Shown one piece after another: positions 1-64,000 of a stretch of DNA of 64,000 nt. Numbering within the stretch: position 1 is the first letter of the stretch; the number at the start of each line of letters is the position of its first letter. Origin of the DNA: Alcaligenaceae bacterium SAGV5. Lineage in GTDB: Bacteria > Pseudomonadota > Gammaproteobacteria > Burkholderiales > Burkholderiaceae_B. Under the pieces are notes generated by a model. The model searched no databases. It had not been told where the DNA came from and saw only the letters and a list, made by a program, of their open reading frames with translations. The translations under genes and the position numbers were made by a program. The stretch covers positions 248,001 through 312,000 of the forward strand of contig SPDP01000001.1 of NCBI GenBank assembly GCA_009360345.1. The letters are read 5' to 3'.

Positions 1-1
1 T

Positions 2-325
2 CCCATGCTGCTGTCGCTGATCATCGGCCTGTGTGGCCTGTGGCTGGCCGCCAAGGGCGGCAACCCGGTCGAATCCGTGGCGGCGGGCGTCAAGGGGCGT
101 GTCGTCGCGGTATCGGTGGCGCTGGCCGCCTATGCCTTCCTGTTCCAATGGCTGGGCATCGTCCTGGCCACCTTCCTGATGAGTCTGCCAGTGGGCCGCG
201 CGTTCGGCGGATCGTGGCTCAAGACGGGCATTACCGGCCTGGCGCTGGGCGTGGCCGTGTTTTTGCTTTTCGACAAGGTGCTGGACGTGGTGCTGCCCAC
301 CGGCCTGCTGGGAGGCCTGCTGTGA
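2..325 (+). CDS. tctB: TctB-family transporter subunit, 5' truncated by window edge
   Basis: This is the C-terminal part of the small membrane subunit of a tripartite tricarboxylate transporter. In this family the small subunit partners the large TctA channel in the inner membrane and the substrate is delivered by a periplasmic Bug-type protein. The frame is open through the left edge, so the true start lies outside; about 107 residues remain of a usual 140-160, and the ATG at 5 is probably an internal methionine. The visible part is strongly hydrophobic with about three membrane segments. Its TGA stop overlaps the GTG start of tctA by four bases, which indicates translational coupling. The family call leans partly on this coupling because small TTT subunits are poorly conserved. 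Confidence 0.8.
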   Translation, partial: PMLLSLIIGLCGLWLAAKGGNPVESVAAGVKGRVVAVSVALAAYAFLFQWLGIVLATFLMSLPVGRAFGGSWLKTGITGLALGVAVFLLFDKVLDVVLPTGLLGGLL

Positions 326-1857
326 ACGATATCTTCGGCCATCTGGCCACCGGTTTCTCGGTCGCGCTGACGCCGCTCAACCTGCTCATCGCGGCCATCG
401 GCTCCTTCATCGGCACCATCGTCGGCGTGTTGCCCGGCCTGGGGCCCATCAATGGCGTGGCGATCCTGATGCCGCTCGCTTTCGCGATGCAACTGCCGCC
501 GGAAAGCTCGCTCATCCTGCTGGCCGCGGTCTACATCGGCTGCGAATACGGCGGACGCATCAGTTCCATCCTGATCAACGTGCCGGGCGAGGCCTCGGCC
601 ATTATGACGGCGCTGGACGGCTATCCCATGGCGCGCCAGGGCAAGGCCGGCGTGGCCTTGTCGATCTCGGCCTGGAGTTCCTTCGTGGGCTCGGCCGTGG
701 CTACCGTCGGCATCGCCATCGCCGCGCCCTTGCTGGCCCGGTGGGCGCTGGCCTTCGGGCCGGCGGAATACTTCGCGCTGATGGTGTTCGCCTTCTGCTG
801 CCTGGCGGGACTGATGGGCGAGCAGCCGGTCAAGGCGTTGCTGGCGGCCGCCGTGGGCCTGGCCCTGTCGACGGTGGGCATAGACGAGAACTCGGGCATC
901 TATCGCTACACCTTCGACTCGCTGCACTTGAGCGATGGCATCCAGTTCGTGGTGGTGGTGATCGGCCTGTTCTCCGTCAGCGAGATGCTGCTGCTGCTGG
1001 AACAATCCGTCACGGGCAACGTGGCGGTCAAGCCCACGGGGCGCACCCTGTTCAACATGCGCGAACTGGCGATCACCTGGTGGGGGACGGTGCGCGGATC
1101 GCTGATCGGTTTCGTCGTGGGCGTGCTGCCCGGCGCCGGCGCCACGGTGGCCTCGGCCATGGCCTATTCGACCGAGAAACGCCTGGTCGAGCAGTCCGAT
1201 CCGGAAGGCGCGCATTTCGGCAAGGGCGACATCCGCGGCCTGGCGTCCCCCGAGGCTGCCAACAACGCGTCGGCCACCGGTTCCTTCGTGCCCATGCTGA
1301 CGCTGGGCGTGCCGGGATCGGGCACCACCGCGGTGATGATGGGCGTGCTGGCGCTCTACAACATCACGCCCGGGCCGGCATTGTTCGAGCAGCGGCCGGA
1401 GATCGTCTGGGGCCTGATCGCGTCGCTGTTCATCGGCAACGTCATGCTGCTGGCGATGAACATCCCCATGGTGGGCGTGTTCGCGCGCATGTTGTCGGTG
1501 CCGATCTGGGCGCTGGTGCCCTTTATCGTGACGGTGAGCGCGATCGGCGTGTACTCGGTGCATGCGACCACTTTCGATCTCGTGATGATGGTGGCGCTGG
1601 GCGTGGTGGGCTATCTGCTGCGCAAGATGTCGGTGCCCATGGCGCCACTCATACTGGGGCTGGTGCTGGGCAACATGATGGAGCAGAACCTGCGCCGGGC
1701 GCTGTCCATCACCAATGGCGACACGTCCATCCTGTGGCAAAGCCCCGTCAGCATCGGCTTGTGGCTGTGCGCGGCGGCGGTGCTGGTGGTCCCGGTGACG
1801 ATGCGCGTGCTGGCACGCCGCCGCGCAGGGGCGTCAGAACCCGCTACGTCGGCCTAG
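322..1857 (+). CDS. tctA: TctA-family tripartite tricarboxylate transporter large subunit
   Basis: This is the large channel subunit (511 aa, the usual size) of a TTT uptake system for carboxylic acids in the inner membrane. Family signatures are visible: GVLPGLGP near residue 37, the [17 protein letters not shown] block near 94, a second [16 protein letters not shown] copy in the middle that reflects the internal duplication, and [12 protein letters not shown] followed by [13 protein letters not shown]. About ten or more hydrophobic helices are evident. The GTG start is chosen because it overlaps the tctB stop (GTGA) and the protein then begins at the normal family N-terminus; upstream in-frame codons lie inside tctB. 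No Bug gene follows, so the binding protein is either left of the window or is one of the orphan Bug proteins further right. Substrate unknown. Confidence 0.93.
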
Positions 1858-1872
1858 GCGGCGCGGGCGGCG

Positions 1873-1899
1873 GGCATGCGGGCATCGCGCCCGCATGCC
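1873..1899. terminator. hairpin between convergent tctA and aminotransferase genes
   Basis: An 11-bp perfect stem (GGCATGCGGGC at 1873-1883, GCCCGCATGCC at 1889-1899) with a 5-nt loop lies between two convergent stop codons. No T-run follows on either strand, so it could be a bidirectional transcription barrier or RNA 3' end stabiliser rather than a classic intrinsic terminator. Confidence 0.6.
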
Positions 1900-1902
1900 G
1901 CG

Positions 1903-3069
1903 TCAGACCCGCTCCAGGCGCTCCAGCGCCGCGTCCAGCGTGCTGTCCTTCTTGGCGAAGCAGAAGCGCACCAGTTGCCGGTTCGAGGCCGGCGCGTCCG
2001 GATCGGCATGGAAGGCCGCGATGGGAATGACCGCCACGCCGTGTTCGGTGGTCAGCCAGCGCGCGAATTCACTTTCTGGCGCATCGGATATCGCGCGGTA
2101 GTCGGCCAGCAGGAAATACGTGCCCGGGCAGGGCAGGGTGCGAAAGCGCGTCCGCTTCAAGCCGGCCTCCAGGCGATCGCGCTTGGCCTGGTAGAAGGCG
2201 GGAAGCTCCAGATAATGGCGGGGATCTTCCAGGAACGCGGCCAGCGCGTACTGCATGGGGGTCGAGACCGCGAACACCATGAACTGGTGGATCTTGCGGA
2301 ATTCCGCGGACAGGGCGGCGGGCGCGCAGCAATAGCCGATCTTCCAGCCGGTGGCGTGGAAAGTCTTGCCGAACGACGAGATCAGGAAACTGCGGGCCGC
2401 CAGCGCCGGCCGGCGCGCGATGGACGCGTGGCGGCGGCCGTCGAACACGATGTGTTCGTAGACTTCGTCCGATATCAGTACGATGCCCGTGCCGGCCAGG
2501 AGGCGCTCCAGCTCGTCCAGATCGCCATCGTCCAGGACCGCGCCGGTGGGGTTGTGCGGGAAATTGATCACGAGGGCCCGGGTGCGCGGCGTGACGGCGC
2601 GCCGGACAGCGTCCCAGTCCGGCCGGTAGCCGGGGACTTCGGGCGTGGGCGCGAGCAACTGCACCGCGATCGGCGTGGCGCCCGCCAGACGGATGGCCGG
2701 CACGTAGGAATCGTAGTTGGGCTCCAGCACGATGACCTCGTCGCCCGCGCCGGCCACCGCCAGGATGGCGGTCATCAGCGCCTGGGTGGCGCCGCTGGTG
2801 ATGGTGATCTCGGTTTCGGGGTCGTAGGCGGCGCCGTACAACGACCGTGTCTTGGCCGCGATGGCGGCGCGCAGCGCCGGGATCCCGGGCATGGGGGCGT
2901 ACTGGTTGTGGCCCCTGGCCATGGCGGCGTCGACCTGGGCCAGCAGGCCGGCGTCGGGGTCGAAATCGGGGAAGCCCTGGCCCAGGTTGATGGCCTGCGT
3001 TTCCGTGGCCAGCCGGCTCATGACCGTGAAGATGGTGACGCCGACGTCCGGCAGTTTGGAATTAATCAT
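1903..3069 (-). CDS. methionine aminotransferase-like PLP enzyme (YbdL type)
   Basis: This is a class I/II aminotransferase of 388 aa that matches E. coli YbdL, a methionine-preferring aminotransferase, along most of its length as I remember that sequence. Visible signatures are NLGQGFPDFDPD near residue 28, the NPTG loop at 173-176, DEVYEH at 201-206, the PLP-binding lysine K235 in SFGKTFHATGWKIGYC, and a C-terminal RFCFAKK block that carries the carboxylate-binding arginine. The likely reaction is reversible transamination between methionine or its keto acid and another amino/keto acid, for example in methionine salvage or aromatic amino acid metabolism. It is monocistronic and divergent from the AbrB-family gene. 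Other keto-acid substrates (kynurenine, glutamine) are possible because YbdL relatives overlap with the KAT family. Confidence 0.85.
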   Translation of the reverse strand: MINSKLPDVGVTIFTVMSRLATETQAINLGQGFPDFDPDAGLLAQVDAAMARGHNQYAPMPGIPALRAAIAAKTRSLYGAAYDPETEITITSGATQALMTAILAVAGAGDEVIVLEPNYDSYVPAIRLAGATPIAVQLLAPTPEVPGYRPDWDAVRRAVTPRTRALVINFPHNPTGAVLDDGDLDELERLLAGTGIVLISDEVYEHIVFDGRRHASIARRPALAARSFLISSFGKTFHATGWKIGYCCAPAALSAEFRKIHQFMVFAVSTPMQYALAAFLEDPRHYLELPAFYQAKRDRLEAGLKRTRFRTLPCPGTYFLLADYRAISDAPESEFARWLTTEHGVAVIPIAAFHADPDAPASNRQLVRFCFAKKDSTLDAALERLERV

Positions 3070-3164
3070 CAGCTTGCTTTGGCCTTGGATGTACCATTCG
3101 TCTTCATCGGATCAGTCTACCTCCACCCGTCCACCGGCGGCCACGCCGGCCTGCCACGTTTCCC

Positions 3165-4202
3165 ATGCTTGTTCGTCTACTGCTAGGTTTCGCCATTGCG
3201 CTTTGCGGCTCGCTGCTGGCGGTCGCGCTCCATACCCCGCTGCCCTGGATGCTGGGGGCGCTGGTCGCTACGGCCGCCACCAAGATCGCCGGGGTGCGGT
3301 CCCGGAGCCGGACGGAATTGCGCTATGCGGGCCAGTGGGTGATAGGCGTGGGCCTGGGCCTGTATTTCACGCCCATGGTGGTCGACGAGATTGCGGGCAA
3401 CCTGCTGCCGCTGTTGCTGGGTGCCGTGTTCTCGGTCGCCGCGGGGCTGGCCGGCGCCTGGTTTCTCCAACGTGCCGGCGGCGTGGAATTCAGCACGGCC
3501 TACTTTTCGTCCACCATAGGCGGCGCGGCGGAAATGGCCAATCTGTCCGACCGCTACGGCGGCAAGGTGGCCCTGGTCGCATCGGCCCATAGCTTGCGTA
3601 TCCTGCTGGTCGTCGTCCTGGTGCCGCTGGCTTTCCGGATGTCGGGCGTGACGGGCAGCGGCCTTTTCGCGCCCGCCATGACCGCGGTGGATCCCGCCGG
3701 CCTGGCGGCGATGTTCGCGCTGGGCGGCGGTGGCGCGCTGCTGGCCCAGCGGGTCAACATCCCCAATGCCTGGGTGCTGGGACCCATGGCGGTCACCATC
3801 CTGCTGACATCCAACGACATGGCCTTGTCGGCGATGCCGACCTTCATGCTGAATGCGGCGCAATTGCTCATCGGCTGGTCGCTGGGCGACCGCTACACCC
3901 CTGATTTCTTCCGTACCGCCCCGCGTTTCATGGGGCTGATCCTGGTGTACACCCTGGCCGTGATCATGCTTTCGGTCGGACTGGGACTTCTCATGGCGCC
4001 GCCCAGCGGCATCCACCTGCCGACCCTGATCCTCGGACTGGCGCCCGGGGGCATCGCCGAGATGTGCATCACCGCCAAGGTGCTGCAATTGGGCGTGCCG
4101 CTGGTGACGGCGTTCCAGGTATTCCGGCTGGCCTTCGTGCTGCTGATCACTCCACCGCTATACCGGGGTTTGCTTATGCGTTTTCCGGCGTTGCGGGACT
4201 GA
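3165..4202 (+). CDS. AbrB-family integral membrane protein
   Basis: This is a 345-aa membrane protein of the AbrB (ammonia monooxygenase-related) family, named after E. coli abrB (aidB regulator) and not related to the Bacillus AbrB transcription factor. The family has two copies of an AbrB duplication domain: the first is visible as TPLPWMLGAL with STIGGAAEMANLS, the second as IPNAWVLGPM with LGLAPGGIAEMCITA. About ten hydrophobic helices fill the rest. The role is not established; permease-like functions have been suggested. The start has no strong ribosome site but gives the normal family N-terminus. It is divergent from the aminotransferase, with about 95 bp between them. Confidence 0.85.
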   Translation: MLVRLLLGFAIALCGSLLAVALHTPLPWMLGALVATAATKIAGVRSRSRTELRYAGQWVIGVGLGLYFTPMVVDEIAGNLLPLLLGAVFSVAAGLAGAWFLQRAGGVEFSTAYFSSTIGGAAEMANLSDRYGGKVALVASAHSLRILLVVVLVPLAFRMSGVTGSGLFAPAMTAVDPAGLAAMFALGGGGALLAQRVNIPNAWVLGPMAVTILLTSNDMALSAMPTFMLNAAQLLIGWSLGDRYTPDFFRTAPRFMGLILVYTLAVIMLSVGLGLLMAPPSGIHLPTLILGLAPGGIAEMCITAKVLQLGVPLVTAFQVFRLAFVLLITPPLYRGLLMRFPALRD

Positions 4203-4443
4203 TTTCGAAGGGTCGGCCCATGGTGGTTTGGGCCTGTTGCGTGGCGTGTACATGGCATTTGCGACACGCTTGCTAAATATTATTGATTCGCAAAGTGCGC
4301 GCGGGTATGCTGCGATTCGCAGTTGAATTCAAGCAGCACGCAAGTCCCGTCTGCCATTTGCGGATGTCCGCCATTACCGCATTTCAGTTCGTGTCGGCGT
4401 TCTTGGTTCTATTGCATTGTTTATTGATTAGAGGACGCCGAAC
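4203..4443 (+). promoter_or_regulatory. long leader upstream of the cold-shock gene
   Basis: About 240 bp without a gene precedes the cold-shock protein. It contains two AT-rich stretches (near 4272-4289 and 4415-4430) that stand out from the GC-rich surroundings. Known cspA-type genes carry long 5' leaders that refold at low temperature, so part of this may be transcribed. I cannot place a convincing -35/-10 pair. Confidence 0.35.
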
Positions 4444-4650
4444 ATGGCACAGAAGGGCAAGGTCAAATGGTTTAACGCGGACAAGGGATTCGGCTTCATC
4501 ACGCCGGACGCCGGTGGTCCCGATGTGTTCGCTCACTTTTCCGCCATTGTCGGCCGCGGCTACCGCAGCCTGGCCGAAGGGCAGGAAGTCGAGTACGAAG
4601 TCAAGGACGGCCCCAAGGGCCCCCAGGCTTCCGACATCAAGCCGCTGTAA
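4444..4650 (+). CDS. cold-shock protein, CspA family
   Basis: This is a 68-aa single-domain cold-shock protein that binds single-stranded RNA and DNA and acts as an RNA chaperone. The RNP1 motif KGFGFI and the RNP2-like motif DVFAHFS are intact, as is the N-terminal KGKVKWFN strand. GAGGA lies about seven bases before the ATG. The gene is monocistronic: a long leader precedes it and a strong intrinsic terminator follows 43 bp after its stop. The length and the whole protein are normal for the family. Whether it is cold-inducible cannot be read from the sequence. Confidence 0.95.
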
Positions 4651-4693
4651 TCAGCCGCTTATGCGTGGGGCGGCGTATGCCGCGCCACGCTTT

Positions 4694-4730
4694 CCCATCC
4701 CGCTAACCAGTGGGATGGGTTTGTTTTTTT
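4694..4730 (+). terminator. intrinsic terminator of the cold-shock gene
   Basis: A perfect 8-bp stem (CCCATCCC at 4694-4701, GGGATGGG at 4712-4719) with a 10-nt loop is followed by a T-rich tract. This is a textbook Rho-independent terminator. Confidence 0.9.
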
Positions 4731-4810
4731 CTGCGTTTCCTGCTTGTGGAACGCACGCCGCATACTCAAGCACACCGACCTGTGCCAGCCTGGCCGCCCT
4801 CCCGGGCGTT

Positions 4811-4878
4811 GCGGATCGGCTTCGCCGGTCCGCCCGCGCGGTTCTCAAGACGGGCGCCCGTCAGCGCGTAGAAGGGGT
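4811..4878 (-). repeat. dispersed GC-rich repeat, copy 1
   Basis: This degenerate copy of an eight-member repeat family has the GGATCGGCTTCGCCGGTCCG hairpin at its left and the CGGGCGCCCGTCAGCGCGTAG module at its right. In the minus-strand reading it starts inside the 3' end of the D-2-hydroxyacid dehydrogenase gene and supplies its last codons and stop. The central run of C and G found in other copies is decayed here. Confidence 0.6.
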
Positions 4879-5856
4879 AACGAGATTTTTGGGTTCCCCC
4901 GCCGCCCAAGCCAGGATGTTCTCGAACGCAACCCTGAAATAGAGGTTGTAGCTGTTGTTCTCCACGAAGCCGATGTGCGGCGTGCAGATGACATTCTCCA
5001 TGCGCAGCAGCGGGTGCCCCTGCAGGATGGGCTCGCTTTCGAAGACGTCGATCGCCGCCAGCCCCGGCCGGCCCCGGTTGAGCGCCAGGACCAGCGCATC
5101 GGGTTCCACCAGTTCCGCCCGCGAAGTATTCACGAACAGCGCCTCGGGCCCCATGCGCTGCAGGTCCGCCAGTTTGACGATGCCGCGGGTTTCCTCGCTC
5201 AGTTTCAACAGCATGCACAGGACCCCGCTGGCCTCGAACAGCGCTTCCTTGCTGGAGGCCGTTTCCAGGCCATCGGCGCGTGCCCGTTCCAGGGTCGATT
5301 CCCGGCCCCACACCATGACCTTCATCCCGAAAGCCTTGCCGTAACCGGCAATGATCTTGCCGATCTTGCCGTAGCCTAACAGGCCCAGGGTGCTTCCATG
5401 CAAGGTGCGGCCCAGGCCGAAGTTGGGCGGCATGGACGATGCTTTCATGCCGGATTGCTGCCACGCACCATGCTTGAGGTTTGCAGCATATTGAGGAATT
5501 CGCCTCATCGCGCTCATAATGAGCGCCCACGTCAGTTCTGCCGGCGCGATAGGCGAGCCGACTCCCTGGGCGACGGCGATCCCGCGCTCGGTGCAGGCTT
5601 CCACGTCGATGTGCGACCCGACGCGCCCGGTCTGGGAAATCAGCTTCAACTGAGGCAATTTGTCCAGCAGGGCGCGGGTGATGGGCGTACGCTCACGGAT
5701 CAATACCAGTGTTTCCGTGTCGCGCAGCCGGACGGCCAATTGGCCCAGCCCCTTGACCGTGTTGTTGTAGACCTTGATGTCGTGGCCATCAAGCAGGCTG
5801 AAGCAGTCCAGCTTGCGGACCGCGTCTTGATAGTCGTCCAGTATCGTTATGCGCAT
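4861..5856 (-). CDS. D-2-hydroxyacid dehydrogenase family protein
   Basis: This 331-aa NAD(P)-dependent oxidoreductase belongs to the D-isomer-specific 2-hydroxyacid dehydrogenases, which interconvert 2-keto and D-2-hydroxy acids such as glyoxylate or hydroxypyruvate. The Rossmann motif GYGKIG lies at 161-166, and the catalytic triad is R246 in NTSRAE, E275 in ESEP and H294 in CTPHIG. The N-terminal DDYQDAVRKL matches a subgroup common in beta-proteobacteria whose substrate is not settled. The last residues TPSTR come from an intergenic repeat. It is a single gene, divergent from pckG with about 200 bp between them. It is not closely similar to the second family member at 50083. Confidence 0.88.
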   Translation of the reverse strand: MRITILDDYQDAVRKLDCFSLLDGHDIKVYNNTVKGLGQLAVRLRDTETLVLIRERTPITRALLDKLPQLKLISQTGRVGSHIDVEACTERGIAVAQGVGSPIAPAELTWALIMSAMRRIPQYAANLKHGAWQQSGMKASSMPPNFGLGRTLHGSTLGLLGYGKIGKIIAGYGKAFGMKVMVWGRESTLERARADGLETASSKEALFEASGVLCMLLKLSEETRGIVKLADLQRMGPEALFVNTSRAELVEPDALVLALNRGRPGLAAIDVFESEPILQGHPLLRMENVICTPHIGFVENNSYNLYFRVAFENILAWAAGEPKNLVTPSTR

Positions 5857-6058
5857 GGGCTTTCCTTCGATCAGTCGCGATGGTAGTCCAATTGGTATTG
5901 TGAGCGGTAGCTGCCAACGGTAACGGACCCTTTCTTCCTGGAAGCTTTTGGCGGAAAGGGGTGGGGTATATTAAGTTAAAGTCCGGCCGGGCCAATCGAT
6001 GCCCGGCTCATTATTTACATCATGATCAGTCGCCCCAGCGTCGAGGAGAATGTCACCA

Positions 6059-7924
6059 ATGAACGCCGTGCCTAAAACGTCGATTCCCAAACAACTTTCG
6101 GCGCTCGATGCTCCAGACTGGGTACGTCACGAACGATTGAAGGCCTGGGTGGCCGAGGTCGCCGCGCTGGCGCAGCCCGATCGCATCGAGTGGTGCGACG
6201 GTTCGCAGGAAGAATACGACCGCCTGTGCGGGCAGATGGTCCAGGCCGGCACGCTGCGCCGCCTGAACCCCGCCAAGCGTCCCAATTCCTATCTGGCCTG
6301 GTCCGACCCGTCCGACGTGGCGCGTGTCGAGGATCGCACCTTCATCTGTTCCGAACGCAAGGAAGACGCCGGCCCCACGAACAACTGGGTGGACCCGGCG
6401 GAAATGCGCGCGACGCTGGACGGCCTGTTCGCCGGTTCCATGCGCGGCCGCACCATGTACGTCATTCCCTTCTCGATGGGGCCGCTGGGCTCGCCCATCG
6501 CGCAGATCGGCGTCGAATTGTCCGATTCGCCCTATGTCGTGGCCAACATGCGCATCATGACCCGCATGGGCCGCAAGGTGTATGACGTGCTGGGCGCCGA
6601 TGGCGTGTTCGTTCCGTGCGTCCACACCGTGGGCAAGCCGTTGGCCAAGGGCGAGGCCGATGTGACCTGGCCCTGCAACGATACCAAGTACATCGTCCAC
6701 TATCCCGAGACCCGCGAAATCTGGTCCTTCGGGTCGGGCTACGGGGGCAACGCGCTGCTCGGCAAGAAGTGCCTGGCGCTGCGCATCGCCTCCAAGATGG
6801 GCCGCGACCAGGGCTGGCTGGCCGAACACATGCTCATCCTGGGCGTCACGTCGCCCGAGGGCAAGAAGATGCACGTCGGCGCGGCCTTCCCCTCGGCCTG
6901 CGGCAAGACCAACTTCGCGATGCTGATTCCGCCGGCTTCGCTGCCGGGCTGGAAGGTCACCACCATCGGCGACGACATCGCCTGGATCAAGCCGGGTCCC
7001 GACGGCAAGCTGCGCGCCATCAATCCCGAGGCCGGCTACTTCGGCGTCGCGCCCGGCACCAACGAGAAGACCAACTTCAACTGCATGGCGACGCTGCGCG
7101 AGAACGTCATCTTCACCAATGTCGCGCTGACCGATGACGGCGACATCTGGTGGGAAGGCATGAGCGAAGCTCCCGCCCACTGCATCGACTGGCAGGGCCA
7201 GGACTGGACGCCCGAGATCGGCAAGGCCACCGGCCGCAAGGCTGCGCATCCGAATGCCCGCTTCACCGTCGCCGCCGACCAGAACCCCGCCATCGATGCC
7301 GAGTGGGACAATCCCGCGGGCGTGACCATCGATGCCTTCGTGTTCGGCGGTCGCCGCTCGACCACCGTGCCGCTGGTGACCGAGGCCCGCAATTGGGTCG
7401 AAGGTGTCTACATGGCTGCCACCATGGGTTCGGAAACCACGGCCGCCGCCACCGGCAAGCAGGGCGTGGTGCGTCGCGATCCCTTCGCGATGCTGCCATT
7501 CTGCGGCTACAACATGAGTGACTATTTCAGCCACTGGCTGCAACTGGGCGCCAAGCTCGAGTCGACCGGCGTGCGCCTGCCGGCCATCTTCTGCGTGAAC
7601 TGGTTCCGCACCGACGACAACGGCAAGTTCGTCTGGCCCGGTTTCGGCGAGAACATGCGTGTGCTGAAGTGGATGCTCGAGCGGATCGATGGCAAGGCCC
7701 AGGGCGTGGACAACGTCTTCGGCGTCACGCCCTCCTACGGCGACCTGACCTGGGACGGCCTGAATTTCACCCGCGAGCAGTTCGATCGCATCACCGCCAT
7801 CGACACGCAGGCCTGGAAGGAAGAACTGCGCCTGCACGACGAGCTGTTCGACCTGCTCAAGCAGGGATTGCCGAACGAACTGGTGGAGGTCAAGCAGCGC
7901 CTGTCCACGCGTCTGCAAGGCTGA
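6059..7924 (+). CDS. pckG: phosphoenolpyruvate carboxykinase (GTP)
   Basis: This 621-aa cytosolic enzyme converts oxaloacetate and GTP to phosphoenolpyruvate, CO2 and GDP, the entry step of gluconeogenesis, which fits an organism living on organic acids. The PEPCK P-loop is visible as [10 protein letters not shown] near residue 280, and the second metal/nucleotide motif as TIGDDIAW near 305; [13 protein letters not shown] near the N-terminus is also typical. The ATG at 6059 is preferred over the one at 6050 because GAGGAG (6043-6048) lies ten bases before it but only one base before the other. An AT-rich TATATT at 5967 could be a -10 box. Three stacked terminator-like elements follow the gene, so it is transcribed alone and insulated from the right. 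Confidence 0.96.
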
Positions 7925-7973
7925 GTCTCGCTCGCTTGCCGGGCGTGTAACTGCCCCGGCTTGCGATGCCCGG

Positions 7974-8006
7974 CCCCGATGCCCGCCCTGGGCGTCGGGG
8001 TTTTTT
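7974..8006 (+). terminator. intrinsic terminator of pckG
   Basis: A GC-rich stem (CCCCGA then GCCC, pairing with GGGC then TCGGGG, with one bulged base on each side) is followed by six T (8001-8006). It lies 50 bp after the pckG stop. Confidence 0.85.
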
Positions 8007-8013
8007 CATCGTC

Positions 8014-8092
8014 GGGCCGCCCCAAGATGAAAAAGCACCCCCTCGGGGGGCAGCGCCGCCGCGAAGCGGCAAGCGTGGGGGCTTTTTTTCAT
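8014..8092 (+). repeat. 79-bp terminator-like repeat, tandem copy 1
   Basis: This unit begins GGGCCGCCCCAAGATGAAAA and ends in a seven-T tract plus CAT. Inside it can fold as nested hairpins: CCCCCTCGGGGGG, GCCGCCGCGAAGCGGC, and an outer GCACCCCC with GGGGGC just before the T-run. It therefore looks like a mobile or amplified intrinsic terminator. It differs from copy 2 at one base (CACCCCC versus CGCCCCC). Confidence 0.85.
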
Positions 8093-8096
8093 TGCC

Positions 8097-8175
8097 GGGC
8101 CGCCCCAAGATGAAAAAGCGCCCCCTCGGGGGGCAGCGCCGCCGCGAAGCGGCAAGCGTGGGGGCTTTTTTTCAT
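8097..8175 (+). repeat. 79-bp terminator-like repeat, tandem copy 2
   Basis: This second copy lies four bases after the first and is identical except for one position, including the T-run. The near identity of two copies 83 bp apart points to a recent duplication. Together with the pckG terminator it makes three consecutive T-run hairpins. Confidence 0.85.
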
Positions 8176-8269
8176 GCCGCGCCGGCGTCGCGGTATTCCG
8201 TCGCAGGTAGGTGCGGGCGGGTCAGGCAGCAAGGACGATTGCGGTTTCCAGGCAATTAACATACATGAC

Positions 8270-8290
8270 TGAATCTTGTATATTGATTCA
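8270..8290. promoter_or_regulatory. candidate MarR operator (inverted repeat)
   Basis: Arms TGAATC and GATTCA are separated by nine AT-rich bases containing TTGTATATT, 116 bp before the MarR start. MarR proteins often bind AT-rich palindromes near their own promoters. No binding evidence exists beyond the symmetry. Confidence 0.4.
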
Positions 8291-8406
8291 TTTCATCATT
8301 CGCGATTGGGAAATATCAGGATTTGTCATGGAATTGCGGAAAACCCGCCGGGACGAGGATAATGACACGCCGCGTTCACATGACGCCTCGTATGAGGCGC
8401 TAGCCG

Positions 8407-8919
8407 ATGACAACCGACCTCCTGCGCGACGGCGCCGATCCTCTTCCTCTCAAAGCAACGCACGCGCATGAGCTGGACGATCTATTGGCTCCCAAAGTGG
8501 CGATGCTGACCAGGGCCTTGGCACGGGCTTCGCAGGCGGAGGCTCGTACGCAGTTCGGGTTTTCTCAGACGGAATGGCAGGTCGTCACGCTGCTTGCGAG
8601 TTCCCAACCCGCCTCGATACGTAAGCTTGCCGGGTTCGCCATGGTGGATGCCGCGCAGATCAGCCGGGCGGTTGTTTCGTTGTCCAGGCAAGGCCTGGTC
8701 GAAAGACGAACGTCGGAACGGGACAATCGCCAGGCCGCATTGAGATTGAGCCCCCCAGGCATGGACATTGCCGTTTCCTTGCGCCAATTGTCCAGGCAGC
8801 GCAACACCCGTTTGCTGGGCGGGTTTTCAGCCGAGCAGGTCCGTGAATTGTTCGACATGATGGATGTGCTGATCGCTCGGGCAATGCGGGAAGAAGTGGA
8901 TGGCGCCCGGGAAGGGTAG
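8407..8919 (+). CDS. MarR-family transcriptional regulator
   Basis: This 170-aa winged-helix regulator of the MarR family probably acts as a dimeric repressor released by a small aromatic or phenolic ligand. The core shows the typical pattern: GFSQTEWQVVTLLASSQPAS, a recognition-helix region DAAQISRAVVSLSRQGLVERR, and the wing SERDNRQAALRLSPPG. The N-terminal 25 residues are extra and poorly conserved. No target gene lies next to it: pckG and its terminators are on the left and a long empty region with parS sites is on the right. A palindrome at 8270-8290 may be its own operator. Confidence 0.85.
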   Translation: MTTDLLRDGADPLPLKATHAHELDDLLAPKVAMLTRALARASQAEARTQFGFSQTEWQVVTLLASSQPASIRKLAGFAMVDAAQISRAVVSLSRQGLVERRTSERDNRQAALRLSPPGMDIAVSLRQLSRQRNTRLLGGFSAEQVRELFDMMDVLIARAMREEVDGAREG

Positions 8920-9155
8920 AAAGCAGCGATCGTTGTCGGGAAACATGGGTAACGTCTCAAGGTAGCAGGGTGTGCCTGGAAACCCGGAGTACCGCAGGGT
9001 AGGGACCCGATGTCTTGTGAAGTCGAGTTTTGGCAATTCGGCGTAGCAGCGCGCAAGCACTCCTACTATCGGTAGCGTGGCGGGTACGAGATATCCACCA
9101 TCCATGGCATGGACACGCGTGCTGGCGGACGTGCCCCTGCGCTACGACCTTCCAA

Positions 9156-9171
9156 TGTTTCACGTGAAACA
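9156..9171. promoter_or_regulatory. parS: parS centromere site 1
   Basis: TGTTTCACGTGAAACA is a perfect 16-bp palindrome and matches the conserved bacterial parS sequence bound by chromosomal ParB. The parA and parB genes lie 3-4 kb downstream. Confidence 0.95.
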
Positions 9172-9403
9172 TCCGCGTGCCACGGCATCCCCGGAAGTCG
9201 GTTTGTGGCCAACAAGCGGCGGTCTATCCTTGTGTCGCGAATCCCCCATCCCTATGGCAGCGACACATCTTTGAGCCCTGGTCCAACTGCTGTCATGCCA
9301 TCCGTTGCAACGATTGCCACATAGAACGGATAAGCTGGTCCGTCCGTGACCATCGTGTTGTTCGGTCTCCGCTTTTCGATGGCTGCCCAGAATTTTCCCA
9401 AAT

Positions 9404-9419
9404 TGTTCCACGTGAAACA
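9404..9419. promoter_or_regulatory. parS: parS centromere site 2
   Basis: TGTTCCACGTGAAACA is the classical parS variant with one non-palindromic position. It lies 248 bp after site 1, in the same non-coding region before mnmG. Confidence 0.94.
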
Positions 9420-9470
9420 CGCTAGAGCAGTCTGACCAGGGTATTGCTCGCCTTGGCGGGGCGAGAATCC

Positions 9471-9476
9471 TATAAT
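9471..9476 (+). promoter_or_regulatory. candidate -10 box for mnmG
   Basis: A perfect TATAAT lies about 100 bp before the mnmG start. I could not find a good -35 at 16-18 bp, so the promoter would be weak or activator dependent. Confidence 0.35.
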
Positions 9477-9574
9477 CCCTAGTTACCGTGGCGTTTCTTT
9501 CTCCATGCCCGGACATTTTCCTGGCCATGCAGGCCAGGTCGCCAGCTTAGCGCTGGTCTTTTGTGGACCCCACC

Positions 9575-11515
9575 ATGCTGTATCCAACCGAATTTGATGT
9601 GATCGTTGTAGGCGGTGGCCATGCCGGTACCGAGGCTGCGCTGGCCGCGGCGCGTGCTGGCTGCAAGACACTGCTGCTCACGCATAACATCGAGACCCTC
9701 GGGCAGATGTCCTGCAATCCCTCGATAGGAGGGATAGGCAAAGGCCATCTGGTGAAAGAGGTCGATGCGTTGGGGGGGGCCATGGCCTTGGCTACGGACG
9801 AGGCAGGGATCCAGTTCCGCATCCTGAATGCATCGAAGGGCCCCGCGGTACGGGCGACTCGGGCACAAGCCGACCGCGTGCTCTACCGTAAGGCGATCCG
9901 GCATCGCCTGGAGAACCAGCCCAACCTCTGGCTGTTCCAGCAGGCCGTGGACGATCTGATGCTGGAAGGGGACAAGGTGGTGGGTGCGATCACCCAGATC
10001 GGCCTGCGCTTTCGTGCGCGGGCGGTCGTCTTGACTGCGGGTACCTTCCTGAATGGCCGGGTGCACGTGGGTTTGCAGAACTATTCAGCAGGGCGGGCGG
10101 GTGATCCTCCCGCCATCTCGCTAGGCAAGCGGCTACAGGAACTCAACCTGGGCCAGGGACGCCTGAAAACCGGAACGCCGCCTCGCATCGATGGCCGCTC
10201 CATCGACTTCAGCGTGCTGGAGGAACAGCCCGGGGATCTGGATCCGGTACCGGTCTTCTCCTATCTGGGCGATGCCGCCATGCACCCGCGCCAGCTTCCG
10301 TGCTGGATTACGCATACCAATGCGCGGACGCACGAGATCATCCGCGGCGGCCTGGACCGTTCGCCCATGTACACCGGCGTTATCGAAGGGGTGGGGCCAC
10401 GTTATTGCCCCTCTATCGAGGACAAGATCCATCGTTTCGCGGACAAATCTTCCCACCAGGTCTTCCTGGAACCGGAAGGGCTGACGACCCACGAGTTCTA
10501 TCCGAACGGGGTATCGACCAGTCTGCCGTTCGATGTCCAGCTCGATCTGATCCATTCGCTGCCGGGGCTGGAAAATGCCCATATCCTGCGTCCCGGGTAT
10601 GCCATCGAGTATGACTACTTTGATCCGCGTGGCTTGAAAACGTCGTTGGAGACACGAGCTATCTCCGGACTGTTCTTCGCCGGACAGATCAATGGCACGA
10701 CGGGATACGAAGAAGCCGCAGCACAGGGGCTGTTGGCCGGGATCAATGCCGCCCTGAAGGTCAAGGGCGAAGAAGCCTGGGTGCCGCGCCGGGACGAAGC
10801 CTACCTGGGTGTCCTGGCCGACGACCTGGTCACGCGTGGCGTGACCGAGCCCTATCGCATGTTCACGTCGCGAGCGGAGTACCGCCTGAGCCTGCGCGAA
10901 GACAATGCCGATTGGCGCCTGACGGAAGCTGGCCGCCGGCTCGGGCTGGTGGACGACGCGCGCTGGGACGCGTTCAATCGCAAACGGGATGCCGTCGCGG
11001 GCGAGGTCGAGCGCCTGCGTTCCACGTGGATCAATCCCCGGATTTTCCCGGCCCACGTCGCCGAGCCGTTATTGGGCAAGGCGATTGAGCGTGAGTACAC
11101 ACTATTCGACTTGCTCAAGCGCCCTGACGTTTCCTATGATGCGCTTATGCAAGCGAAGAATGTGGACGAGGAATTGCTGGCGGGTCCAGGCGTCACGGAC
11201 CGGATCGTTGCCGAACAGGTGGAGATCCAGGTCAAGTACGCGGGCTACATCGCGCGCCAGCAGAACGAGATCGACAAGCAGGCCGGACACGAGAACCAGC
11301 GTATCCCGGACGACATCGACTACGACTCGGTGCGTAGCCTGTCCTTCGAAGTTCGCCAGAAGCTCAAGACCCATCGGCCGCAAACCATCGGCCAGGCTGC
11401 CCGCATCTCGGGCATTACGCCTGCCGCCATCTCGCTCCTGCTGATACACCTGAAGCGCCGGCAATACGGACGGCTGGCTGCCGATTCCGCCGCCGACGCC
11501 AACCGGGCGGCATGA
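9575..11515 (+). CDS. mnmG: tRNA uridine 5-carboxymethylaminomethyl modification enzyme MnmG (GidA)
   Basis: With MnmE this FAD protein adds the carboxymethylaminomethyl group to the wobble uridine of several tRNAs in the cytosol. The 646-aa protein aligns over its whole length with E. coli MnmG as I know it: the FAD motif [10 protein letters not shown] at residues 11-20, [11 protein letters not shown], the KTGTPPRID block, and the C-terminal [13 protein letters not shown]. The ATG at 9575 is preferred to the in-frame GTG at 9563 because the protein then starts MLYPTEFDV, equivalent to the E. coli start MFYPDPFDV; neither has a strong ribosome site. It begins the conserved block mnmG-rsmG-parA-parB and lies directly right of the parS sites. 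Confidence 0.97.
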
Positions 11516-11609
11516 GCGTGCGGCACGGCCTATCGACAACGACACGCCTTCTCCCGGGAGAAAAGCCGCGCCACGACGAGACGGGAGGCTCGTCGGTATC
11601 GACGCGTGG

Positions 11610-11642
11610 CTTGCGGGGAAGCGTGTCCGCTTCCCCGGCAAG
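11610..11642. other. long hairpin between mnmG and rsmG
   Basis: Arms CTTGCGGGGAAGCG (11610-11623) and CGCTTCCCC-G-GCAAG (11628-11642) pair over 14 bp with one bulge and a 4-nt loop. A 14-bp perfect palindrome TTCTCCCGGGAGAA lies nearby at 11549-11562. There is no T-run, so this looks like structured RNA in the 157-bp spacer of an operon rather than a terminator. Confidence 0.55.
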
Positions 11643-11672
11643 GGAAGCTCCCGACGGCCGGAGGGTCGTCCC

Positions 11673-12386
11673 ATGAACATGTCCCGGAAACCGATCCCGA
11701 TGCAGGAACCTTTCAATGGCGCCGTATTCGCGGCCCAGCTCGAGTCGGACTGCGCGGTGTTGCGCCTGCCGCTCGATCATGCGCGCATCGATCTGCTGCT
11801 GAATTACCTGGCGCAGATGCTGCGCTGGAATCGCACCTACAACCTCACGGCCATACGCGAGCCGGAGCAGATGCTTTTGCATCACATAACAGATAGTCTG
11901 TCGGTAGTGCCGGAACTGGCCCAGCGCCTTGCCGGCCAGCCTGCCAGCATCCTGGACGTGGGTTCGGGTGGCGGGCTGCCCGGCGTGGTCCTGGCCATCT
12001 GCCGGCCGGAATGGGAAGTGCTCTGCGTGGACGCGGTCGAGAAGAAGACCGCGTTCATCAAGCACGTGGCCGGCGTGCTGCGGTTGCCCAACCTGGATGC
12101 GACGCACGCGCGGGTCGAAGAGCTCGAACCCGCCGGGTGCGACATCGTCGTCTCTCGCGCGTTCGCGTCGCTGCACGACTTTGCCGCGCTGGCCGGACGC
12201 CACGTCAAGCCGGGGGGAAGGCTGGTCGCCATGAAGGGCCATCCGCCGGAAGACGAGATGCAGGCGCTGAAGGACCAGGGAGCATGGCAGGTGGAAGGCG
12301 TCACGACACTTTATGTGCCAAGATTGTCCGCCCGTCGTTGCCTGGTCTGGATGGACCGTGTCGAAGACGGGGCGAGCGAGAGTTAG
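11673..12386 (+). CDS. rsmG: 16S rRNA (guanine527-N7)-methyltransferase RsmG (GidB)
   Basis: RsmG methylates N7 of G527 in 16S rRNA with S-adenosylmethionine. The 237-aa protein shows the SAM-binding motif ILDVGSGGGLPGVVLAI near residue 92 and the family block MLRWNRTYNLTAIREPE near 49. It is about 30 residues longer than E. coli RsmG at the N-terminus. The ATG at 11673 is chosen because GGAGGG (11660-11665) sits seven bases before it. It follows mnmG after a structured 157-bp spacer and precedes parA by about 57 bp. Confidence 0.96.
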   Translation: MNMSRKPIPMQEPFNGAVFAAQLESDCAVLRLPLDHARIDLLLNYLAQMLRWNRTYNLTAIREPEQMLLHHITDSLSVVPELAQRLAGQPASILDVGSGGGLPGVVLAICRPEWEVLCVDAVEKKTAFIKHVAGVLRLPNLDATHARVEELEPAGCDIVVSRAFASLHDFAALAGRHVKPGGRLVAMKGHPPEDEMQALKDQGAWQVEGVTTLYVPRLSARRCLVWMDRVEDGASES

Positions 12387-12443
12387 CAGAACGCGGCGCC
12401 GGCTATAGGCGCGTCAGATTCACCAATAATCAGGTTGTATTCG

Positions 12444-13322
12444 ATGTCTTCCAATTCCAGCATGGTCAACGAGGCGGCGCCGTCCGGAAAAGAAACCGGC
12501 GAGCTGGAGGCGATCACCGGCGCCGAGCCGCTGGCCGCCAAACGCGCGCGGGCCACGGCCCGCATCTTCTGCATCGCGAACCAGAAAGGCGGTGTGGGCA
12601 AGACCACCACCGCGGTCAACCTGGCGGCGGCCCTCGTGGCCCAGAAGCAGCGCGTGCTGCTGGTCGACCTGGATCCACAGGGCAACGCCACCATGGGCAG
12701 CGGCATCGACAAACGCGAGCTGCAGGCCACGCTCTACCAGGTCCTGATCGGCGAAGCCAGCCTTGCCGATGCCGCCAAGGCGACGGAGAGCGGGTATGAC
12801 GTCCTGCCCTCCAATCGCGAACTGGCCGGTGCCGAGATCGACCTGGTGGAGCTTGAGGAACGCGATCGCCAGTTGAAGCACGCGATCGCTTCCGTGGCCG
12901 ACCGCTACGACTTCGTGCTGATCGATTGTCCGCCCACCTTGTCGCTGCTGACGCTGAACGGCCTGGCCGCCGCGCACGGCGTGATCATTCCCATGCAGTG
13001 CGAATACTTTGCCCTGGAGGGGCTGTCGGACCTGGTCAACACCATCAAGCGGGTCCATGCCAACCTGAATCCCGACCTGCGCGTGATCGGCCTGCTGCGC
13101 GTGATGTTCGATCCGCGCGTGACCCTGCAGCAGCAGGTCTCGGCGCAGCTCGAGAGCCACTTCGGCGACAAGGTATTCAAGAGCATCATCCCGCGCAACG
13201 TCAGGCTGGCCGAGGCGCCCAGCTATGGGCTGCCGGGGGTGGTGTTCGACCCCGCGTCCAAGGGGGCGCAGGCCTACGTGGCCTTCGGGGCGGAAATGAT
13301 AGAGCGCGTGAAAACGCTATAG
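12444..13322 (+). CDS. parA: chromosome partitioning ATPase ParA
   Basis: ParA is the nucleoid-bound ATPase that, together with ParB-parS complexes, moves the newly copied origin region. The 292-aa product has the deviant Walker A motif KGGVGKTTT near residues 50-58, the Walker A' region VDLDPQGNATMGSG, and the Walker B-like LIDCPPTLSLLTLN. The ATG at 12444 has AGG nine bases upstream; a TTG at 12435 is in frame but unlikely. The N-terminus is about 30 residues longer than in most chromosomal ParA proteins, so a later ATG at 12468 is also possible. parB follows after 17 bp. Confidence 0.95.
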   Translation: MSSNSSMVNEAAPSGKETGELEAITGAEPLAAKRARATARIFCIANQKGGVGKTTTAVNLAAALVAQKQRVLLVDLDPQGNATMGSGIDKRELQATLYQVLIGEASLADAAKATESGYDVLPSNRELAGAEIDLVELEERDRQLKHAIASVADRYDFVLIDCPPTLSLLTLNGLAAAHGVIIPMQCEYFALEGLSDLVNTIKRVHANLNPDLRVIGLLRVMFDPRVTLQQQVSAQLESHFGDKVFKSIIPRNVRLAEAPSYGLPGVVFDPASKGAQAYVAFGAEMIERVKTL

Positions 13323-13339
13323 CTTTGGGGAAGCACATC

Positions 13340-14281
13340 ATGGAAGTAAAAGCAGGATCTAAGGGTGTGAAGAAACCCAAAGGATTGGGCCGTGGACTCG
13401 ACGCGCTGCTGGGGGCCGACATGCCGGCGGTCAGCACGCTGGGTACCCAGGCGGCGGCGCAGCCCGCACAGAAGGAAGGCCCGCCCAGCACGCTGCCGGT
13501 ATCCAGCATGCAGGCCGGCCGCTACCAGCCGCGCTCGCGCATGGACGAAGGCGCGCTGGCCGAACTGGCCGAGTCGATCCGCACCCAAGGGGTGATGCAG
13601 CCCATCCTGGTCCGCGCCATCGAAGGCGGCCGCTACGAGATCATCGCGGGCGAACGGCGGTTTCGCGCCGCGCAGCTGGCCGCGCTGACCGAGGTGCCGG
13701 TGCTGGTGCGCGAAGTCAGCGACGAGAACGCCGCGGTCATGGCGCTGATCGAGAACATCCAGCGCGAGGACCTGAATCCGCTGGAAGAGGCCCAGGGCGT
13801 GCAGCGCCTGATCGGCGAGTTCGGCATGACGCACGAGCAGGCGGCGCAGGCCATCGGGCGGTCGAGGTCGGCCACGAGCAACCTGCTGCGCCTGTTGAAC
13901 CTGGCCGCGCCGGTGCAGACCATGCTGCTGGCCGGCGATCTCGACATGGGCCATGCGCGCGCGCTGCTGGCGGTGGATGCCGCCACCCAGATCCAACTGG
14001 CCACGCAGATCGTGGCCAGGCGGCTGTCGGTGCGCGAGGCCGAGAAACTCGTCGCGCAGACGCTGCAGGAAGCCGCGCAGAAATCCAGCCGCAAACCGGC
14101 GGCCAAGTCGCGCGACGTGCTGCGGCTGGAAGAGGCCTTGTCCGACCGGCTGGGCACGCAGGTGGCGTTCAAGATCGGCGCGAAGGAGCGCGGCCAGATC
14201 ATCATCGATTTCCACGGCTGGGAACACCTGTCGTCGCTGCTGGAAAAACAGGGCCTGGCCGACGTGCTGGAAAACAGCTGA
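13340..14281 (+). CDS. parB: chromosome partitioning protein ParB
   Basis: ParB binds parS, spreads along DNA as a CTP-dependent clamp, and activates ParA. The 313-aa product has the N-terminal KPKGLGRGLDALLG segment, the ParB/Srx nucleotide-binding domain with the GERRFRAA box near residue 104, the HTH region with EEAQGVQRLIGEFGMTHEQ, and a C-terminal dimerisation end (IIIDFHGWEHLSSLLEKQG). The ATG at 13340 follows GGGGA. Two parS sites lie 4 kb to the left. In several related genomes the next genes are atpI-atpB; here an accessory block follows. Confidence 0.96.
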   Translation: MEVKAGSKGVKKPKGLGRGLDALLGADMPAVSTLGTQAAAQPAQKEGPPSTLPVSSMQAGRYQPRSRMDEGALAELAESIRTQGVMQPILVRAIEGGRYEIIAGERRFRAAQLAALTEVPVLVREVSDENAAVMALIENIQREDLNPLEEAQGVQRLIGEFGMTHEQAAQAIGRSRSATSNLLRLLNLAAPVQTMLLAGDLDMGHARALLAVDAATQIQLATQIVARRLSVREAEKLVAQTLQEAAQKSSRKPAAKSRDVLRLEEALSDRLGTQVAFKIGAKERGQIIIDFHGWEHLSSLLEKQGLADVLENS

Positions 14282-14289
14282 CAGGCATG

Positions 14290-14312
14290 GGACCCGCCAT
14301 GCCGGCGGGTCC
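14290..14312 (+). terminator. hairpin after parB
   Basis: A perfect 9-bp stem (GGACCCGCC and GGCGGGTCC) with a 5-nt loop starts nine bases after the parB stop. No T-run follows, so termination would need Rho or other help. Confidence 0.55.
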
Positions 14313-14326
14313 GCGCCGCGTGCCGA

Positions 14327-14419
14327 TCAGAGCGGCAGGGCCAGCATGTGGTCGATGCTGAACGGATCGACGATGACCAGGCGCCGCCTGAGTTTGAGGC
14401 CTTCGCTGGCATTCTCCAT
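14327..14419 (-). CDS. possible 30-aa small protein
   Basis: A short minus-strand frame reads MENASEGL then LKLRRRLVIVDPFSIDHM to its end, with strong G/C preference at third codon positions and GAGGA seven bases before the ATG. It lies just past the stop of the CobW gene on the same strand, within 17 bp, so it could be the last gene of that unit. I do not recognise it. The opposite strand is also open here, so this may be chance or the remnant of a longer gene. Confidence 0.2.
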   Translation of the reverse strand: MENASEGLKLRRRLVIVDPFSIDHMLALPL

Positions 14420-14435
14420 CCGGTCTTCCTCGACT

Positions 14436-15506
14436 TCATCGCGGAGGATTTTCAGAAGAACGAATACGAGAAGCGCTGGGAAGCGGCGCTGACAAGTGTT
14501 CGGCCATCCGGCCGGGATCGGCGTGTGTCGCGATGACCGTCAGGCCGGTTTTCTGACGCGGGATATCGGTCGCGGACAGCGGCCGCACATCGAAGCGCCT
14601 TTCGTCGGGCGCGAACTGCACCACGCAACGCCGGCCGTCGGCCAGCGCGACGACACCCTTGAGCCGCAGCAGGTCCTGCCCCAGCGCATCGGCGAGCGCA
14701 TGCAGGCGGACCAGCAGCGCGTCGCGTTCGATGGGATGGGGCAGGGGGAGAAAATGCGCCTGCTCCGCATGATGATGCGCGTGCGGGTGCGCGCCGTGGC
14801 CGTGGTCATGCGATGGCGCATGGCCGGCGGCATGATTTTCCATCCCGCCGCGGACGGGCGTCGCGGCCGGGGCCGGCGATGCGCCGCGTGGCGCGAGGGC
14901 GAGGTAAACCGCCTCCCATGTCAGATCGGCCTGGTTGGAGCACAGTACCGGCGCGCCGGGATTCAGCGTCGCCAGTCTCGCGGCCAGGGCGCGGGCGGGT
15001 GTGTCGCCGGCTTCCCGGGTCTTGGTCATGATCAAGACCCGCGCCGCGCGGACCTGGGCCCGGGCTTCCGGATGACGATCGAGCAGCGCCGCGCCGGCTG
15101 GCGCGCCCGCCACGGTGATGATGGTTTGCAGCCGGTAGCGTTCGCGCAGCAGCGGATGGTCGTGGAACGCCTGGACGATGGGCGCGGGATCGGCCATCCC
15201 CGTGGTTTCGATCGCCACGGCGGGAAACGCCGGCATGCGGCGCTGCAGCCGCGCCCAGAACAAATCCTCCAGGGCCTGCTCCAGGCCCGGCAGGCCGGCG
15301 CAGCACACACACGACCCCGACACCAGCGCAGCCTGCTCGGTCACGCCCAGCAAGGCGCCATCGAGCCCGACCTCGCCCAGTTCATTGACGATCACCGCCG
15401 CGCCTCGCAGCGCCGGTTGTCCGAGCCAGGCCGAAAGCAGCGTCGTCTTGCCGCTGCCCAGGAAGCCGGTCAGCAGGTAGACGGGGATACGGGACGCGGC
15501 GGCCAT
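14436..15506 (-). CDS. CobW/COG0523-family GTPase, putative metal chaperone
   Basis: G3E-family GTPases of the CobW group deliver zinc or other metals to client enzymes. The 356-aa product has the P-loop GFLGSGKTT at 14-22, the metal-binding motif CVCC at 66-69 (CxCC of the family), ETTG at 100-103, and a histidine-rich stretch at about 225-248 typical of members handling zinc or nickel. The usual NKxD guanine-specificity motif is read as MTKTRE, so this element is degenerate. The C-terminal CobW_C domain follows the His-rich linker. The 3' end overlaps or nearly touches a possible small frame. The IclR gene lies 18 bp upstream on the same strand, but no functional link is evident. Confidence 0.88.
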   Translation of the reverse strand: MAAASRIPVYLLTGFLGSGKTTLLSAWLGQPALRGAAVIVNELGEVGLDGALLGVTEQAALVSGSCVCCAGLPGLEQALEDLFWARLQRRMPAFPAVAIETTGMADPAPIVQAFHDHPLLRERYRLQTIITVAGAPAGAALLDRHPEARAQVRAARVLIMTKTREAGDTPARALAARLATLNPGAPVLCSNQADLTWEAVYLALAPRGASPAPAATPVRGGMENHAAGHAPSHDHGHGAHPHAHHHAEQAHFLPLPHPIERDALLVRLHALADALGQDLLRLKGVVALADGRRCVVQFAPDERRFDVRPLSATDIPRQKTGLTVIATHADPGRMAEHLSAPLPSASRIRSSENPPR

Positions 15507-15524
15507 GGACGATCGCGCGTCGGG

Positions 15525-16304
15525 TCAGGGCTGGTAGCCCAGTCGCGCCGACACGCCATCGGCGGCCTGGAGCACGGGCGTGACGAATCCGCGTACCGCT
15601 CGCTTGGTCAACCGCTGGATGGGACCCGCGACGCCGATCGCGGCGATGACCTGTCCGGAGTGATCACGCACCGGCGCCGCCAGCCCGCGCATGCCGACCT
15701 CGCTTTCCTCGTCGTCTTGCGCATAGCCTTCGCGGCGTACCTGTTCAAGCGTGCCGCGCAGCAGGGCCGGATCGGTCGGCGTGTTCGGCGTGCGCGGCAC
15801 GAGGCCATCCTTGAGCACGCGCGCCAGCACGTCCGCGCTCTGGAAGGCCAGCAGCGCGCGGCCTTCGCTGGTGCAGAACGCGGGCTTGCGCGCGCCGACG
15901 TACGAACGCATGCGTATGGCCTGGTGGCTTTCGAGGTTGAAGAGATAGATGATGTTGCTTTGCTCCAGCGTGGCCAGATGCACGGTCTCGCCGGTGATCT
16001 CGCGCAGCTCGTGCAGATAGGGCAGGGCCTGCGTCGAAATATCCATGCGCCGCCGCACCAGCGCGCCCAGCGCGAACAGCCCCAGCCCAAGCCGGTAGCG
16101 CCCGTTCTCCGGATTCTGCTCCAGCAGCCCCTCGGCCGTCAGCGTGCTGGCCAGCCGGTGCACCGTGCTCTTGGCCAGCCCCAGCCGTTTGGCAAGCGTA
16201 CTGATCCCGATCTCGACTTCCGTCTCGGAAAACACCTTGAGCACACGGATGGCCGAAGCAACCGAAGAAAGCCGCCCCTCGCCCCCGTCCTGAGTGTCTT
16301 GCAT
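15525..16304 (-). CDS. IclR-family transcriptional regulator
   Basis: This 259-aa IclR-type regulator has an N-terminal winged HTH (ISTLAKRLGLAKSTVHRLASTL, about residues 34-55) and a C-terminal ligand-binding domain (VHLATLEQ, RALLAFQ, GMRGLAAPV, AAIGVAGP). These proteins sense aromatic or short acids and act as repressors or activators of catabolic genes. The ATG at 16304 is chosen because the longer frame upstream runs into non-conserved sequence. It lies downstream of the Bug gene on the same strand and faces, across that gene, a Rieske oxygenase plus alcohol dehydrogenase; GTTCC/GGAAC palindromes in the divergent promoter region are likely targets. Confidence 0.9.
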   Translation of the reverse strand: MQDTQDGGEGRLSSVASAIRVLKVFSETEVEIGISTLAKRLGLAKSTVHRLASTLTAEGLLEQNPENGRYRLGLGLFALGALVRRRMDISTQALPYLHELREITGETVHLATLEQSNIIYLFNLESHQAIRMRSYVGARKPAFCTSEGRALLAFQSADVLARVLKDGLVPRTPNTPTDPALLRGTLEQVRREGYAQDDEESEVGMRGLAAPVRDHSGQVIAAIGVAGPIQRLTKRAVRGFVTPVLQAADGVSARLGYQP

Positions 16305-16401
16305 AGTGATGGACAATGTTTGCGTCAACCCACCTTTATAACAAGTGTTGGCAGCCAGCGAAGCACATGGGTACCACAATCCAAGAAACTGGCACCAGCC
16401 C

Positions 16402-16479
16402 CAGGAAACCGCGGATCTGGCTTTGCCAGTCCGCCGGTTTCGCCCCCTGGGGGGCGCGCGTCAGCGCGTAGGAGGGGGC
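16402..16479 (-). repeat. dispersed GC-rich repeat, copy 2
   Basis: Left part: CCAGG then GCGGATCTGGCTTTGCCAGTCCGCC, a hairpin; right part: CGCCCCCTGGGGGGCGCGCGTCAG with CGTAGGAGGGGG. Read on the minus strand the C-rich end overlaps the last codons of the adjacent Bug gene and provides its TGA stop. This is the same arrangement as in copy 1. Confidence 0.8.
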
Positions 16480-17438
16480 TCTATGTATTGCTTCCAGTGC
16501 GCGATTTCTTTCTTCACGAAATCGTTGAACGTGGGCGCGTCCCAGTCGAAGGTCTCCATGTTCTGGGCCCGCAGCTCGGTTTGTCCTTCCGGTGATTGCA
16601 GGGCCTTGCGCACCGCGAGGTTGAGCCTGGTGACCAGTTCGGGCGACATGCCGGCGGGACCCGACAGCGAGAACCAGGTGGTGCCGGTCAACTGCGGATA
16701 GCCCAGTTCCTTGAAGGTGGGGATGTCGGGAAAGTCGGCGACGCGCTGCGCCGAGGTCACGGCCAGCGGACGCAGCTTGCCGGCCTTGATGTTGCCGGCG
16801 GCGGTGCTGAGCGTGATGAAGGCGGCCGGCACCTGGTTGGCGGCCACGTCGGCCACGGCGGGGCCCGCGCCCTTGTAGCTGATGTGCACCAGGTTCAGCT
16901 TGGTGATCTGGCGGAAGGCTTCGCCGATCAGGGCGCCGTGCGTGCCCTGTCCGGGCGAGGCCCAGCTCAGGCCTTCGGGCATGGCCTTGACCTGCTTGAT
17001 GAAGCCGGGCACGTCCTTGATGGGCTGCGCGACGTTGACCGCCAGCACGGTGGGCGGGCCGCCCAGCAGGGCGATGTGGGTGAAGTCCTTGATGGGGTCG
17101 AAGCTGGTCGCGTTGGTCAGCGGGGCGACCACATGCGAGCCGATGCCCGACACCACCAGCGTATAGCCGTCGGGTTCGGCGCGCGCCACCATCTGCGAAC
17201 CGATGACGCCGCCAGCGCCGCCGCGGTTGTCCACCACGAAACTCTGCTTGAACGTTTCGGCAAGATGGCGCGAGATCAGCCGGCCCAGCGTGTCGGCGCT
17301 GCCGCCGGGCGCGTAGGGCACCACGATCTTGACCGGGCGGCTGGGCCACGGGTCCTGCGCACAGGCGGGCGCCGCGAGCGCGCCGGCCGCAAGGCTCGCG
17401 CACACCAGGCGCGCGAGGAAATGACGATGAATCATCAT
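16461..17438 (-). CDS. Bug-family tripartite tricarboxylate transporter substrate-binding protein
   Basis: This 325-aa periplasmic binding protein of the Bug family (Bordetella uptake gene) captures a small carboxylate. It has a signal peptide (FLARLVCASLAAGALAAPACA), then the family start PSRPVKIVVPYAPGGSAD, the FVVDNRGGAGG loop, DGYTLVVSG, and the ISYKGAGPAVAD block. The start is ATG 17438 (or the adjacent ATG 17435), placed by GGAG eight bases upstream. The last residues PPPTR are encoded within a dispersed repeat. It is divergent from a Rieske oxygenase, with a shared 143-bp promoter region, and is followed by an IclR gene. No TctAB genes are nearby. Confidence 0.92.
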   Translation of the reverse strand: MMIHRHFLARLVCASLAAGALAAPACAQDPWPSRPVKIVVPYAPGGSADTLGRLISRHLAETFKQSFVVDNRGGAGGVIGSQMVARAEPDGYTLVVSGIGSHVVAPLTNATSFDPIKDFTHIALLGGPPTVLAVNVAQPIKDVPGFIKQVKAMPEGLSWASPGQGTHGALIGEAFRQITKLNLVHISYKGAGPAVADVAANQVPAAFITLSTAAGNIKAGKLRPLAVTSAQRVADFPDIPTFKELGYPQLTGTTWFSLSGPAGMSPELVTRLNLAVRKALQSPEGQTELRAQNMETFDWDAPTFNDFVKKEIAHWKQYIEPPPTR

Positions 17439-17490
17439 CGGCTTGTCTCCTTTCTTGAGGTTCTGATGCCCCGCCGCGGTATGGACCGCA

Positions 17491-17558
17491 TTGACATCGG
17501 GATCGAGCGAATGATAACTTTGTTTCCTATCAAGGAACAGTGTTCCTGCATGCGGAAC
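17491..17558 (+). promoter_or_regulatory. promoter and IclR-like operators for Rieske/ADH genes
   Basis: TTGACA (17491-17496) and GATAAC (17513-17518) form a -35/-10 pair with 16 bp spacing. Just downstream lie a perfect 13-bp palindrome GGAACAGTGTTCC (17534-17546) and an overlapping GTTCC-N7-GGAAC (17542-17558). Inverted TTCC/GGAA repeats are typical IclR-family sites. Their position after the start point suggests repression of the plus-strand operon. Confidence 0.6.
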
Positions 17559-17581
17559 GATCTCAGACGAGGGGACCAAAG

Positions 17582-18880
17582 ATGTTGAAGAAGGAACAGA
17601 ACGACCTGCTTACCCAGACGGGGCCGGGAACGCCCCTGGGCGAGCTGTTCCGCCGCTATTGGCAGCCGGTGATGCTCAGCCGCGAGCTGCCCGGGCCCGG
17701 CTGTGAGCCGGTGCGCGTCAAGCTGCTGTCCGAACGGCTGCTGGCGATACGCGACGAAGAAGACAACATCGGGCTGATCGACGAGTTCTGCGCGCATCGC
17801 GGGGTGTCGCTGTGGTTCGGCCGCTACGACGAGCAAGGCCAGGGCGGTGGCATCCGGTGTCCGTATCACGGCTGGAAGTACGCCGCCGATGGCCAATGCC
17901 TGGACGTGCCGTCGGAAGCGGAAGACAGCGGTTTTCGCAGCCGCATCAAACTCACCTCGTATCCGCTGGTCGAGCGCGGCGGCATCCTGTGGACCTACAT
18001 GGGTCCCCCCGAACATCAGCCGCCGCTGCCCGAGTACGAGTTCGCCATGGTGCCCGACGCGCAGCGCTTCGTGTCCAAGCGCATCCAGGAAAACAACTGG
18101 CTGCAGGCGCTGGAAGGCGGAATCGATTCCAGCCACGTTTCGTGGCTGCACCGCGACAGCCTGAAATCCGATCCCTTGTTCAAGGGCGCGGCCGGCAACC
18201 AGTACAACTTGACGGACCTGCGTCCGGTGTTCGACGTGGTGGACACCGACACCGGGCTGCTGGTGGGCGTGCGCCGCAACGCCGGCGACGACTCCTACTA
18301 CTGGCGCATCACGCCGTGGCTGATGCCTTGCTTCACCATGGTGCCGCCGCGCGGCGACCATCCCGTGCACGGACACTTCTGGGTGCCCATCGACGACGAG
18401 ACCTGCTGGGCCTGGAGCTTCGACTACCATGCGGGCCGCGCGCTGACCGAAGCCGAGGTCCAGGCGATGGAAGACGGGAAAGGAATACACGTGCGCTACG
18501 TGCCGGGCACGTTCCGTCCCTTGCAGAACAAGGAGAACGATTACCTGATGGACCGCGAGGCGCAGAAGTCGGGCAGGACTTTCAGCGGCATCGAGGGCAT
18601 AGGCATGCAGGATGCGTCGTTGCAGGAAAGCATGGGCCGGATCCAGGATCGCACCAAGGAACACCTGACCTCCACCGACAACGGCATCGTCAAGATGCGC
18701 CGCGCGTTGATGAAGGCCGTCAAGGCGCTGGCCGAGGAAGGCGCCGCGCCGCCGGGAACGCATCCGTCGACGCACCATGTCCGCTCGGCCGCGGTGATCC
18801 TGCCGCGCGACCAGCACTTCAAGGATGCCGCCGCCGACGCGCTTGCCGCGCAGCCGGGCCGGCCGCACGCGTCGGTGTGA
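17582..18880 (+). CDS. Rieske non-heme iron oxygenase, alpha subunit (phthalate dioxygenase type)
   Basis: This 432-aa oxygenase of the phthalate-4,5-dioxygenase-like group (alpha subunit only) hydroxylates or demethylates an aromatic acid. The Rieske [2Fe-2S] ligands are C70-H72 and C93-H96 (CAHRG and CPYHGW), and the mononuclear iron site shows D182, H185 and H190 in IDSSHVSWLH. GAGGGG before the ATG at 17582 fixes the start. It is followed after five bases by an alcohol dehydrogenase, so the two are co-transcribed, and is divergent from a Bug protein. No reductase gene is adjacent; electrons must come from a partner encoded elsewhere. The substrate is unknown, but a methoxy- or carboxy-aromatic acid is plausible. 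Confidence 0.92.
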   Translation: MLKKEQNDLLTQTGPGTPLGELFRRYWQPVMLSRELPGPGCEPVRVKLLSERLLAIRDEEDNIGLIDEFCAHRGVSLWFGRYDEQGQGGGIRCPYHGWKYAADGQCLDVPSEAEDSGFRSRIKLTSYPLVERGGILWTYMGPPEHQPPLPEYEFAMVPDAQRFVSKRIQENNWLQALEGGIDSSHVSWLHRDSLKSDPLFKGAAGNQYNLTDLRPVFDVVDTDTGLLVGVRRNAGDDSYYWRITPWLMPCFTMVPPRGDHPVHGHFWVPIDDETCWAWSFDYHAGRALTEAEVQAMEDGKGIHVRYVPGTFRPLQNKENDYLMDREAQKSGRTFSGIEGIGMQDASLQESMGRIQDRTKEHLTSTDNGIVKMRRALMKAVKALAEEGAAPPGTHPSTHHVRSAAVILPRDQHFKDAAADALAAQPGRPHASV

Positions 18881-18885
18881 CGGCC

Positions 18886-19995
18886 ATGGCACTTACCGTA
18901 CGAGCCGCGGTCGCGGTCGAGGCTGGCAGGACCGAACTGCGCGAGCTGGCCGCGCCGGCCGCCTCGGCCACCAGCGGCCTGCTCAAGGTCGCCGTCACCG
19001 GCGTGTGCGGCAGCGACTGGCCCTACTACCAGCAACTGCCGGCCAGCCGCGGTCCGCTCGTGCTCGGCCACGAGACCGTGGGCCACGTGGCCGAGCTGGG
19101 CGAGGTGGCGCGCGCCAAATGGGGGGTGAAGGAAGGAGACCTGGTCGCGCTGGAGGAATACCTGCCCTGCGGCCACTGCGAGTTCTGCCGCAGCGGCGAG
19201 TTCCGGCTGTGCGACGCCACCGACTGGCGCCTGGGCGGCCTGCGCTACGGCGCCACCGGGTTGTCGGTGGCGCCGGGCTTGTGGGGCGGGTTCAGCCAGT
19301 ATCAGTTCCTGCACCTGAACACGGTGTTCCACCGCGTGCCCGCCGGGGTTTCGCCCCGCCACGCGGCGCTCGCGCTGCCGCTGGCCAACGGCGTCGAATG
19401 GACCTACCTGCAAGGCGGCGCGGGGCCGGGCCAGACGGTGCTCATACAAGGCCCTGGCCAGCAAGGCCTGGCGTGCGTCGTGGCCGCGCGCGAAGCGGGG
19501 GCCGAACGCATCATCATCACGGGGCTTTCGAACGAGACGGACGCGCGCCGCCTGGCGCTGGCGCGTGAGCTCGGCGCGCACCACACCATCGACATCGAGT
19601 CCCAGGACCTGCTCGAAACCGTCGCCGACCTGACCGGCGGCCTGATGGCGGACCTCGTCATCGACTGCGCGGCAGGCGGCACGGATTCGGTCGTCACGGC
19701 GATCCAGCTCGCGCGCAAACGTGGACGGGTCATCCTGGGCGGGCAGAAGCGCCGGCGCATTCCCGAGTTCGACAGCGACCGCATCATCGCGCGCTTCCTG
19801 ACCGTGAAGGGCATGCGCGGCCACAGCTACGAGTCGGTCGAGCTGGCCCTGCAATTGATCGCGGGCGATCGCCATGGGGTCAAGAAAATGAGTACGCATG
19901 CGTTCGGCCTCGAGGATACCGACCTCGCGCTGCGCAGCCTGGCGGGCCAGGGTGTGCAGGGGGCGATCCACATGACCATCGATCCCTGGAACTGA
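18886..19995 (+). CDS. zinc-dependent medium-chain alcohol dehydrogenase
   Basis: This 369-aa MDR-superfamily dehydrogenase oxidises an alcohol or reduces an aldehyde with NAD(P). The catalytic zinc ligands are visible in GVCGSDW and GHETVGH, the structural zinc cysteines in CGHCEFCRSGEFRLC, and the nucleotide-binding region in GPGQQGLACVVAAREAGAE. It starts five bases after the Rieske oxygenase stop, so it probably acts on the product of that enzyme, for example oxidising a hydroxymethyl or cis-diol intermediate; this is inference. A hairpin about 40 bp after the stop may end the transcript. Confidence 0.9.
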   Translation: MALTVRAAVAVEAGRTELRELAAPAASATSGLLKVAVTGVCGSDWPYYQQLPASRGPLVLGHETVGHVAELGEVARAKWGVKEGDLVALEEYLPCGHCEFCRSGEFRLCDATDWRLGGLRYGATGLSVAPGLWGGFSQYQFLHLNTVFHRVPAGVSPRHAALALPLANGVEWTYLQGGAGPGQTVLIQGPGQQGLACVVAAREAGAERIIITGLSNETDARRLALARELGAHHTIDIESQDLLETVADLTGGLMADLVIDCAAGGTDSVVTAIQLARKRGRVILGGQKRRRIPEFDSDRIIARFLTVKGMRGHSYESVELALQLIAGDRHGVKKMSTHAFGLEDTDLALRSLAGQGVQGAIHMTIDPWN

Positions 19996-20036
19996 GCCGG
20001 TCTGGCCGGTAGCGTCCGGTTCTTCCATATCAGGCA

Positions 20037-20081
20037 GCCATGGCCCTTCGACGCGGTAGCGCCGCAGCGAAGGGCCATGGC
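20037..20081 (+). terminator. terminator-like hairpin after alcohol dehydrogenase
   Basis: Perfect 14-bp arms GCCATGGCCCTTCG (20037-20050) and CGAAGGGCCATGGC (20068-20081) enclose a 17-nt loop and are followed by a weak T stretch (TTGCCGTTTTC). Confidence 0.65.
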
Positions 20082-20100
20082 CGTTGCCGTTTTCTCCTTC

Positions 20101-20129
20101 TTGACACCCGGGCATGTGAATCTCATACT
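20101..20129 (+). promoter_or_regulatory. promoter of second Rieske/Bug operon
   Basis: TTGACA (20101-20106) and CATACT (20124-20129) are 17 bp apart. The -10 box overlaps the left arm of a large palindrome, which suggests control by a bound repressor. Confidence 0.6.
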
Positions 20130-20165
20130 GGCCAAATACTAGCGAATCGCTAGCATTTGGCCAGT
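20127..20165. promoter_or_regulatory. 39-bp near-perfect palindromic operator
   Basis: The left arm ACTGGCCAAATACTAGCGA and the reverse complement of the right arm differ at one of 19 positions, with a single base in the centre. Inside it are TTTGGCCA-type and CGCTAGC-type half sites, each repeated symmetrically. It covers the -10 box and probable start of a promoter. The regulator is not proven; the MarR protein encoded at the end of this cassette is a candidate. Confidence 0.75.
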
Positions 20166-20226
20166 GCGGGGCTGCGCCCATCCGCCAGGGCGGGGCGCAG
20201 CCATCGAAAAGGAGACAGGAGGATCG

Positions 20227-21486
20227 ATGCTCAGCCTCGAAATGAATCGCATGCTTACCCGGGTGGAGAAGGGCGCGCCCATGGGGAATCTCATCGGCCG
20301 GTTCTGGATGCCGGCGCTGCTGTCGGAGGAAATCGCCGAGCCGGACGGCCCGCCGGTGCGTGTCGGCCTGCTCGGCCACCGGCTGGTGGCGTTCCGCGAC
20401 TCGGAGGGCCGGGTCGGGCTGCTGGACGCGCGCTGCCCGCATCGTTCGGTCGACCTGTTCTTCGGCCGCAATGAACAGGGCGGATTGCGCTGCGTCTACC
20501 ACGGCTGGAAGTTCGGCGTGGACGGCGCCTGCGTCGACATGCCCAGCGAGCCCCCATCCAGCCCGATGAAGGCCAAGGTGCGCGCGCGGGCGTATCCCGT
20601 GCATGAATCCGGCGGCATCATCTGGGCCTATCTCGGTCCCGGCGAAGCGCCCGCCGTGCCCGACATCGAATTCATGTCGCTGCCGGAAAGCCACGTCTAT
20701 GCATCGAAACGTTTGATGCGTTGCAACTACATGCAGGCGCTGGAAGGCAGCCTGGATACCTCTCATCTGACTTTCCTGCACCAGATGAACCGCATGTCCA
20801 AGGATGTGTTCGGCGTGGGAGACTTCCAGCGCTTCTCCGACGCCGATGGCGCGCCGCGTTTCTTTTGTGCCGATACCTCCTACGGCATGTCCATCTCGGC
20901 GCGCCGCGACGGCGACGACGACACCTACTACTGGCGCGTCACGCAGTGGCTGATGCCGGTCGGCGTCCTGGTGCCGACCGCGCCGGGGAATGTATGCCGC
21001 GCCAATTTCTTCGTTCCGATCGACGACCGGAACTGCTGGTGGTACCGGATCCGCTACCAGCCGGAACGGCCGCTCGAACAGGGGGAAATCGAGGAGTACG
21101 ACGCCGGCGACCTCGACTATTCACGCCGCGTGCCGGGCACCTATGAATCGATGGGCAACCAGGAGAACGACTACCTGATCGATCGCGGCAAGCAGCGCAC
21201 CGAATCCTTCACCGGCATTCCCAGCGCCCAGCTGCAGGACATCGCCGTGCAGGAAAGCCAGGGCGAGATCGCCGACCGCAGCATCGAGCACCTCGGGACG
21301 TCCGACACCGCCATTGCCCAGACCCGGCGCAGGTTGATCAATGCCGCCCAGGCGCTCGAGGAAGGGCACTCGCCGCAGGAAGCCCGTGCCGCCTCGCAAT
21401 ACCGCATACGCGCCATCGCCATCGCGCTGAACCGATCCAGGACTTTCGACGAAGCCGCCGCGTTGGCGCATCTGCCGCCGGCATAG
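20227..21486 (+). CDS. Rieske non-heme iron oxygenase, alpha subunit (phthalate dioxygenase type)
   Basis: This 419-aa alpha-only oxygenase is homologous to the one at 17582 and carries Rieske ligands C70-H72 and C89-H92, and iron ligands D177, H180, H185 in LDTSHLTFLH. AGGAGG before the ATG at 20227 sets the start. The two paralogues share the ALEG block and the PGT-NQENDYLIDR region near the C-terminus, but differ enough to suggest different substrates. It is followed after 21 bp by a Bug protein and preceded by a promoter with a 39-bp palindrome. Again no reductase gene is next to it. Confidence 0.92.
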   Translation: MLSLEMNRMLTRVEKGAPMGNLIGRFWMPALLSEEIAEPDGPPVRVGLLGHRLVAFRDSEGRVGLLDARCPHRSVDLFFGRNEQGGLRCVYHGWKFGVDGACVDMPSEPPSSPMKAKVRARAYPVHESGGIIWAYLGPGEAPAVPDIEFMSLPESHVYASKRLMRCNYMQALEGSLDTSHLTFLHQMNRMSKDVFGVGDFQRFSDADGAPRFFCADTSYGMSISARRDGDDDTYYWRVTQWLMPVGVLVPTAPGNVCRANFFVPIDDRNCWWYRIRYQPERPLEQGEIEEYDAGDLDYSRRVPGTYESMGNQENDYLIDRGKQRTESFTGIPSAQLQDIAVQESQGEIADRSIEHLGTSDTAIAQTRRRLINAAQALEEGHSPQEARAASQYRIRAIAIALNRSRTFDEAAALAHLPPA

Positions 21487-21507
21487 AGGCCCCCAGGAGA
21501 AGACGAA

Positions 21508-22509
21508 ATGAATCTCACGACGACAAGCGCCATCAGGCATCTGGTCCTGGCGGCCGCCCTTGGCACCGCCGGCCTGCTCCCGCAGGGAGTCTGTGCGCAG
21601 GAAGCTTCCTGGCCCACCCGTTCCGTCCGGGTGATCGTGCCCTTTCTGGCGGGAGGGTCGATCGACGTCGTGGCCCGCACGCTGGCGGCCGAGCTTTCGG
21701 CCCGCTATCACCAGCAGTTCGTGGTGGACAACAAGGCCGGCGCCGGCGGCACCATCGGCACGGACTTCGTGGCCAAGAGCGCGGCGGATGGCTACACGCT
21801 GCTGCTTACCGCCCAGGGGCCGCTGGTGATCAACCCGTTCATCATGTCCAAGCTGCCCTACGACGCGCAGCATGCCTTCGCGCCGGTGTCGCGGGTGGTC
21901 GATGCGCCCAACGTACTGGTGGCCTCGCCCAAGGCCGGACTGCCGACGTTCGAGGCCTTCCTGCAGCGGGCGCGGTCGGGCGGCGCGCCGCTGACCTACG
22001 CTACCCAGGGCGTGGGCACCACGGGCCACGTCACCGGGGCGCTGCTGGACCAGGCGCTGAACATTTCGTTGACGCACGTGCCGTACAACGGCTTTCCTCC
22101 CATACTGACCGACGTCATGCAGGGCCGCGTCGATCTGATGATCGCCGACACCGTCAACGTGGGGGAGCGGGTCCGGACGGGCCAGCTGGCCGCCGTTGCC
22201 GTGGCCTCGGCCCGGCGCAGTTCGGTGTTGCCCGAGGTGCCGACCTTCGCGGAAAAAGGCTATCCCGAGATCGTGGCGGGTCCGTGGTTCGCCCTGCTGG
22301 CCCCAGCGGGCACGTCCAGGGCGGTGCGCGACAAGCTCTCGGCCACGGTCAAGGAAATCCTGGCCAAACCCGACATCGCCGCTCGCTTCCAGGGCATGGG
22401 GCTGGACATCGTTGGCTCGACCCCGGACGATCTGCAAAGCTATATGGACAAGGAATACGCCCGCTGGGGCGCGATCATCCGCAAGGCCGGCATACAGGCG
22501 GCTTCCTGA
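21508..22509 (+). CDS. Bug-family substrate-binding protein
   Basis: This 333-aa periplasmic binding protein has a signal peptide (LVLAAALGTAGLLPQGVCA), PTRSVRVIVPFLAGGSID, FVVDNKAGAGGTIG, DGYTLLLTAQG and the HVPYNGFPPILTD block. It is the second gene of a Rieske oxygenase operon and presumably captures the substrate or an analogue of that oxygenase. It ends 12 bp from a convergent MarR gene. It lacks a linked TctAB pair. Confidence 0.92.
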   Translation: MNLTTTSAIRHLVLAAALGTAGLLPQGVCAQEASWPTRSVRVIVPFLAGGSIDVVARTLAAELSARYHQQFVVDNKAGAGGTIGTDFVAKSAADGYTLLLTAQGPLVINPFIMSKLPYDAQHAFAPVSRVVDAPNVLVASPKAGLPTFEAFLQRARSGGAPLTYATQGVGTTGHVTGALLDQALNISLTHVPYNGFPPILTDVMQGRVDLMIADTVNVGERVRTGQLAAVAVASARRSSVLPEVPTFAEKGYPEIVAGPWFALLAPAGTSRAVRDKLSATVKEILAKPDIAARFQGMGLDIVGSTPDDLQSYMDKEYARWGAIIRKAGIQAAS

Positions 22510-22521
22510 ACCGCCGCGCGG

Positions 22522-23016
22522 TCAGTCGGCGAAGTCTTTCCAGGTCCGGGGAGACTTCAGCCGATCCGAGGCCGTGGCCGCCAGCTTGCCCAGCGTTTCC
22601 CGGATGCGGCGCTCTTCCCCCTCGCCCATCGCGCCCAACACGTCGTGTTCCAGGGCGCTCATCACACGCTCCACGTCGATGCGCGCCCGCTCGCCCGCCG
22701 CGGTCAGCCGCAGCACGGAACGCCGGCGATCGCGCGAGTCGACGCCCTTGGTCATATAGCCTTGCCGGGTGAGTTGCACGATGGCCCGCGAGACGAAGAA
22801 GGCGTCCGTGCTCGTGTGTTCCGCTACTTCCTTGGCCGATAGCGGACCGAAGCGTCCAACCACCGCCATCACGCGCCATGTGATGGTCGTCAGGCCGTAC
22901 TTTTCTTCCCACATGGGAGCCAGGAACTGCGAGATGCGCGTCGCGATCATCAGCGCCTGATAGGCGATGCGGTGCTCGAGGGGGACGGTCGGATCGGGCG
23001 GAGTCTTCTTCGGCAT
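22522..23016 (-). CDS. MarR-family transcriptional regulator
   Basis: This 164-aa MarR-type winged-helix protein shows LTTITWRVMAVVGRFGPLSAKEVAEH, the recognition region DAFFVSRAIVQLTRQGYM, and the wing DSRDRRRSVLRLTAAGE. The ATG at 23016 gives the normal family length. It converges with the Rieske-Bug operon and is therefore a good candidate to bind the 39-bp palindrome at its promoter, although it could also regulate unlinked genes. A DUF202 gene lies nine bases upstream on the same strand. Confidence 0.87.
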   Translation of the reverse strand: MPKKTPPDPTVPLEHRIAYQALMIATRISQFLAPMWEEKYGLTTITWRVMAVVGRFGPLSAKEVAEHTSTDAFFVSRAIVQLTRQGYMTKGVDSRDRRRSVLRLTAAGERARIDVERVMSALEHDVLGAMGEGEERRIRETLGKLAATASDRLKSPRTWKDFAD

Positions 23017-23024
23017 GGTCGATC

Positions 23025-23333
23025 CTAGCTCAGCACCAGCCAGGTCCCGGCCAGGCTCGTGATCGCCACCAGCGCGGTGATGCCCGCCATCCACGCCGAC
23101 GAGGCGGCGTGGATCTTGTCCAGGGCGAGCGCCGACCGGCGCCATGACGCGGTCGCGAAGAACAGGATGGCGCACAGCATGTCCAGCGCGCCGACGACGA
23201 GGAAGACCGGTTGGTGTTCCTGTATGCCCGCCCGCAGTACCAGCAGCGCCACGGCTGTCATCGACAGGCCGGTCCGACCCCAGGACAGCGCGGTGCGTTG
23301 GGGCTGCAACCCCGGATCCAGTTGCGAACTCAT
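23025..23333 (-). CDS. DUF202-family small membrane protein
   Basis: This 102-aa protein has three hydrophobic segments and the N-terminal RTALSWGRTGLSM segment typical of DUF202 proteins related to E. coli YidG. The function is unknown. Its ATG overlaps the stop of the preceding gene by four bases, so the two are translated together. In E. coli YidG and YidH form a similar pair. Confidence 0.75.
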   Translation of the reverse strand: MSSQLDPGLQPQRTALSWGRTGLSMTAVALLVLRAGIQEHQPVFLVVGALDMLCAILFFATASWRRSALALDKIHAASSAWMAGITALVAITSLAGTWLVLS

Positions 23334-23671
23334 CGGAACAGCACGAACAGGCCGGCCACCACGGCGACCAGTATCGTCACGCCGGCCGCCAGCGGAATCA
23401 GCGCCGAGCGCGGCAGCGGCCGCGAGTGCCGCATGGCCTGCTGGTTGGCTTTCCACTGGAAATAGGCGCCGCAGCAGAAGATCAGGCCGGCGACGGTCAT
23501 CGCCACGCTCAGCGCCAGCAGCGGCCAATGCGGCTGGACCACGCCGCCGAACTGGTGGAGCAGGATGGCGCCGGCCAGCACGGCAAGCGCGGTGCGTATC
23601 CAGGCGAGGAAGGTGCGTTCGTTGGCCAGCGTGAAACGGTAGTCGGGTTCGCGGCCGTCATCCTCTTGCAT
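23330..23671 (-). CDS. YidH/DUF202-family membrane protein
   Basis: This 113-aa protein carries the DUF202 signature RFTLANERTFLAWIRTALA followed by three membrane helices, resembling E. coli YidH. Its start at 23671 is set by AGGAG about nine bases upstream. It is the first gene of a coupled pair with the smaller DUF202 protein. No function is established for the family; its place between a Rieske cassette and an aldo/keto reductase gives no clue. Confidence 0.8.
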   Translation of the reverse strand: MQEDDGREPDYRFTLANERTFLAWIRTALAVLAGAILLHQFGGVVQPHWPLLALSVAMTVAGLIFCCGAYFQWKANQQAMRHSRPLPRSALIPLAAGVTILVAVVAGLFVLFR

Positions 23672-23803
23672 GCGAGAGTTCTCCTGAGGCGTTTCTTTCA
23701 AGGTCGAGCGCTATTTTAGGCTTCCCCGGGCCGGGATTCATGCCGCCGCCGGTGGGCTTGCAGTAACCTTGGACCGGATATCACCCGCAACCGGAGCACA
23801 GAC

Positions 23804-24853
23804 GTGGAATACCGCAAACTGGGACGCACCGATCTCGAAGTCAGCGTGATCGGGCTGGGAACCATGACCTGGGGGCAGCAGAACAGCGAAGCCGACGCCC
23901 ACGAGCAACTGGACTACGCGCTGGCGCAAGGCGTGAATCTGGTGGATGCCGCCGAAATGTATCCGGTGCCGCCCAGGGCCGAGACCCAGGGCCGCACCGA
24001 GGCCTGCATCGGCACCTGGCTGGCCCGCACCGGCCGCCGCCAGGACATCGTCCTGACCAGCAAGGTTGCCGGCCCGCTGCGCGATGCCAAGCGTCCCGGC
24101 CACATCCGCGATGGCAAGCCCTTCCTGGACCGCAAGAATCTGACCGCCGCGCTGCACGACAGCCTCAAGCGCCTGCAGACGGACTACCTCGATCTCTACC
24201 AGTTGCACTGGCCCGACCGCACCACCGCCACCTTCGGCCAGCTTGCCTATCCCTGGGTGAAGGACGACCACACCGTGCCCATCGAGGAAACGCTGTCGGT
24301 GCTGCAGGACTTCGTGCGCGAGGGCAAGGTGCGGCACATCGGCGTGTCGAACGAGACGCCGTGGGGCGTGGCGCAATTCCTGAAACTGTCCGAGACCCGC
24401 GGCCTGCCGCGCATCGCGTCCATCCAGAATCCCTACAGCCTGCTCAACCGTGTGTACGAGATCGGACTGTCCGAGTTCACGCAGTTCGAACAGGTCAGCC
24501 TGCTGGCCTATTCGCCGCTGGGCATGGGCGTGCTGTCGGGCAAGTACCTGGACGGCGCGCGGCCCGAAGGGGCGCGCCTGACGCTGTTCTCGCGCTTCAC
24601 CCGCTATGACGGGCCCGAGGCTGAGTCGGCCGCGCGCCGGTACGTGGAACTCGCGCGCGACCATGGCCTCGTGCCGGCGCAGATGGCGCTGGCCTGGGTG
24701 AACAGCCGGCCCTTCGTGGCCAGCAACCTGATCGGCGCGACGTCGATCGCGCAATTGCAGGAGAACATCGCCAGCGCGCGGGTCACGCTGCCGCCGGCCG
24801 TGGTCGAGGGCATCGAGGCCATACACCGGACGCAGCCGAATCCATGCCCGTAG
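23804..24853 (+). CDS. NADP(H)-dependent aldo/keto reductase (Tas type)
   Basis: This 349-aa aldo/keto reductase has the catalytic tetrad D48, Y53, K87 and H135 (VDAAEMYP, LTSKVAG, YQLHWPDR) and matches the E. coli Tas subgroup, in which the long loop PVPPRAETQGRTE follows the tyrosine. It reduces an aldehyde or ketone with NADPH; the physiological substrate of Tas is not known. The GTG start at 23804 is preceded by GGAG. It is monocistronic, divergent from the DUF202 pair and convergent with a LysR gene. Confidence 0.9.
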   Translation: MEYRKLGRTDLEVSVIGLGTMTWGQQNSEADAHEQLDYALAQGVNLVDAAEMYPVPPRAETQGRTEACIGTWLARTGRRQDIVLTSKVAGPLRDAKRPGHIRDGKPFLDRKNLTAALHDSLKRLQTDYLDLYQLHWPDRTTATFGQLAYPWVKDDHTVPIEETLSVLQDFVREGKVRHIGVSNETPWGVAQFLKLSETRGLPRIASIQNPYSLLNRVYEIGLSEFTQFEQVSLLAYSPLGMGVLSGKYLDGARPEGARLTLFSRFTRYDGPEAESAARRYVELARDHGLVPAQMALAWVNSRPFVASNLIGATSIAQLQENIASARVTLPPAVVEGIEAIHRTQPNPCP

Positions 24854-24868
24854 CGAAGCCGGTTCGCC

Positions 24869-25774
24869 CTATCTCGATTCCTTGAACAGCCGGATGACCA
24901 GGTCACGCATCCACTGGTGCGCGGGGTCGAGTTCGAACCGCTTGCTCCAGTGGAGCATGACGGGAAAATCCCCGTGGGCGAACTGGGCCTCGCTTACCGC
25001 GTAGCCGCCCGAGTCGGCAAAGTAGTTCGCCAGCCCCATCGGCAGTACCACGGCCAGGTCCGTGGTCTTCACGATGGCTGGCAAGGCCAGGAAGTTCGAC
25101 GAGGTGATCCGGATCTTCTTGTCGATGCCCATTTCCTGCAGGACCCGCACCGTGTCCCCGTAGGCGCGTATCGCGACGTAGTCCAGGCGGCCCAGTTGTT
25201 CCCGCGTCAGCCCCCCGTCGCCTTGCCCGAGCAGGGCCGGGTGTCCCGCCCGCAGAAAGACGGAATACCTGTCGCGCACCAGTTCCAGGCTCTGGGTGCC
25301 CACCAGGTCCGGGATGAACCCGAGCGCCAGATCGACGATGCCCGCATCCAGCGACGCGCAGATCGCGTCGTGCGGCAATGCGCAACTGTCCACCGTGACG
25401 CCGGGGGCCTCCTTTCTCAGCGTCTCGATCAGCCTGGGCAGGAAGAGCGCCTCGCCGATGTCGTTCAGGTGGAGCCGAAGCCGCATCCGCGATGTCGACG
25501 GCTCGAATTGCTCGCCCTCGTTGAGGGCGGCTTCGATCATGGCGATCGCTCCCTGGACGGCGTGCGCCAGGCGGGCGCCGCGCAGCGTCGGCCGCACGCC
25601 GCCGGGCGCGCGCACGAACAGGGGGTCTCCCAGGCTGACGCGCAGCCGGGTCAGCCCCTGGCTTGCCGCCGGTTGCGACAGGTTCAGCGCATCGGCCGCG
25701 CGGCTCACGCTGCCGGATCGGTAGATGGCGTCGAACAGCCGCAGCAAATTGAGATCGATGTCTCGTATATCCAT
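24869..25774 (-). CDS. LysR-family transcriptional regulator
   Basis: This 301-aa LysR regulator has the N-terminal HTH (DLNLLRLFDAIYRSGSVSRAADALNLSQPA, split here by the turn) and a substrate-binding domain of the NodD/LeuO-like subgroup (SLDAGIVDLALGF). It is divergent from a three-gene operon of an M29-like enzyme, a lactonase-like protein and a Bug protein, and so is their likely activator. The intergenic region contains short inverted motifs such as ATCC-ATG-GGAT, but no single site stands out. Confidence 0.9.
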   Translation of the reverse strand: MDIRDIDLNLLRLFDAIYRSGSVSRAADALNLSQPAASQGLTRLRVSLGDPLFVRAPGGVRPTLRGARLAHAVQGAIAMIEAALNEGEQFEPSTSRMRLRLHLNDIGEALFLPRLIETLRKEAPGVTVDSCALPHDAICASLDAGIVDLALGFIPDLVGTQSLELVRDRYSVFLRAGHPALLGQGDGGLTREQLGRLDYVAIRAYGDTVRVLQEMGIDKKIRITSSNFLALPAIVKTTDLAVVLPMGLANYFADSGGYAVSEAQFAHGDFPVMLHWSKRFELDPAHQWMRDLVIRLFKESR

Positions 25775-25964
25775 CTGTGGGTGTATCCCCTCGCGCGCAG
25801 GTGTCGGCTAGTTTAGCGGCGGGCGGCGATCCGGGAGAGCCAATATCCATGGGATGGAAGAACACTTAGTTGGCAAAGCTAATGGAGCGCGTGGCGAGCG
25901 GGGGGTAACCTTGCGCACTGTCGTCGCCCCGGATCCTCCGGCGCGGGACGGTCATCGTCATGCC

Positions 25965-27074
25965 ATGGATAGCCACATCAGAAAAGACGTCAGTGCCGGG
26001 GGTGGAAATCCCTCGATCGAAGCGGGCCTGAGCAATTTGCTGGTCGATTGCGCCGGTATCAAGGACGGGCGGCGCGTGGTGCTGATCCACGAAGAAGGCA
26101 ATCCCGCCGTCGAGCACGACGTCGTCGCCGCGATCGAGCAGGGGGCGCGCGCGCTCGGCGCGACCGTGACGAGCCTGGGATGCGGCGAGCGGCTCGCGGG
26201 CCCCGAGGCCATTCCGCCCCACATCGTGGCGGCGATGGCCCAGGCCGACGTCACCATCCTCAGCCACTACATGGGCGCGATGCTGCGCCTGCGCCCGCCG
26301 ATCGGCGCGGGGGTCCACGTGCTCAACTACGCCACCAACGGGAATGTGCTCGGTTCACGCTGGGCGACGGTGCCGTATGGCGTATGGCTGGAAGCCGGCG
26401 ATGCCATCGCGCGCGAACTGCGCGGCGCCACGAGTTGGCGCGTGACTTGTCCGCTGGGCACCGATCTGCGAGGCAGCATCACGCCTCCTCCCGCGTCCGC
26501 GCCGTCGCAGCCGTTCACGGTGCTCACGTTTCCGATAGGCACGCACAACCCGATCCGCTCGCATGGGGCTTCCGGGCGGCTGGTGATCCGCTGGCTGGCA
26601 AGCTCCGCGAATCATGACATCGGCGACGGTCTGATCCTGCGCAGTCCGGTGACCGCCGAAGTGCGCGACGATCGCATCGTGCGTCTGGAAGGCGGCGCTG
26701 CGGAGGTCGCCAAGGCTGAATCGTTGCTGCACGACCTGGGGCGCAGGAACGGCGTCGATCCCATGCTCATCAACTCCTGGCACGCGGGCATCAATCCACA
26801 GGCCCGGCCCTGCTGCGATCCGGAAAAGGACCTGAACCACTGGCAGCTCATGTCGCACAACAACCCGCGCCTGATGCATTTCCATGCCGTCGGCCAGGCC
26901 ATGCCGGGCGAAATCTCGCTGCCGGTCCTGGATCCCGACATCTGGCTGGATGAGCGCCAGCTCTGGCGCCGGGGCGAATTCCTGCTGTTGAAGTCGCCCG
27001 CGATCCAGGACATCCTTGGGCGCCATCCGGGATCGGAAGACGCGTACGAGTTGAACCGCGAAGTCGGTGTCTGA
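25965..27074 (+). CDS. M29-like / 2,5-dihydroxypyridine dioxygenase-like enzyme
   Basis: This 369-aa protein resembles the superfamily that joins M29 aminopeptidases with the iron dioxygenase NicX. The visible basis is an N-terminal LLVDCAGIKDGRRVVLIHEE segment, alternating alpha/beta character, and a histidine-rich C-terminal half (WHAGINPQ, LNHWQLMSHNN, LMHFHAVGQ) that could hold a metal. I cannot assign a reaction. The ATG at 25965 has no clear ribosome site; an in-frame ATG at 25854 would add 37 poorly conserved residues. It heads an operon with a lactonase-like gene and a Bug gene under a divergent LysR, so a catabolic hydrolase or ring-opening dioxygenase is more likely than a peptidase. 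Confidence 0.5.
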   Translation: MDSHIRKDVSAGGGNPSIEAGLSNLLVDCAGIKDGRRVVLIHEEGNPAVEHDVVAAIEQGARALGATVTSLGCGERLAGPEAIPPHIVAAMAQADVTILSHYMGAMLRLRPPIGAGVHVLNYATNGNVLGSRWATVPYGVWLEAGDAIARELRGATSWRVTCPLGTDLRGSITPPPASAPSQPFTVLTFPIGTHNPIRSHGASGRLVIRWLASSANHDIGDGLILRSPVTAEVRDDRIVRLEGGAAEVAKAESLLHDLGRRNGVDPMLINSWHAGINPQARPCCDPEKDLNHWQLMSHNNPRLMHFHAVGQAMPGEISLPVLDPDIWLDERQLWRRGEFLLLKSPAIQDILGRHPGSEDAYELNREVGV

Positions 27075-27097
27075 CATCGCCACATCGGTATCCAGAC

Positions 27098-28084
27098 GTG
27101 TCATTTTCCGTTTCTCTTTCCGACGTTGAAACCGTCGGCCATGGCCTGCGACGGCCGGAATGCGTGCTGTGCAACCGCCACGGCGACATGTTCGTCGCGC
27201 ACCTCGGCCACGGCATCATGCATATCGCTCCGGACGGCACGCAGCGCGCGATCGGCAACCATGCCGAGGTGGACGGCGCGGCGTGGATTCCCAACGGCAT
27301 TGCGTGGATGCCCGACAATTCCTTTCTGGTCGCGAACATGGGGCCAGCGGGCGGGCTTTGGCGATTGACGCCCGAGGGCGCGCTCGAGCTGGTGCTGGCG
27401 GAGCTCGATGGCCTGCCCCTGGGAGCCACCAACTTCGTGATGCTGGACGATCGCGGCCGCACGTGGGTCACCGTCACGACGCGCCAGTGGCCGATCTCGA
27501 AGGCGTTCGCCGCGCTCGGCGGCCCGACGATGGACGACGGCTACCTGATCCTGATCGACGCGAAGGGGCCTCGCATCGTCGCCGACGGTTTCGCCTTCGC
27601 CAACGAAGTCCGGATCGATGCCGGCGGACGACACGTCTATGTCGTCGAGACGTTCGGCAGACGCGTCACCCGGTTCGCCCTGGAGGGCGATCATCTGGTG
27701 GATCGCACGGTTTTCGCCCGCTTCGGCCACGGCACTTTCGCGGACGGCGCCGCCTTCGATGCCGAAGGGCATCTGTGGGCGGCCAGCATCGTCAGCAACC
27801 GGCTGCTCCGGATCGCGCCCGACGGCAGCATGCAGACGGTGCTGGAGGAGCTGGATCCGCGGCATGTCGACAGGATCGAGCGCCGGCTGGCGGCAGGCAC
27901 GATCGCGCGCGAGGACGTTCAGCACACGCCCACGCGCGTCCTGAAGAACATCGCCAGCGTGACCTTCGGCGGTCCCGACTTGCGCACCGTGTACCTGGGC
28001 TCGCTGGGGGGCGACACCCTCGGCATGTTCCGTTCGCCCGTGGCCGGCGTCCCGCCGGTGCACTGGAACCAAAAATTTCGATAA
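27098..28084 (+). CDS. SMP-30/gluconolactonase-like beta-propeller protein
   Basis: This 328-aa protein has the repeated strand pattern of a six-bladed SMP-30/LRE propeller, with RPECVLCNRHGDMFVAH, PNGIAWMPDNSFLVAN, and FADGAAFDAEGHLWAAS as calcium- or zinc-site blades. Members hydrolyse lactones of sugars or of ring-cleavage products. It starts with GTG 23 bp after the M29-like gene and ends seven bases before a Bug gene, so all three form one transcript. There is no signal peptide, so it acts in the cytosol, probably on a product made by the first enzyme. Confidence 0.8.
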   Translation: MSFSVSLSDVETVGHGLRRPECVLCNRHGDMFVAHLGHGIMHIAPDGTQRAIGNHAEVDGAAWIPNGIAWMPDNSFLVANMGPAGGLWRLTPEGALELVLAELDGLPLGATNFVMLDDRGRTWVTVTTRQWPISKAFAALGGPTMDDGYLILIDAKGPRIVADGFAFANEVRIDAGGRHVYVVETFGRRVTRFALEGDHLVDRTVFARFGHGTFADGAAFDAEGHLWAASIVSNRLLRIAPDGSMQTVLEELDPRHVDRIERRLAAGTIAREDVQHTPTRVLKNIASVTFGGPDLRTVYLGSLGGDTLGMFRSPVAGVPPVHWNQKFR

Positions 28085-28091
28085 GGAGACG

Positions 28092-29066
28092 ATGATGAGG
28101 CTTGTTCACGGTGCCGCGGCCGCCTTGTTCGCATTCTGCATTTCGGCGCCCGCCATTGCGGCGGACGCCGACTATCCCAACCGTCCCGTGCGCATCGTCG
28201 TCACGACCCCGCCTGGCGGTTCCGTCGACGTGCTCGGGCGGCTCATGGCGGGCGAGCTGACCAAGAAGCTTGGCCAGACGGTGTTCGTCGAGAACCGCGG
28301 TGGCGCGAACGGCAACATCGCGGGGGAATTCGTGGCACGATCGCCGGCGGACGGCTATACGCTGCTGCAAACTTCCGGGGGCATGCTGACCACCAATCCC
28401 CACCTGTACCGGACCATGGCCTTCGATCCCCTGAAGGACTTCACGCCGATTACCCAGGTGGCGCTGAACCCGCTCTGGCTGGTCGTGCGCGCGGGCCTGC
28501 CGGTCAATACCGTGCCGGAGTTCGTGGCCTACCTGAAGGCCCATCCCAATACCGTCACCTACAGCACCGCCGGCAACGGCAGCGCCCTGCACATGGCCCA
28601 GGCCGAGTTCGCCCGCGCGACCGGCGTCACCGCCCGCCAAATTCCCTACAAGGGCGCCGGGCAGGCGCTGCAGGACGTCATCGCCGGCCAGGTCGATTTC
28701 ACCTGGGATCCGGGTCCGGCCCTGCAGCACCGTTCGTCCGGCAAGATCAGGATCATCGCGGTGGGCATGCCCAAGCGGTCGAGCGCGGCGCCCGACGTGC
28801 CTACGGTCGCGGAGTCGGGATACCCCGGGCTCAATACCGCCTCGGCGCATGCGCTGCTGGCGCCGGCCGGGACACCCCAGGACATCGTGAACCGCCTCAA
28901 CAAGGCGGCCGTGGAGATCCTGGGCAATCCCGACGTCGCGCAGCGGATCCGCGCCATGGGCATCGAGCCCATCGGCAATACGCCCGAGCGGGCGGCGGCC
29001 GATATCCGGCGGGAGTCCGAGCACTACAAGCAACTGATACGCGAGGCCAACATCAGCGTCGAGTAG
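28092..29066 (+). CDS. Bug-family substrate-binding protein
   Basis: This 324-aa binding protein has a signal peptide (VHGAAAALFAFCISAPAIA), PNRPVRIVVTTPPGGSVD, FVENRGGANGNIA, DGYTLLQTSGG and QIPYKGAGQALQD. AAGGAG before the ATG at 28092 gives strong translation. It is the last gene of the M29-like/SMP-30 operon and probably captures the substrate or sensing ligand of that pathway. The GANGN loop differs from the common GAGG. Confidence 0.92.
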   Translation: MMRLVHGAAAALFAFCISAPAIAADADYPNRPVRIVVTTPPGGSVDVLGRLMAGELTKKLGQTVFVENRGGANGNIAGEFVARSPADGYTLLQTSGGMLTTNPHLYRTMAFDPLKDFTPITQVALNPLWLVVRAGLPVNTVPEFVAYLKAHPNTVTYSTAGNGSALHMAQAEFARATGVTARQIPYKGAGQALQDVIAGQVDFTWDPGPALQHRSSGKIRIIAVGMPKRSSAAPDVPTVAESGYPGLNTASAHALLAPAGTPQDIVNRLNKAAVEILGNPDVAQRIRAMGIEPIGNTPERAAADIRRESEHYKQLIREANISVE

Positions 29067-29084
29067 GCCTGCGCGCGGCAGGCC
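29066..29084. terminator. hairpin between convergent Bug and decarboxylase-like genes
   Basis: Arms GGCCTGC and GCAGGCC (7 bp) with a 5-nt GC loop begin at the last base of the Bug stop codon. There is no T-run. Confidence 0.55.
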
Positions 29085-29103
29085 GTGCCCGGACGGTTCC
29101 CGG

Positions 29104-30096
29104 TCAGATCTTGAACGCCTCGAACGTCTCCGGCGCGAACAGATCTTCCGGCGCCAGCAGCTTCTTCGACAGTCCGCCCTGATGGTGGTAGCGCAGGAAG
29201 GTCTCCAGCGTCTTGCGGTTGTTCTCGAAGCCGTAGGCCCAGAAGTCCTCGCCCATTTCCTTGACCACCGCTTCCATGTTGCCCAGCAGCCAGGGATGCA
29301 TGATCTTGAGCGCCGCGGTCTCGCGCAGGTTCTGGTAGGCCACCTGCTGCGCCTGCGCGAAGGCCTTGTACAGCGACTGCGCGACCCAGCGGTTGGCCTC
29401 GTAGATCTCGCGGCGGATGACCAGCGTGTGCATGATGGGGAAGATCCCCGTGCTGCGGAAGTACTCGCGCTCGACTGCCTCGAAATCGGGGAACAGCCGC
29501 GTGACCTTGCCCTTGCCGGTCAGGAAGGTGGAGGGCATGCGCGCGGTGTGCAGGGCGTCGATCTCGCCGTCCAGCAGCATCTGCGACAGGGTCTGGGTGG
29601 GGCCGATCTGCTCGACCTTGATGTTGGGCGGCAGGTCGATCTTGAGCTTCTCGGGGCGGCCGGGCTCTTCCTCGCCGCCGGTGACGTAGGTCACGCTGTC
29701 CACGGGCACGCCGTAGTGTTCGTCCAGGATGCCGCGGATCCACACCGGCGCGGTCATCTGGTACTCGGGCGTGCCGATGCGCTTGCCGATCAGGTCCTTG
29801 GGTTCGCGGATGCCCGCGTCCGCGTTCACGTAGATGCACGAGTGGCGGAAGAAGCGCGAGGGGAAGATCGGGATCGCGATGAAGGGCCGCTCGGGCTTGA
29901 ACAGCGACACCGTGTAGGACGACAGCGACATCTCGGCCACGTCGAACTCGCGATGCCGCAGCATGCGGAAGAAGGTTTCCTCGACCGGCATGTTCAGGTA
30001 GTTCAGGTCGATGCCGTCGGGAACGACGGTACCGTCCATCAGCGCGCGGGTGCGGTCATAGTCCCAGCAGCCCAGGGAAAGTCTCAGTTTGGACAT
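29104..30096 (-). CDS. 4,5-dihydroxyphthalate decarboxylase-like protein
   Basis: This 330-aa protein matches the family annotated as 4,5-dihydroxyphthalate decarboxylase, which would yield protocatechuate from 4,5-dihydroxyphthalate. Signature segments are LSLGCWDYDRTRALMDG, ETFFRMLRHREFDVAEMSLS, and IGTPEYQMTAPVWIRGIL. The fold is that of a type II periplasmic binding protein, and many relatives are described only as ABC-type binding proteins; this one has no signal peptide, which favours a cytosolic enzyme. It lies 31 bp downstream of a Bug gene on the same strand. The phthalate-type Rieske oxygenases at 17582 and 20227 are compatible with phthalate breakdown but not linked to it. Confidence 0.7.
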   Translation of the reverse strand: MSKLRLSLGCWDYDRTRALMDGTVVPDGIDLNYLNMPVEETFFRMLRHREFDVAEMSLSSYTVSLFKPERPFIAIPIFPSRFFRHSCIYVNADAGIREPKDLIGKRIGTPEYQMTAPVWIRGILDEHYGVPVDSVTYVTGGEEEPGRPEKLKIDLPPNIKVEQIGPTQTLSQMLLDGEIDALHTARMPSTFLTGKGKVTRLFPDFEAVEREYFRSTGIFPIMHTLVIRREIYEANRWVAQSLYKAFAQAQQVAYQNLRETAALKIMHPWLLGNMEAVVKEMGEDFWAYGFENNRKTLETFLRYHHQGGLSKKLLAPEDLFAPETFEAFKI

Positions 30097-30127
30097 AAGC
30101 GGCCTCGATAGAGTGAAGGTTGGACGG

Positions 30128-31102
30128 TCATTCGATGCGGATGTTGGCTTTGCGGATGACGGCGCCATAGCGGTCGATGTCGGAGCGGATCTTCTGTCCG
30201 AACTGCTCGGGCGTGCCGCCCACCGGCGTGAGGTAGCTGGTGGCCAGCGTCGATTGCACCTCGGGCTTCTTCAGGATGGCGTTCACGGCCGAGTTCAGCC
30301 TGGCGACGATCTCGCGCGGCGTGCCCGCCGGGGCCAGCATGCCATACCAGATGTCGATGTTGAAACCGGGGAAGCCTTGCTCGGCGCCGGTGGGCAGGTC
30401 GGGCGCATAGGGCGTGCGCTGGTCCGCCGCGACGGCGTAGACGCGCATGCGGCCGTCCTTGAGGTAGCCCGCGATGTTGGTCAGCGTGATGAAGATCAGG
30501 TCGACCTGGCCGCCCAGCACGTTGGGCACCGAGTCCGAGCAGCCCTTGTACGGCACGTGGGTGACGTCCACGTCAGCCTGCTGCTTGAACATCTCGCCCG
30601 CCAGGTGCAGCGCCGAGCCGGTGTCGCAACCGGCGTAGGACAGCTTGCCCGGGTTGCTCCTGGCGTAGGCCACCAGATCCTTGAGCGACCTGGGCGCGAG
30701 ATCGGCGCGCGCGCCCAGCACCGCCGGCGTGGTGCCGATCTGGACCACCGGCGCGAAGCTCTTGAGGGTGTCGAAGGGCAGCTTGTTCATCAACGTGTGG
30801 TTGATGGTCATGGTGTTGGGGATGATGGCCAGCGTGTAGCCGTCGGCCGGCGCCTTGGCCAGCAGGTCCAGCCCGATGTTGCCGCCTGCCCCGGGTTTGT
30901 TCTCCACGACGAAGGTCTGGCCCAGTTCGGCGCGCAGGTGCGTGGCGATCAGGCGAGCGGCCGTGTCCACGCCGCCGCCCGCGGTCACGGGCACGATGAC
31001 GCGCACGGGCTTGGCGGGATAGTTGTCCGCCATCGCCAGGGGCGAGATGGCGGACGCGGCCACGGACAAGGCGGCGAACAGGGCGCGTGCCGATGATTTC
31101 AT
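30128..31102 (-). CDS. Bug-family substrate-binding protein
   Basis: This 324-aa binding protein has a signal peptide (ALFAALSVAASAISPLAMA), PAKPVRVIVPVTAGGGVD, FVVENKPGAGGNIG, DGYTLAIIPN and HVPYKGCSDSVPN. The ATG at 31102 is preferred because GGAG lies six bases upstream; an earlier ATG at 31114 overlaps that site. Two unusual cysteines (AGCDTGS and YKGCSD) may form a disulfide. It is first in a two-gene unit with the decarboxylase-like gene and lies downstream of a LysR gene. Confidence 0.92.
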   Translation of the reverse strand: MKSSARALFAALSVAASAISPLAMADNYPAKPVRVIVPVTAGGGVDTAARLIATHLRAELGQTFVVENKPGAGGNIGLDLLAKAPADGYTLAIIPNTMTINHTLMNKLPFDTLKSFAPVVQIGTTPAVLGARADLAPRSLKDLVAYARSNPGKLSYAGCDTGSALHLAGEMFKQQADVDVTHVPYKGCSDSVPNVLGGQVDLIFITLTNIAGYLKDGRMRVYAVAADQRTPYAPDLPTGAEQGFPGFNIDIWYGMLAPAGTPREIVARLNSAVNAILKKPEVQSTLATSYLTPVGGTPEQFGQKIRSDIDRYGAVIRKANIRIE

Positions 31103-31343
31103 GCAGGTCTCCATCTGTGCTTCTTCAATGACTCGTACCGACCCCCATGCCACGCCGGGCACGGTCGTTCGCGGGATGGGGGGATGTGCGCGCCGGTGCG
31201 TGGGTCACCACGCCCGGTGCGTCCTGGAGGCGCCGGGTGTTGCCAGCGGCCCCGTCGGGGCGGCTGGCGGCGCTGCGGAAATTCTAAGTCGGGAAGGAGG
31301 GCGGAAACCGGTTGCGGGCCATGATTAATACTGATCGCAGCGA

Positions 31344-32255
31344 TCACCGATCGGTATCGCCCGCCCGCGGGATACGGTCCGGCAGTCTGCGGATGTGCGT
31401 GCGCAGCACATCCAGGAACAGGGCGGACGCCGTGGTGAGCGGCCGGCGCGGATGCGTGACGCAGATGATCTGCCGTGTCATGGCCGGTGCTTCGATGGTG
31501 CGCACGCGCAGCGACGAACGGCGCGCATGGCGACGCACCACGGTAAGGGGCAGGATGGCATGGAGTCCCGCATCCTCGGCCAGGCCCAGCAGCGCCGTCA
31601 TCGAATAGATCTCGAACACGGGCTTGAACACCAGGTTCTCCTGGCGCGCGTAGTCTTCCAGGATCTCGCGCAGATTGTGTTCGCGCGGCGTGAACAGCAG
31701 CGGCAGGGCGGCGACGGCCGACAGCGGCAAGGCCGGCGGCACGGTATCGTCGTCCGGGCCGACCAGCACGAGTTCATCGTCGATGATGGGTTCGACGCTG
31801 AGCGAGAACGGCCGGCGCGGCTTGTCCACGATGGCGGCGTCGATCTTGCCGGCAGCCACCCAATCGAGCAGCGGCCCGTTGGTGACGGTGACGTTCACCT
31901 TGGGATAGGCGCGCGCGAAATCGGTCAGCGCCTCGCTCAGCACGCTTTCGGCCAGCGATGAGATCATGCCGATCGCCACTTCGCCGCCCACCTCGCCGCC
32001 GCGCAAGGTCATCTGCTCGCGTGCCTGCGAGAGATCCCGAAGGATGGGCAGGTATAGCTGGTACATGCGCCGCCCCGCTTCGGTCGGCTCCATGCCGCGG
32101 GCGCTGCGGATGAACAGTTTCTGGCCCAGTTCCTCTTCCAGCTTGACGATCTGCGCGCTCAGCGCGGGCTGCACGACGTTCACGCGGCGCGCCGCGCCCG
32201 TGACGGTGCCTTCCTCGAAAAGGCAGATGAAATACTGGATCTGGCGAAGTTCCAA
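31344..32255 (-). CDS. LysR-family transcriptional regulator
   Basis: This 303-aa LysR protein has an N-terminal HTH (MELRQIQYFICLFEEGTVTG with ARRVNVVQPALSAQI) and an effector domain of the CynR/CbbR-like type. It lies about 240 bp upstream of the Bug/decarboxylase-like pair on the same strand and is their likely regulator. The 240-bp gap contains only a weak inverted repeat (ATACTGATCG with CGATCGGTAT) around its stop codon. Confidence 0.9.
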   Translation of the reverse strand: MELRQIQYFICLFEEGTVTGAARRVNVVQPALSAQIVKLEEELGQKLFIRSARGMEPTEAGRRMYQLYLPILRDLSQAREQMTLRGGEVGGEVAIGMISSLAESVLSEALTDFARAYPKVNVTVTNGPLLDWVAAGKIDAAIVDKPRRPFSLSVEPIIDDELVLVGPDDDTVPPALPLSAVAALPLLFTPREHNLREILEDYARQENLVFKPVFEIYSMTALLGLAEDAGLHAILPLTVVRRHARRSSLRVRTIEAPAMTRQIICVTHPRRPLTTASALFLDVLRTHIRRLPDRIPRAGDTDR

Positions 32256-32321
32256 GGCGGTCGTCTCGGGCAGCGGTATATCCGATTTTATCGGTACCGG
32301 CGCCCAAGAAGGGCCGCCGCG

Positions 32322-33266
32322 TCAGTCCAGCAGGGCGGCCAGCGCCTGCGCGCTCTGGACGGCGACGCGCCGGCTGGCGGCGCTGTCGGCCACCCAGCGC
32401 AGGAAACCGTGCGGCATGCCCGCCGCGCGCACCAGTTCGCACGCGGCGCCCGCCGCCCTCAGGCGATCGGCCAGGATCTCGGCGTCGCTGCGCAGCGGGT
32501 CCAGTTCGGCGGCGATGGCCACCGCCGGCGGCAGGCCGGTAAAGTCCGGCGCCAGCAGCGGTGCGGCCCGCCTGTCGTCCGGGCCGGGCTCGCGCCCCAG
32601 GTAGTCGCGCAGGATCCGCCGGCAGCGCGCACGGGTCAGCAGCGGGGCGTTGGCGTTCTCGCGGTACGAGGGGGTCTCGAAATCGATGCCGATGATGGGA
32701 TAGGCCAGCCACATCGCCCGCAGCGGCATGCGGCCACGCGTCTCCAGCGCCGCCGCCAGGGCCAGGTTCGCGCCGGAGCTGTCGCCGCCCACGGCCAGGC
32801 GCGCGGGGTCGGCGCCCAGCGTCTCGGCCTGGGCGTGCAGCCATCGCAGCGCGCCCACGGTGTCGTCGAACGCGGCCGGGAAGCGATGCTCGGGCAGCAC
32901 GCGATAGTCCACGCTGGCCACCATCACGCCGGCTTCCATCGCCAGCAGGCAGCAGGTGGCGTCGTGGCTGTCGAGGTCGCCGTTGGTGAAGGCGCCGCCA
33001 TGCAGGTAGAGCAAGGCGGGCGGGCGCGGCCGGCGCGGGCGGTACAGGCGCAGCGCCAGCGGCGCGCCGTCGACGGTGATGCCGACATCCTCGATGTCCA
33101 GCGCTACCGGCGGGCGCCGCAGCGGCTGGCGCGCGCGCAGGAAGGCGGCACGTACCTGGGCGGGGTCCAGCAGATGCGAGGGCGTGGTCTCGGCTTCGAC
33201 CAGGCGCAGGACGCGCGGCGCGATGTCGGGATCCAGTCGGGCAAGCAGGGCTTCGTCAGGCTTCAT
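32322..33266 (-). CDS. alpha/beta hydrolase, hormone-sensitive-lipase type esterase
   Basis: This 314-aa esterase of the HSL/bacterial family IV group hydrolyses short carboxylic esters. The oxyanion-hole motif is HGGAF at 89-93 (HGGG in most members), the nucleophile is S163 in GGDSSG, and the acid and base are D256 (AELDPL) and H286 (GMPHGF). The ATG at 33266 follows GGGAG. It has no signal peptide. It lies upstream of the LysR gene on the same strand with 66 bp between, so a shared transcript is possible but unproven. Confidence 0.9.
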   Translation of the reverse strand: MKPDEALLARLDPDIAPRVLRLVEAETTPSHLLDPAQVRAAFLRARQPLRRPPVALDIEDVGITVDGAPLALRLYRPRRPRPPALLYLHGGAFTNGDLDSHDATCCLLAMEAGVMVASVDYRVLPEHRFPAAFDDTVGALRWLHAQAETLGADPARLAVGGDSSGANLALAAALETRGRMPLRAMWLAYPIIGIDFETPSYRENANAPLLTRARCRRILRDYLGREPGPDDRRAAPLLAPDFTGLPPAVAIAAELDPLRSDAEILADRLRAAGAACELVRAAGMPHGFLRWVADSAASRRVAVQSAQALAALLD

Positions 33267-33322
33267 GGAACTCCCAAAAGCGCGTCGTTTCTCCCCTTGC
33301 ACATGATGCGCCGCGTGTCGAT

Positions 33323-33402
33323 CCAGGGTGCCGCGGATCCGGCTCAGCCGGTCCGCCGGCGCCGCCCTCTTGAGGGGGGCATGAAGCGCGCAGGGGGTGG
33401 GT
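33323..33402. repeat. dispersed GC-rich repeat, copy 3
   Basis: CCAGGGTGCCGCGGATCCGG starts the unit, followed by the hairpin GGATCCGGCTCAGCCGGTCC, then GCCGCCCTCTTGAGGGGGGC and AGGGGGTGGG. Unlike copies 1, 2, 4, 7 and 8 its C-rich end does not abut a gene 3' end; it sits between two divergent genes. Confidence 0.75.
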
Positions 33403-33505
33403 TGATTATGATAGGGCCGCTTCCTTGCCGCCGCGCCATATTTCCGCGGTCCAGGGGCCATGCCGCCAGGGTATGGTGGACGATTCGGAGGGAATGGCAA
33501 GCGCC

Positions 33506-34453
33506 ATGGATATTCGTCAACTGAAGTACTTCGTGACCGTCGCCGCGCACGAGAATTTTTCCAAGGCGGCGCAGCAGCTCTTCATCGCCCAGCCGGCCTT
33601 GAGCCGGCGCATACGCATGCTGGAGGACGAACTGGGCGTGCGGCTGTTCGAGCGCCACCTGCGCGGCGCGACGCTCACGCCCGAGGGGCGCCGCCTGCTG
33701 GACCGCGCGCAATACCTGCTGCGCAGTTTCGACCAGCTCAAGAGCGATGTGCACGATACGCAAGGACCGGCGTCCGGCCCGGTCATCATCGGCATGACGC
33801 CCAATTACGTATCCGTGATCGGCGCCGCGCTCACGATCGCGATCAAGCAGCGCTTTCCCGACGCGCAGCCCCATATCGTCCAGGCCTTCAGCCCGGCCAT
33901 GCACGACATGCTGCGCGACAACGCGGTCGACATCGCGCTGCTGAGCGGCGCCACGCCGGCGCCGCCGCCCGCGCACATGCTGGCCGTCGAGCCCCTGTTC
34001 GAGGATCGCCTGTGCCTGGTGGGGCGCGCGGGCGATCCGCTGCTCGCGCGCAACGAGATCCCGGTGCGCCAGCTGCGCGGCCTGCCGCTGATCCTGACGG
34101 GCGTGTCGCGCGCCGGCATACGCAACGAGATCGAGGCCCTGGCCGCGCGCCAGCGGGTACCCCTGCGCATCGAGGCGGAAGTCGGCGCCTTCGCGCTGGC
34201 CGCGCAGCTGGTGCGCCGGGGCATGGGCTACACCGTCTACCTGCCGTCCAGCGTCGCGCTGGAGTCCGGCCTGGCGGCGGTGCCCATCGCCGGGCTGTGG
34301 TTGCAGCGCAGCCTGGCCTGGCCGGTATCGCGCCCGCTGTCGCGCGTGGCCAGCGAGGTGTTGCCCATGGTGCGCGAGCTGATCATGGCCCAGGTCGAAC
34401 AGGGGCAATGGCAGGGCGCCCGGGCCGTGGGCCGCAGACGGCCGCGCGGCTGA
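33506..34453 (+). CDS. LysR-family transcriptional regulator
   Basis: This 315-aa LysR protein begins MDIRQLKYFVTVAAHENFS, with the HTH in KAAQQLFIAQPALSRRIRML and a C-terminal effector domain. The start at 33506 gives the standard family N-terminus; GGAGGG at 33487-33492 is somewhat far (13 bp) and favours neither this nor the in-frame ATG at 33494. It is followed by a cupin-Bug-aldolase gene set in the same direction, which it probably controls. Confidence 0.88.
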   Translation: MDIRQLKYFVTVAAHENFSKAAQQLFIAQPALSRRIRMLEDELGVRLFERHLRGATLTPEGRRLLDRAQYLLRSFDQLKSDVHDTQGPASGPVIIGMTPNYVSVIGAALTIAIKQRFPDAQPHIVQAFSPAMHDMLRDNAVDIALLSGATPAPPPAHMLAVEPLFEDRLCLVGRAGDPLLARNEIPVRQLRGLPLILTGVSRAGIRNEIEALAARQRVPLRIEAEVGAFALAAQLVRRGMGYTVYLPSSVALESGLAAVPIAGLWLQRSLAWPVSRPLSRVASEVLPMVRELIMAQVEQGQWQGARAVGRRRPRG

Positions 34454-34575
34454 GCCGGATCCGCCATGCCGCGCCGGCATGGCGGGCATAGCAAATCGAT
34501 AATTTATCGCCGCCGCGCACGCGGCCATGATGTGCGCATCGCGGCCTTTCCGGCCACGACCGTGAAGGAGCATCC

Positions 34576-35139
34576 ATGGCCAGTCCATTGCTAGAAACCA
34601 TCGCCCGCACGCGGGTCGCGCGCTTCTCCGAACTCAAGCCGTTCAGCCTGGCGTTCGTCGATTCGCTGTTGCCCGAAGGGCGCAAGAAGAACCTCAAGGT
34701 GATCGGCCGCGGCGTGGTCGAGAACGCCGACATGCAGCCGCCCATCACCGAGGACCATGGCTTCACCATTTCGTACATTGTCGTGCCGCCCGGCGGCGGC
34801 GCCGGCCTGCATGCGCACAAGACCGCCGAGGTATTCATACCCATCTCCGGCCCCGTGCACGTGCTGATCGGCGACGACAAGGAAGAGCTGGTGCTGCAGC
34901 CGCTGGACGTGATCTCGGTGCCGACCGGCGTGATGCGCGGCTTTCGCAACCATGGCGAGCGCGAACTGACCATGCTCGCGCTGGTGGGCGGGCACACCGG
35001 CGGCGGGGCGGTCACCTGGCACGACGAGGTGCTGAACCGGGCCGCGGCCGAGTCGGGCCTGGCGGTGGACGAGAAAGGCAACCTGAAACGGCTGCCCAAT
35101 TTCAAGATGCCCGGGGACGTGGAAGGATCCGTCCTCTGA
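34576..35139 (+). CDS. cupin-domain protein
   Basis: This 187-aa protein has one cupin barrel: motif 1 in GLHAHKTAEVFIPISG (two His and a Glu as metal ligands) and motif 2 in PTGVMRGFRNHGE. Such small cupins are isomerases, dioxygenases or decarboxylases of organic acids; the exact reaction cannot be read. It is the first of three genes (cupin, Bug, class II aldolase), preceded by AAGGAG. No signal peptide is present. Confidence 0.8.
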   Translation: MASPLLETIARTRVARFSELKPFSLAFVDSLLPEGRKKNLKVIGRGVVENADMQPPITEDHGFTISYIVVPPGGGAGLHAHKTAEVFIPISGPVHVLIGDDKEELVLQPLDVISVPTGVMRGFRNHGERELTMLALVGGHTGGGAVTWHDEVLNRAAAESGLAVDEKGNLKRLPNFKMPGDVEGSVL

Positions 35140-35183
35140 CATCGCCGCCATGTCCGCCACGAGGCGGGAGAGGGGAGACGATC

Positions 35184-36158
35184 ATGAAAAAGAATGCGCT
35201 GTTCGTTGCGGCCGCGACCTGGCCCGCCGCCGTCCTGCTGGCCTGTGCCTCGATGGCCGCGGGCGCGGCGGAAAGCTATCCGTCCAAGCCGGTACGCGTC
35301 ATCGTGCCGTTCCCGGCCGGGAGCTCGCCCGACATCGTGGCGCGCTACCTGTCGGGCAAGCTGGCCGAACGCATGGGCCAGCCCTTCGTGGTGGACAACC
35401 GCGCCGGCGCGGGCGGCATGCTGGGCGCCGAGGCCGTGGCCAAGGCCGCGCCCGACGGCCACACCATCTTCTTCATGGTCAATTCCATCGTGACCATGAA
35501 CCAGTTCATCTACAAGAAGCTGCCCTACGACCCGGTCAAGGACTTCGCGCCGGTCAGCATCGTCGCGGCCGTGCCCTACGTGCTCATCGCCAACAAGGAT
35601 TTCCCGCAGCGCACGCTGGCCGACCTGATCGCGACGGCGCGCGCCAAGCCAGCGTCGATCAACTACGCCTCCATGGGCGTGGGCGGCGCCGGCCACGTCA
35701 TCATGGAACTGATGACGTCGCTGGCGGGCGTGCGGCTGACGCACGTGCCCTACAAAAGCGGCGCCTTGGTCGACGTGATCGGCGGGCAGGTGCCGCTGAT
35801 CTTCCAGCCCACCACCACCGCCATCGAGCAGGTCAAGGCGGGGACCGTGATCCCGCTGGGCACGACCGGCAAGAAGCGCCTGCCCGCGCTGCCCGACACG
35901 CCGGCCATTGCCGAGGTGGTGCCCGGTTTCGAGGCCGACGGCTGGCAGGGCGTGGAGGCGCCGGCGGGCACGCCGCCCGCGGTGATCGACCGATTGAACA
36001 AGGAGATCGCCGCCGTGCTGGCGCTGCCCGAGACCTCGGGCAGGTTCGACGCGCTGGGCATCCAGGCCTGGCCCACGTCGCCGGGGGAGATGGGGCGGAT
36101 CATTGCCACGGACATCGACAAATGGGGCGGCGTCATCCGCCGGGCCGGCATCGATTGA
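35184..36158 (+). CDS. Bug-family substrate-binding protein
   Basis: This 324-aa binding protein has a signal peptide ending near ASMAAGAAE, PSKPVRVIVPFPAGSSPD, FVVDNRAGAGGMLG, DGHTIFFMVNS and HVPYKSGALVD. The usual DGYT is DGHT here. It lies 44 bp after the cupin gene and 54 bp before a class II aldolase, in a small operon under a LysR regulator. Confidence 0.92.
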   Translation: MKKNALFVAAATWPAAVLLACASMAAGAAESYPSKPVRVIVPFPAGSSPDIVARYLSGKLAERMGQPFVVDNRAGAGGMLGAEAVAKAAPDGHTIFFMVNSIVTMNQFIYKKLPYDPVKDFAPVSIVAAVPYVLIANKDFPQRTLADLIATARAKPASINYASMGVGGAGHVIMELMTSLAGVRLTHVPYKSGALVDVIGGQVPLIFQPTTTAIEQVKAGTVIPLGTTGKKRLPALPDTPAIAEVVPGFEADGWQGVEAPAGTPPAVIDRLNKEIAAVLALPETSGRFDALGIQAWPTSPGEMGRIIATDIDKWGGVIRRAGID

Positions 36159-36212
36159 TATTGATTGACCCGCCCGCGCGCGCAGGCGGATTTTCACCAG
36201 GATGGAGCGGAT

Positions 36213-36974
36213 ATGGCGAAGGCGGCGGGACCTGCCGGCATGGGCGAGGCGGAATGGGCGGCGCGGGTGGACCTGGCGGCGTGCTACCGATTGGTGGCGC
36301 ATTTCAGGATGGACGACCTGATCTACAACCACATCTCGGCCCGCGTGCCCGGCGCGCATGGGCATTTCCTGATCAATCCCTATGGCCTGGCCTACGAGGA
36401 GATCACGGCGTCCAGCCTGATCAAGATCGACCTGGACGGCAACGTGGTGGACGACGGCGGCCAGGACTACGGCATCAACCACGCCGGCTTCGTGATCCAC
36501 TCGGCCGTGCACCGCGCGCGGCCGCAGGTCGATTGCGTGATCCATACCCATACCCCCGCGGGCATGGCCATCTCGGCGCTGGAATGCGGCCTCCTGCCGT
36601 TGTCCCAGACGGCGATGTTCTTCGGCAAGGTGGCCATGCACGAGTATGAGGGCGTGGTGGTGGACCTGGGCGAACAGCAGCGCCTGGTCGCCGACCTGGG
36701 CGACAGCCAGGCGATGATCCTGCGCAACCATGGCCTCCTGACGGTCGGACCGTCCATCGCCGAAGCCTTCACCGCCATGTACTGGCTGGAACGCGCCTGC
36801 CAGGCCCAGGCGATGGCCATGGCTTGCAACACTCCGCTGCACCTGCCGACCCCACCCGTGGTCGAGCTGACCAACCACCTCTACAAGCCCACCACCCGCC
36901 GCCCTTTCGGCCTGCTGGAATGGCCGGCCTTACTACGCCTGTTGGACCGCCGCGACAATTCCTATAGGTCATGA
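36213..36974 (+). CDS. class II aldolase/adducin-family protein
   Basis: This 253-aa protein belongs to the zinc-dependent class II aldolases and their relatives (fuculose-phosphate aldolase, ribulose-5-phosphate epimerase, some decarboxylases). The zinc histidines are likely H111 and H113 in HTHTPAG and H173 in RNHGLLTVG; NHISARVPG near residue 39 is also typical. GGAG before the ATG at 36213 fixes the start. As last gene of the cupin-Bug unit it may cleave a hydroxy-keto acid, but the substrate is unknown. A dispersed repeat begins at its stop codon. Confidence 0.88.
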   Translation: MAKAAGPAGMGEAEWAARVDLAACYRLVAHFRMDDLIYNHISARVPGAHGHFLINPYGLAYEEITASSLIKIDLDGNVVDDGGQDYGINHAGFVIHSAVHRARPQVDCVIHTHTPAGMAISALECGLLPLSQTAMFFGKVAMHEYEGVVVDLGEQQRLVADLGDSQAMILRNHGLLTVGPSIAEAFTAMYWLERACQAQAMAMACNTPLHLPTPPVVELTNHLYKPTTRRPFGLLEWPALLRLLDRRDNSYRS

Positions 36975-37049
36975 CCCCCCTAAGCCCTGACGGGCGCCCC
37001 CCAGGGGCGGCACTGGCGGACCGGCAAAGCCGGATCCGCGGTGCCCTGG
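36975..37049 (+). repeat. dispersed GC-rich repeat, copy 4
   Basis: CCCCCCTAAGCCCTGACGGG starts one base after the aldolase stop, followed by GCGCCCCCCAGGGGCGG, then the hairpin GGACCGGCAAAGCCGGATCC and GCGGTGCCCTGG. It is the first of three copies in the region before atpI and is inverted relative to copies 5 and 6. Confidence 0.85.
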
Positions 37050-37095
37050 ATCAAGGCAAGCATGCGGTGCTCCGCATCGAGATAACCCCACCAGA

Positions 37096-37179
37096 CCCAG
37101 GATGCGGTGGATCCGGCTCAGCCGGTCCACCCGCATCGCCCCCTTGAGGGGGCGCCCGAAGGGCGTAGGGGGTGGGTTT
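37096..37179 (-). repeat. dispersed GC-rich repeat, copy 5
   Basis: It has CCCAGGATGCGGTGGATCCGG, the hairpin GGATCCGGCTCAGCCGGTCC, then CGCCCCCTTGAGGGGGCGCC and CGAAGGGCGTAGGGGGTGGG, in the opposite direction to copy 4. Confidence 0.85.
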
Positions 37180-37182
37180 CCC

Positions 37183-37233
37183 TTCCGGTCCACCCGCATC
37201 GCCCCCTGGGGGGCGCGTGAGCGCGTAGGGGGA
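37183..37233 (-). repeat. dispersed GC-rich repeat, copy 6 (partial)
   Basis: Only the right half is present: TTCCGGTCCACCCGCATCG, CCCCCTGGGGGGCGCG, GAGCGCGTAGGGGG. It directly follows copy 5 and repeats its CCGGTCCACCCGCATCGCCCC segment, as if by a partial tandem duplication. The remaining bases up to atpI hold only a promoter. Confidence 0.8.
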
Positions 37234-37244
37234 GCCACCTCCAT

Positions 37245-37273
37245 TTGATCGGCTGGGGTAAACCCGCTATACT
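37245..37273 (+). promoter_or_regulatory. promoter of the atp operon
   Basis: TTGATC (37245-37250) and TATACT (37268-37273) with exactly 17 bp spacing form a good sigma-70 promoter. The start point would be near 37280, about 40 bases before atpI. Confidence 0.75.
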
Positions 37274-37320
37274 CGTATGGTTTGTCGGAAAGCAGGTCTT
37301 GAAAAGGTGCAAGTCGTCCG

Positions 37321-37917
37321 ATGAAGACGATCGAAGACGATCCGCGCCCTTCAGACGCATACGGAAAAGCGGCCAGCAGAAGCGGAGCCACGGGGACTGC
37401 GCAGCAGGAGACATCCAGCGCGCGCGACCGGGAGACCGGCGAACCTGATCCATGGGGTTGGGAGGCTCGCGACGCCGAGCGTCTGCGTTCCAATGAACAG
37501 ATAGAACCGCTTCGGCTTACCGAAGCAGAACGGATGGTGTTGCGCCGGCAGGCCGTGCGGGACTTGCTGCGTGCGATAATTGTTCAGATTGCTGTCAGCA
37601 TAGTCGTTGCCGTGCTGGCCTACGCGGTGTCCGGGAGTGCCGCAGGGCTCTCGGCGCTGGCTGGCGCCGCGGCATACGTCATTCCCAACGCCTTGTTCGC
37701 ATTCAGGCTGATTCTGAGTGTGCAGAAGCCGGGGGGAGCAAACCCCGCAACGTTTTTCTTCGGCGAGTTCTTCAAGATCGCCGTCGCTGTCGTGTTCATC
37801 GTCGCAGCGGCGAAGTTCGGTCGTGAATGGCTTGTTTGGCCCGCCTTTCTGGCGGGCTTGGTGTGTGCGCTCAAAAGCCAGTGGCTGGTACTGGCTTTCG
37901 GCAAGAAAATGGATTGA
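37321..37917 (+). CDS. atpI: ATP synthase subunit I
   Basis: AtpI is a small membrane protein that helps assemble the c-ring of F-type ATP synthase. The 198-aa product has an unusually long charged N-terminal tail (about 75 residues) and then four hydrophobic segments, ending with the typical WPAFLAGLVCALKSQWLVLAF. It opens the operon atpIBEFHAGDC directly after the promoter. A shorter protein starting at a later methionine is possible, but none has a better ribosome site. Confidence 0.85.
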   Translation: MKTIEDDPRPSDAYGKAASRSGATGTAQQETSSARDRETGEPDPWGWEARDAERLRSNEQIEPLRLTEAERMVLRRQAVRDLLRAIIVQIAVSIVVAVLAYAVSGSAAGLSALAGAAAYVIPNALFAFRLILSVQKPGGANPATFFFGEFFKIAVAVVFIVAAAKFGREWLVWPAFLAGLVCALKSQWLVLAFGKKMD

Positions 37918-38862
<945 letters not shown>

Positions 38863-38867
38863 TCGGG

Positions 38868-38945
38868 CTCCCCCGTACGCCCTGCGGGCGCCCCCCAGGG
38901 GGCGGTGCTGGCGGACCGGCGGAGCCGGATCCGCGGCACCCTGGG
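38868..38945 (+). repeat. dispersed GC-rich repeat, copy 7 (between atpB and atpE)
   Basis: CTCCCCCGTACGCCCTGCGG begins it, followed by GCGCCCCCCAGGGGGCGG, the hairpin GGACCGGCGGAGCCGGATCC and GCGGCACCCTGGGTG. The C-rich end abuts the atpB stop. It occupies part of a 243-bp spacer, the longest in the operon. Confidence 0.85.
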
Positions 38946-39075
38946 TGAAGTTGGAGGCTGGCGGATAGCAGTTGCTCGCCGGTGAGTTGTTTGGAAATGC
39001 GGGTCGGGGCGGGTTTCGCCGCGATCCTGTAGCAAGTTAGCAGTATCCGTGGTTTCGATTTTTCAACATAACTAG

Positions 39076-39348
<273 letters not shown>

Positions 39349-39430
39349 GACCTCTATTCGACATGACCGCTCCGTGACGCGGCCCCGGCCCTCGTCACGG
39401 ATGATGTCCTTTTCCGAATAAGGAAACACC

Positions 39431-39901
39431 GTGAATCTGAACGCGACACTCGTCTTCCAGATGCTCGTGTTCTTCATTCTGGCGTGGTTCACGATGAAGT
39501 TCGTGTGGCCGCCTCTGATGAAGTCCATCGAAGAGCGCCGTCTGAAGATCGCCGAAGGCCTCGCCTCGGCCGAGAAAGGCAAGGCCGAACTGGTGCAGGC
39601 CGAGGCCCGTATCGGTCAGATCGAAGCCGCTGCCAAGTCTGACAACCAGGCTCGCCTGGCCCAGGCCGAGAAGCAGGCCGTAGCCCTGATCGAGCAAGCC
39701 CGCAAGGACGCCGAGGCCGAACGTGCCCGCATCCTCGAGCAAGCCCGCCAGGAAGCGCAGCAGGAAGCCCAGCGCGCCCGCGAAGGCCTGCGCGATGCCG
39801 TGGCGCAACTGGCCGTGAAAGGCGCCGAGGAAATCCTCAAGCGCGAAGTCAACGCCCAGGTGCATGCCGAACTGCTCGGCCAGTTGAAGGCGCAGTTGTA
39901 A
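39431..39901 (+). CDS. atpF: F0F1 ATP synthase subunit b
   Basis: Subunit b is the membrane-anchored peripheral stalk. The 156-aa product has one N-terminal helix ([19 protein letters not shown]) followed by a long charged coiled coil rich in Ala, Glu, Lys and Arg. It begins with GTG, set by AAGGA about eight bases upstream. Confidence 0.96.
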
Positions 39902-39991
39902 TGAAGAACCCGCGCGGGTGGCACGAGCAACGCGTGCCGCTCACGCGTTTGCGAATCACCTCGCTAACCGTATCAGGCATCGAGAGCCACC

Positions 39992-40531
39992 ATGGCTGAA
40001 CTGTCCACCATCGCCCGGCCATACGCTGAAGCGCTGTTCGGCGTCGCCCGTGCAGATAGCGCAGGCCTTGCCGCCTGGGCCGAGCTTGTCGCCGAAATGG
40101 CCCAGGCAGCCGCGCACCCCGAGGTGCGCAGCGCCATCGCCGATCCCAAGCTCGACGACGCACAGCGAGTCGAATTGTTCACGGCGACGCTGAAGACGCC
40201 TCTTTCGCCCGCCGCGCGCAATTTCGTGACGCTGTTGGTCGAGAACGACCGTCTGCTGCTGCTGCCCGAGATCGCATCGCAGTTCCTGTGGCTCAAGAAC
40301 CGCCACGAGGGCACCGCCGATGCCGAGATCGCCAGCGCCTTCGCGTTGACCGATGCCCAGGTTGCCGACCTGGTCGCCGGGCTGGAAAAGAAATTCGGCG
40401 TGAAGATCAAGCCCACCGTCCGGGTCGACGCTTCGCTGATCGGCGGCGTGCGAGTGGCCGTCGGGGATCAGGTGCTCGATACCTCCGTGCGTGCGCAGCT
40501 TGATCGCATGCGCGACGCGCTCGTCGCATAG
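39992..40531 (+). CDS. atpH: F0F1 ATP synthase subunit delta
   Basis: Delta links the top of F1 to the b stalk. The 179-aa product has the conserved N-terminal [12 protein letters not shown] and the C-terminal [17 protein letters not shown] with [19 protein letters not shown]. Length and position are normal for the operon. Confidence 0.96.
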
Positions 40532-40584
40532 TTCGGTCGCTGCGCACACATCGGCACCGAGAGAAAGGATTCCAGGAGTCAACC

Positions 40585-42126
<1,542 letters not shown>

Positions 42127-42188
42127 AGCAGGGTACACGGGGCGCCCCAGCTCGGCGCCTCTCTGTGAACACTGACAGGGGAAGATAG

Positions 42189-43067
42189 ATGCCCGGAATC
42201 AAGGAAATCCGTACCAAGATCAAGAGCGTGCAAAACACGCGCAAGATCACCAAGGCGATGGAAATGGTCGCCGCGTCCAAGATGCGCAAGGCGCAGGAAC
42301 GGATGCGCACGGCCCGCCCGTATGCCGACAAGGTGCGCAACATCGCTGCGCACATGGCGCAAGCCAATCCCGACTACGAACACGCCTACCTGGCCAAGCG
42401 CGACGACATCAAGGCCGCCGGCCTGATCGTGGTCACGACTGACAAGGGCCTGTGCGGCGCGCTGAACACCAACATTCTGCGCGCGGTGCTCAATCGCCTG
42501 AAGGACTCCGAGGCGAAGGGCATCAAGGTCCAGACCACGGCCATCGGCAACAAGGGCCTGGGCTTCCTGACCCGTCTCGACGCCAGCGTCGTGTCCCAGG
42601 CGGTGCAACTGGGCGACGCGCCCAACCTCGAACGCCTGATCGGCGCGATCAAGGTGCAGTTGGACGCGTATGCCGAAGGCAAGGTCGACGTGGTGTACCT
42701 CGCGTACAACCGCTTCATCAACACGATGAAGCAGGAGCCCGTGATCGAGCAGTTGCTGCCGCTGTCGGCCGAACGCTTCGCGCAGACCGAGGAAGAGAAG
42801 AAGGCCTACTCGTGGGACTACATCTACGAACCCGATGCCAAGTCGGTCGTCGATGAACTCCTGCTGCGCTACGTCGAAGCGCTGGTGTACCAAGCCGTTG
42901 CCGAAAACATGGCGTCCGAGCAGTCCGCCCGGATGGTGGCCATGAAGGCTGCATCGGACAACGCCAAGAAGGTGATCGGCGATCTGCAACTGGTCTACAA
43001 CAAGACCCGCCAGGCAGCCATCACCAAGGAAATTTCGGAAATCGTGGGCGGGGCGGCGGCTGTATAA
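42189..43067 (+). CDS. atpG: F0F1 ATP synthase subunit gamma
   Basis: Gamma is the central rotating shaft. The 292-aa product has the N-terminal [20 protein letters not shown] helix and the C-terminal [19 protein letters not shown] helix, the two most conserved parts of the family. It lies between atpA and atpD as usual. Confidence 0.97.
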
Positions 43068-43085
43068 GCCGGCGCGACGTCTTAA

Positions 43086-44528
<1,443 letters not shown>

Positions 44529-44529
44529 T

Positions 44530-44607
44530 CCCCCCTACGCCCTGACGGGCGCCCCCCAGGGGGCGGCACTGGCGGACCGGCAAAGCCGGATCCGCGGTGC
44601 CCTGGGT
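44530..44607 (+). repeat. dispersed GC-rich repeat, copy 8 (between atpD and atpC)
   Basis: CCCCCCTACGCCCTGACGGG, GCGCCCCCCAGGGGGCGG, CACTGGCGGACCGGC, AAAGCCGGATCCGCGG, GCCCTGGG: this is nearly identical to copy 4, about 7.5 kb away. It fills half of the 149-bp spacer between the last two atp genes. Confidence 0.88.
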
Positions 44608-44677
44608 CTAGTGCCGCTGTCTTGGGGTGGGGTGCTGGTGCAGGTGCTGCGCAGCGTGCGGCACAGGAGAATTGAGT

Positions 44678-45100
44678 ATGGCAACTATTCATGTAGACGT
44701 CGTCAGCGCGGAAGCGTCGATCTTCGCCGGCGAGGCGAAGTTCGTGGCGTTGCCTGGCGAGGCGGGCGAGCTGGGCATTCTGCCCGGCCACACGCCGCTG
44801 ATCTCGCGTATCCGCCCGGGTACGGTGAAGATCTCGCGCGCGGACAACGGCGAGGAAGAGCACATCTTCGTGGCCGGCGGTCTGCTCGAGATCCAACCGG
44901 GTACCGTGACGGTGCTGGCCGACACGGCCATCCGCAGCCACGACCTGGACGAGGCCAAGGCCGAGCAGGCTCGCAAGGCGGCGGAAGAAGCGCTGCGCAA
45001 TGCCAAGGACAAGGCCGAAGTGGCCGTGGTCGAGGCCGAGCTGGCGATGCTGGCCGCGCAATTGGCCGCCATCCGCAAGTTGCGGGGCGGAAGAAGCTAA
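44678..45100 (+). CDS. atpC: F0F1 ATP synthase subunit epsilon
   Basis: Epsilon couples rotation to F1 and inhibits ATP hydrolysis through its C-terminal helices. The 140-aa product has the N-terminal beta-sandwich ([29 protein letters not shown]) and C-terminal helices rich in Ala and Lys. The ATG at 44678 follows AGGAG. It ends the operon. Confidence 0.96.
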
Positions 45101-45150
45101 ACGCCCCGGCGCGCCTGTGCGCGCGGCAGTCGGTGGATCATCATTCGCCC

Positions 45151-45208
45151 GCCCCGGTTCCCACTGCAACGCGATGAGCGTGGCGGTGGGACCGGGGCGC
45201 GGTGTTTT
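45151..45208 (+). terminator. terminator of the atp operon
   Basis: A long stem (GCCCCGGTTCCCAC at 45151-45164, GTGGGACCGGGGC at 45186-45198, one bulged T) with a 21-nt loop is followed by GCGGTG and four T. It lies 50 bp after atpC. Confidence 0.7.
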
Positions 45209-45250
45209 CTGCGGGCCCAACGCAACGTTGCGCCTGGCGGCGCGGCGGCG

Positions 45251-46033
45251 CTATGCCAGCAACTGTCTGGTTCGAAGATAAGAGGCGACTATTTCGTCGA
45301 AGCCGGCAGGGTCCTCGATGCAGCAGGCATGGCCGGTGCCGGGCAGAATGCGATGGACGGCATTCGGAATCAGGCTGGCGGTCTTGCGTCCGTCGTCGAG
45401 CGAAATGTCGAATTCGCCATTGACCACCAAGGTGGGAATGGCCAGCGATGGCAGGCGGGACGTCATGTCCAAGGCCGCCCGCGCCTGGAAGATCTGCGCG
45501 ATGGCTGCCCCGGACAGGGACGGGCCCACTTCGGCAAATCTATCCAGCAGGTAGGCGCCAAGCCTGGATCGGGCAAACCGCGGAGCGACCAGTTCGTGCA
45601 GGTGCTCGCGCTGGTAGCGGGCCACGCCCAGGTTGCCGTAGCCGTCGATGCGGCGGTCGAAGTTCATGCCGCCGCTGCCGCCGCCAACCAGTACGATGGC
45701 CCGGAACAACTCGGGCCGCTCGAGGCCGAGCAGCAGTGCGATGCCCGATCCGACGCTCGCGCCCATCAACACGGCCTCATCGATCCCCAGGTCTTCGCAC
45801 ACGCCCAGTACGTCTTCGGCCATGTCGAGAATGGAGAACCCGCCCGATGGTTTGTCCGATCGTCCATAACCCCGGATATCGACCGAGACCACCTTGAACC
45901 AGGTGGAAAAGTGCGCCACCTGATAGAGCCAGAGCCGATGATCGAAAGGATTGGCGTGGATGAGGACCATGGGCATGCCCTCGCCGGAGACTTCGTAGTA
46001 GATACTGACGCCGTTGCGGGTGCTGTATGGCAT
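45251..46033 (-). CDS. alpha/beta hydrolase, possible enol-lactonase or C-C hydrolase
   Basis: This 260-aa alpha/beta hydrolase has the nucleophile S93 in GASVGSG, the acid in NGEFDIS and the histidine in GTGHACCIEDP. It resembles the PcaD/BioH-like group in which 3-oxoadipate enol-lactonases and other catabolic hydrolases fall. It lies 24 bp downstream of a Bug gene on the same strand, and opposite a Rieske dioxygenase and dehydrogenase controlled by the same IclR site, so a role in the same pathway is likely. The substrate is not known. Confidence 0.82.
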   Translation of the reverse strand: MPYSTRNGVSIYYEVSGEGMPMVLIHANPFDHRLWLYQVAHFSTWFKVVSVDIRGYGRSDKPSGGFSILDMAEDVLGVCEDLGIDEAVLMGASVGSGIALLLGLERPELFRAIVLVGGGSGGMNFDRRIDGYGNLGVARYQREHLHELVAPRFARSRLGAYLLDRFAEVGPSLSGAAIAQIFQARAALDMTSRLPSLAIPTLVVNGEFDISLDDGRKTASLIPNAVHRILPGTGHACCIEDPAGFDEIVASYLRTRQLLA

Positions 46034-46057
46034 GCGAGGCCTGCGCGTTGGCGGGGT

Positions 46058-47026
46058 TCAGTCGAGCTTGGTACCGGTATTCCGGATGACTGTGCTCCAG
46101 CGCTCGCGCTCTTGCTTGATGAACTTCGCCATGTCGGCCGGCGTTCCGCCGATCGGGTCCGCATTCATCTGGGACAGCCGCGTCATCGTGTCGGGTTCCT
46201 TGAGAATCTCGTTGACCACCGCGGACAGCTTGTTGACGATGTGCTCGGGCGTCTTGGGCGGGGCGGCCATGCCGAACCAGGTCATCGACACGAATCCCGG
46301 GATGACTTCGCCGATCGCGGGCACGTCCGGCAGCCCGACTTTACGCGACTCGCTGCCAACTCCGAGCGCGATCAGCTGGCCTTTGCGCACAAAGGGCAGC
46401 ACCGAGCCGAGATCCACGAAGGCAATGTCGGTTTCGCCCGAGACCACCGCCGCGAGCGCCGGGCCGCTGCCGGAATAGGGGATCTGGAAAATCTTGACCT
46501 TAGCCAGCTGCTTGAACATTTCCGCAGCCAGGTGCGGGGTGGAGCCGGTGCCGCCCGAGGAATAGTTGAGCTTGTCCGGCCTTGCCCGGGCGGTTTTCAA
46601 CAAGTCCTGGAGGTTTTTGACCCCGGATTTGGGATTGGCCACCAGTGTGCTCGGGCTCGTGGCGATGACCGATATCGGGACGAATTCATCCGGCACGAAC
46701 GTGAGCTTCGAATACAGGGCTTGGCTGGTCACCAGCGGTCCGGGAGCGGTGAAGAGCAGCGTATAGCCATCGGGAGCCGCGCGAAAAACAGCATCGGCCC
46801 CGATGTTGCCCGAGCTGCCGGGGCGGTTGTCGACGAAGACGGTCTGGCCCAGGTGCTTGCCCAATTTGTCGGCGATCAATCTGGCGAAGGTGTCGGAACC
46901 GGCACCGGGCGCATAGGGCACGATGAAACGGATCGGATGGTTCGGATAGTCGTCGCCCTGTGCGTGGGCGCCCGTACAGAAGAGGAAGGCAGACAGGGCA
47001 AGGGCAGAGATTTTCAGGATCTTCAT
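46058..47026 (-). CDS. Bug-family substrate-binding protein
   Basis: This 322-aa binding protein has a signal peptide (KISALALSAFLFCTGAHA), PNHPIRFIVPYAPGAGSD, FVDNRPGSSGNIG, DGYTLLFTAPG and QIPYSGSGPALA. The ATG at 47026 is preceded by AGAGG. It is transcribed divergently from an IclR gene, with a good minus-strand promoter between them, and is followed by a hydrolase. Its ligand is probably the substrate of the Rieske dioxygenase on the other side. Confidence 0.92.
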   Translation of the reverse strand: MKILKISALALSAFLFCTGAHAQGDDYPNHPIRFIVPYAPGAGSDTFARLIADKLGKHLGQTVFVDNRPGSSGNIGADAVFRAAPDGYTLLFTAPGPLVTSQALYSKLTFVPDEFVPISVIATSPSTLVANPKSGVKNLQDLLKTARARPDKLNYSSGGTGSTPHLAAEMFKQLAKVKIFQIPYSGSGPALAAVVSGETDIAFVDLGSVLPFVRKGQLIALGVGSESRKVGLPDVPAIGEVIPGFVSMTWFGMAAPPKTPEHIVNKLSAVVNEILKEPDTMTRLSQMNADPIGGTPADMAKFIKQERERWSTVIRNTGTKLD

Positions 47027-47054
47027 CGCGGCCTCTGGATGGCATGGTGAAACG

Positions 47055-47083
47055 ATGATGAATTCGCGGAATAGGCGTGTCAA
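47055..47083 (-). promoter_or_regulatory. promoter of Bug/hydrolase unit
   Basis: On the minus strand TTGACA (47083-47078) and CATCAT (47060-47055) lie 17 bp apart. The GATTCTG operator sits about 15 bp upstream of the -35 box, a position that suits an activator. Confidence 0.55.
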
Positions 47084-47098
47084 CAAAAAATAGAAGTT

Positions 47099-47117
47099 GA
47101 TTCTGTTTGGCAGAATC
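47099..47117. promoter_or_regulatory. IclR operator 1 (GATTCTG-N5-CAGAATC)
   Basis: A perfect palindrome with 7-bp arms and a TTTGG spacer lies 14 bases before the IclR ATG and between divergent genes. The same motif recurs before the Rieske dioxygenase gene. Confidence 0.8.
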
Positions 47118-47131
47118 CTTACCATTTCCCC

Positions 47132-47890
47132 ATGAACAATGAAATCGTTGCTTCCGTCGACCGCGCCATCCGCATACTGAATGCCTTTGCGGAAGACGGT
47201 ACGCCCATGACGTTGCACGACCTGTCCTTGCGGACCGGTTTCTACAAGAGCACCATCCTGCGTCTGCTTTCGACGCTGATCGAGCATGGCTGCGTCCTTC
47301 GCCTCGACAACGGGACGTACCAGCCCGGGCCGACGCTCGCGCGCTGGGGCCGGCTGTACCTCGGGTCGGTCAAGAGCGAAACCCATATCACCCCCTTGCT
47401 CGAGAAACTCGCCGGGGATACCGGGGAAAGCGCGACGTTCTATGCCAGGCAATCGGACGAAACACGCATTTGCGTCGCGCGGGTGGACAGCAATCGATCC
47501 ATCAGGGACCACGTGCGTGTGGGCGATATCGCGCCGCTCGGAACGGGCGCCGGCGGCAAGGTCCTGCTCAGGTTCGACCCGGCGATCCGGAAGGCCCGCC
47601 CGCAGGAAACAATGGTGATCGTCAGCATAGGCGGCCGCGATTCGGAAATCGCGGGGCTTGGGACGCCGGTGTTCGGCGCGGGCGGCTCGCTGCGCGGCGC
47701 CATGACCGTTTCCGGCACCGTGACCCGGTTCACCGAGGCGGCGATTGCCAAATACGCCAAAGCCCTGCTTACGAGCGCCATGGAACTGACCGTGTTGTTC
47801 GGCGGGGATCCGCAGGCGCATCAGGCGGCCCTCGGTTCCAACCCCATCCGCCTCGAGTTCAGTCCCAAGGGAAAACTCTGCGCTTCCTAG
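47132..47890 (+). CDS. IclR-family transcriptional regulator
   Basis: This 252-aa IclR protein has the winged HTH (LHDLSLRTGFYKSTILRLLSTL, about residues 27-49) and an effector domain (SATFYARQ, VGDIAPLGTGAGGKVLL). It lies between a divergent Bug/hydrolase pair and a downstream Rieske dioxygenase unit. Matching GATTCTG/CAGAAT palindromes occur directly before its own start and before the dioxygenase, so it most likely binds both and its own promoter. No strong ribosome site is present before the ATG. Confidence 0.92.
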   Translation: MNNEIVASVDRAIRILNAFAEDGTPMTLHDLSLRTGFYKSTILRLLSTLIEHGCVLRLDNGTYQPGPTLARWGRLYLGSVKSETHITPLLEKLAGDTGESATFYARQSDETRICVARVDSNRSIRDHVRVGDIAPLGTGAGGKVLLRFDPAIRKARPQETMVIVSIGGRDSEIAGLGTPVFGAGGSLRGAMTVSGTVTRFTEAAIAKYAKALLTSAMELTVLFGGDPQAHQAALGSNPIRLEFSPKGKLCAS

Positions 47891-47979
47891 GGCGACTGGC
47901 CGGCGCAGGCGCGCCGGTTCTCCACTTCCCGCTTTTCCCGCCATCCCTGGAACCCTCCTGCCGGCGCGCCTGTGCGTAG

Positions 47980-48008
47980 TTGACAGGCAAAGCCTCCGGC
48001 CGCAGAAT
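47980..48008 (+). promoter_or_regulatory. promoter of two-subunit Rieske dioxygenase unit
   Basis: TTGACA (47980-47985) and CAGAAT (48003-48008) are separated by 17 bp. The -10 box is the left half of a CAGAAT-GA-ATTCTG palindrome, so a bound regulator would block RNA polymerase. Confidence 0.6.
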
Positions 48009-48016
48009 GAATTCTG
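48003..48016. promoter_or_regulatory. IclR operator 2 (everted CAGAAT-GA-ATTCTG)
   Basis: The same 6-bp half sites as in operators 1 and 3 are present here but in the outward order, with a 2-bp spacer, overlapping the -10 box. Confidence 0.6.
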
Positions 48017-48029
48017 AGAGACGGTACTT

Positions 48030-48048
48030 GATTCTGTCTATCAGAATT
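48030..48048. promoter_or_regulatory. IclR operator 3 (GATTCTG-N5-CAGAATT)
   Basis: The arms match operator 1 except for the last base, with the same 5-bp spacer (TCTAT). It lies 38 bp before the dioxygenase ATG, within the expected transcript leader. Confidence 0.8.
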
Positions 48049-48086
48049 TAAATGAAAGAGGCCTGGTTCTTTATCGAGGAGGCGCC

Positions 48087-49475
48087 ATGATGGCCGATGT
48101 TCGATGTGTAGACGTTGCCGCAGGAACCGTGGACCGTCGGATGTTTGTGGACGATGACCTGTTTGCCCAAGAAGTGCGGCAGATCTTCGGCCGCGCCTGG
48201 TTGCTGGTGGGCCACGAGAGCCAGATCCCGGATCCGGAAGACTTCATCCAATCGAAGATGGGGACCGACTCCGTCATCGTCACGCGCACGAGACAGGACA
48301 AGATCGTCGTCCTGCTCAACAGCTGCCGGCACCGCGGGATGAAGGTCTGCCGGGTGGACGAAGGCAAGGCGCGCGTCTTCACCTGTCCCTACCACGGCTG
48401 GACTTACTCGACGGACGAAGAGCGGGTCTCCCGGTCAGGCGAACTGGCGGGCGTTCCGGGTTTCGACGTCCACTACGAGGGCCGCCTCGACAAGGCGGAG
48501 TGGGGGCTCAAGGCGGCGCGCGTCCGGGTCTACAAGGGAACGATCTGGGCCACGTGGGACGAGCATGCGCCCAGCCTCGAAGCGTATCTGGGAGGCATGC
48601 TGAAGTGGCTCGATTCCGCGCTCGATCACCGCAACGGTGACAGCGGCGGCAGCACGCTGCTGGTCGGGGTGCAGAAATTCCGGGTGCGATGCAACTGGAA
48701 GTTCCCTGCGACCAACTTCGTGGGCGATGCCTCTCATGCGGTGACGCACAACTCGGCAAACATGATCAAACTCAATCCGAGCGGAAAGGATGGCCGCAGG
48801 GATGAACGCGCCTCCGGCCACGCGGCGTTCGGATGGATCGACCTGGGTCACGGGGGACTGGGCTTCCTGCCCCGCCCCGAAGAAGAATTTCCCCGTCCCG
48901 ACACCTTCCAACAATTTCCCGCCGCCAGCAACTACCTGCGGGACATGGCGCGGGAACACCTGCGCAAGCGGGCGGGCGGCATCCACTACCAGGGCAAGGG
49001 GACAATTTTCCCGAACATGTCGTTCCACGAGGACCAGCCGCGCACGCTGGTGGTTCACCACCCGATCAGCGCCACGGAAACCGAGATGTGGCGCTATTAC
49101 CTGATCGATGCCGATGCGCCCGACGAGGTCAAGGATATCTTCCGGCATTACTACATGACCTACTCCGGTCCCGGCGGAATGACGGAGCAGGACGACATCG
49201 AGAACTGGGAGTCGGCCACCAGGCAGAGCCTGGGAGGCATGGGCCGCGACCTGCCGTTCAACTATGCGCAGGGCCTGGGGGAATCCGAGCCCTGCGACCT
49301 TATGCCTGGAGCGGTCTGGTGCGGACGAACCATTACCGAACAGAACCAGCTGATCTGGCTCAAGCGATGGCAGGAGTTCATGGAGGGCCGGTCCTGGGAC
49401 CAGCTCATGCATCGTGTCGAAGTCGAGAACGATGCTGTTTTTCCCCTCAAGCGGCATGTCGCGGGAGCGAAGTGA
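48087..49475 (+). CDS. Rieske ring-hydroxylating dioxygenase, large (alpha) subunit
   Basis: This 462-aa alpha subunit is of the two-subunit (alpha/beta) ring-hydroxylating dioxygenases. Rieske ligands are C80-H82 and C100-H103 (CRHRG, CPYHGW). The catalytic iron region reads FVGDASHAVTH, giving D214, H217 and H221; the two histidines are four residues apart, whereas naphthalene-type enzymes have five and biphenyl-type six. The rest (GTIFPNMSF, EMWRYYLID) is typical. It overlaps the beta-subunit gene by one base (TGATG). Electron partners are not encoded next to it. The substrate is probably an aromatic acid imported with the help of the adjacent Bug protein. Confidence 0.92.
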   Translation: MMADVRCVDVAAGTVDRRMFVDDDLFAQEVRQIFGRAWLLVGHESQIPDPEDFIQSKMGTDSVIVTRTRQDKIVVLLNSCRHRGMKVCRVDEGKARVFTCPYHGWTYSTDEERVSRSGELAGVPGFDVHYEGRLDKAEWGLKAARVRVYKGTIWATWDEHAPSLEAYLGGMLKWLDSALDHRNGDSGGSTLLVGVQKFRVRCNWKFPATNFVGDASHAVTHNSANMIKLNPSGKDGRRDERASGHAAFGWIDLGHGGLGFLPRPEEEFPRPDTFQQFPAASNYLRDMAREHLRKRAGGIHYQGKGTIFPNMSFHEDQPRTLVVHHPISATETEMWRYYLIDADAPDEVKDIFRHYYMTYSGPGGMTEQDDIENWESATRQSLGGMGRDLPFNYAQGLGESEPCDLMPGAVWCGRTITEQNQLIWLKRWQEFMEGRSWDQLMHRVEVENDAVFPLKRHVAGAK

Positions 49476-50008
49476 TGCACGACTCCATGAACGCCATGCT
49501 GCGGCTGTACGAGGTTTCCGAGTTTCTCTACAAAGAGGCGGAACTCCTGTCGGACAGGAAGTACGAAGAGTGGCTCGATACCTTGGCGGAGGACATCTCC
49601 TACCGCATGTTCGTGCTTCGCAACCTGTCGGGCAAAGCGCAGGCGACCGAGTATCTCGACGGTCCGCTGGACATCAGCTGGTTCGATGAAGGCAAGGAAA
49701 CGATCACCAAACGCGTCCAGCAGATCCGCACGCATCAACATTGGGCGGAGGAGCCGCCTTCGCGAACGACGCGCTACCTTACCAACCTGCGCATACTCGA
49801 GGCAGATTCCGGCTCCGAGCCCGCGCGGGTTCGGACACGATGCAATTTCATGGTGAACCGGAATCGCAACGAAGCCGACGACCATTGCCTGTATGGACAT
49901 CGTATCGACCTTCTGGCCAGGCACCAGGACTCGTGGCGGATCAAAGAGCGAAAGATCTACATCAATCAATCGACGATGTTGATGGGGAACCTCAGCTTCA
50001 TCGTGTAG
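49475..50008 (+). CDS. ring-hydroxylating dioxygenase, small (beta) subunit
   Basis: This 177-aa beta subunit has the NTF2-like fold that holds the alpha3-beta3 hexamer together. Family features are the N-terminal EVSEFLYKEAELLSDRKYEEWLDTL helix region, the VQQIRTHQHWAEEPPSRTTRYLTN segment and the C-terminal RIKERKIYIN. The ATG overlaps the alpha stop by one base, which couples translation of the two. It is normal in length. Confidence 0.92.
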   Translation: MHDSMNAMLRLYEVSEFLYKEAELLSDRKYEEWLDTLAEDISYRMFVLRNLSGKAQATEYLDGPLDISWFDEGKETITKRVQQIRTHQHWAEEPPSRTTRYLTNLRILEADSGSEPARVRTRCNFMVNRNRNEADDHCLYGHRIDLLARHQDSWRIKERKIYINQSTMLMGNLSFIV

Positions 50009-50082
50009 CGGTCCTCGCCGCATCGGCGAGCGCCATGATCGGTCCATGAAGCATCCTCCTCCCAACGAAGAAGGCACCATCC

Positions 50083-51006
50083 ATGAGCAAGCCCGTGGTC
50101 CTGAACATCGCGAAGATACCGGCCGTTCTCCAGCAGTCGCTGGAAAGCGAGTTCGAGCTGAGAACCCTGCACTCGCCCGGCGATACTTCGGAGATTTCCG
50201 GCCTGGTCTCTTCCGCGATACGCGGGGTGGACCTCGCCACGCTCGACCAACTGCCGGGCCTGAAAGCCATGTCGATTTTCGGCGTCGGCATGGACAAGGT
50301 CGATCTTGCCGCCGCGCGCCGCAGGGGAATACGCGTCGGCTACACGCCCGATGTCCTGAACGATTGCGTGGCCGACCTGGCCATCGGATTGATGATCGCG
50401 GCAAGCCGCAAGATTCCGCAGGCGGATGGCTACGTAAGATCGAATCGATGGGCGGAAACAGGCAATGTGTTCGACTTGGGGGATAGGGTAAGCGGTAAGC
50501 GCATGGGCATTGCCGGCATGGGAAGGATAGGCAGGATCATCGCGAAAAGGCTTGTCGGCTTCGACGTGGAGATCCGATATTTCTCCCGCTCCGAGGTTCG
50601 GGAGTGCTCCCATGAACGCGTTTCCACCTTGCAGGAGCTCGCCGCATGGTGTGACTATCTCTTCATTGCCGTGTCGGGCAGCGCGCAAACCCGGCACATG
50701 GTCGATGCCGGCGTACTAGAGGCGCTCGGGCCGCAAGGCTATCTGATCAATGTTGCGCGGGGTAGCGTGGTCGACGAACAAGCGCTGATTGCCGCGCTGG
50801 AGAACGAAGCCATCCGGGGCGCCGCGCTCGACGTGTATGAAGTCGAGCCGCTGAAGTCGTCCAGGCTGACGGAACTGCGAAACACGGTACTGCTGCCGCA
50901 CGTTTCCAGCGCGACCAACGAGACCCGGACGGCCATGTCCAACATGGTGGTGGAGAATCTGAAGCGATTCTATGCCGGGGAAAGGATGCTGGCGGAACCG
51001 GCGTAG
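50083..51006 (+). CDS. D-2-hydroxyacid dehydrogenase family protein
   Basis: This 307-aa oxidoreductase has the Rossmann motif GMGRIG at 145-150 and the catalytic R226 (NVARGS), E255 (YEVEP) and H273 (LPHVSS). It resembles glyoxylate/hydroxypyruvate reductases and 2-ketogluconate reductases. It follows the dioxygenase beta gene by 74 bp in the same direction and is probably the last gene of that unit. In this setting it may reduce a keto acid formed from the substrate side chain, which is inference. Confidence 0.88.
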   Translation: MSKPVVLNIAKIPAVLQQSLESEFELRTLHSPGDTSEISGLVSSAIRGVDLATLDQLPGLKAMSIFGVGMDKVDLAAARRRGIRVGYTPDVLNDCVADLAIGLMIAASRKIPQADGYVRSNRWAETGNVFDLGDRVSGKRMGIAGMGRIGRIIAKRLVGFDVEIRYFSRSEVRECSHERVSTLQELAAWCDYLFIAVSGSAQTRHMVDAGVLEALGPQGYLINVARGSVVDEQALIAALENEAIRGAALDVYEVEPLKSSRLTELRNTVLLPHVSSATNETRTAMSNMVVENLKRFYAGERMLAEPA

Positions 51007-51013
51007 GGGCGAT

Positions 51014-51601
51014 TCAACGCGTCGCCAGTGCCAGCTCGACGAGTTGCTCGGCCGTGGCCCGCGCCGCCGCGGCCGCGCTGGCGTTGCCGTCCATGTGTGC
51101 CGACACCGAGGCGCCGTCGTACAGCAGCATCAACTGGCCGGCCAGGGTTTCGGGGTCGGCCGCGCCGGCTTCGCGCGCCAGGCTGGCGAACAGGTCGCGC
51201 AGCCAGTTGCGCGCGGTGTCGCAGGCTTCCCGGATGCCCGCGCTGGGCGCGGCCTCGGCGGCCGCGCGGCTGAACGGACAGCCTCGGAAGCGGGGGCCCG
51301 AGGCGGTTTCCCGCATGATGTCGAAGACGCCCAGCAGACGTTCGCGCGGCCCGGGGTAGTCGGCCAGGCGGTCGGCAATACGCGCCTTGCGGGCCTCGTG
51401 GCGGGCCAGCAGATAGGCCTGGATCAATGCTTCCTTGCTGCCGAAGGTGTCGTACAGCGAGGCCTTGGCCACGCCGGCGCGTTCGATGACCCGGTCTATG
51501 CCGACCGTATGGATGCTTCCTTCGTAGAACAGCTCGTCCGCGGCGTCGAGCAGGCGCTGGCGGGCGGAACGGCGTGCTTCGGGGCTTTTTGTCATATTCA
51601 T
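51014..51601 (-). CDS. TetR-family transcriptional regulator
   Basis: This 195-aa TetR repressor has the HTH at about residues 30-55 (IDRVIERAGVAKASLYDTFGSKEAL) and the family C-terminal domain with DYPGPRERLLGVFD and RGCPFSRAAAE, a subgroup near NemR/AcrR-like regulators of efflux. Three in-frame ATGs are possible; 51601 is chosen because AAGG lies seven bases upstream. It is divergent from an MFS transporter, with two CAGAC/GTCTG palindromes between, so it most likely represses the transporter and itself. Confidence 0.9.
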   Translation of the reverse strand: MNMTKSPEARRSARQRLLDAADELFYEGSIHTVGIDRVIERAGVAKASLYDTFGSKEALIQAYLLARHEARKARIADRLADYPGPRERLLGVFDIMRETASGPRFRGCPFSRAAAEAAPSAGIREACDTARNWLRDLFASLAREAGAADPETLAGQLMLLYDGASVSAHMDGNASAAAAARATAEQLVELALATR

Positions 51602-51610
51602 GGCCATGCC

Positions 51611-51664
51611 TTGACATTACCAGACAGGTCTGTACACTTCAAGCAAATCAGACAGACCTGTCTG
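51611..51664 (+). promoter_or_regulatory. TetR-controlled promoter of MFS gene
   Basis: TTGACA (51611-51616) and TACACT (51633-51638) are 16 bp apart. One palindrome, CAGAC-AG-GTCTG (51621-51632), lies between the two boxes; a second, CAGACAG-AC-CTGTCTG (51649-51664), lies after the start. Both contain the ACAGRCCTGT-like core usual for TetR repressors. Confidence 0.7.
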
Positions 51665-51687
51665 TTCAATGTTCCCCGGATTCCGCC

Positions 51688-52947
51688 ATGACATGCGTTT
51701 CCCCCGCCAAGGCCGTTCCCGCCTCCGCCTGCCCCCAGGCCGCCGGGCGCTTGTCGTCGCGCTTCAGTTTCCATCTGCTGGCATCGATCACCGTAGCGTT
51801 CCTGGCGGGGTCGGCGGCGCCGACCCCGCTATACGCGATCTACCAGCAGCAATGGGGCTTCTCGACCACCATGCTGACCGTGGTGTTCGGCAGCTATGCG
51901 CTGGCCGTGCTGGTGGCGCTGCTGGTGGCGGGGCGCCTGTCCGATCATATCGGCCGGCGGCCCGTGCTCATGGCCGCGGCGGTCGCGCAGGCCGCGGCCA
52001 TGGTGGTCTTCGCCACCGCCGGAGGGTTGGCGGACCTCCTGGCGGGCCGCATCATCCAGGGCCTGTCGGCCGGAGCCGCGATTGCGGCCGTGGGCGCCGG
52101 GATGCTGGATATCGACAAGACGCGCGGCGCGCTGGCCAATGCACTGGCGCCCATGCTGGGCACCGGCACGGGTGGAATCGTCGCCGGGCTGATGGTGCAG
52201 TACCTGCCCGCGCCCACGCACCTGATCTACGTGATCCTGGGAGCGATCTTCGTGCTGCAAGGCGTGGGGGTCTTCTTCATTGCCGAGACCGCGCGGCGGC
52301 GGCCGGGCGCCTGGGCCTCGCTCAAGCCCGGCTTCGCGCTGCCGCCGGAAGTGCGGATGCCGCTGCTGCTGGCGGCGCCGGCCGTGGTGGCCGTGTGGGG
52401 CCTGGGCGGTTTCTATGCATCGCTTGGCCCGACGCTGCTGCGCAGCCTGGTGGGATCGGGCTCGAGCCTGCTAGGCGGGCTGGCCCTGTTCATCATGGCA
52501 GGCGGCGGTGTCGTGGCGGTGGTCCTGTTGCGCGATCGTTCGGCGCGGTTCCTGTCGCGCATGGGCGCGCTCTCCCTGATGTTCGGCATGGTTGTCGTGC
52601 TGGCCTCGCTGTCGCTGCATTCGGTGGTGCTGTTCATGGTGGGTACCGCGGTCGCGGGCATGGGATTCGGCACGGGTTTCCAGGGCGCGCTGCGCAACGT
52701 GATCGCGCCCCTGCCTCCCGCTGGCCGGGCGGGCGTGTTGTCGGTGCTGTTCGTGGTGTCTTATCTCGCCATGGGCGTGCCCGCCATCCTGGCCGGCTAT
52801 GACGTGGCGCTGCGCGGCGACATCGTCTCGACTTCGCGCGAATTCGGCGCCGGCGTATTGTTGTTGGCCGCTCTGGCCTGGCTGGGCGTGGCCAAGGCCA
52901 CGCCCCCGGCCGGCACGCCGGCGGTATCGCCGCGCATCGAACCCTGA
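51688..52947 (+). CDS. MFS transporter
   Basis: This 419-aa major facilitator has 12 hydrophobic segments and the motif A sequence GRLSDHIGRRPVL between helices 2 and 3. It probably exports a drug or toxic small molecule, as suggested by the divergent TetR repressor, though uptake is also possible. The ATG at 51688 is the first in frame after the operators and gives a normal N-terminus. Confidence 0.9.
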   Translation: MTCVSPAKAVPASACPQAAGRLSSRFSFHLLASITVAFLAGSAAPTPLYAIYQQQWGFSTTMLTVVFGSYALAVLVALLVAGRLSDHIGRRPVLMAAAVAQAAAMVVFATAGGLADLLAGRIIQGLSAGAAIAAVGAGMLDIDKTRGALANALAPMLGTGTGGIVAGLMVQYLPAPTHLIYVILGAIFVLQGVGVFFIAETARRRPGAWASLKPGFALPPEVRMPLLLAAPAVVAVWGLGGFYASLGPTLLRSLVGSGSSLLGGLALFIMAGGGVVAVVLLRDRSARFLSRMGALSLMFGMVVVLASLSLHSVVLFMVGTAVAGMGFGTGFQGALRNVIAPLPPAGRAGVLSVLFVVSYLAMGVPAILAGYDVALRGDIVSTSREFGAGVLLLAALAWLGVAKATPPAGTPAVSPRIEP

Positions 52948-52961
52948 CGCCGCGGAACGCC

Positions 52962-53948
52962 TTACCGGTTCGAGGCGCCGGTCGCGCGGATCACGCCGCT
53001 CCATAGCCGCGTGTCCTGCTCGATGGTGCGGCGCATGTCTTCCGGGCCGCTTGCGAGCGGCTCCGCGCCCTGGTCCTCGAAGCGCTTGCGCAGCTCGGGC
53101 ACGCGCATGATCCTGTCCAGCAAATCCTGCCATGTCTGCACGATGGCGTCGGGCGTGCCCGCGGGCGCAGCCAGCCCCATCCATACGGCCGTGACCATGT
53201 CGGGGAAGCCGGCTTCGCGCAGCGTCGGCACGTCCGGCAGCGCCGGGCTGCGCCGCTCGCTGGTGACCGCCAGCGCCCGCAGGGCGGTGTTCTGCGCCAG
53301 TTGGGGCAGGGCATTGGCCGAGTCGAAGAAGACCATGTCCACGCGGCCCGCCCGGAGGTCCGCCAGGATGGGAGGCGCGCCCTTGTAGGGAACGTGCACC
53401 AGTTCGACGCCCGCCTTGATCGAGAACAATTCGCCCAGCAACTGCGTCGTCGTTCCGTATCCCTGCGAGGCATAGGTCAGTTTGCCCGGATGCGCCTTGG
53501 CATGGCGGATCAGGTCCTGCAGGTTGTCCGCCTCGACCCGGGGGCCCACCACCAGGACGCTGGGCATGGACGCCACGATGCTGACCGGACGGAACGCCGT
53601 GCGCGCATCGTAGGGCATGTTGGGGAAGACGTAGGGATTGATGGCCAGCGGGCCCGGCGGCGTGAACAGCAGCGTGTAGCCGTCGGCCGCCGCGCGCGCG
53701 ACTTCGTCGGCGCCGATGTTGCCGCCCGCGCCCGCCCGGTTCTCGACCACGACCTGCTGCCCCAGCATGGGCGATGCCCTGGCCGCGATCAGGCGCATCA
53801 GCGTGTCGGCCGTGCCGCCAGGCAGGAAGGGCACGACGACCTTGATCGGCTTGGTCGGATACGCATGCTGCTGCGCACGCGCGGCCGGCGCCGCCAGCAG
53901 CAGGGACAGTGTGGCGAGGCACAGCAGGTGATGGGGCTTCAGGCGCAT
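52962..53948 (-). CDS. Bug-family substrate-binding protein
   Basis: This 328-aa binding protein has a signal peptide (LLCLATLSLLLAAPAARA), PTKPIKVVVPFLPGGTAD, VVVENRAGAGGNIG, DGYTLLFTPPG and HVPYKGAPPILAD. It lies 34 bp downstream of an extradiol dioxygenase gene on the same strand, and both are divergent from a LysR gene. Confidence 0.92.
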   Translation of the reverse strand: MRLKPHHLLCLATLSLLLAAPAARAQQHAYPTKPIKVVVPFLPGGTADTLMRLIAARASPMLGQQVVVENRAGAGGNIGADEVARAAADGYTLLFTPPGPLAINPYVFPNMPYDARTAFRPVSIVASMPSVLVVGPRVEADNLQDLIRHAKAHPGKLTYASQGYGTTTQLLGELFSIKAGVELVHVPYKGAPPILADLRAGRVDMVFFDSANALPQLAQNTALRALAVTSERRSPALPDVPTLREAGFPDMVTAVWMGLAAPAGTPDAIVQTWQDLLDRIMRVPELRKRFEDQGAEPLASGPEDMRRTIEQDTRLWSGVIRATGASNR

Positions 53949-53982
53949 GGCGGGTCTCCTGTGATGGTTCTTTTGTCCGGCA

Positions 53983-55047
53983 CTACGCCGGGTCGAATAC
54001 CGCGAAGCAACGATTGGCGTTGAATACGTGGGTTTCGATGTAGTCGATGACGCGGGGGCGGCGGCCCAGCTCGGTCATGGCGCCGGCCAGCACGATCCAG
54101 TTCAGCAGTTCGTGCTGGCCGGCGGCTTCCAGGCTGGCGGTGGTCAACGCGCCCCATTCGCGAAAGTCGCCGTGGGTGAGTTCGTCCAGGCGGGCCCGGT
54201 CGCTGTCGTGATCGGGATACAGCCAGCCATGTCGCGGTGTGAGGAAGGCGTGCGACCAACTGGATGAGGCCACGATCGCCACGCGCCAGGGCGAAGCGGC
54301 CAGGGCGCGCGCGATGGCCTGGCCCAGTTCGAAGCATTGGCGGGGGGAAGGCGAGGCGGGGTCCGGTTCGGCGCCGGCTTCGCTGGGCGGGGCCAGTCCC
54401 CCGTGCATGCGGATCAGGTCGCCGCCGTAGCAGTTGACGTGGAAGGGCACGACCGGATGGGGGAATCCCCGGCGATCGGCGTCCAGGTAGAGCAGGGTGT
54501 TGATGAAGGCGTGGGGCAGGCCCCGGTCGTACCTGAGCCGGTACGCATACGGCAGCGCCAGGCCCGCTTCGTTCAGGCGGTTGAGCAGATAGCGGCCGCC
54601 TTCGGGGTGTCCCGTGTGCCGGAAGGAGGCGGTCCGCGGTTCGTCCCAATGATTGCGCCAGGGAAAGGGCGATGACTCCGGCACGTCGTAGGGCCGCGAT
54701 ACCATGGTGTCCGCCAGGTAGACGCAGAATGGCGGCACGATGTCCTCGGTAAAGTTTTCGTACTGGTCGTCGCCGAACATCAGGATGAAATCGGGCTGGA
54801 ACGCGTCCAGCAGGCGGCGCTGTTCGTCGAACGCTCGAAAGGAGCGCGCGCGATGGCGGCCGGCCGCCGCGGCGCCGTCATCGCTGCCCCATTCTTCGCG
54901 CATGGCCTCGGGCCAGTTGCGCGTGTCCCTCAGGCTCGGATCGAGGCGTTTCCCGTTCAGCGTCCGTTTCAGGATGACCGACATATCGTCGTCGCGCATC
55001 CAGAAGCCGGGATAGTGCGTAGCGCCCAGGCCCAGAATTTCCGCCAT
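53983..55047 (-). CDS. class III extradiol ring-cleavage dioxygenase (LigB superfamily)
   Basis: This 354-aa protein belongs to the LigB superfamily of iron-dependent extradiol dioxygenases, which open catechol-type rings next to the two hydroxyls. The family pattern is visible as GLGATHYPGFW near the start (with a metal histidine), LDAFQPDFILMFGDDQYENF, PHAFINTLLYLD, and SSSWSHAFLTPRHGW near the C-terminus. It is shorter than fused LigAB enzymes and has only the B-type domain. It is first in a unit with a Bug protein and divergent from a LysR regulator. The substrate is unknown; a gallate- or protocatechuate-like acid would be typical. Confidence 0.85.
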   Translation of the reverse strand: MAEILGLGATHYPGFWMRDDDMSVILKRTLNGKRLDPSLRDTRNWPEAMREEWGSDDGAAAAGRHRARSFRAFDEQRRLLDAFQPDFILMFGDDQYENFTEDIVPPFCVYLADTMVSRPYDVPESSPFPWRNHWDEPRTASFRHTGHPEGGRYLLNRLNEAGLALPYAYRLRYDRGLPHAFINTLLYLDADRRGFPHPVVPFHVNCYGGDLIRMHGGLAPPSEAGAEPDPASPSPRQCFELGQAIARALAASPWRVAIVASSSWSHAFLTPRHGWLYPDHDSDRARLDELTHGDFREWGALTTASLEAAGQHELLNWIVLAGAMTELGRRPRVIDYIETHVFNANRCFAVFDPA

Positions 55048-55149
55048 GGAGTGTCCTCATGCAAAAGTGTCGACCGATGGAGGCGCCCGTCGGGGCGCAC
55101 CGTCTCATGTCGCCTAGCTTAGGATTGACGCCCTGTTGGAACCAGTGAA

Positions 55150-55165
55150 AAATCGGGCTCGATTT
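55150..55165. promoter_or_regulatory. candidate LysR operator
   Basis: AAATCG-GGCT-CGATTT is a perfect inverted repeat of the AT-flanked kind seen in LysR T-N11-A sites. It lies 14 bases before the LysR ATG in the divergent region. Confidence 0.5.
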
Positions 55166-55179
55166 ATGTAAAAAAATAT

Positions 55180-56115
55180 ATGAATAACGAAAGGTCGGTA
55201 CAGTGGGTCCGGCGGTTGAAATTCCGCCACCTCGAAATGCTGGTGATGCTCGGCCGCACCGGCAGCTTCGGCCGCGCAGCGGATCTGTGCGGCCTGTCCC
55301 AACCCGCGTTGTCGAAGTGGGTGAAGGATCTGGAGTCGGCGCTGGGCGTGACGCTGTTCGAGCGTTCGACGCGCCGGATGGCATTGACGGACAGCGGCCG
55401 GCTGGTGATGCATCACGCAGAACGCGTGCTGACCGACATGGCGCGGCTGCATGGCCAGCTCGAGGCCCAGCGCAGCGGCGGAGCGGGGCGGCTGCACATC
55501 GGCGTGCTGGCCGCGTTGGGTCCGGTCCTGCTGCCGGGTACGCTGGCGCGGGTCCAGCAGGCAGGCCTGGACCTGGAAGTGCAGAGCCTGGAAGGCACCA
55601 TGGACCACCTGTTGCCGCTGCTGGGCGAGCGCAAGCTCGATCTCGTCATCGGCCGTCTTGGAACGACCGGCTACGCCGGGTCCTTGAACCGGCGGCTGCT
55701 GTACGAGGACACCTTATGCGTGGCCGCCCCGTCGCCGCATCCGCTGGCGCGGCGACGAAGGCCCGTGAGCTGGCGCGACGCCTGCGCCTACCCGTGGATC
55801 ATTCCGCCGGCCGAATCGCCGATACGCGGCATGCTGGAGAACACCCTGGCGCAGGAACATCTCCCGCTGCCGCGCGTCGTGCTCGAATCGGCCTCCGTAC
55901 TGACCAACTACCATGTCGCCCGCCGCCTGGACTGCCTGTTCGCGACGTCGGAAAAAGTCATCGCGCTGTTCGCCGGGCAGGGATTGCTGCGGCGGCTGCC
56001 GCTGTCGTTCGCGGGTGTTCCCACGACGATAGGCATGCTGTGGTCGGATACCGCGTCGCCCCTGCTCGAACGTTTCATGGCCCTGCTCGAACAGGAAGCG
56101 AAGGCGAGTTTGTAG
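55180..56115 (+). CDS. LysR-family transcriptional regulator
   Basis: This 311-aa LysR regulator of the GbpR/PcaQ-like subgroup has the HTH in KFRHLEMLVMLGRTGSFG and AADLCGLSQPALSKWVKDLE. The divergent genes are an extradiol dioxygenase and a Bug protein, its probable targets. PcaQ-type members respond to protocatechuate-pathway intermediates, which fits the dioxygenase. An A-rich leader without a clear ribosome site precedes the ATG. Confidence 0.9.
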   Translation: MNNERSVQWVRRLKFRHLEMLVMLGRTGSFGRAADLCGLSQPALSKWVKDLESALGVTLFERSTRRMALTDSGRLVMHHAERVLTDMARLHGQLEAQRSGGAGRLHIGVLAALGPVLLPGTLARVQQAGLDLEVQSLEGTMDHLLPLLGERKLDLVIGRLGTTGYAGSLNRRLLYEDTLCVAAPSPHPLARRRRPVSWRDACAYPWIIPPAESPIRGMLENTLAQEHLPLPRVVLESASVLTNYHVARRLDCLFATSEKVIALFAGQGLLRRLPLSFAGVPTTIGMLWSDTASPLLERFMALLEQEAKASL

Positions 56116-56118
56116 CGC

Positions 56119-56138
56119 GCCGGCGGGGCGTCGCCGGC
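56119..56138. terminator. hairpin between convergent LysR and IclR genes
   Basis: GCCGGCG (56119-56125) and CGCCGGC (56132-56138) pair around a 6-nt loop just after the LysR stop. No T-run is present. Confidence 0.45.
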
Positions 56139-56152
56139 CGTTCGCGCCGGGG

Positions 56153-56935
56153 TCAGGCCGGACGGCCCCGCATCGAAGCTTCGATCTCCCTGGCGTGTTC
56201 ATGCAGGCGCCGCGCCAGCGAGGTCACGCGTTCCTCGCGCATGCGGTCGTCGATGGCGGCGACGCTGATTGCGGCGATGGGTTGGCCCAGCGTATCGCGT
56301 ATGGGCACGCCGGCCGCGGTGACGCCCAGGGTGACGCGGTTGCGGATCAGCGAATGGCCCTGGCGCCGGCAGGCTTCGATGGCGGCGCGCAAGTCGGCCT
56401 CGGTCAAACGGCCTTCTTCGCAGATGCGCCGGCCGTCGGTCGCGATGATGTCCTCGCGCTCGGCCTCGGGCAGGTAGGCCAGGATGGCCAGCCCGCCCGC
56501 GCCCAGCCCCAGCGGCCGGCGGCTGCCTATGGACAGGGTGTTGACCCGGATCGGCGACGGCCCTTCGTGCCGCGCCTCGCAGACCGATTCGCTGCCGCTG
56601 CGCACCGACAGATAGACCGTGTCGCCGACTTCCTCGGCCAGCCTGTCCAGGCTGGCCCGGCAATGTTCGCGCAGGTCGTAGGCGGCCATGGCCGCGAGTC
56701 CCAGCTCGAAGGCCAGCGGCCCCAGCGCATACCACTTGTCCGCTTCTTTCTGGATGACCAGGTGCTCGTGCATGAGGCGGCGCAGCAGCCGGTGCACCGT
56801 GGAGTGCGGCAGGGCGGTGGCCTCCGCCAGTTGCGTGAGGGCGCGGCCTCGCTTGCCGGCGGTGGCCAGCAGCTTCAATAACTGCACCGCGCGTTCGATG
56901 CTGCCCGGCTCCGCCGTGGTGCTGCCGCTAGCCAT
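56153..56935 (-). CDS. IclR-family transcriptional regulator
   Basis: This 260-aa IclR protein has the HTH (LTQLAEATALPHSTVHRLLRRL, about residues 34-55) and an effector domain (GDTVYLSVRSG, PLGLGAGGLAILAYL, AAISVAAID). The ATG at 56935 gives the normal length. It is divergent from the Bug-hmgA-FAA hydrolase unit and is probably its regulator; a TTTCCG/CGGAAA palindrome lies in the promoter region. Homogentisate genes are controlled by IclR-type HmgR in Pseudomonas, which supports this. Confidence 0.9.
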   Translation of the reverse strand: MASGSTTAEPGSIERAVQLLKLLATAGKRGRALTQLAEATALPHSTVHRLLRRLMHEHLVIQKEADKWYALGPLAFELGLAAMAAYDLREHCRASLDRLAEEVGDTVYLSVRSGSESVCEARHEGPSPIRVNTLSIGSRRPLGLGAGGLAILAYLPEAEREDIIATDGRRICEEGRLTEADLRAAIEACRRQGHSLIRNRVTLGVTAAGVPIRDTLGQPIAAISVAAIDDRMREERVTSLARRLHEHAREIEASMRGRPA

Positions 56936-57015
56936 AAGTCGTGTCCATTCCGTGGAAATGCGGGTGCCTGCTGATCGGACCAATCATATATTGCCCTTCA
57001 CGGTGCCGCCGGGAT

Positions 57016-57032
57016 TTTCCGGCCAGCGGAAA
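57016..57032. promoter_or_regulatory. candidate IclR operator (TTTCCG-N5-CGGAAA)
   Basis: This perfect inverted repeat with 6-bp arms and a 5-bp spacer is 30 bp before the Bug ATG. It has the same architecture as the GATTCTG-N5-CAGAATC sites of the other IclR cassette. A TATATT box lies at 56987-56992 without a good -35. Confidence 0.5.
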
Positions 57033-57062
57033 GCACTGCAAGAATACCGAGGAGACCCCATC

Positions 57063-58016
57063 ATGTACGAGCGCATCATCGGCGCAGTCCTGGCAACCGC
57101 GCTGGCCGGCGCGGCGGGCGCGGCCTACCCCGAGCGGCCCATACAACTGATCCACGGCTTCGGCGCCGGCGGCAATGCCGACACCGTGTCGCGGCTGGTG
57201 GCCCGCCACCTGCAAGCCGCGCTGGGCCAGCCGGTCGTCGTGGAAATCAAGAGCGGCGCGGGCGGCGTGGTCGCGTCCAGCTACGTGGCCAAGGCCGAGC
57301 CCGATGGCTACACGCTGGTGATGCTGACCGGCGGGCATACCGTCTCGGCCGCGGTGAACAAGTCGCTGCCCTACGATCCGGTCGCGGATTTCCAGCCGAT
57401 TTCCACCGTGACCGCGTTTCCGTTCGTGGTCAGCGTCAAGGCCGACAATCCGGCGCGCACGCTGGCCGACCTGCTGGCCGCGGCACGGGCCAGGCCGGGC
57501 ACCGTGTCCTTTTCTTCGGTGGGGGTGGGTTCGACCCAGCACCTGACCGGCGAGCTGTTGGCCGCCACGGCGGGCGTGCAGATGCTGCACGTGCCCTACC
57601 GGGGTGGCGCGGCGCCCGTGCAGGCCGTGCTGGCCGGCGATGTGAACGTGCTGGTGGATACCGCCACGGTGGCCGCGCCGCAGCTCAAGGCGGGCACCCT
57701 GCGCGCGCTGGCCATCACCAGCGCCAAGCCGTGGCCGTTGCTTCCGGGCGTTCCCGTGGCGGCCGATACCGTCTCCGGGTTCCAGGTGTATTCATGGCTG
57801 GGCATCGCGGCGCCGGCCAAGACCCCCGGCCCCATCGTCGACCGCCTGCACGCCGCGCTGGCCGCCATGCTCCAGGATCCCGCGTTCCGCAAGGCCGTCA
57901 ACGACATAGGCAGCGAGCCCAGCGGCAGCAGTCCGGCGCAGATGCGGACCATGATCGAGTCGGAAATCGCGCGCTGGAAGAAGGTTGTCGAGCAGGCCAA
58001 CATCGTCGCGAATTGA
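57063..58016 (+). CDS. Bug-family substrate-binding protein
   Basis: This 317-aa binding protein has a short signal peptide ([17 protein letters not shown]), [43 protein letters not shown] and [12 protein letters not shown]. Its first loop ([12 protein letters not shown]) differs from the common IVPxxxGG and marks a distinct Bug subgroup. The ATG at 57063 follows GAGGAG. It heads the hmgA unit, 17 bp before that gene, and may bind homogentisate or a related arylacetate. Confidence 0.92.
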
Positions 58017-58033
58017 GCAAGGAGCAGGCAAGG

Positions 58034-59338
58034 ATGGACAGGGCAGTCGCGGCGGAGCCGCAGTACCAGAGCGGATTCGGCAATGAGTTCGCGACCGAGG
58101 CCAGTCCGGGCGTGCTGCCCGTGGGCCGCAATTCGCCGCAGCGGGTGGCGCATGGCCTGTACGCGGAACTGATCTCGGGCACGGCGTTCACGGCGCCCCG
58201 CGCGGTGAACCTGCGTACCTGGACCTACCGTTTGCGGCCCTCCGCGGCTCATGGGAAGGCCCACGCGGTGGCGCATCCGACCTGGTTGACCGCTCCGTTC
58301 ACCGGGGTGGCGGCGCCGGCCAACCGGTTGCGCTGGAATGCCTGGCCGGCGCCCGCCCAGGGTACGGATTTCGTCGATGGCATCGTGACCGTCGCGGGCA
58401 ACGGCAGCGCCGAGACGCAGAGCGGCACCGCCGTCCATGTCTATCGCGCCAATGCGTCCATGCGCGGCCGCTATCTGATGAACGCCGATGCCGAAATGCT
58501 GGTGGTGCCGCAGTCGGGCGGACTCGACGTCCACACCGAGATGGGCCGCCTGCGAGTCGTGCCGGGCGAGATCCTGCTGTTGCCGCGCGGCGTGCATTTC
58601 CGCGTCGATCTGTCCGACGGCGCGGCGCGGGGCTACCTGTGCGAGAACTACGGCGCGCCCTTCAGGCTGCCGGAACTGGGGCCGCTGGGCTCCAACGGAC
58701 TCGCCAATCCCCGGGATTTCCTGGCGCCGGTCGCGGCCTGCGACCACGCCGCGGGACCGGTGCGCATCCTGCGCAAGTTCCTGGGCGGGTTCTGGGAGCT
58801 GGAGCGTTCGTCGTCGCCGCTGGACGTGGTGGCCTGGCACGGCAACCTGACGCCCTGCAAGTACGATCTGGCCCATTTCATGGCCGTGGGCAGCATCACC
58901 TTCGACCATCCCGACCCGTCCATCAACACCGTGCTGACCTCGCCGTCGGAAATCGGCGGCACCGCCAATTGCGACTTCGTGATCTTCCCGCCCCGATGGC
59001 TGGTGATGGAGGATACGTTCCGCCCGCCCTGGTTCCACCGCAACGTGATGAGCGAGCTGATGGGACTGGTGCGCGGCGTCTATGACGCCAAGGCCGAGGG
59101 TTTCGTGCCGGGCGGAATCAGCCTGCACAACTGCATGCTGCCGCACGGTCCCGACGCCACCACCTTCGAGCGGGCCAGCAACGAGGCACTGGCGCCGCGC
59201 AGGCTGGAAGACACGATGGCCTTCATGTTCGAGAGCCGCCACGTGTACCGCCCGACGGTGCAGGCGCTGGCGGCGCCCAACCTGCAACCGGACTACGACG
59301 AGGTCTGGGACGGGTTCCGCCCGGGCAATTCTGCCTAG
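58034..59338 (+). CDS. hmgA: homogentisate 1,2-dioxygenase
   Basis: HmgA is the iron enzyme that opens the ring of homogentisate to maleylacetoacetate in tyrosine and phenylalanine breakdown. The 434-aa product has [13 protein letters not shown] near the start, [15 protein letters not shown]-like [17 protein letters not shown], the metal-binding [15 protein letters not shown] block and [15 protein letters not shown]. The length is normal. It is followed by a fumarylacetoacetate hydrolase gene; a maleylacetoacetate isomerase gene is not in this cluster and would have to lie elsewhere. Confidence 0.96.
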
Positions 59339-59403
59339 GACAGGACCCGCACATCATCGGGCGCCGGCAAGGGGCCGCGCGCCGCACTCTTGGAGAAGCT
59401 GGA

Positions 59404-60384
59404 ATGAAATTGGCATCGCAACGCGCGGGGCGCGACGGCGCATTGCTCGTGGTCAGCCGTGATCTCGCCACGGCGGCGAGCGCGGCGGCCATCGCGCCCA
59501 CGCTGCAGTCGGCGCTGGACGACTGGGAGCGCACCAGCCCCAGGCTGCAGGCACTGTACGAGGACCTGAACGCCGGCCGGGCCGCCGGCGCCTTCGCGCT
59601 GGACCTGGCCACGCTGGCCGCGCCGCTGCCCCGCGCCTACCAGTACCTGGACGGCGCGGCGTATCCCAGCCACATCCAGCGCAACCGCCAGGCGCGCGGC
59701 GAATCGGTGCCCGACGATTTTTTCCAGAAGCCGCTGATGTACCAGGGCATCTCGCACGGCTTCATGGGCTGGAACGAGGATGTGCGCCTGCCGTCGGAAG
59801 ACGACGGCATCGACTTCGAGGCGGAGATCGCCGCCATCACCGGCGACGTGCCGCTGGGCGTGGACGCGAAAGGCGCGTGCGAACACATCCGTTTGTTCGT
59901 GCTGCTCAACGACGTGTCGCTGCGCGCCATCATTCCGGGCGAGCTCAAGCGCACGTTCGGCTTCCTGGTCGGCAAGCCGGCTTCCAGTCTCGGGCCTATC
60001 GCGGTGACTCCGGACGAACTGGGCGAGCTATGGGGCGATGGACTGGTGTCGGGCACCATGAAATGCTGGGTGCGCGGCGAGCCGCTGGGCAGTATCGAGA
60101 CTGGCACCGACGTCGCGTTCCATTACGGAGATCTGATCGCCCACGTTGCACAGACGCGCGCGTTCGAGGCGGGGACGTTGGTGGGACTGGGTACGGTCTC
60201 GAACGAGGACGAATCCGTGGGCGTGGGCTGCCTGGGCGAAGCCCGGGCCCTGGAGACCATCCGGCAGGGGGCGGCCCGGACCCCGTTCCTGCAATTCGGC
60301 GATACGGTGCGCATCGAGCATTTCGACCGCTCGGGCAACAGTGTCTTCGGCGCGATCGAGCAGCGTGTCGCGCCGCTGGCCTAG
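59404..60384 (+). CDS. fumarylacetoacetate hydrolase family protein
   Basis: This 326-aa protein has the FAH fold with metal-binding acidic residues in IDFEAEIAAITGDVPLG and the KRTFGFLVGKPASSLGPIAVTPDEL segment. In this place it most likely cleaves fumarylacetoacetate to fumarate and acetoacetate, completing homogentisate breakdown after HmgA and an isomerase. It is shorter than the eukaryotic-like FAH (about 420 aa) and belongs to the compact bacterial type, so other acylpyruvate substrates are possible. It lies 65 bp after hmgA and ends in an intrinsic terminator. Confidence 0.88.
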   Translation: MKLASQRAGRDGALLVVSRDLATAASAAAIAPTLQSALDDWERTSPRLQALYEDLNAGRAAGAFALDLATLAAPLPRAYQYLDGAAYPSHIQRNRQARGESVPDDFFQKPLMYQGISHGFMGWNEDVRLPSEDDGIDFEAEIAAITGDVPLGVDAKGACEHIRLFVLLNDVSLRAIIPGELKRTFGFLVGKPASSLGPIAVTPDELGELWGDGLVSGTMKCWVRGEPLGSIETGTDVAFHYGDLIAHVAQTRAFEAGTLVGLGTVSNEDESVGVGCLGEARALETIRQGAARTPFLQFGDTVRIEHFDRSGNSVFGAIEQRVAPLA

Positions 60385-60395
60385 TCCCGCCGCGG

Positions 60396-60427
60396 ACGGG
60401 CGCGGATCAGCGCCCGTCTTTCTTTTT
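60396..60427 (+). terminator. intrinsic terminator of the hmgA unit
   Basis: An 8-bp perfect stem (ACGGGCGC and GCGCCCGT, loop GGATCA) is followed by CTTTCTTTTT. The stop codon of the convergent small gene lies in the loop. Confidence 0.85.
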
Positions 60428-60727
60428 CGCGCGGGTGCCCAGGGCGGGCTGCTGCGCGGCGGCCTTGCCGGTGCTGGCTTGGGCGCCGCTCGAAGCCGGG
60501 GTATCCAGCGAGGCATGCAGGCCGCTGCCCCCCAGGCCGGTGGACGAGGGCGCTCGCGCGCCCAGGCGCAAGCCGTTGCCGCCGTAGGAGCGGGGGGATG
60601 CATCGACGGAATTCTCGCGGCCGCCCGTGGACTCGCGCAGGTCGTCGGCGCGTACCGGCAACCCCCAGGACAGGGCGGTGGTGACAAGGATGAGCGATGC
60701 GGTGGAACGTAGGCTAGGCTTGGTCAT
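60407..60727 (-). CDS. small secreted protein of unknown function
   Basis: This 106-aa protein has a clear signal peptide (LRSTASLILVTTALSWGLPVRA, cleavage after VRA) and a mature part rich in Ser, Gly and Ala without Cys, ending in basic KKKDGR. I do not recognise the family. It converges with the FAA hydrolase gene; its stop codon sits inside the terminator loop of that unit. About 260 bp of upstream DNA contain a 12-bp palindrome CGCAGATCTGCG at 60905-60916 and a GCCCCGG/CCGGGGC hairpin. Confidence 0.55.
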   Translation of the reverse strand: MTKPSLRSTASLILVTTALSWGLPVRADDLRESTGGRENSVDASPRSYGGNGLRLGARAPSSTGLGGSGLHASLDTPASSGAQASTGKAAAQQPALGTRAKKKDGR

Positions 60728-60904
60728 GCTGGACTCCAACTCCGGACTGCCAATCGTGCAGTGTGCCGCAGAATCGGATCCATCGCCGGGCAAGTCACAA
60801 CGAATTTGTAGCAGGATATGAGTTGGCGCCCCGGCGGCCGGGAGCCGGGGCCGGACGGGCCCGCCGGATCGATCGTTAACGGCCGGGCCGCTGGTAACTG
60901 GATA

Positions 60905-60916
60905 CGCAGATCTGCG
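60905..60916. promoter_or_regulatory. 12-bp palindrome in divergent region
   Basis: CGCAGATCTGCG is perfectly symmetric and lies in the 260-bp region between a small secreted protein gene and the pseudo-receiver/Fis regulator gene. It may be a binding site; nothing links it to a given protein. Confidence 0.3.
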
Positions 60917-60987
60917 CTTGTTGGTTCCTCTGATTGAGATCCTTGCCGCGGGTCCCTAGTCTGGCGGCTCGGACAATCTGAGGCGGG

Positions 60988-61731
60988 ATGATGAAGGGAA
61001 TGATCGATTGCGGCGTATTGATGGTGCCCGAGCATGCGCGGTGGATGCGCGAGCTGATGGAAGACTGGGCGGCAGCGCGCGAACGCATCGCGCTGCACGG
61101 CGTGCACCTGGACAGGCCCGCGGCGGGCACGCCCGCATCCGCCGTGGCGCTCGCGCGCCAGGCGCTGGCGCTCAAGCGCTACGACGTCTGCCTGCTGCCG
61201 GTCACGCTGGCCACCCTGGGATGGACGCGCACCGCGCTGGCGGTGGCCGGCGACGCCCTGAGGACGCCCGTCCTGGGGTTGGTGCGTGACATGAGCGCGG
61301 CTGGCCTGCAGGATCTGCTGTCGTTCGGGCTGGATGATTTCATGCGCTACCCGATGTGCGCTGAAGAGTTCAAGACGCGCCTGGTACAGCTCGCGGGGGC
61401 GGGCCGTCGGCCCGGCGCCGGACAGGCCATCGATGCGCCACAGGACGAGGACGAGAGCGAACCCCCACCCGGATGCGGCGGCGACGAAGCCGACCACCCC
61501 GCATCGCGCGAGCCCTTTCAATCGGCCAAGGCCAGGATCGTGACCGAGTTCGAGCGCCATTACATTGCCGACATGCTGCTGCGCCATCACGGCAACATCT
61601 CGCAGGCGGCGCGCGCCGCCCACAAGAACCGCCGGGCATTCTGGCAGTTGATGCGCAAGCACGAGATCGCGGCGGATCCATATCGCCGCAGGAATTGTCC
61701 CGCCGCCAGCCGGCCGGCGGTGCAGCGATGA
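60988..61731 (+). CDS. pseudo-receiver plus Fis-type HTH regulator
   Basis: This 247-aa protein has two parts. Residues 1-135 have the pattern of a response-regulator receiver domain (VLMVPEH, ALKRYDVCLLPV, RTPVLGLVRDMSAAGLQDLL, FGLDDFMRYPMCAEEFKTRL), but the phosphoacceptor aspartate is replaced in CLLPV and the conserved lysine in the KP pair is replaced (RYP at 120-122). After an acidic linker, residues 178-226 form a Fis-type HTH (FERHYIADMLLRHHGNISQAARAAHKNRRAFWQLM) like the C-terminal end of NtrC-type activators. It lacks the AAA domain, so it is not a sigma-54 activator. Target genes are unknown; it is convergent with the ferredoxin operon. Confidence 0.7.
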   Translation: MMKGMIDCGVLMVPEHARWMRELMEDWAAARERIALHGVHLDRPAAGTPASAVALARQALALKRYDVCLLPVTLATLGWTRTALAVAGDALRTPVLGLVRDMSAAGLQDLLSFGLDDFMRYPMCAEEFKTRLVQLAGAGRRPGAGQAIDAPQDEDESEPPPGCGGDEADHPASREPFQSAKARIVTEFERHYIADMLLRHHGNISQAARAAHKNRRAFWQLMRKHEIAADPYRRRNCPAASRPAVQR

Positions 61732-61737
61732 CCGATC

Positions 61738-62082
61738 CTAGGATTGATCGGCCACGTCGCGCGGACTGATGTCCAGCCAGACGATGCCGTCCGCTTCCCG
61801 GGTCGCGTAGGTCTTGACGGGCCGGTTGCAGGGCAGCGCCGTGGGGGCGCCGGTCCGGATGTCGAAGCAGCCCTGGTGGAACGGGCACTCGATGATGTGG
61901 GCTTCCAGGATGCCTTCGGACAGGCTTCCGCGGCCGTGGCTGCAACGGTCGGCGGTGGCGAAGGTGTCGCCTTCGACCCGGTACAGGCAGAAAACCTGTT
62001 CGTCCAGGGTGACGGCCAGCGTACCGGCCTCGGGTAGGTCGCGGGAAAGACAGGCCTCGCGCCAGTCGTCCTGTGGGGGCAT
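61738..62082 (-). CDS. Rieske-type [2Fe-2S] ferredoxin
   Basis: This 114-aa small electron carrier of the naphthalene/biphenyl dioxygenase ferredoxin type has Rieske ligands C47-H49 (RCSHG) and C66-H69 (CPFHQG). Such proteins carry electrons from a reductase to a ring-hydroxylating oxygenase. It is encoded 21 bp downstream of a CoA-transferase on the same strand, with no oxygenase next to it. It could serve the two-subunit dioxygenase at 48087, whose own ferredoxin is missing, or an unlinked enzyme. Confidence 0.9.
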   Translation of the reverse strand: MPPQDDWREACLSRDLPEAGTLAVTLDEQVFCLYRVEGDTFATADRCSHGRGSLSEGILEAHIIECPFHQGCFDIRTGAPTALPCNRPVKTYATREADGIVWLDISPRDVADQS

Positions 62083-62103
62083 TCGATACTCCGGGAAAAG
62101 GGA

Positions 62104-63351
62104 TCAGCGCGCGCGCCGGGGCGCCGTCGCGCCGGCGCGGTCCAGTTCGTCCATGTCGGTGTCCGCGAAGCCGGCTTCGCGCAATATCTCCCGTGCATGC
62201 TCGGCCAGCGCGGGCGGCGTCCTGCGCAGGCCGCCGGGCGTGCGGGAGAGCTTGATGGGCGTGCCCAGGCCTTTGTAGCCGTCGCGCTCATAGACCATGG
62301 ACCTGGCGTGCGTATGGTCCGCGCCCAACGCGTCGTCCATGCCCAGGATCGGTCCGATGGGCAAGCCTTCCGCCAGCAGGGTCCGGCTCAGGGCTACGCC
62401 GTCGTGCCGTGCCAGGGCCTCGGCAAGCAGGGGATAGAGCGCGGCCCGGTTGCGCGACCGGTCGCTGTTCGTGGCAAAGCGCGGATCGGCCGCGAGCGCC
62501 GGTATGCCGAGCAGTTCCACCAGGCGCCGGAATTGCCGGTCGGTGCCGATGACCACGAAGATCTCGCCGCTGCGGGTGGCGAACTTGTCGCACGGCGTGA
62601 CGTTCGGATGCGTGTTGCCTGTCAGGCGCGGTCGGCTGCCGTCCAGGAAGTAGTTGGCCGCGTGCGGATGGAGCAGCGACATCGCGCAGTCGTACAGCGC
62701 CATGTCCACATATTGGCCCAGGCCCGAGCGGCGGCGCTCGTGCAGGGCCATCAGGATGCCTATCGTCGCGTAGAGGCCCGTGGCCAGGTCGACGATGGGG
62801 GTGCCGATGCGCAGCGGCCCGGTCTCGGGCGTGCCGTTCACGCTCATCAATCCGCTCATGGCCTGCAGCACCGCGTCGTAGCCCGGCAGGTTGCCCAGGG
62901 GGCCGTGGCCGCCGAAGCCGGATACCCGGCAATGGATCAGGCGAGGAAAGCGCGGCGCGAGATCGTGCTCATAGCCCAGGCCCCACGCTTCCATGGTGCC
63001 GGGCTTGAAGTTCTCGACCAGGACGTCGGCCTCCTCCAGCAGCCGCAACAGCACGGCCCGTCCCGATTCGCGTGACAGGTCCAGCACCATCGACCGTTTG
63101 TTGCGGTTGACGCCGATGAAATAGCTGGCGTCCCCGCGTTCGGTGTCCGTGCCGGCGAAGGGCGGGCCCCAGCCGCGCGTGTCATCGCCCTGCGGGGGTT
63201 CCACCTTGATGATCTCCGCGCCGTGGTCGCCCAGGATCATCGTGCAATAGGGGCCGCCCAGCACGCGGCTCAGGTCCAGGATCCGGACGCCGTCCAGTGC
63301 GCCGGCGGCGCGGGAAGGGGGCGGACAGGTGTTGGGTGAAGGTTCGGTCAT
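62104..63351 (-). CDS. CaiB/BaiF-family (class III) CoA-transferase
   Basis: This 415-aa class III CoA-transferase moves CoA between carboxylic acids, activating a substrate such as a bile acid, carnitine derivative or dicarboxylate. The N-terminal GVRILDLSRVLGGPYCTMIL and HGAEIIKVEPP are typical, and the catalytic aspartate is D188 in TPIVDLATGLYA. It is in one transcription unit with a DUF35 protein and a thiolase upstream and a Rieske ferredoxin downstream, which together suggest CoA-linked breakdown of a side chain or ring. Confidence 0.92.
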   Translation of the reverse strand: MTEPSPNTCPPPSRAAGALDGVRILDLSRVLGGPYCTMILGDHGAEIIKVEPPQGDDTRGWGPPFAGTDTERGDASYFIGVNRNKRSMVLDLSRESGRAVLLRLLEEADVLVENFKPGTMEAWGLGYEHDLAPRFPRLIHCRVSGFGGHGPLGNLPGYDAVLQAMSGLMSVNGTPETGPLRIGTPIVDLATGLYATIGILMALHERRRSGLGQYVDMALYDCAMSLLHPHAANYFLDGSRPRLTGNTHPNVTPCDKFATRSGEIFVVIGTDRQFRRLVELLGIPALAADPRFATNSDRSRNRAALYPLLAEALARHDGVALSRTLLAEGLPIGPILGMDDALGADHTHARSMVYERDGYKGLGTPIKLSRTPGGLRRTPPALAEHAREILREAGFADTDMDELDRAGATAPRRAR

Positions 63352-63373
63352 GAGCGGGGATTCCGTAGGGGAG

Positions 63374-63757
63374 TCATGTCGCCGGGGTGGGGTCGGGAAC
63401 GAACACCAGGCATCCGGCCGGATCGAATCGCGCGCGCAGCGGCATGCCGATGACGATGGCCGCGCCCTCGTCCGGCACGATCCGGCTGATCAGGCGCGGG
63501 CCTTCTTCGAGTTCGACGTGCGCCACGTTGTAGGGCGGCGGGAAGTCCGGGTGGTACTGCTGCCGGTAGACGGCATACGAATGGAGCGTCGCCCGGCCGC
63601 TGGCGGGAATCCACTCGATGTCATCCGGATTCGCGCCGTAGCCGTGCGACCCGTAGCCCAGGATCTGGCCGCTGCCGCGCAGGCGCGGCACGCGCAGTTC
63701 GCGCATCGCGATGAAGTCCAGGAAGCGGCGTTCGAAATGATCGGAAGGAAGCTGCAT
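63374..63757 (-). CDS. DUF35 (OB-fold) protein lacking zinc-ribbon cysteines
   Basis: This 127-aa protein has the OB-fold part of the DUF35/ChsH2-type family (IEWIPASGRATLHSYAVYR, YNVAHVELEEGPRLISRIV, IGMPLRARF). Family members bind acyl-CoA and pair with thiolases or hydratases. The N-terminal rubredoxin-like zinc ribbon normally has four cysteines; here the matching segment (ELRVPRLRGSGQILGYGSHG) has none, so the ribbon is degenerate. It lies eight bases after the thiolase gene on the same strand, as is usual for this partner pair. Confidence 0.75.
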   Translation of the reverse strand: MQLPSDHFERRFLDFIAMRELRVPRLRGSGQILGYGSHGYGANPDDIEWIPASGRATLHSYAVYRQQYHPDFPPPYNVAHVELEEGPRLISRIVPDEGAAIVIGMPLRARFDPAGCLVFVPDPTPAT

Positions 63758-63765
63758 GGCGGGTC

Positions 63766-64000
63766 CTAGGCGAGCGTGCGGTGGGGGCTCAGGATCAGCG
63801 CGGCGTGATACTCCAGCCTGCCGCCCGAACCATTCACCAGCACGATGTCGTTGGCCGCGCACTGCCGCTCGCCGCCGTCGCCGCGGCATTGGATGACGGC
63901 CTCGCTCAGCGGGGTCATGCCTTGCAGGTAGTAGCCCGACAACTGGCCCCCGCCGGTATTGACAGGCAGCGCGCCGCCGGGCGCGGTGGTGCCGTCCTGC
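63766..64000 (-). CDS. thiolase-family protein, 3' end only
   Basis: Only the last 78 residues are inside the window: GGALPVNTGGGQLSGYYLQG, then MTPLSEAVIQCRGDGGERQC and HAALILSPHRTLA to the stop. This is the C-terminal part of the SCP2/lipid-transfer type thiolases, which cleave or bind 3-ketoacyl-CoA and usually act with a DUF35 partner. The gene is transcribed leftward as the first visible gene of the thiolase-DUF35-CaiB-ferredoxin unit; the start is outside the window. Confidence 0.85.
   Translation of the reverse strand, partial: QDGTTAPGGALPVNTGGGQLSGYYLQGMTPLSEAVIQCRGDGGERQCAANDIVLVNGSGGRLEYHAALILSPHRTLA

Follow-up and report, generated by a model that had tools for sequence, protein, structure and literature searches.

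A 39-bp palindrome at the promoter of a Rieske-Bug operon, proposed operator of the MarR-family regulator of the same cassette in Pigmentiphaga

Overview

We have analyzed a 39-bp near-perfect palindrome located at the promoter of an operon that encodes a Rieske oxygenase and a Bug-type solute-binding protein (the Rieske-Bug operon). The palindrome is a real feature and very probably a functional one. On the basis of sequence comparisons we consider it likely to be the operator of the cassette's own MarR-family protein (22522-23016), the proposed repressor of the operon. The window, that is the whole stretch of 64,000 nt analyzed here, belongs to a Pigmentiphaga-type bacterium, and the operon is found in three other Pigmentiphaga genomes, designated G003 (locus L034/L115), G004 and G007. 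The elements discussed below are listed in window coordinates.

20101-20106, plus strand: -35 box TTGACA, found by consensus scan; TTGACA also precedes the core in 12 of 12 loci that carry it
20124-20129, plus strand: -10 box CATACT (TATACT in G003), 17-nt spacer, found by consensus scan and in orthologues
20125-20146, plus strand: possible 11-bp tandem duplication ATACTGGCCAA / ATACTAGCGAA, matching at 9 of 11 positions in the window
20127-20165, no strand: 39-bp palindrome, the proposed MarR operator in its extended form (palindrome scans, shuffles, orthologues)
20127-20133, no strand: left outer arm (pairs 13-19 from the center), Pigmentiphaga only
20134-20158, no strand: inner 25-bp core AAATACTAGCGA-A-TCGCTAGCATTT, partly kept in distant cassettes (cross-locus comparison)
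20159-20165, no strand: right outer arm, mirroring the left one
20227-21486, plus strand: Rieske oxygenase alpha subunit (Rieske and LigXa_C domains), first gene of the operon
21508-22509, plus strand: Bug/TctC-type solute-binding protein, second gene of the operon
22522-23016, minus strand: MarR-family regulator of 164 aa (ATG start), transcribed towards the operon; candidate for the protein that binds the palindrome

Palindrome and promoter layout

The palindrome, ACTGGCCAAATACTAGCGA-A-TCGCTAGCATTTGGCCAGT, has arms at 20127-20145 and 20147-20165 that are complementary at 18 of 19 pairs and flank a 1-bp center, exactly as the initial annotation had described it. That annotation also held the repeat to be far longer than chance, and the scans agree. 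With a score defined as arm length minus twice the number of mismatches, the palindrome ranks first in the window (17, against 12 for the runner-up) when loops of up to 3 nt and one mismatch are allowed. A looser scan (loops up to 8 nt, two mismatches) still places it at the top, with an inverted repeat at 20037-20081 close behind at 16. The best scores reached by chance were 13 among 40 first-order Markov copies of the window and 10 among 2000 mononucleotide shuffles of the 231-nt intergenic region. The 21-bp core of the palindrome occurs a single time in the genome with up to three mismatches allowed, so that a larger regulon is unsupported.

The palindrome lies at the core promoter of the neighboring operon. 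TTGACA-N17-CATACT is the sole sigma-70-like match between 19900 and 20300, with 10 of 12 consensus matches (the mean for shuffles was 0.0). The initial annotation had identified this promoter correctly, but its statement that the palindrome covers the -10 box has to be narrowed: the overlap comprises the last three bases of the box only (20127-20129), and most of the palindrome is situated over the expected start site and the early transcribed region.

Genes of the cassette and its surroundings

Two DUF202 genes precede the MarR gene on the same strand (22522-23701, minus). The nearer of them stops 8 bases before the MarR start codon, and the DUF202 and MarR genes may be co-transcribed. No second copy of the operator was found before the Pigmentiphaga MarR gene, and there is thus no sign of autoregulation through the palindrome site.

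The Rieske family is large in this genus: 30 matches to the Rieske query were listed for the window's genome, and the window itself has two neighboring paralogous alpha subunit genes (17582-18841 and 20227-21486) that are 43% identical. A different palindrome, AGGAACAnnGTTCCT, lies about 50 nt upstream of paralogous Rieske genes at two loci of genus genomes (L010 and L011) and may be bound by a different regulator. Between the upstream gene and the Rieske promoter of the window, the inverted repeat at 20037-20081 has 20-bp arms that are 90% complementary, a 5-nt loop and a T-rich stretch behind it; it can be aligned in all four Pigmentiphaga genomes, with 22-bp arms in G007. This repeat is probably the terminator of the upstream operon, although a simple terminator scan left its full stem unreported.

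Conservation within Pigmentiphaga

The initial annotation had proposed a search of orthologous cassettes for the palindrome and had counted lack of conservation among the grounds for abandoning it. The palindrome is in fact kept in all three of the other Pigmentiphaga genomes found to carry the operon, and in G004 and G007 it is perfect (19 + 19). Among 11 genomes of the genus, the palindrome core without mismatches, the MarR protein at 95% identity or more and the Rieske protein at 92% identity or more occur in the same four. A reversed control pattern also matched 3 of the 11 genomes when three mismatches were allowed; the true core matches have none.

The Rieske genes of these four genomes differ by 4.5-9.4% of their bases. 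The palindromes of the window and G003 differ at seven positions, six of which are mirrored. In G003, GATC replaces GGCC in both arms, and the inner 25 bp read exactly as the reverse complement of window positions 20134-20158, the outcome expected of an inversion in place. Pair +/-8 is mismatched in both genomes, and just two pairs (+/-14 and +/-15) are truly compensated. By Rieske DNA identity (0.906-0.911) no other genome of the four is as distant as G003, so that these changes may have gone in either direction.

Related cassettes in distant hosts

We compared 84 distinct Rieske loci, consisting of 78 from the best 80 matches listed for the Rieske protein against GTDB contigs, three plasmids (pAKD15, Hydrogenophaga pBPS33-1 and a Variovorax plasmid), and one locus each from G004, G007 and the window, after removal of the duplicate places L114 and L115. 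Among these listed matches and added loci, 12 of the 84 have the core AATAnTAGCGAAnCGCnAGTAnTT (0-2 mismatches) no more than 200 nt ahead of the Rieske gene. The site is conserved together with the putative regulator: the core is present in 12 of 12 loci that have the MarR protein (at least 139 bits) and in 0 of 72 that do not, although this coincidence is confounded with Rieske kinship, since the core-bearing loci have Rieske identities of at least 62% and all others of at most 48%. In the 72 loci lacking the core the best match to it has 8-12 mismatches, and a MarR match is absent or, in five loci, weak (at most 88.6 bits). The low mismatch counts at the core-bearing loci arise partly by construction, as the 24-mer pattern was derived from these loci. 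In a check that uses no pattern, the best ungapped 24-mer between the 130 nt preceding the window's Rieske gene and the corresponding region of pAKD15 or pBPS33-1 matched at 19 of 24 positions. This 24-mer is the core itself for pAKD15 and a stretch overlapping most of the core for pBPS33-1; none of 100 shuffles reached 19 for either plasmid (maximum 17).

Eight of the core-bearing loci are distant ones, with Rieske proteins 62-64% identical to that of the window and the core behind a -35 box of their own. They come from Caenimonas, Ramlibacter, Ottowia, Hydrogenophaga and plasmid pAKD15. They represent about three promoter types that are identical within each type (L035/L036; L037, L038, L040 and L112; L039/L113). 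Caenimonas koreensis (L035) and Ramlibacter albus (L036) have, as printed, an identical 350-nt region upstream of the Rieske gene, which points to a recent transfer of the cassette between genera. The cassettes of pAKD15 and pBPS33-1 contain the same three genes as the window, with aligned MarR proteins 47-48% identical and the core behind TTGACA. Where they differ is in the layout of the site. The dyad center is 39 nt from the end of the -35 box in the four Pigmentiphaga genomes and 28 nt in the eight distant loci, both plasmids included, and thus 11 bp farther in Pigmentiphaga. The -10 sequence AATAAT falls within the core in the distant loci; in Pigmentiphaga the -10 position is occupied by CATACT or TATACT. 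Symmetry is incomplete in the distant sites, extending to 7-8 of 12 inner pairs, and the outer arms are lacking: pairs 13-19 are symmetric at 7 of 7 in Pigmentiphaga and at 0-2 of 7 in the relatives.

In the four Pigmentiphaga loci, L035-L038, L040 and pAKD15 the MarR gene follows the Rieske gene on the other strand. In pBPS33-1 and L039 the two genes are divergent, with the core in the space that separates them. The pBPS33-1 cassette is situated between IS1071 transposase genes, with MarR as the sole regulator among the annotated features listed. This plasmid is described as an unclassified megaplasmid (PMC7039861); in the available part of that source the terms tried gave no mention of the Rieske-Bug-MarR cassette. 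Literal core strings, searched in the literature, returned nothing beyond a match concerning CRISPR antimicrobials. The suggestion in the initial annotation that the MarR gene of the cassette is a candidate for the binding protein gains support from the co-occurrence within the genus, from the core in distant MarR cassettes and from the two divergent loci.

The MarR protein

The protein encoded at 22522-23016 matches PF12802 (MarR_2) at 7.3e-10 with 39.3 bits, above the cut-off of 27, and PF01047 (MarR) with 21 bits, under the cut-off of 24.6; none of the NCBIfam equivalog cut-offs, that of HpaR included, was reached. An AlphaFold model (mean pLDDT 82, pTM 0.66) predicts a recognition helix (72-84) and a beta-wing (88-104) in the recognition region. 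Foldseek listed 50 matches to this model, all with a probability of 1.00 and with moderate query TM-scores of 0.44-0.68. Among them are MarR, MepR, FabT, PcaV, MftR and HpaR, some with DNA, as well as ligand-bound PcaV and a Variovorax MarR in complex with benzoic or salicylic acid. The Pfam, PDB sequence and structure searches agree on the assignment to the MarR family.

The recognition-helix segment TSTDAFFVxRAI is identical in the 10 aligned MarR proteins of the 12 core-bearing loci (L036 and L040 were left out). It differs in the MarR proteins of L055 and L060, which are 39% identical and come from loci without the core (TSSDPFRVVRAI), and also in 30 more distant MarR matches (27-40% identity, loci L125-L154). 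No convincing core was found at these 30 loci, the one 13-mer with a single mismatch being at L136. Searches for the MarR protein itself, which scored up to 13 candidates per genome and may therefore have missed some, found it in 1 of 399 genomes of the order at 1e-20, this being the window's own. At 1e-15 there were 14 matches in 268 genomes of the family, of which only those of the four Pigmentiphaga reach 95% identity (the next is at 38%), and 28 in 398 genomes of the phylum, at most 36% identical besides the window's own.

Proposed mechanism and comparison with known systems

In the mechanism that we propose, a MarR dimer would bind the inner dyad TAGCGA-N-TCGCTA with its AT-rich flanks, spanning the start site and extending towards the -10 box. 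Bound in this manner, MarR would block initiation of the Rieske-Bug operon; an aromatic substrate or intermediate would then bind MarR and release it, lifting the block. The palindrome, the promoter-like sequence, the conservation of the site, its co-occurrence with this MarR and the 11-bp offset are observed, whereas we infer MarR binding, repression, the ligand and the route by which the site was lengthened; an aromatic acid is suggested as the inducer because of the oxygenase and the MarR relatives.

CbaR on cbaABC and HpaR are MarR-family operator systems of aromatic-catabolic operons. Like them, the present system has a palindrome at a catabolic promoter and a MarR gene in the cluster; its palindrome, however, measures 39 bp instead of the usual 16-20 bp. 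According to a published account, most MarR proteins are homodimers that bind palindromes of 16-20 bp and repress through overlap with the -10 or -35 box (PMC12016517). Since MarR sites are usually of this size and position, the core is ordinary, and the unusual point is the overall length. The part common to relatives is about 13-25 bp, and the inner 25 bp or so, which are partly common to them, would suit one dimer.

The same account describes BhbR2 of Pigmentiphaga kullae H8 as binding TTGATT-N5-AATCAA at -22 to -43 and activating transcription (PMC12016517). BhbR2 resembles the present protein in genus, family, palindromic site and aromatic-catabolic promoter. It activates, however, whereas for TAGCGA-N-TCGCTA, located around the expected start, repression is expected and fits better than activation.

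Alternative explanations

The strongest competing account leaves the core as an operator, and is to that extent compatible with our explanation, but takes the outer arms and the near-perfect symmetry to be by-products of template switching or hairpin-mediated inversion in replication, unselected for binding. We see this as a credible possibility that stops somewhat short of being probable. A single inversion suffices to explain the inner 25 bp of G003, and the symmetry of the outer pairs is confined to Pigmentiphaga, as such an origin would allow; three separate substitutions, however, account for the inner differences nearly as well, and the symmetry has been maintained over four genomes despite the divergence of their Rieske genes. 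The initial annotation had suggested that the palindrome could bind two dimers; the outer arms may be the site of a further dimer or a relic of template switching.

It is unlikely that the palindrome is the operator of another regulator of the GntR, LysR, IclR or TetR type, encoded nearby or elsewhere, with MarR acting at some other place. Candidates do exist: IclR (15525-16379) and LysR (24869-25774) genes lie within 6 kb of the palindrome, pAKD15 encodes a GntR protein some 3 kb upstream as well as one more 'transcriptional regulator', and the Pigmentiphaga MarR gene is convergent, not divergent. Against them stand the coincidence of core and MarR presence and the pBPS33-1 cassette, which keeps the core and has MarR as its one listed regulator, although its gene table may be incomplete. 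On the latter ground the GntR- or LysR-type protein that the initial annotation had entertained is disfavored and is retained as a low-ranked rival.

Very improbable is an RNA element, in which the transcript would start inside the palindrome and carry a 5' stem-loop that stabilizes the mRNA or affects translation. From an assumed +1 at 20136 the inner arms could form a 5' hairpin of nine pairs in G003, G004 and G007 and of five pairs in the window. The left outer arm, however, is upstream of this +1, so that the RNA does not contain the full palindrome, whose symmetry is kept nonetheless; in the eight distant loci the assumed +1 is behind the left half of the core and the hairpin cannot form. 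Finally, a transcription terminator or a chance inverted repeat has hardly any probability, for although inter-operon hairpins are common and a strong one lies just upstream (20037-20081), the site is conserved and on a promoter, no T-run follows it, the terminator scan reports none there, and the shuffles exclude chance.

Operator evolution and significance

Under the MarR operator reading, the Pigmentiphaga site would have been lengthened to 39 bp; it is 11 bp, or one helical turn, farther from the -35 box than the sites of the relatives. ATACTGGCCAA followed by ATACTAGCGAA matches at 9 of 11 positions in three of the four Pigmentiphaga genomes and at 5 of 11 in G003, so that a simple duplication is disfavored in that genome; at a period of 11, 13 of 63978 positions in the window score at least 9 of 11. 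The arrangement suggests a possible 11-bp duplication that left the -10 box where it was and shifted the operator by one turn. A bolder version, which we hold to be doubtful, is that the duplication produced a four-half-site MarR operator whose mirrored extra half-sites recruit further MarR dimers cooperatively. If true, this would show in legible form how a bacterial operator can move and double while its promoter stays intact, and the palindrome itself would be turning over by inversion and two-arm conversion.

The proposed operator would connect a MarR protein of no known role both with a defined DNA motif and with a Rieske-Bug cassette that occurs on an IncP plasmid as well as flanked by IS1071 transposase genes. 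A single promoter would thus give access to the regulator, to its ligand and to the oxygenase substrate, and the 11-bp operator shift with its apparent duplication may serve as a small, testable example of operator evolution.
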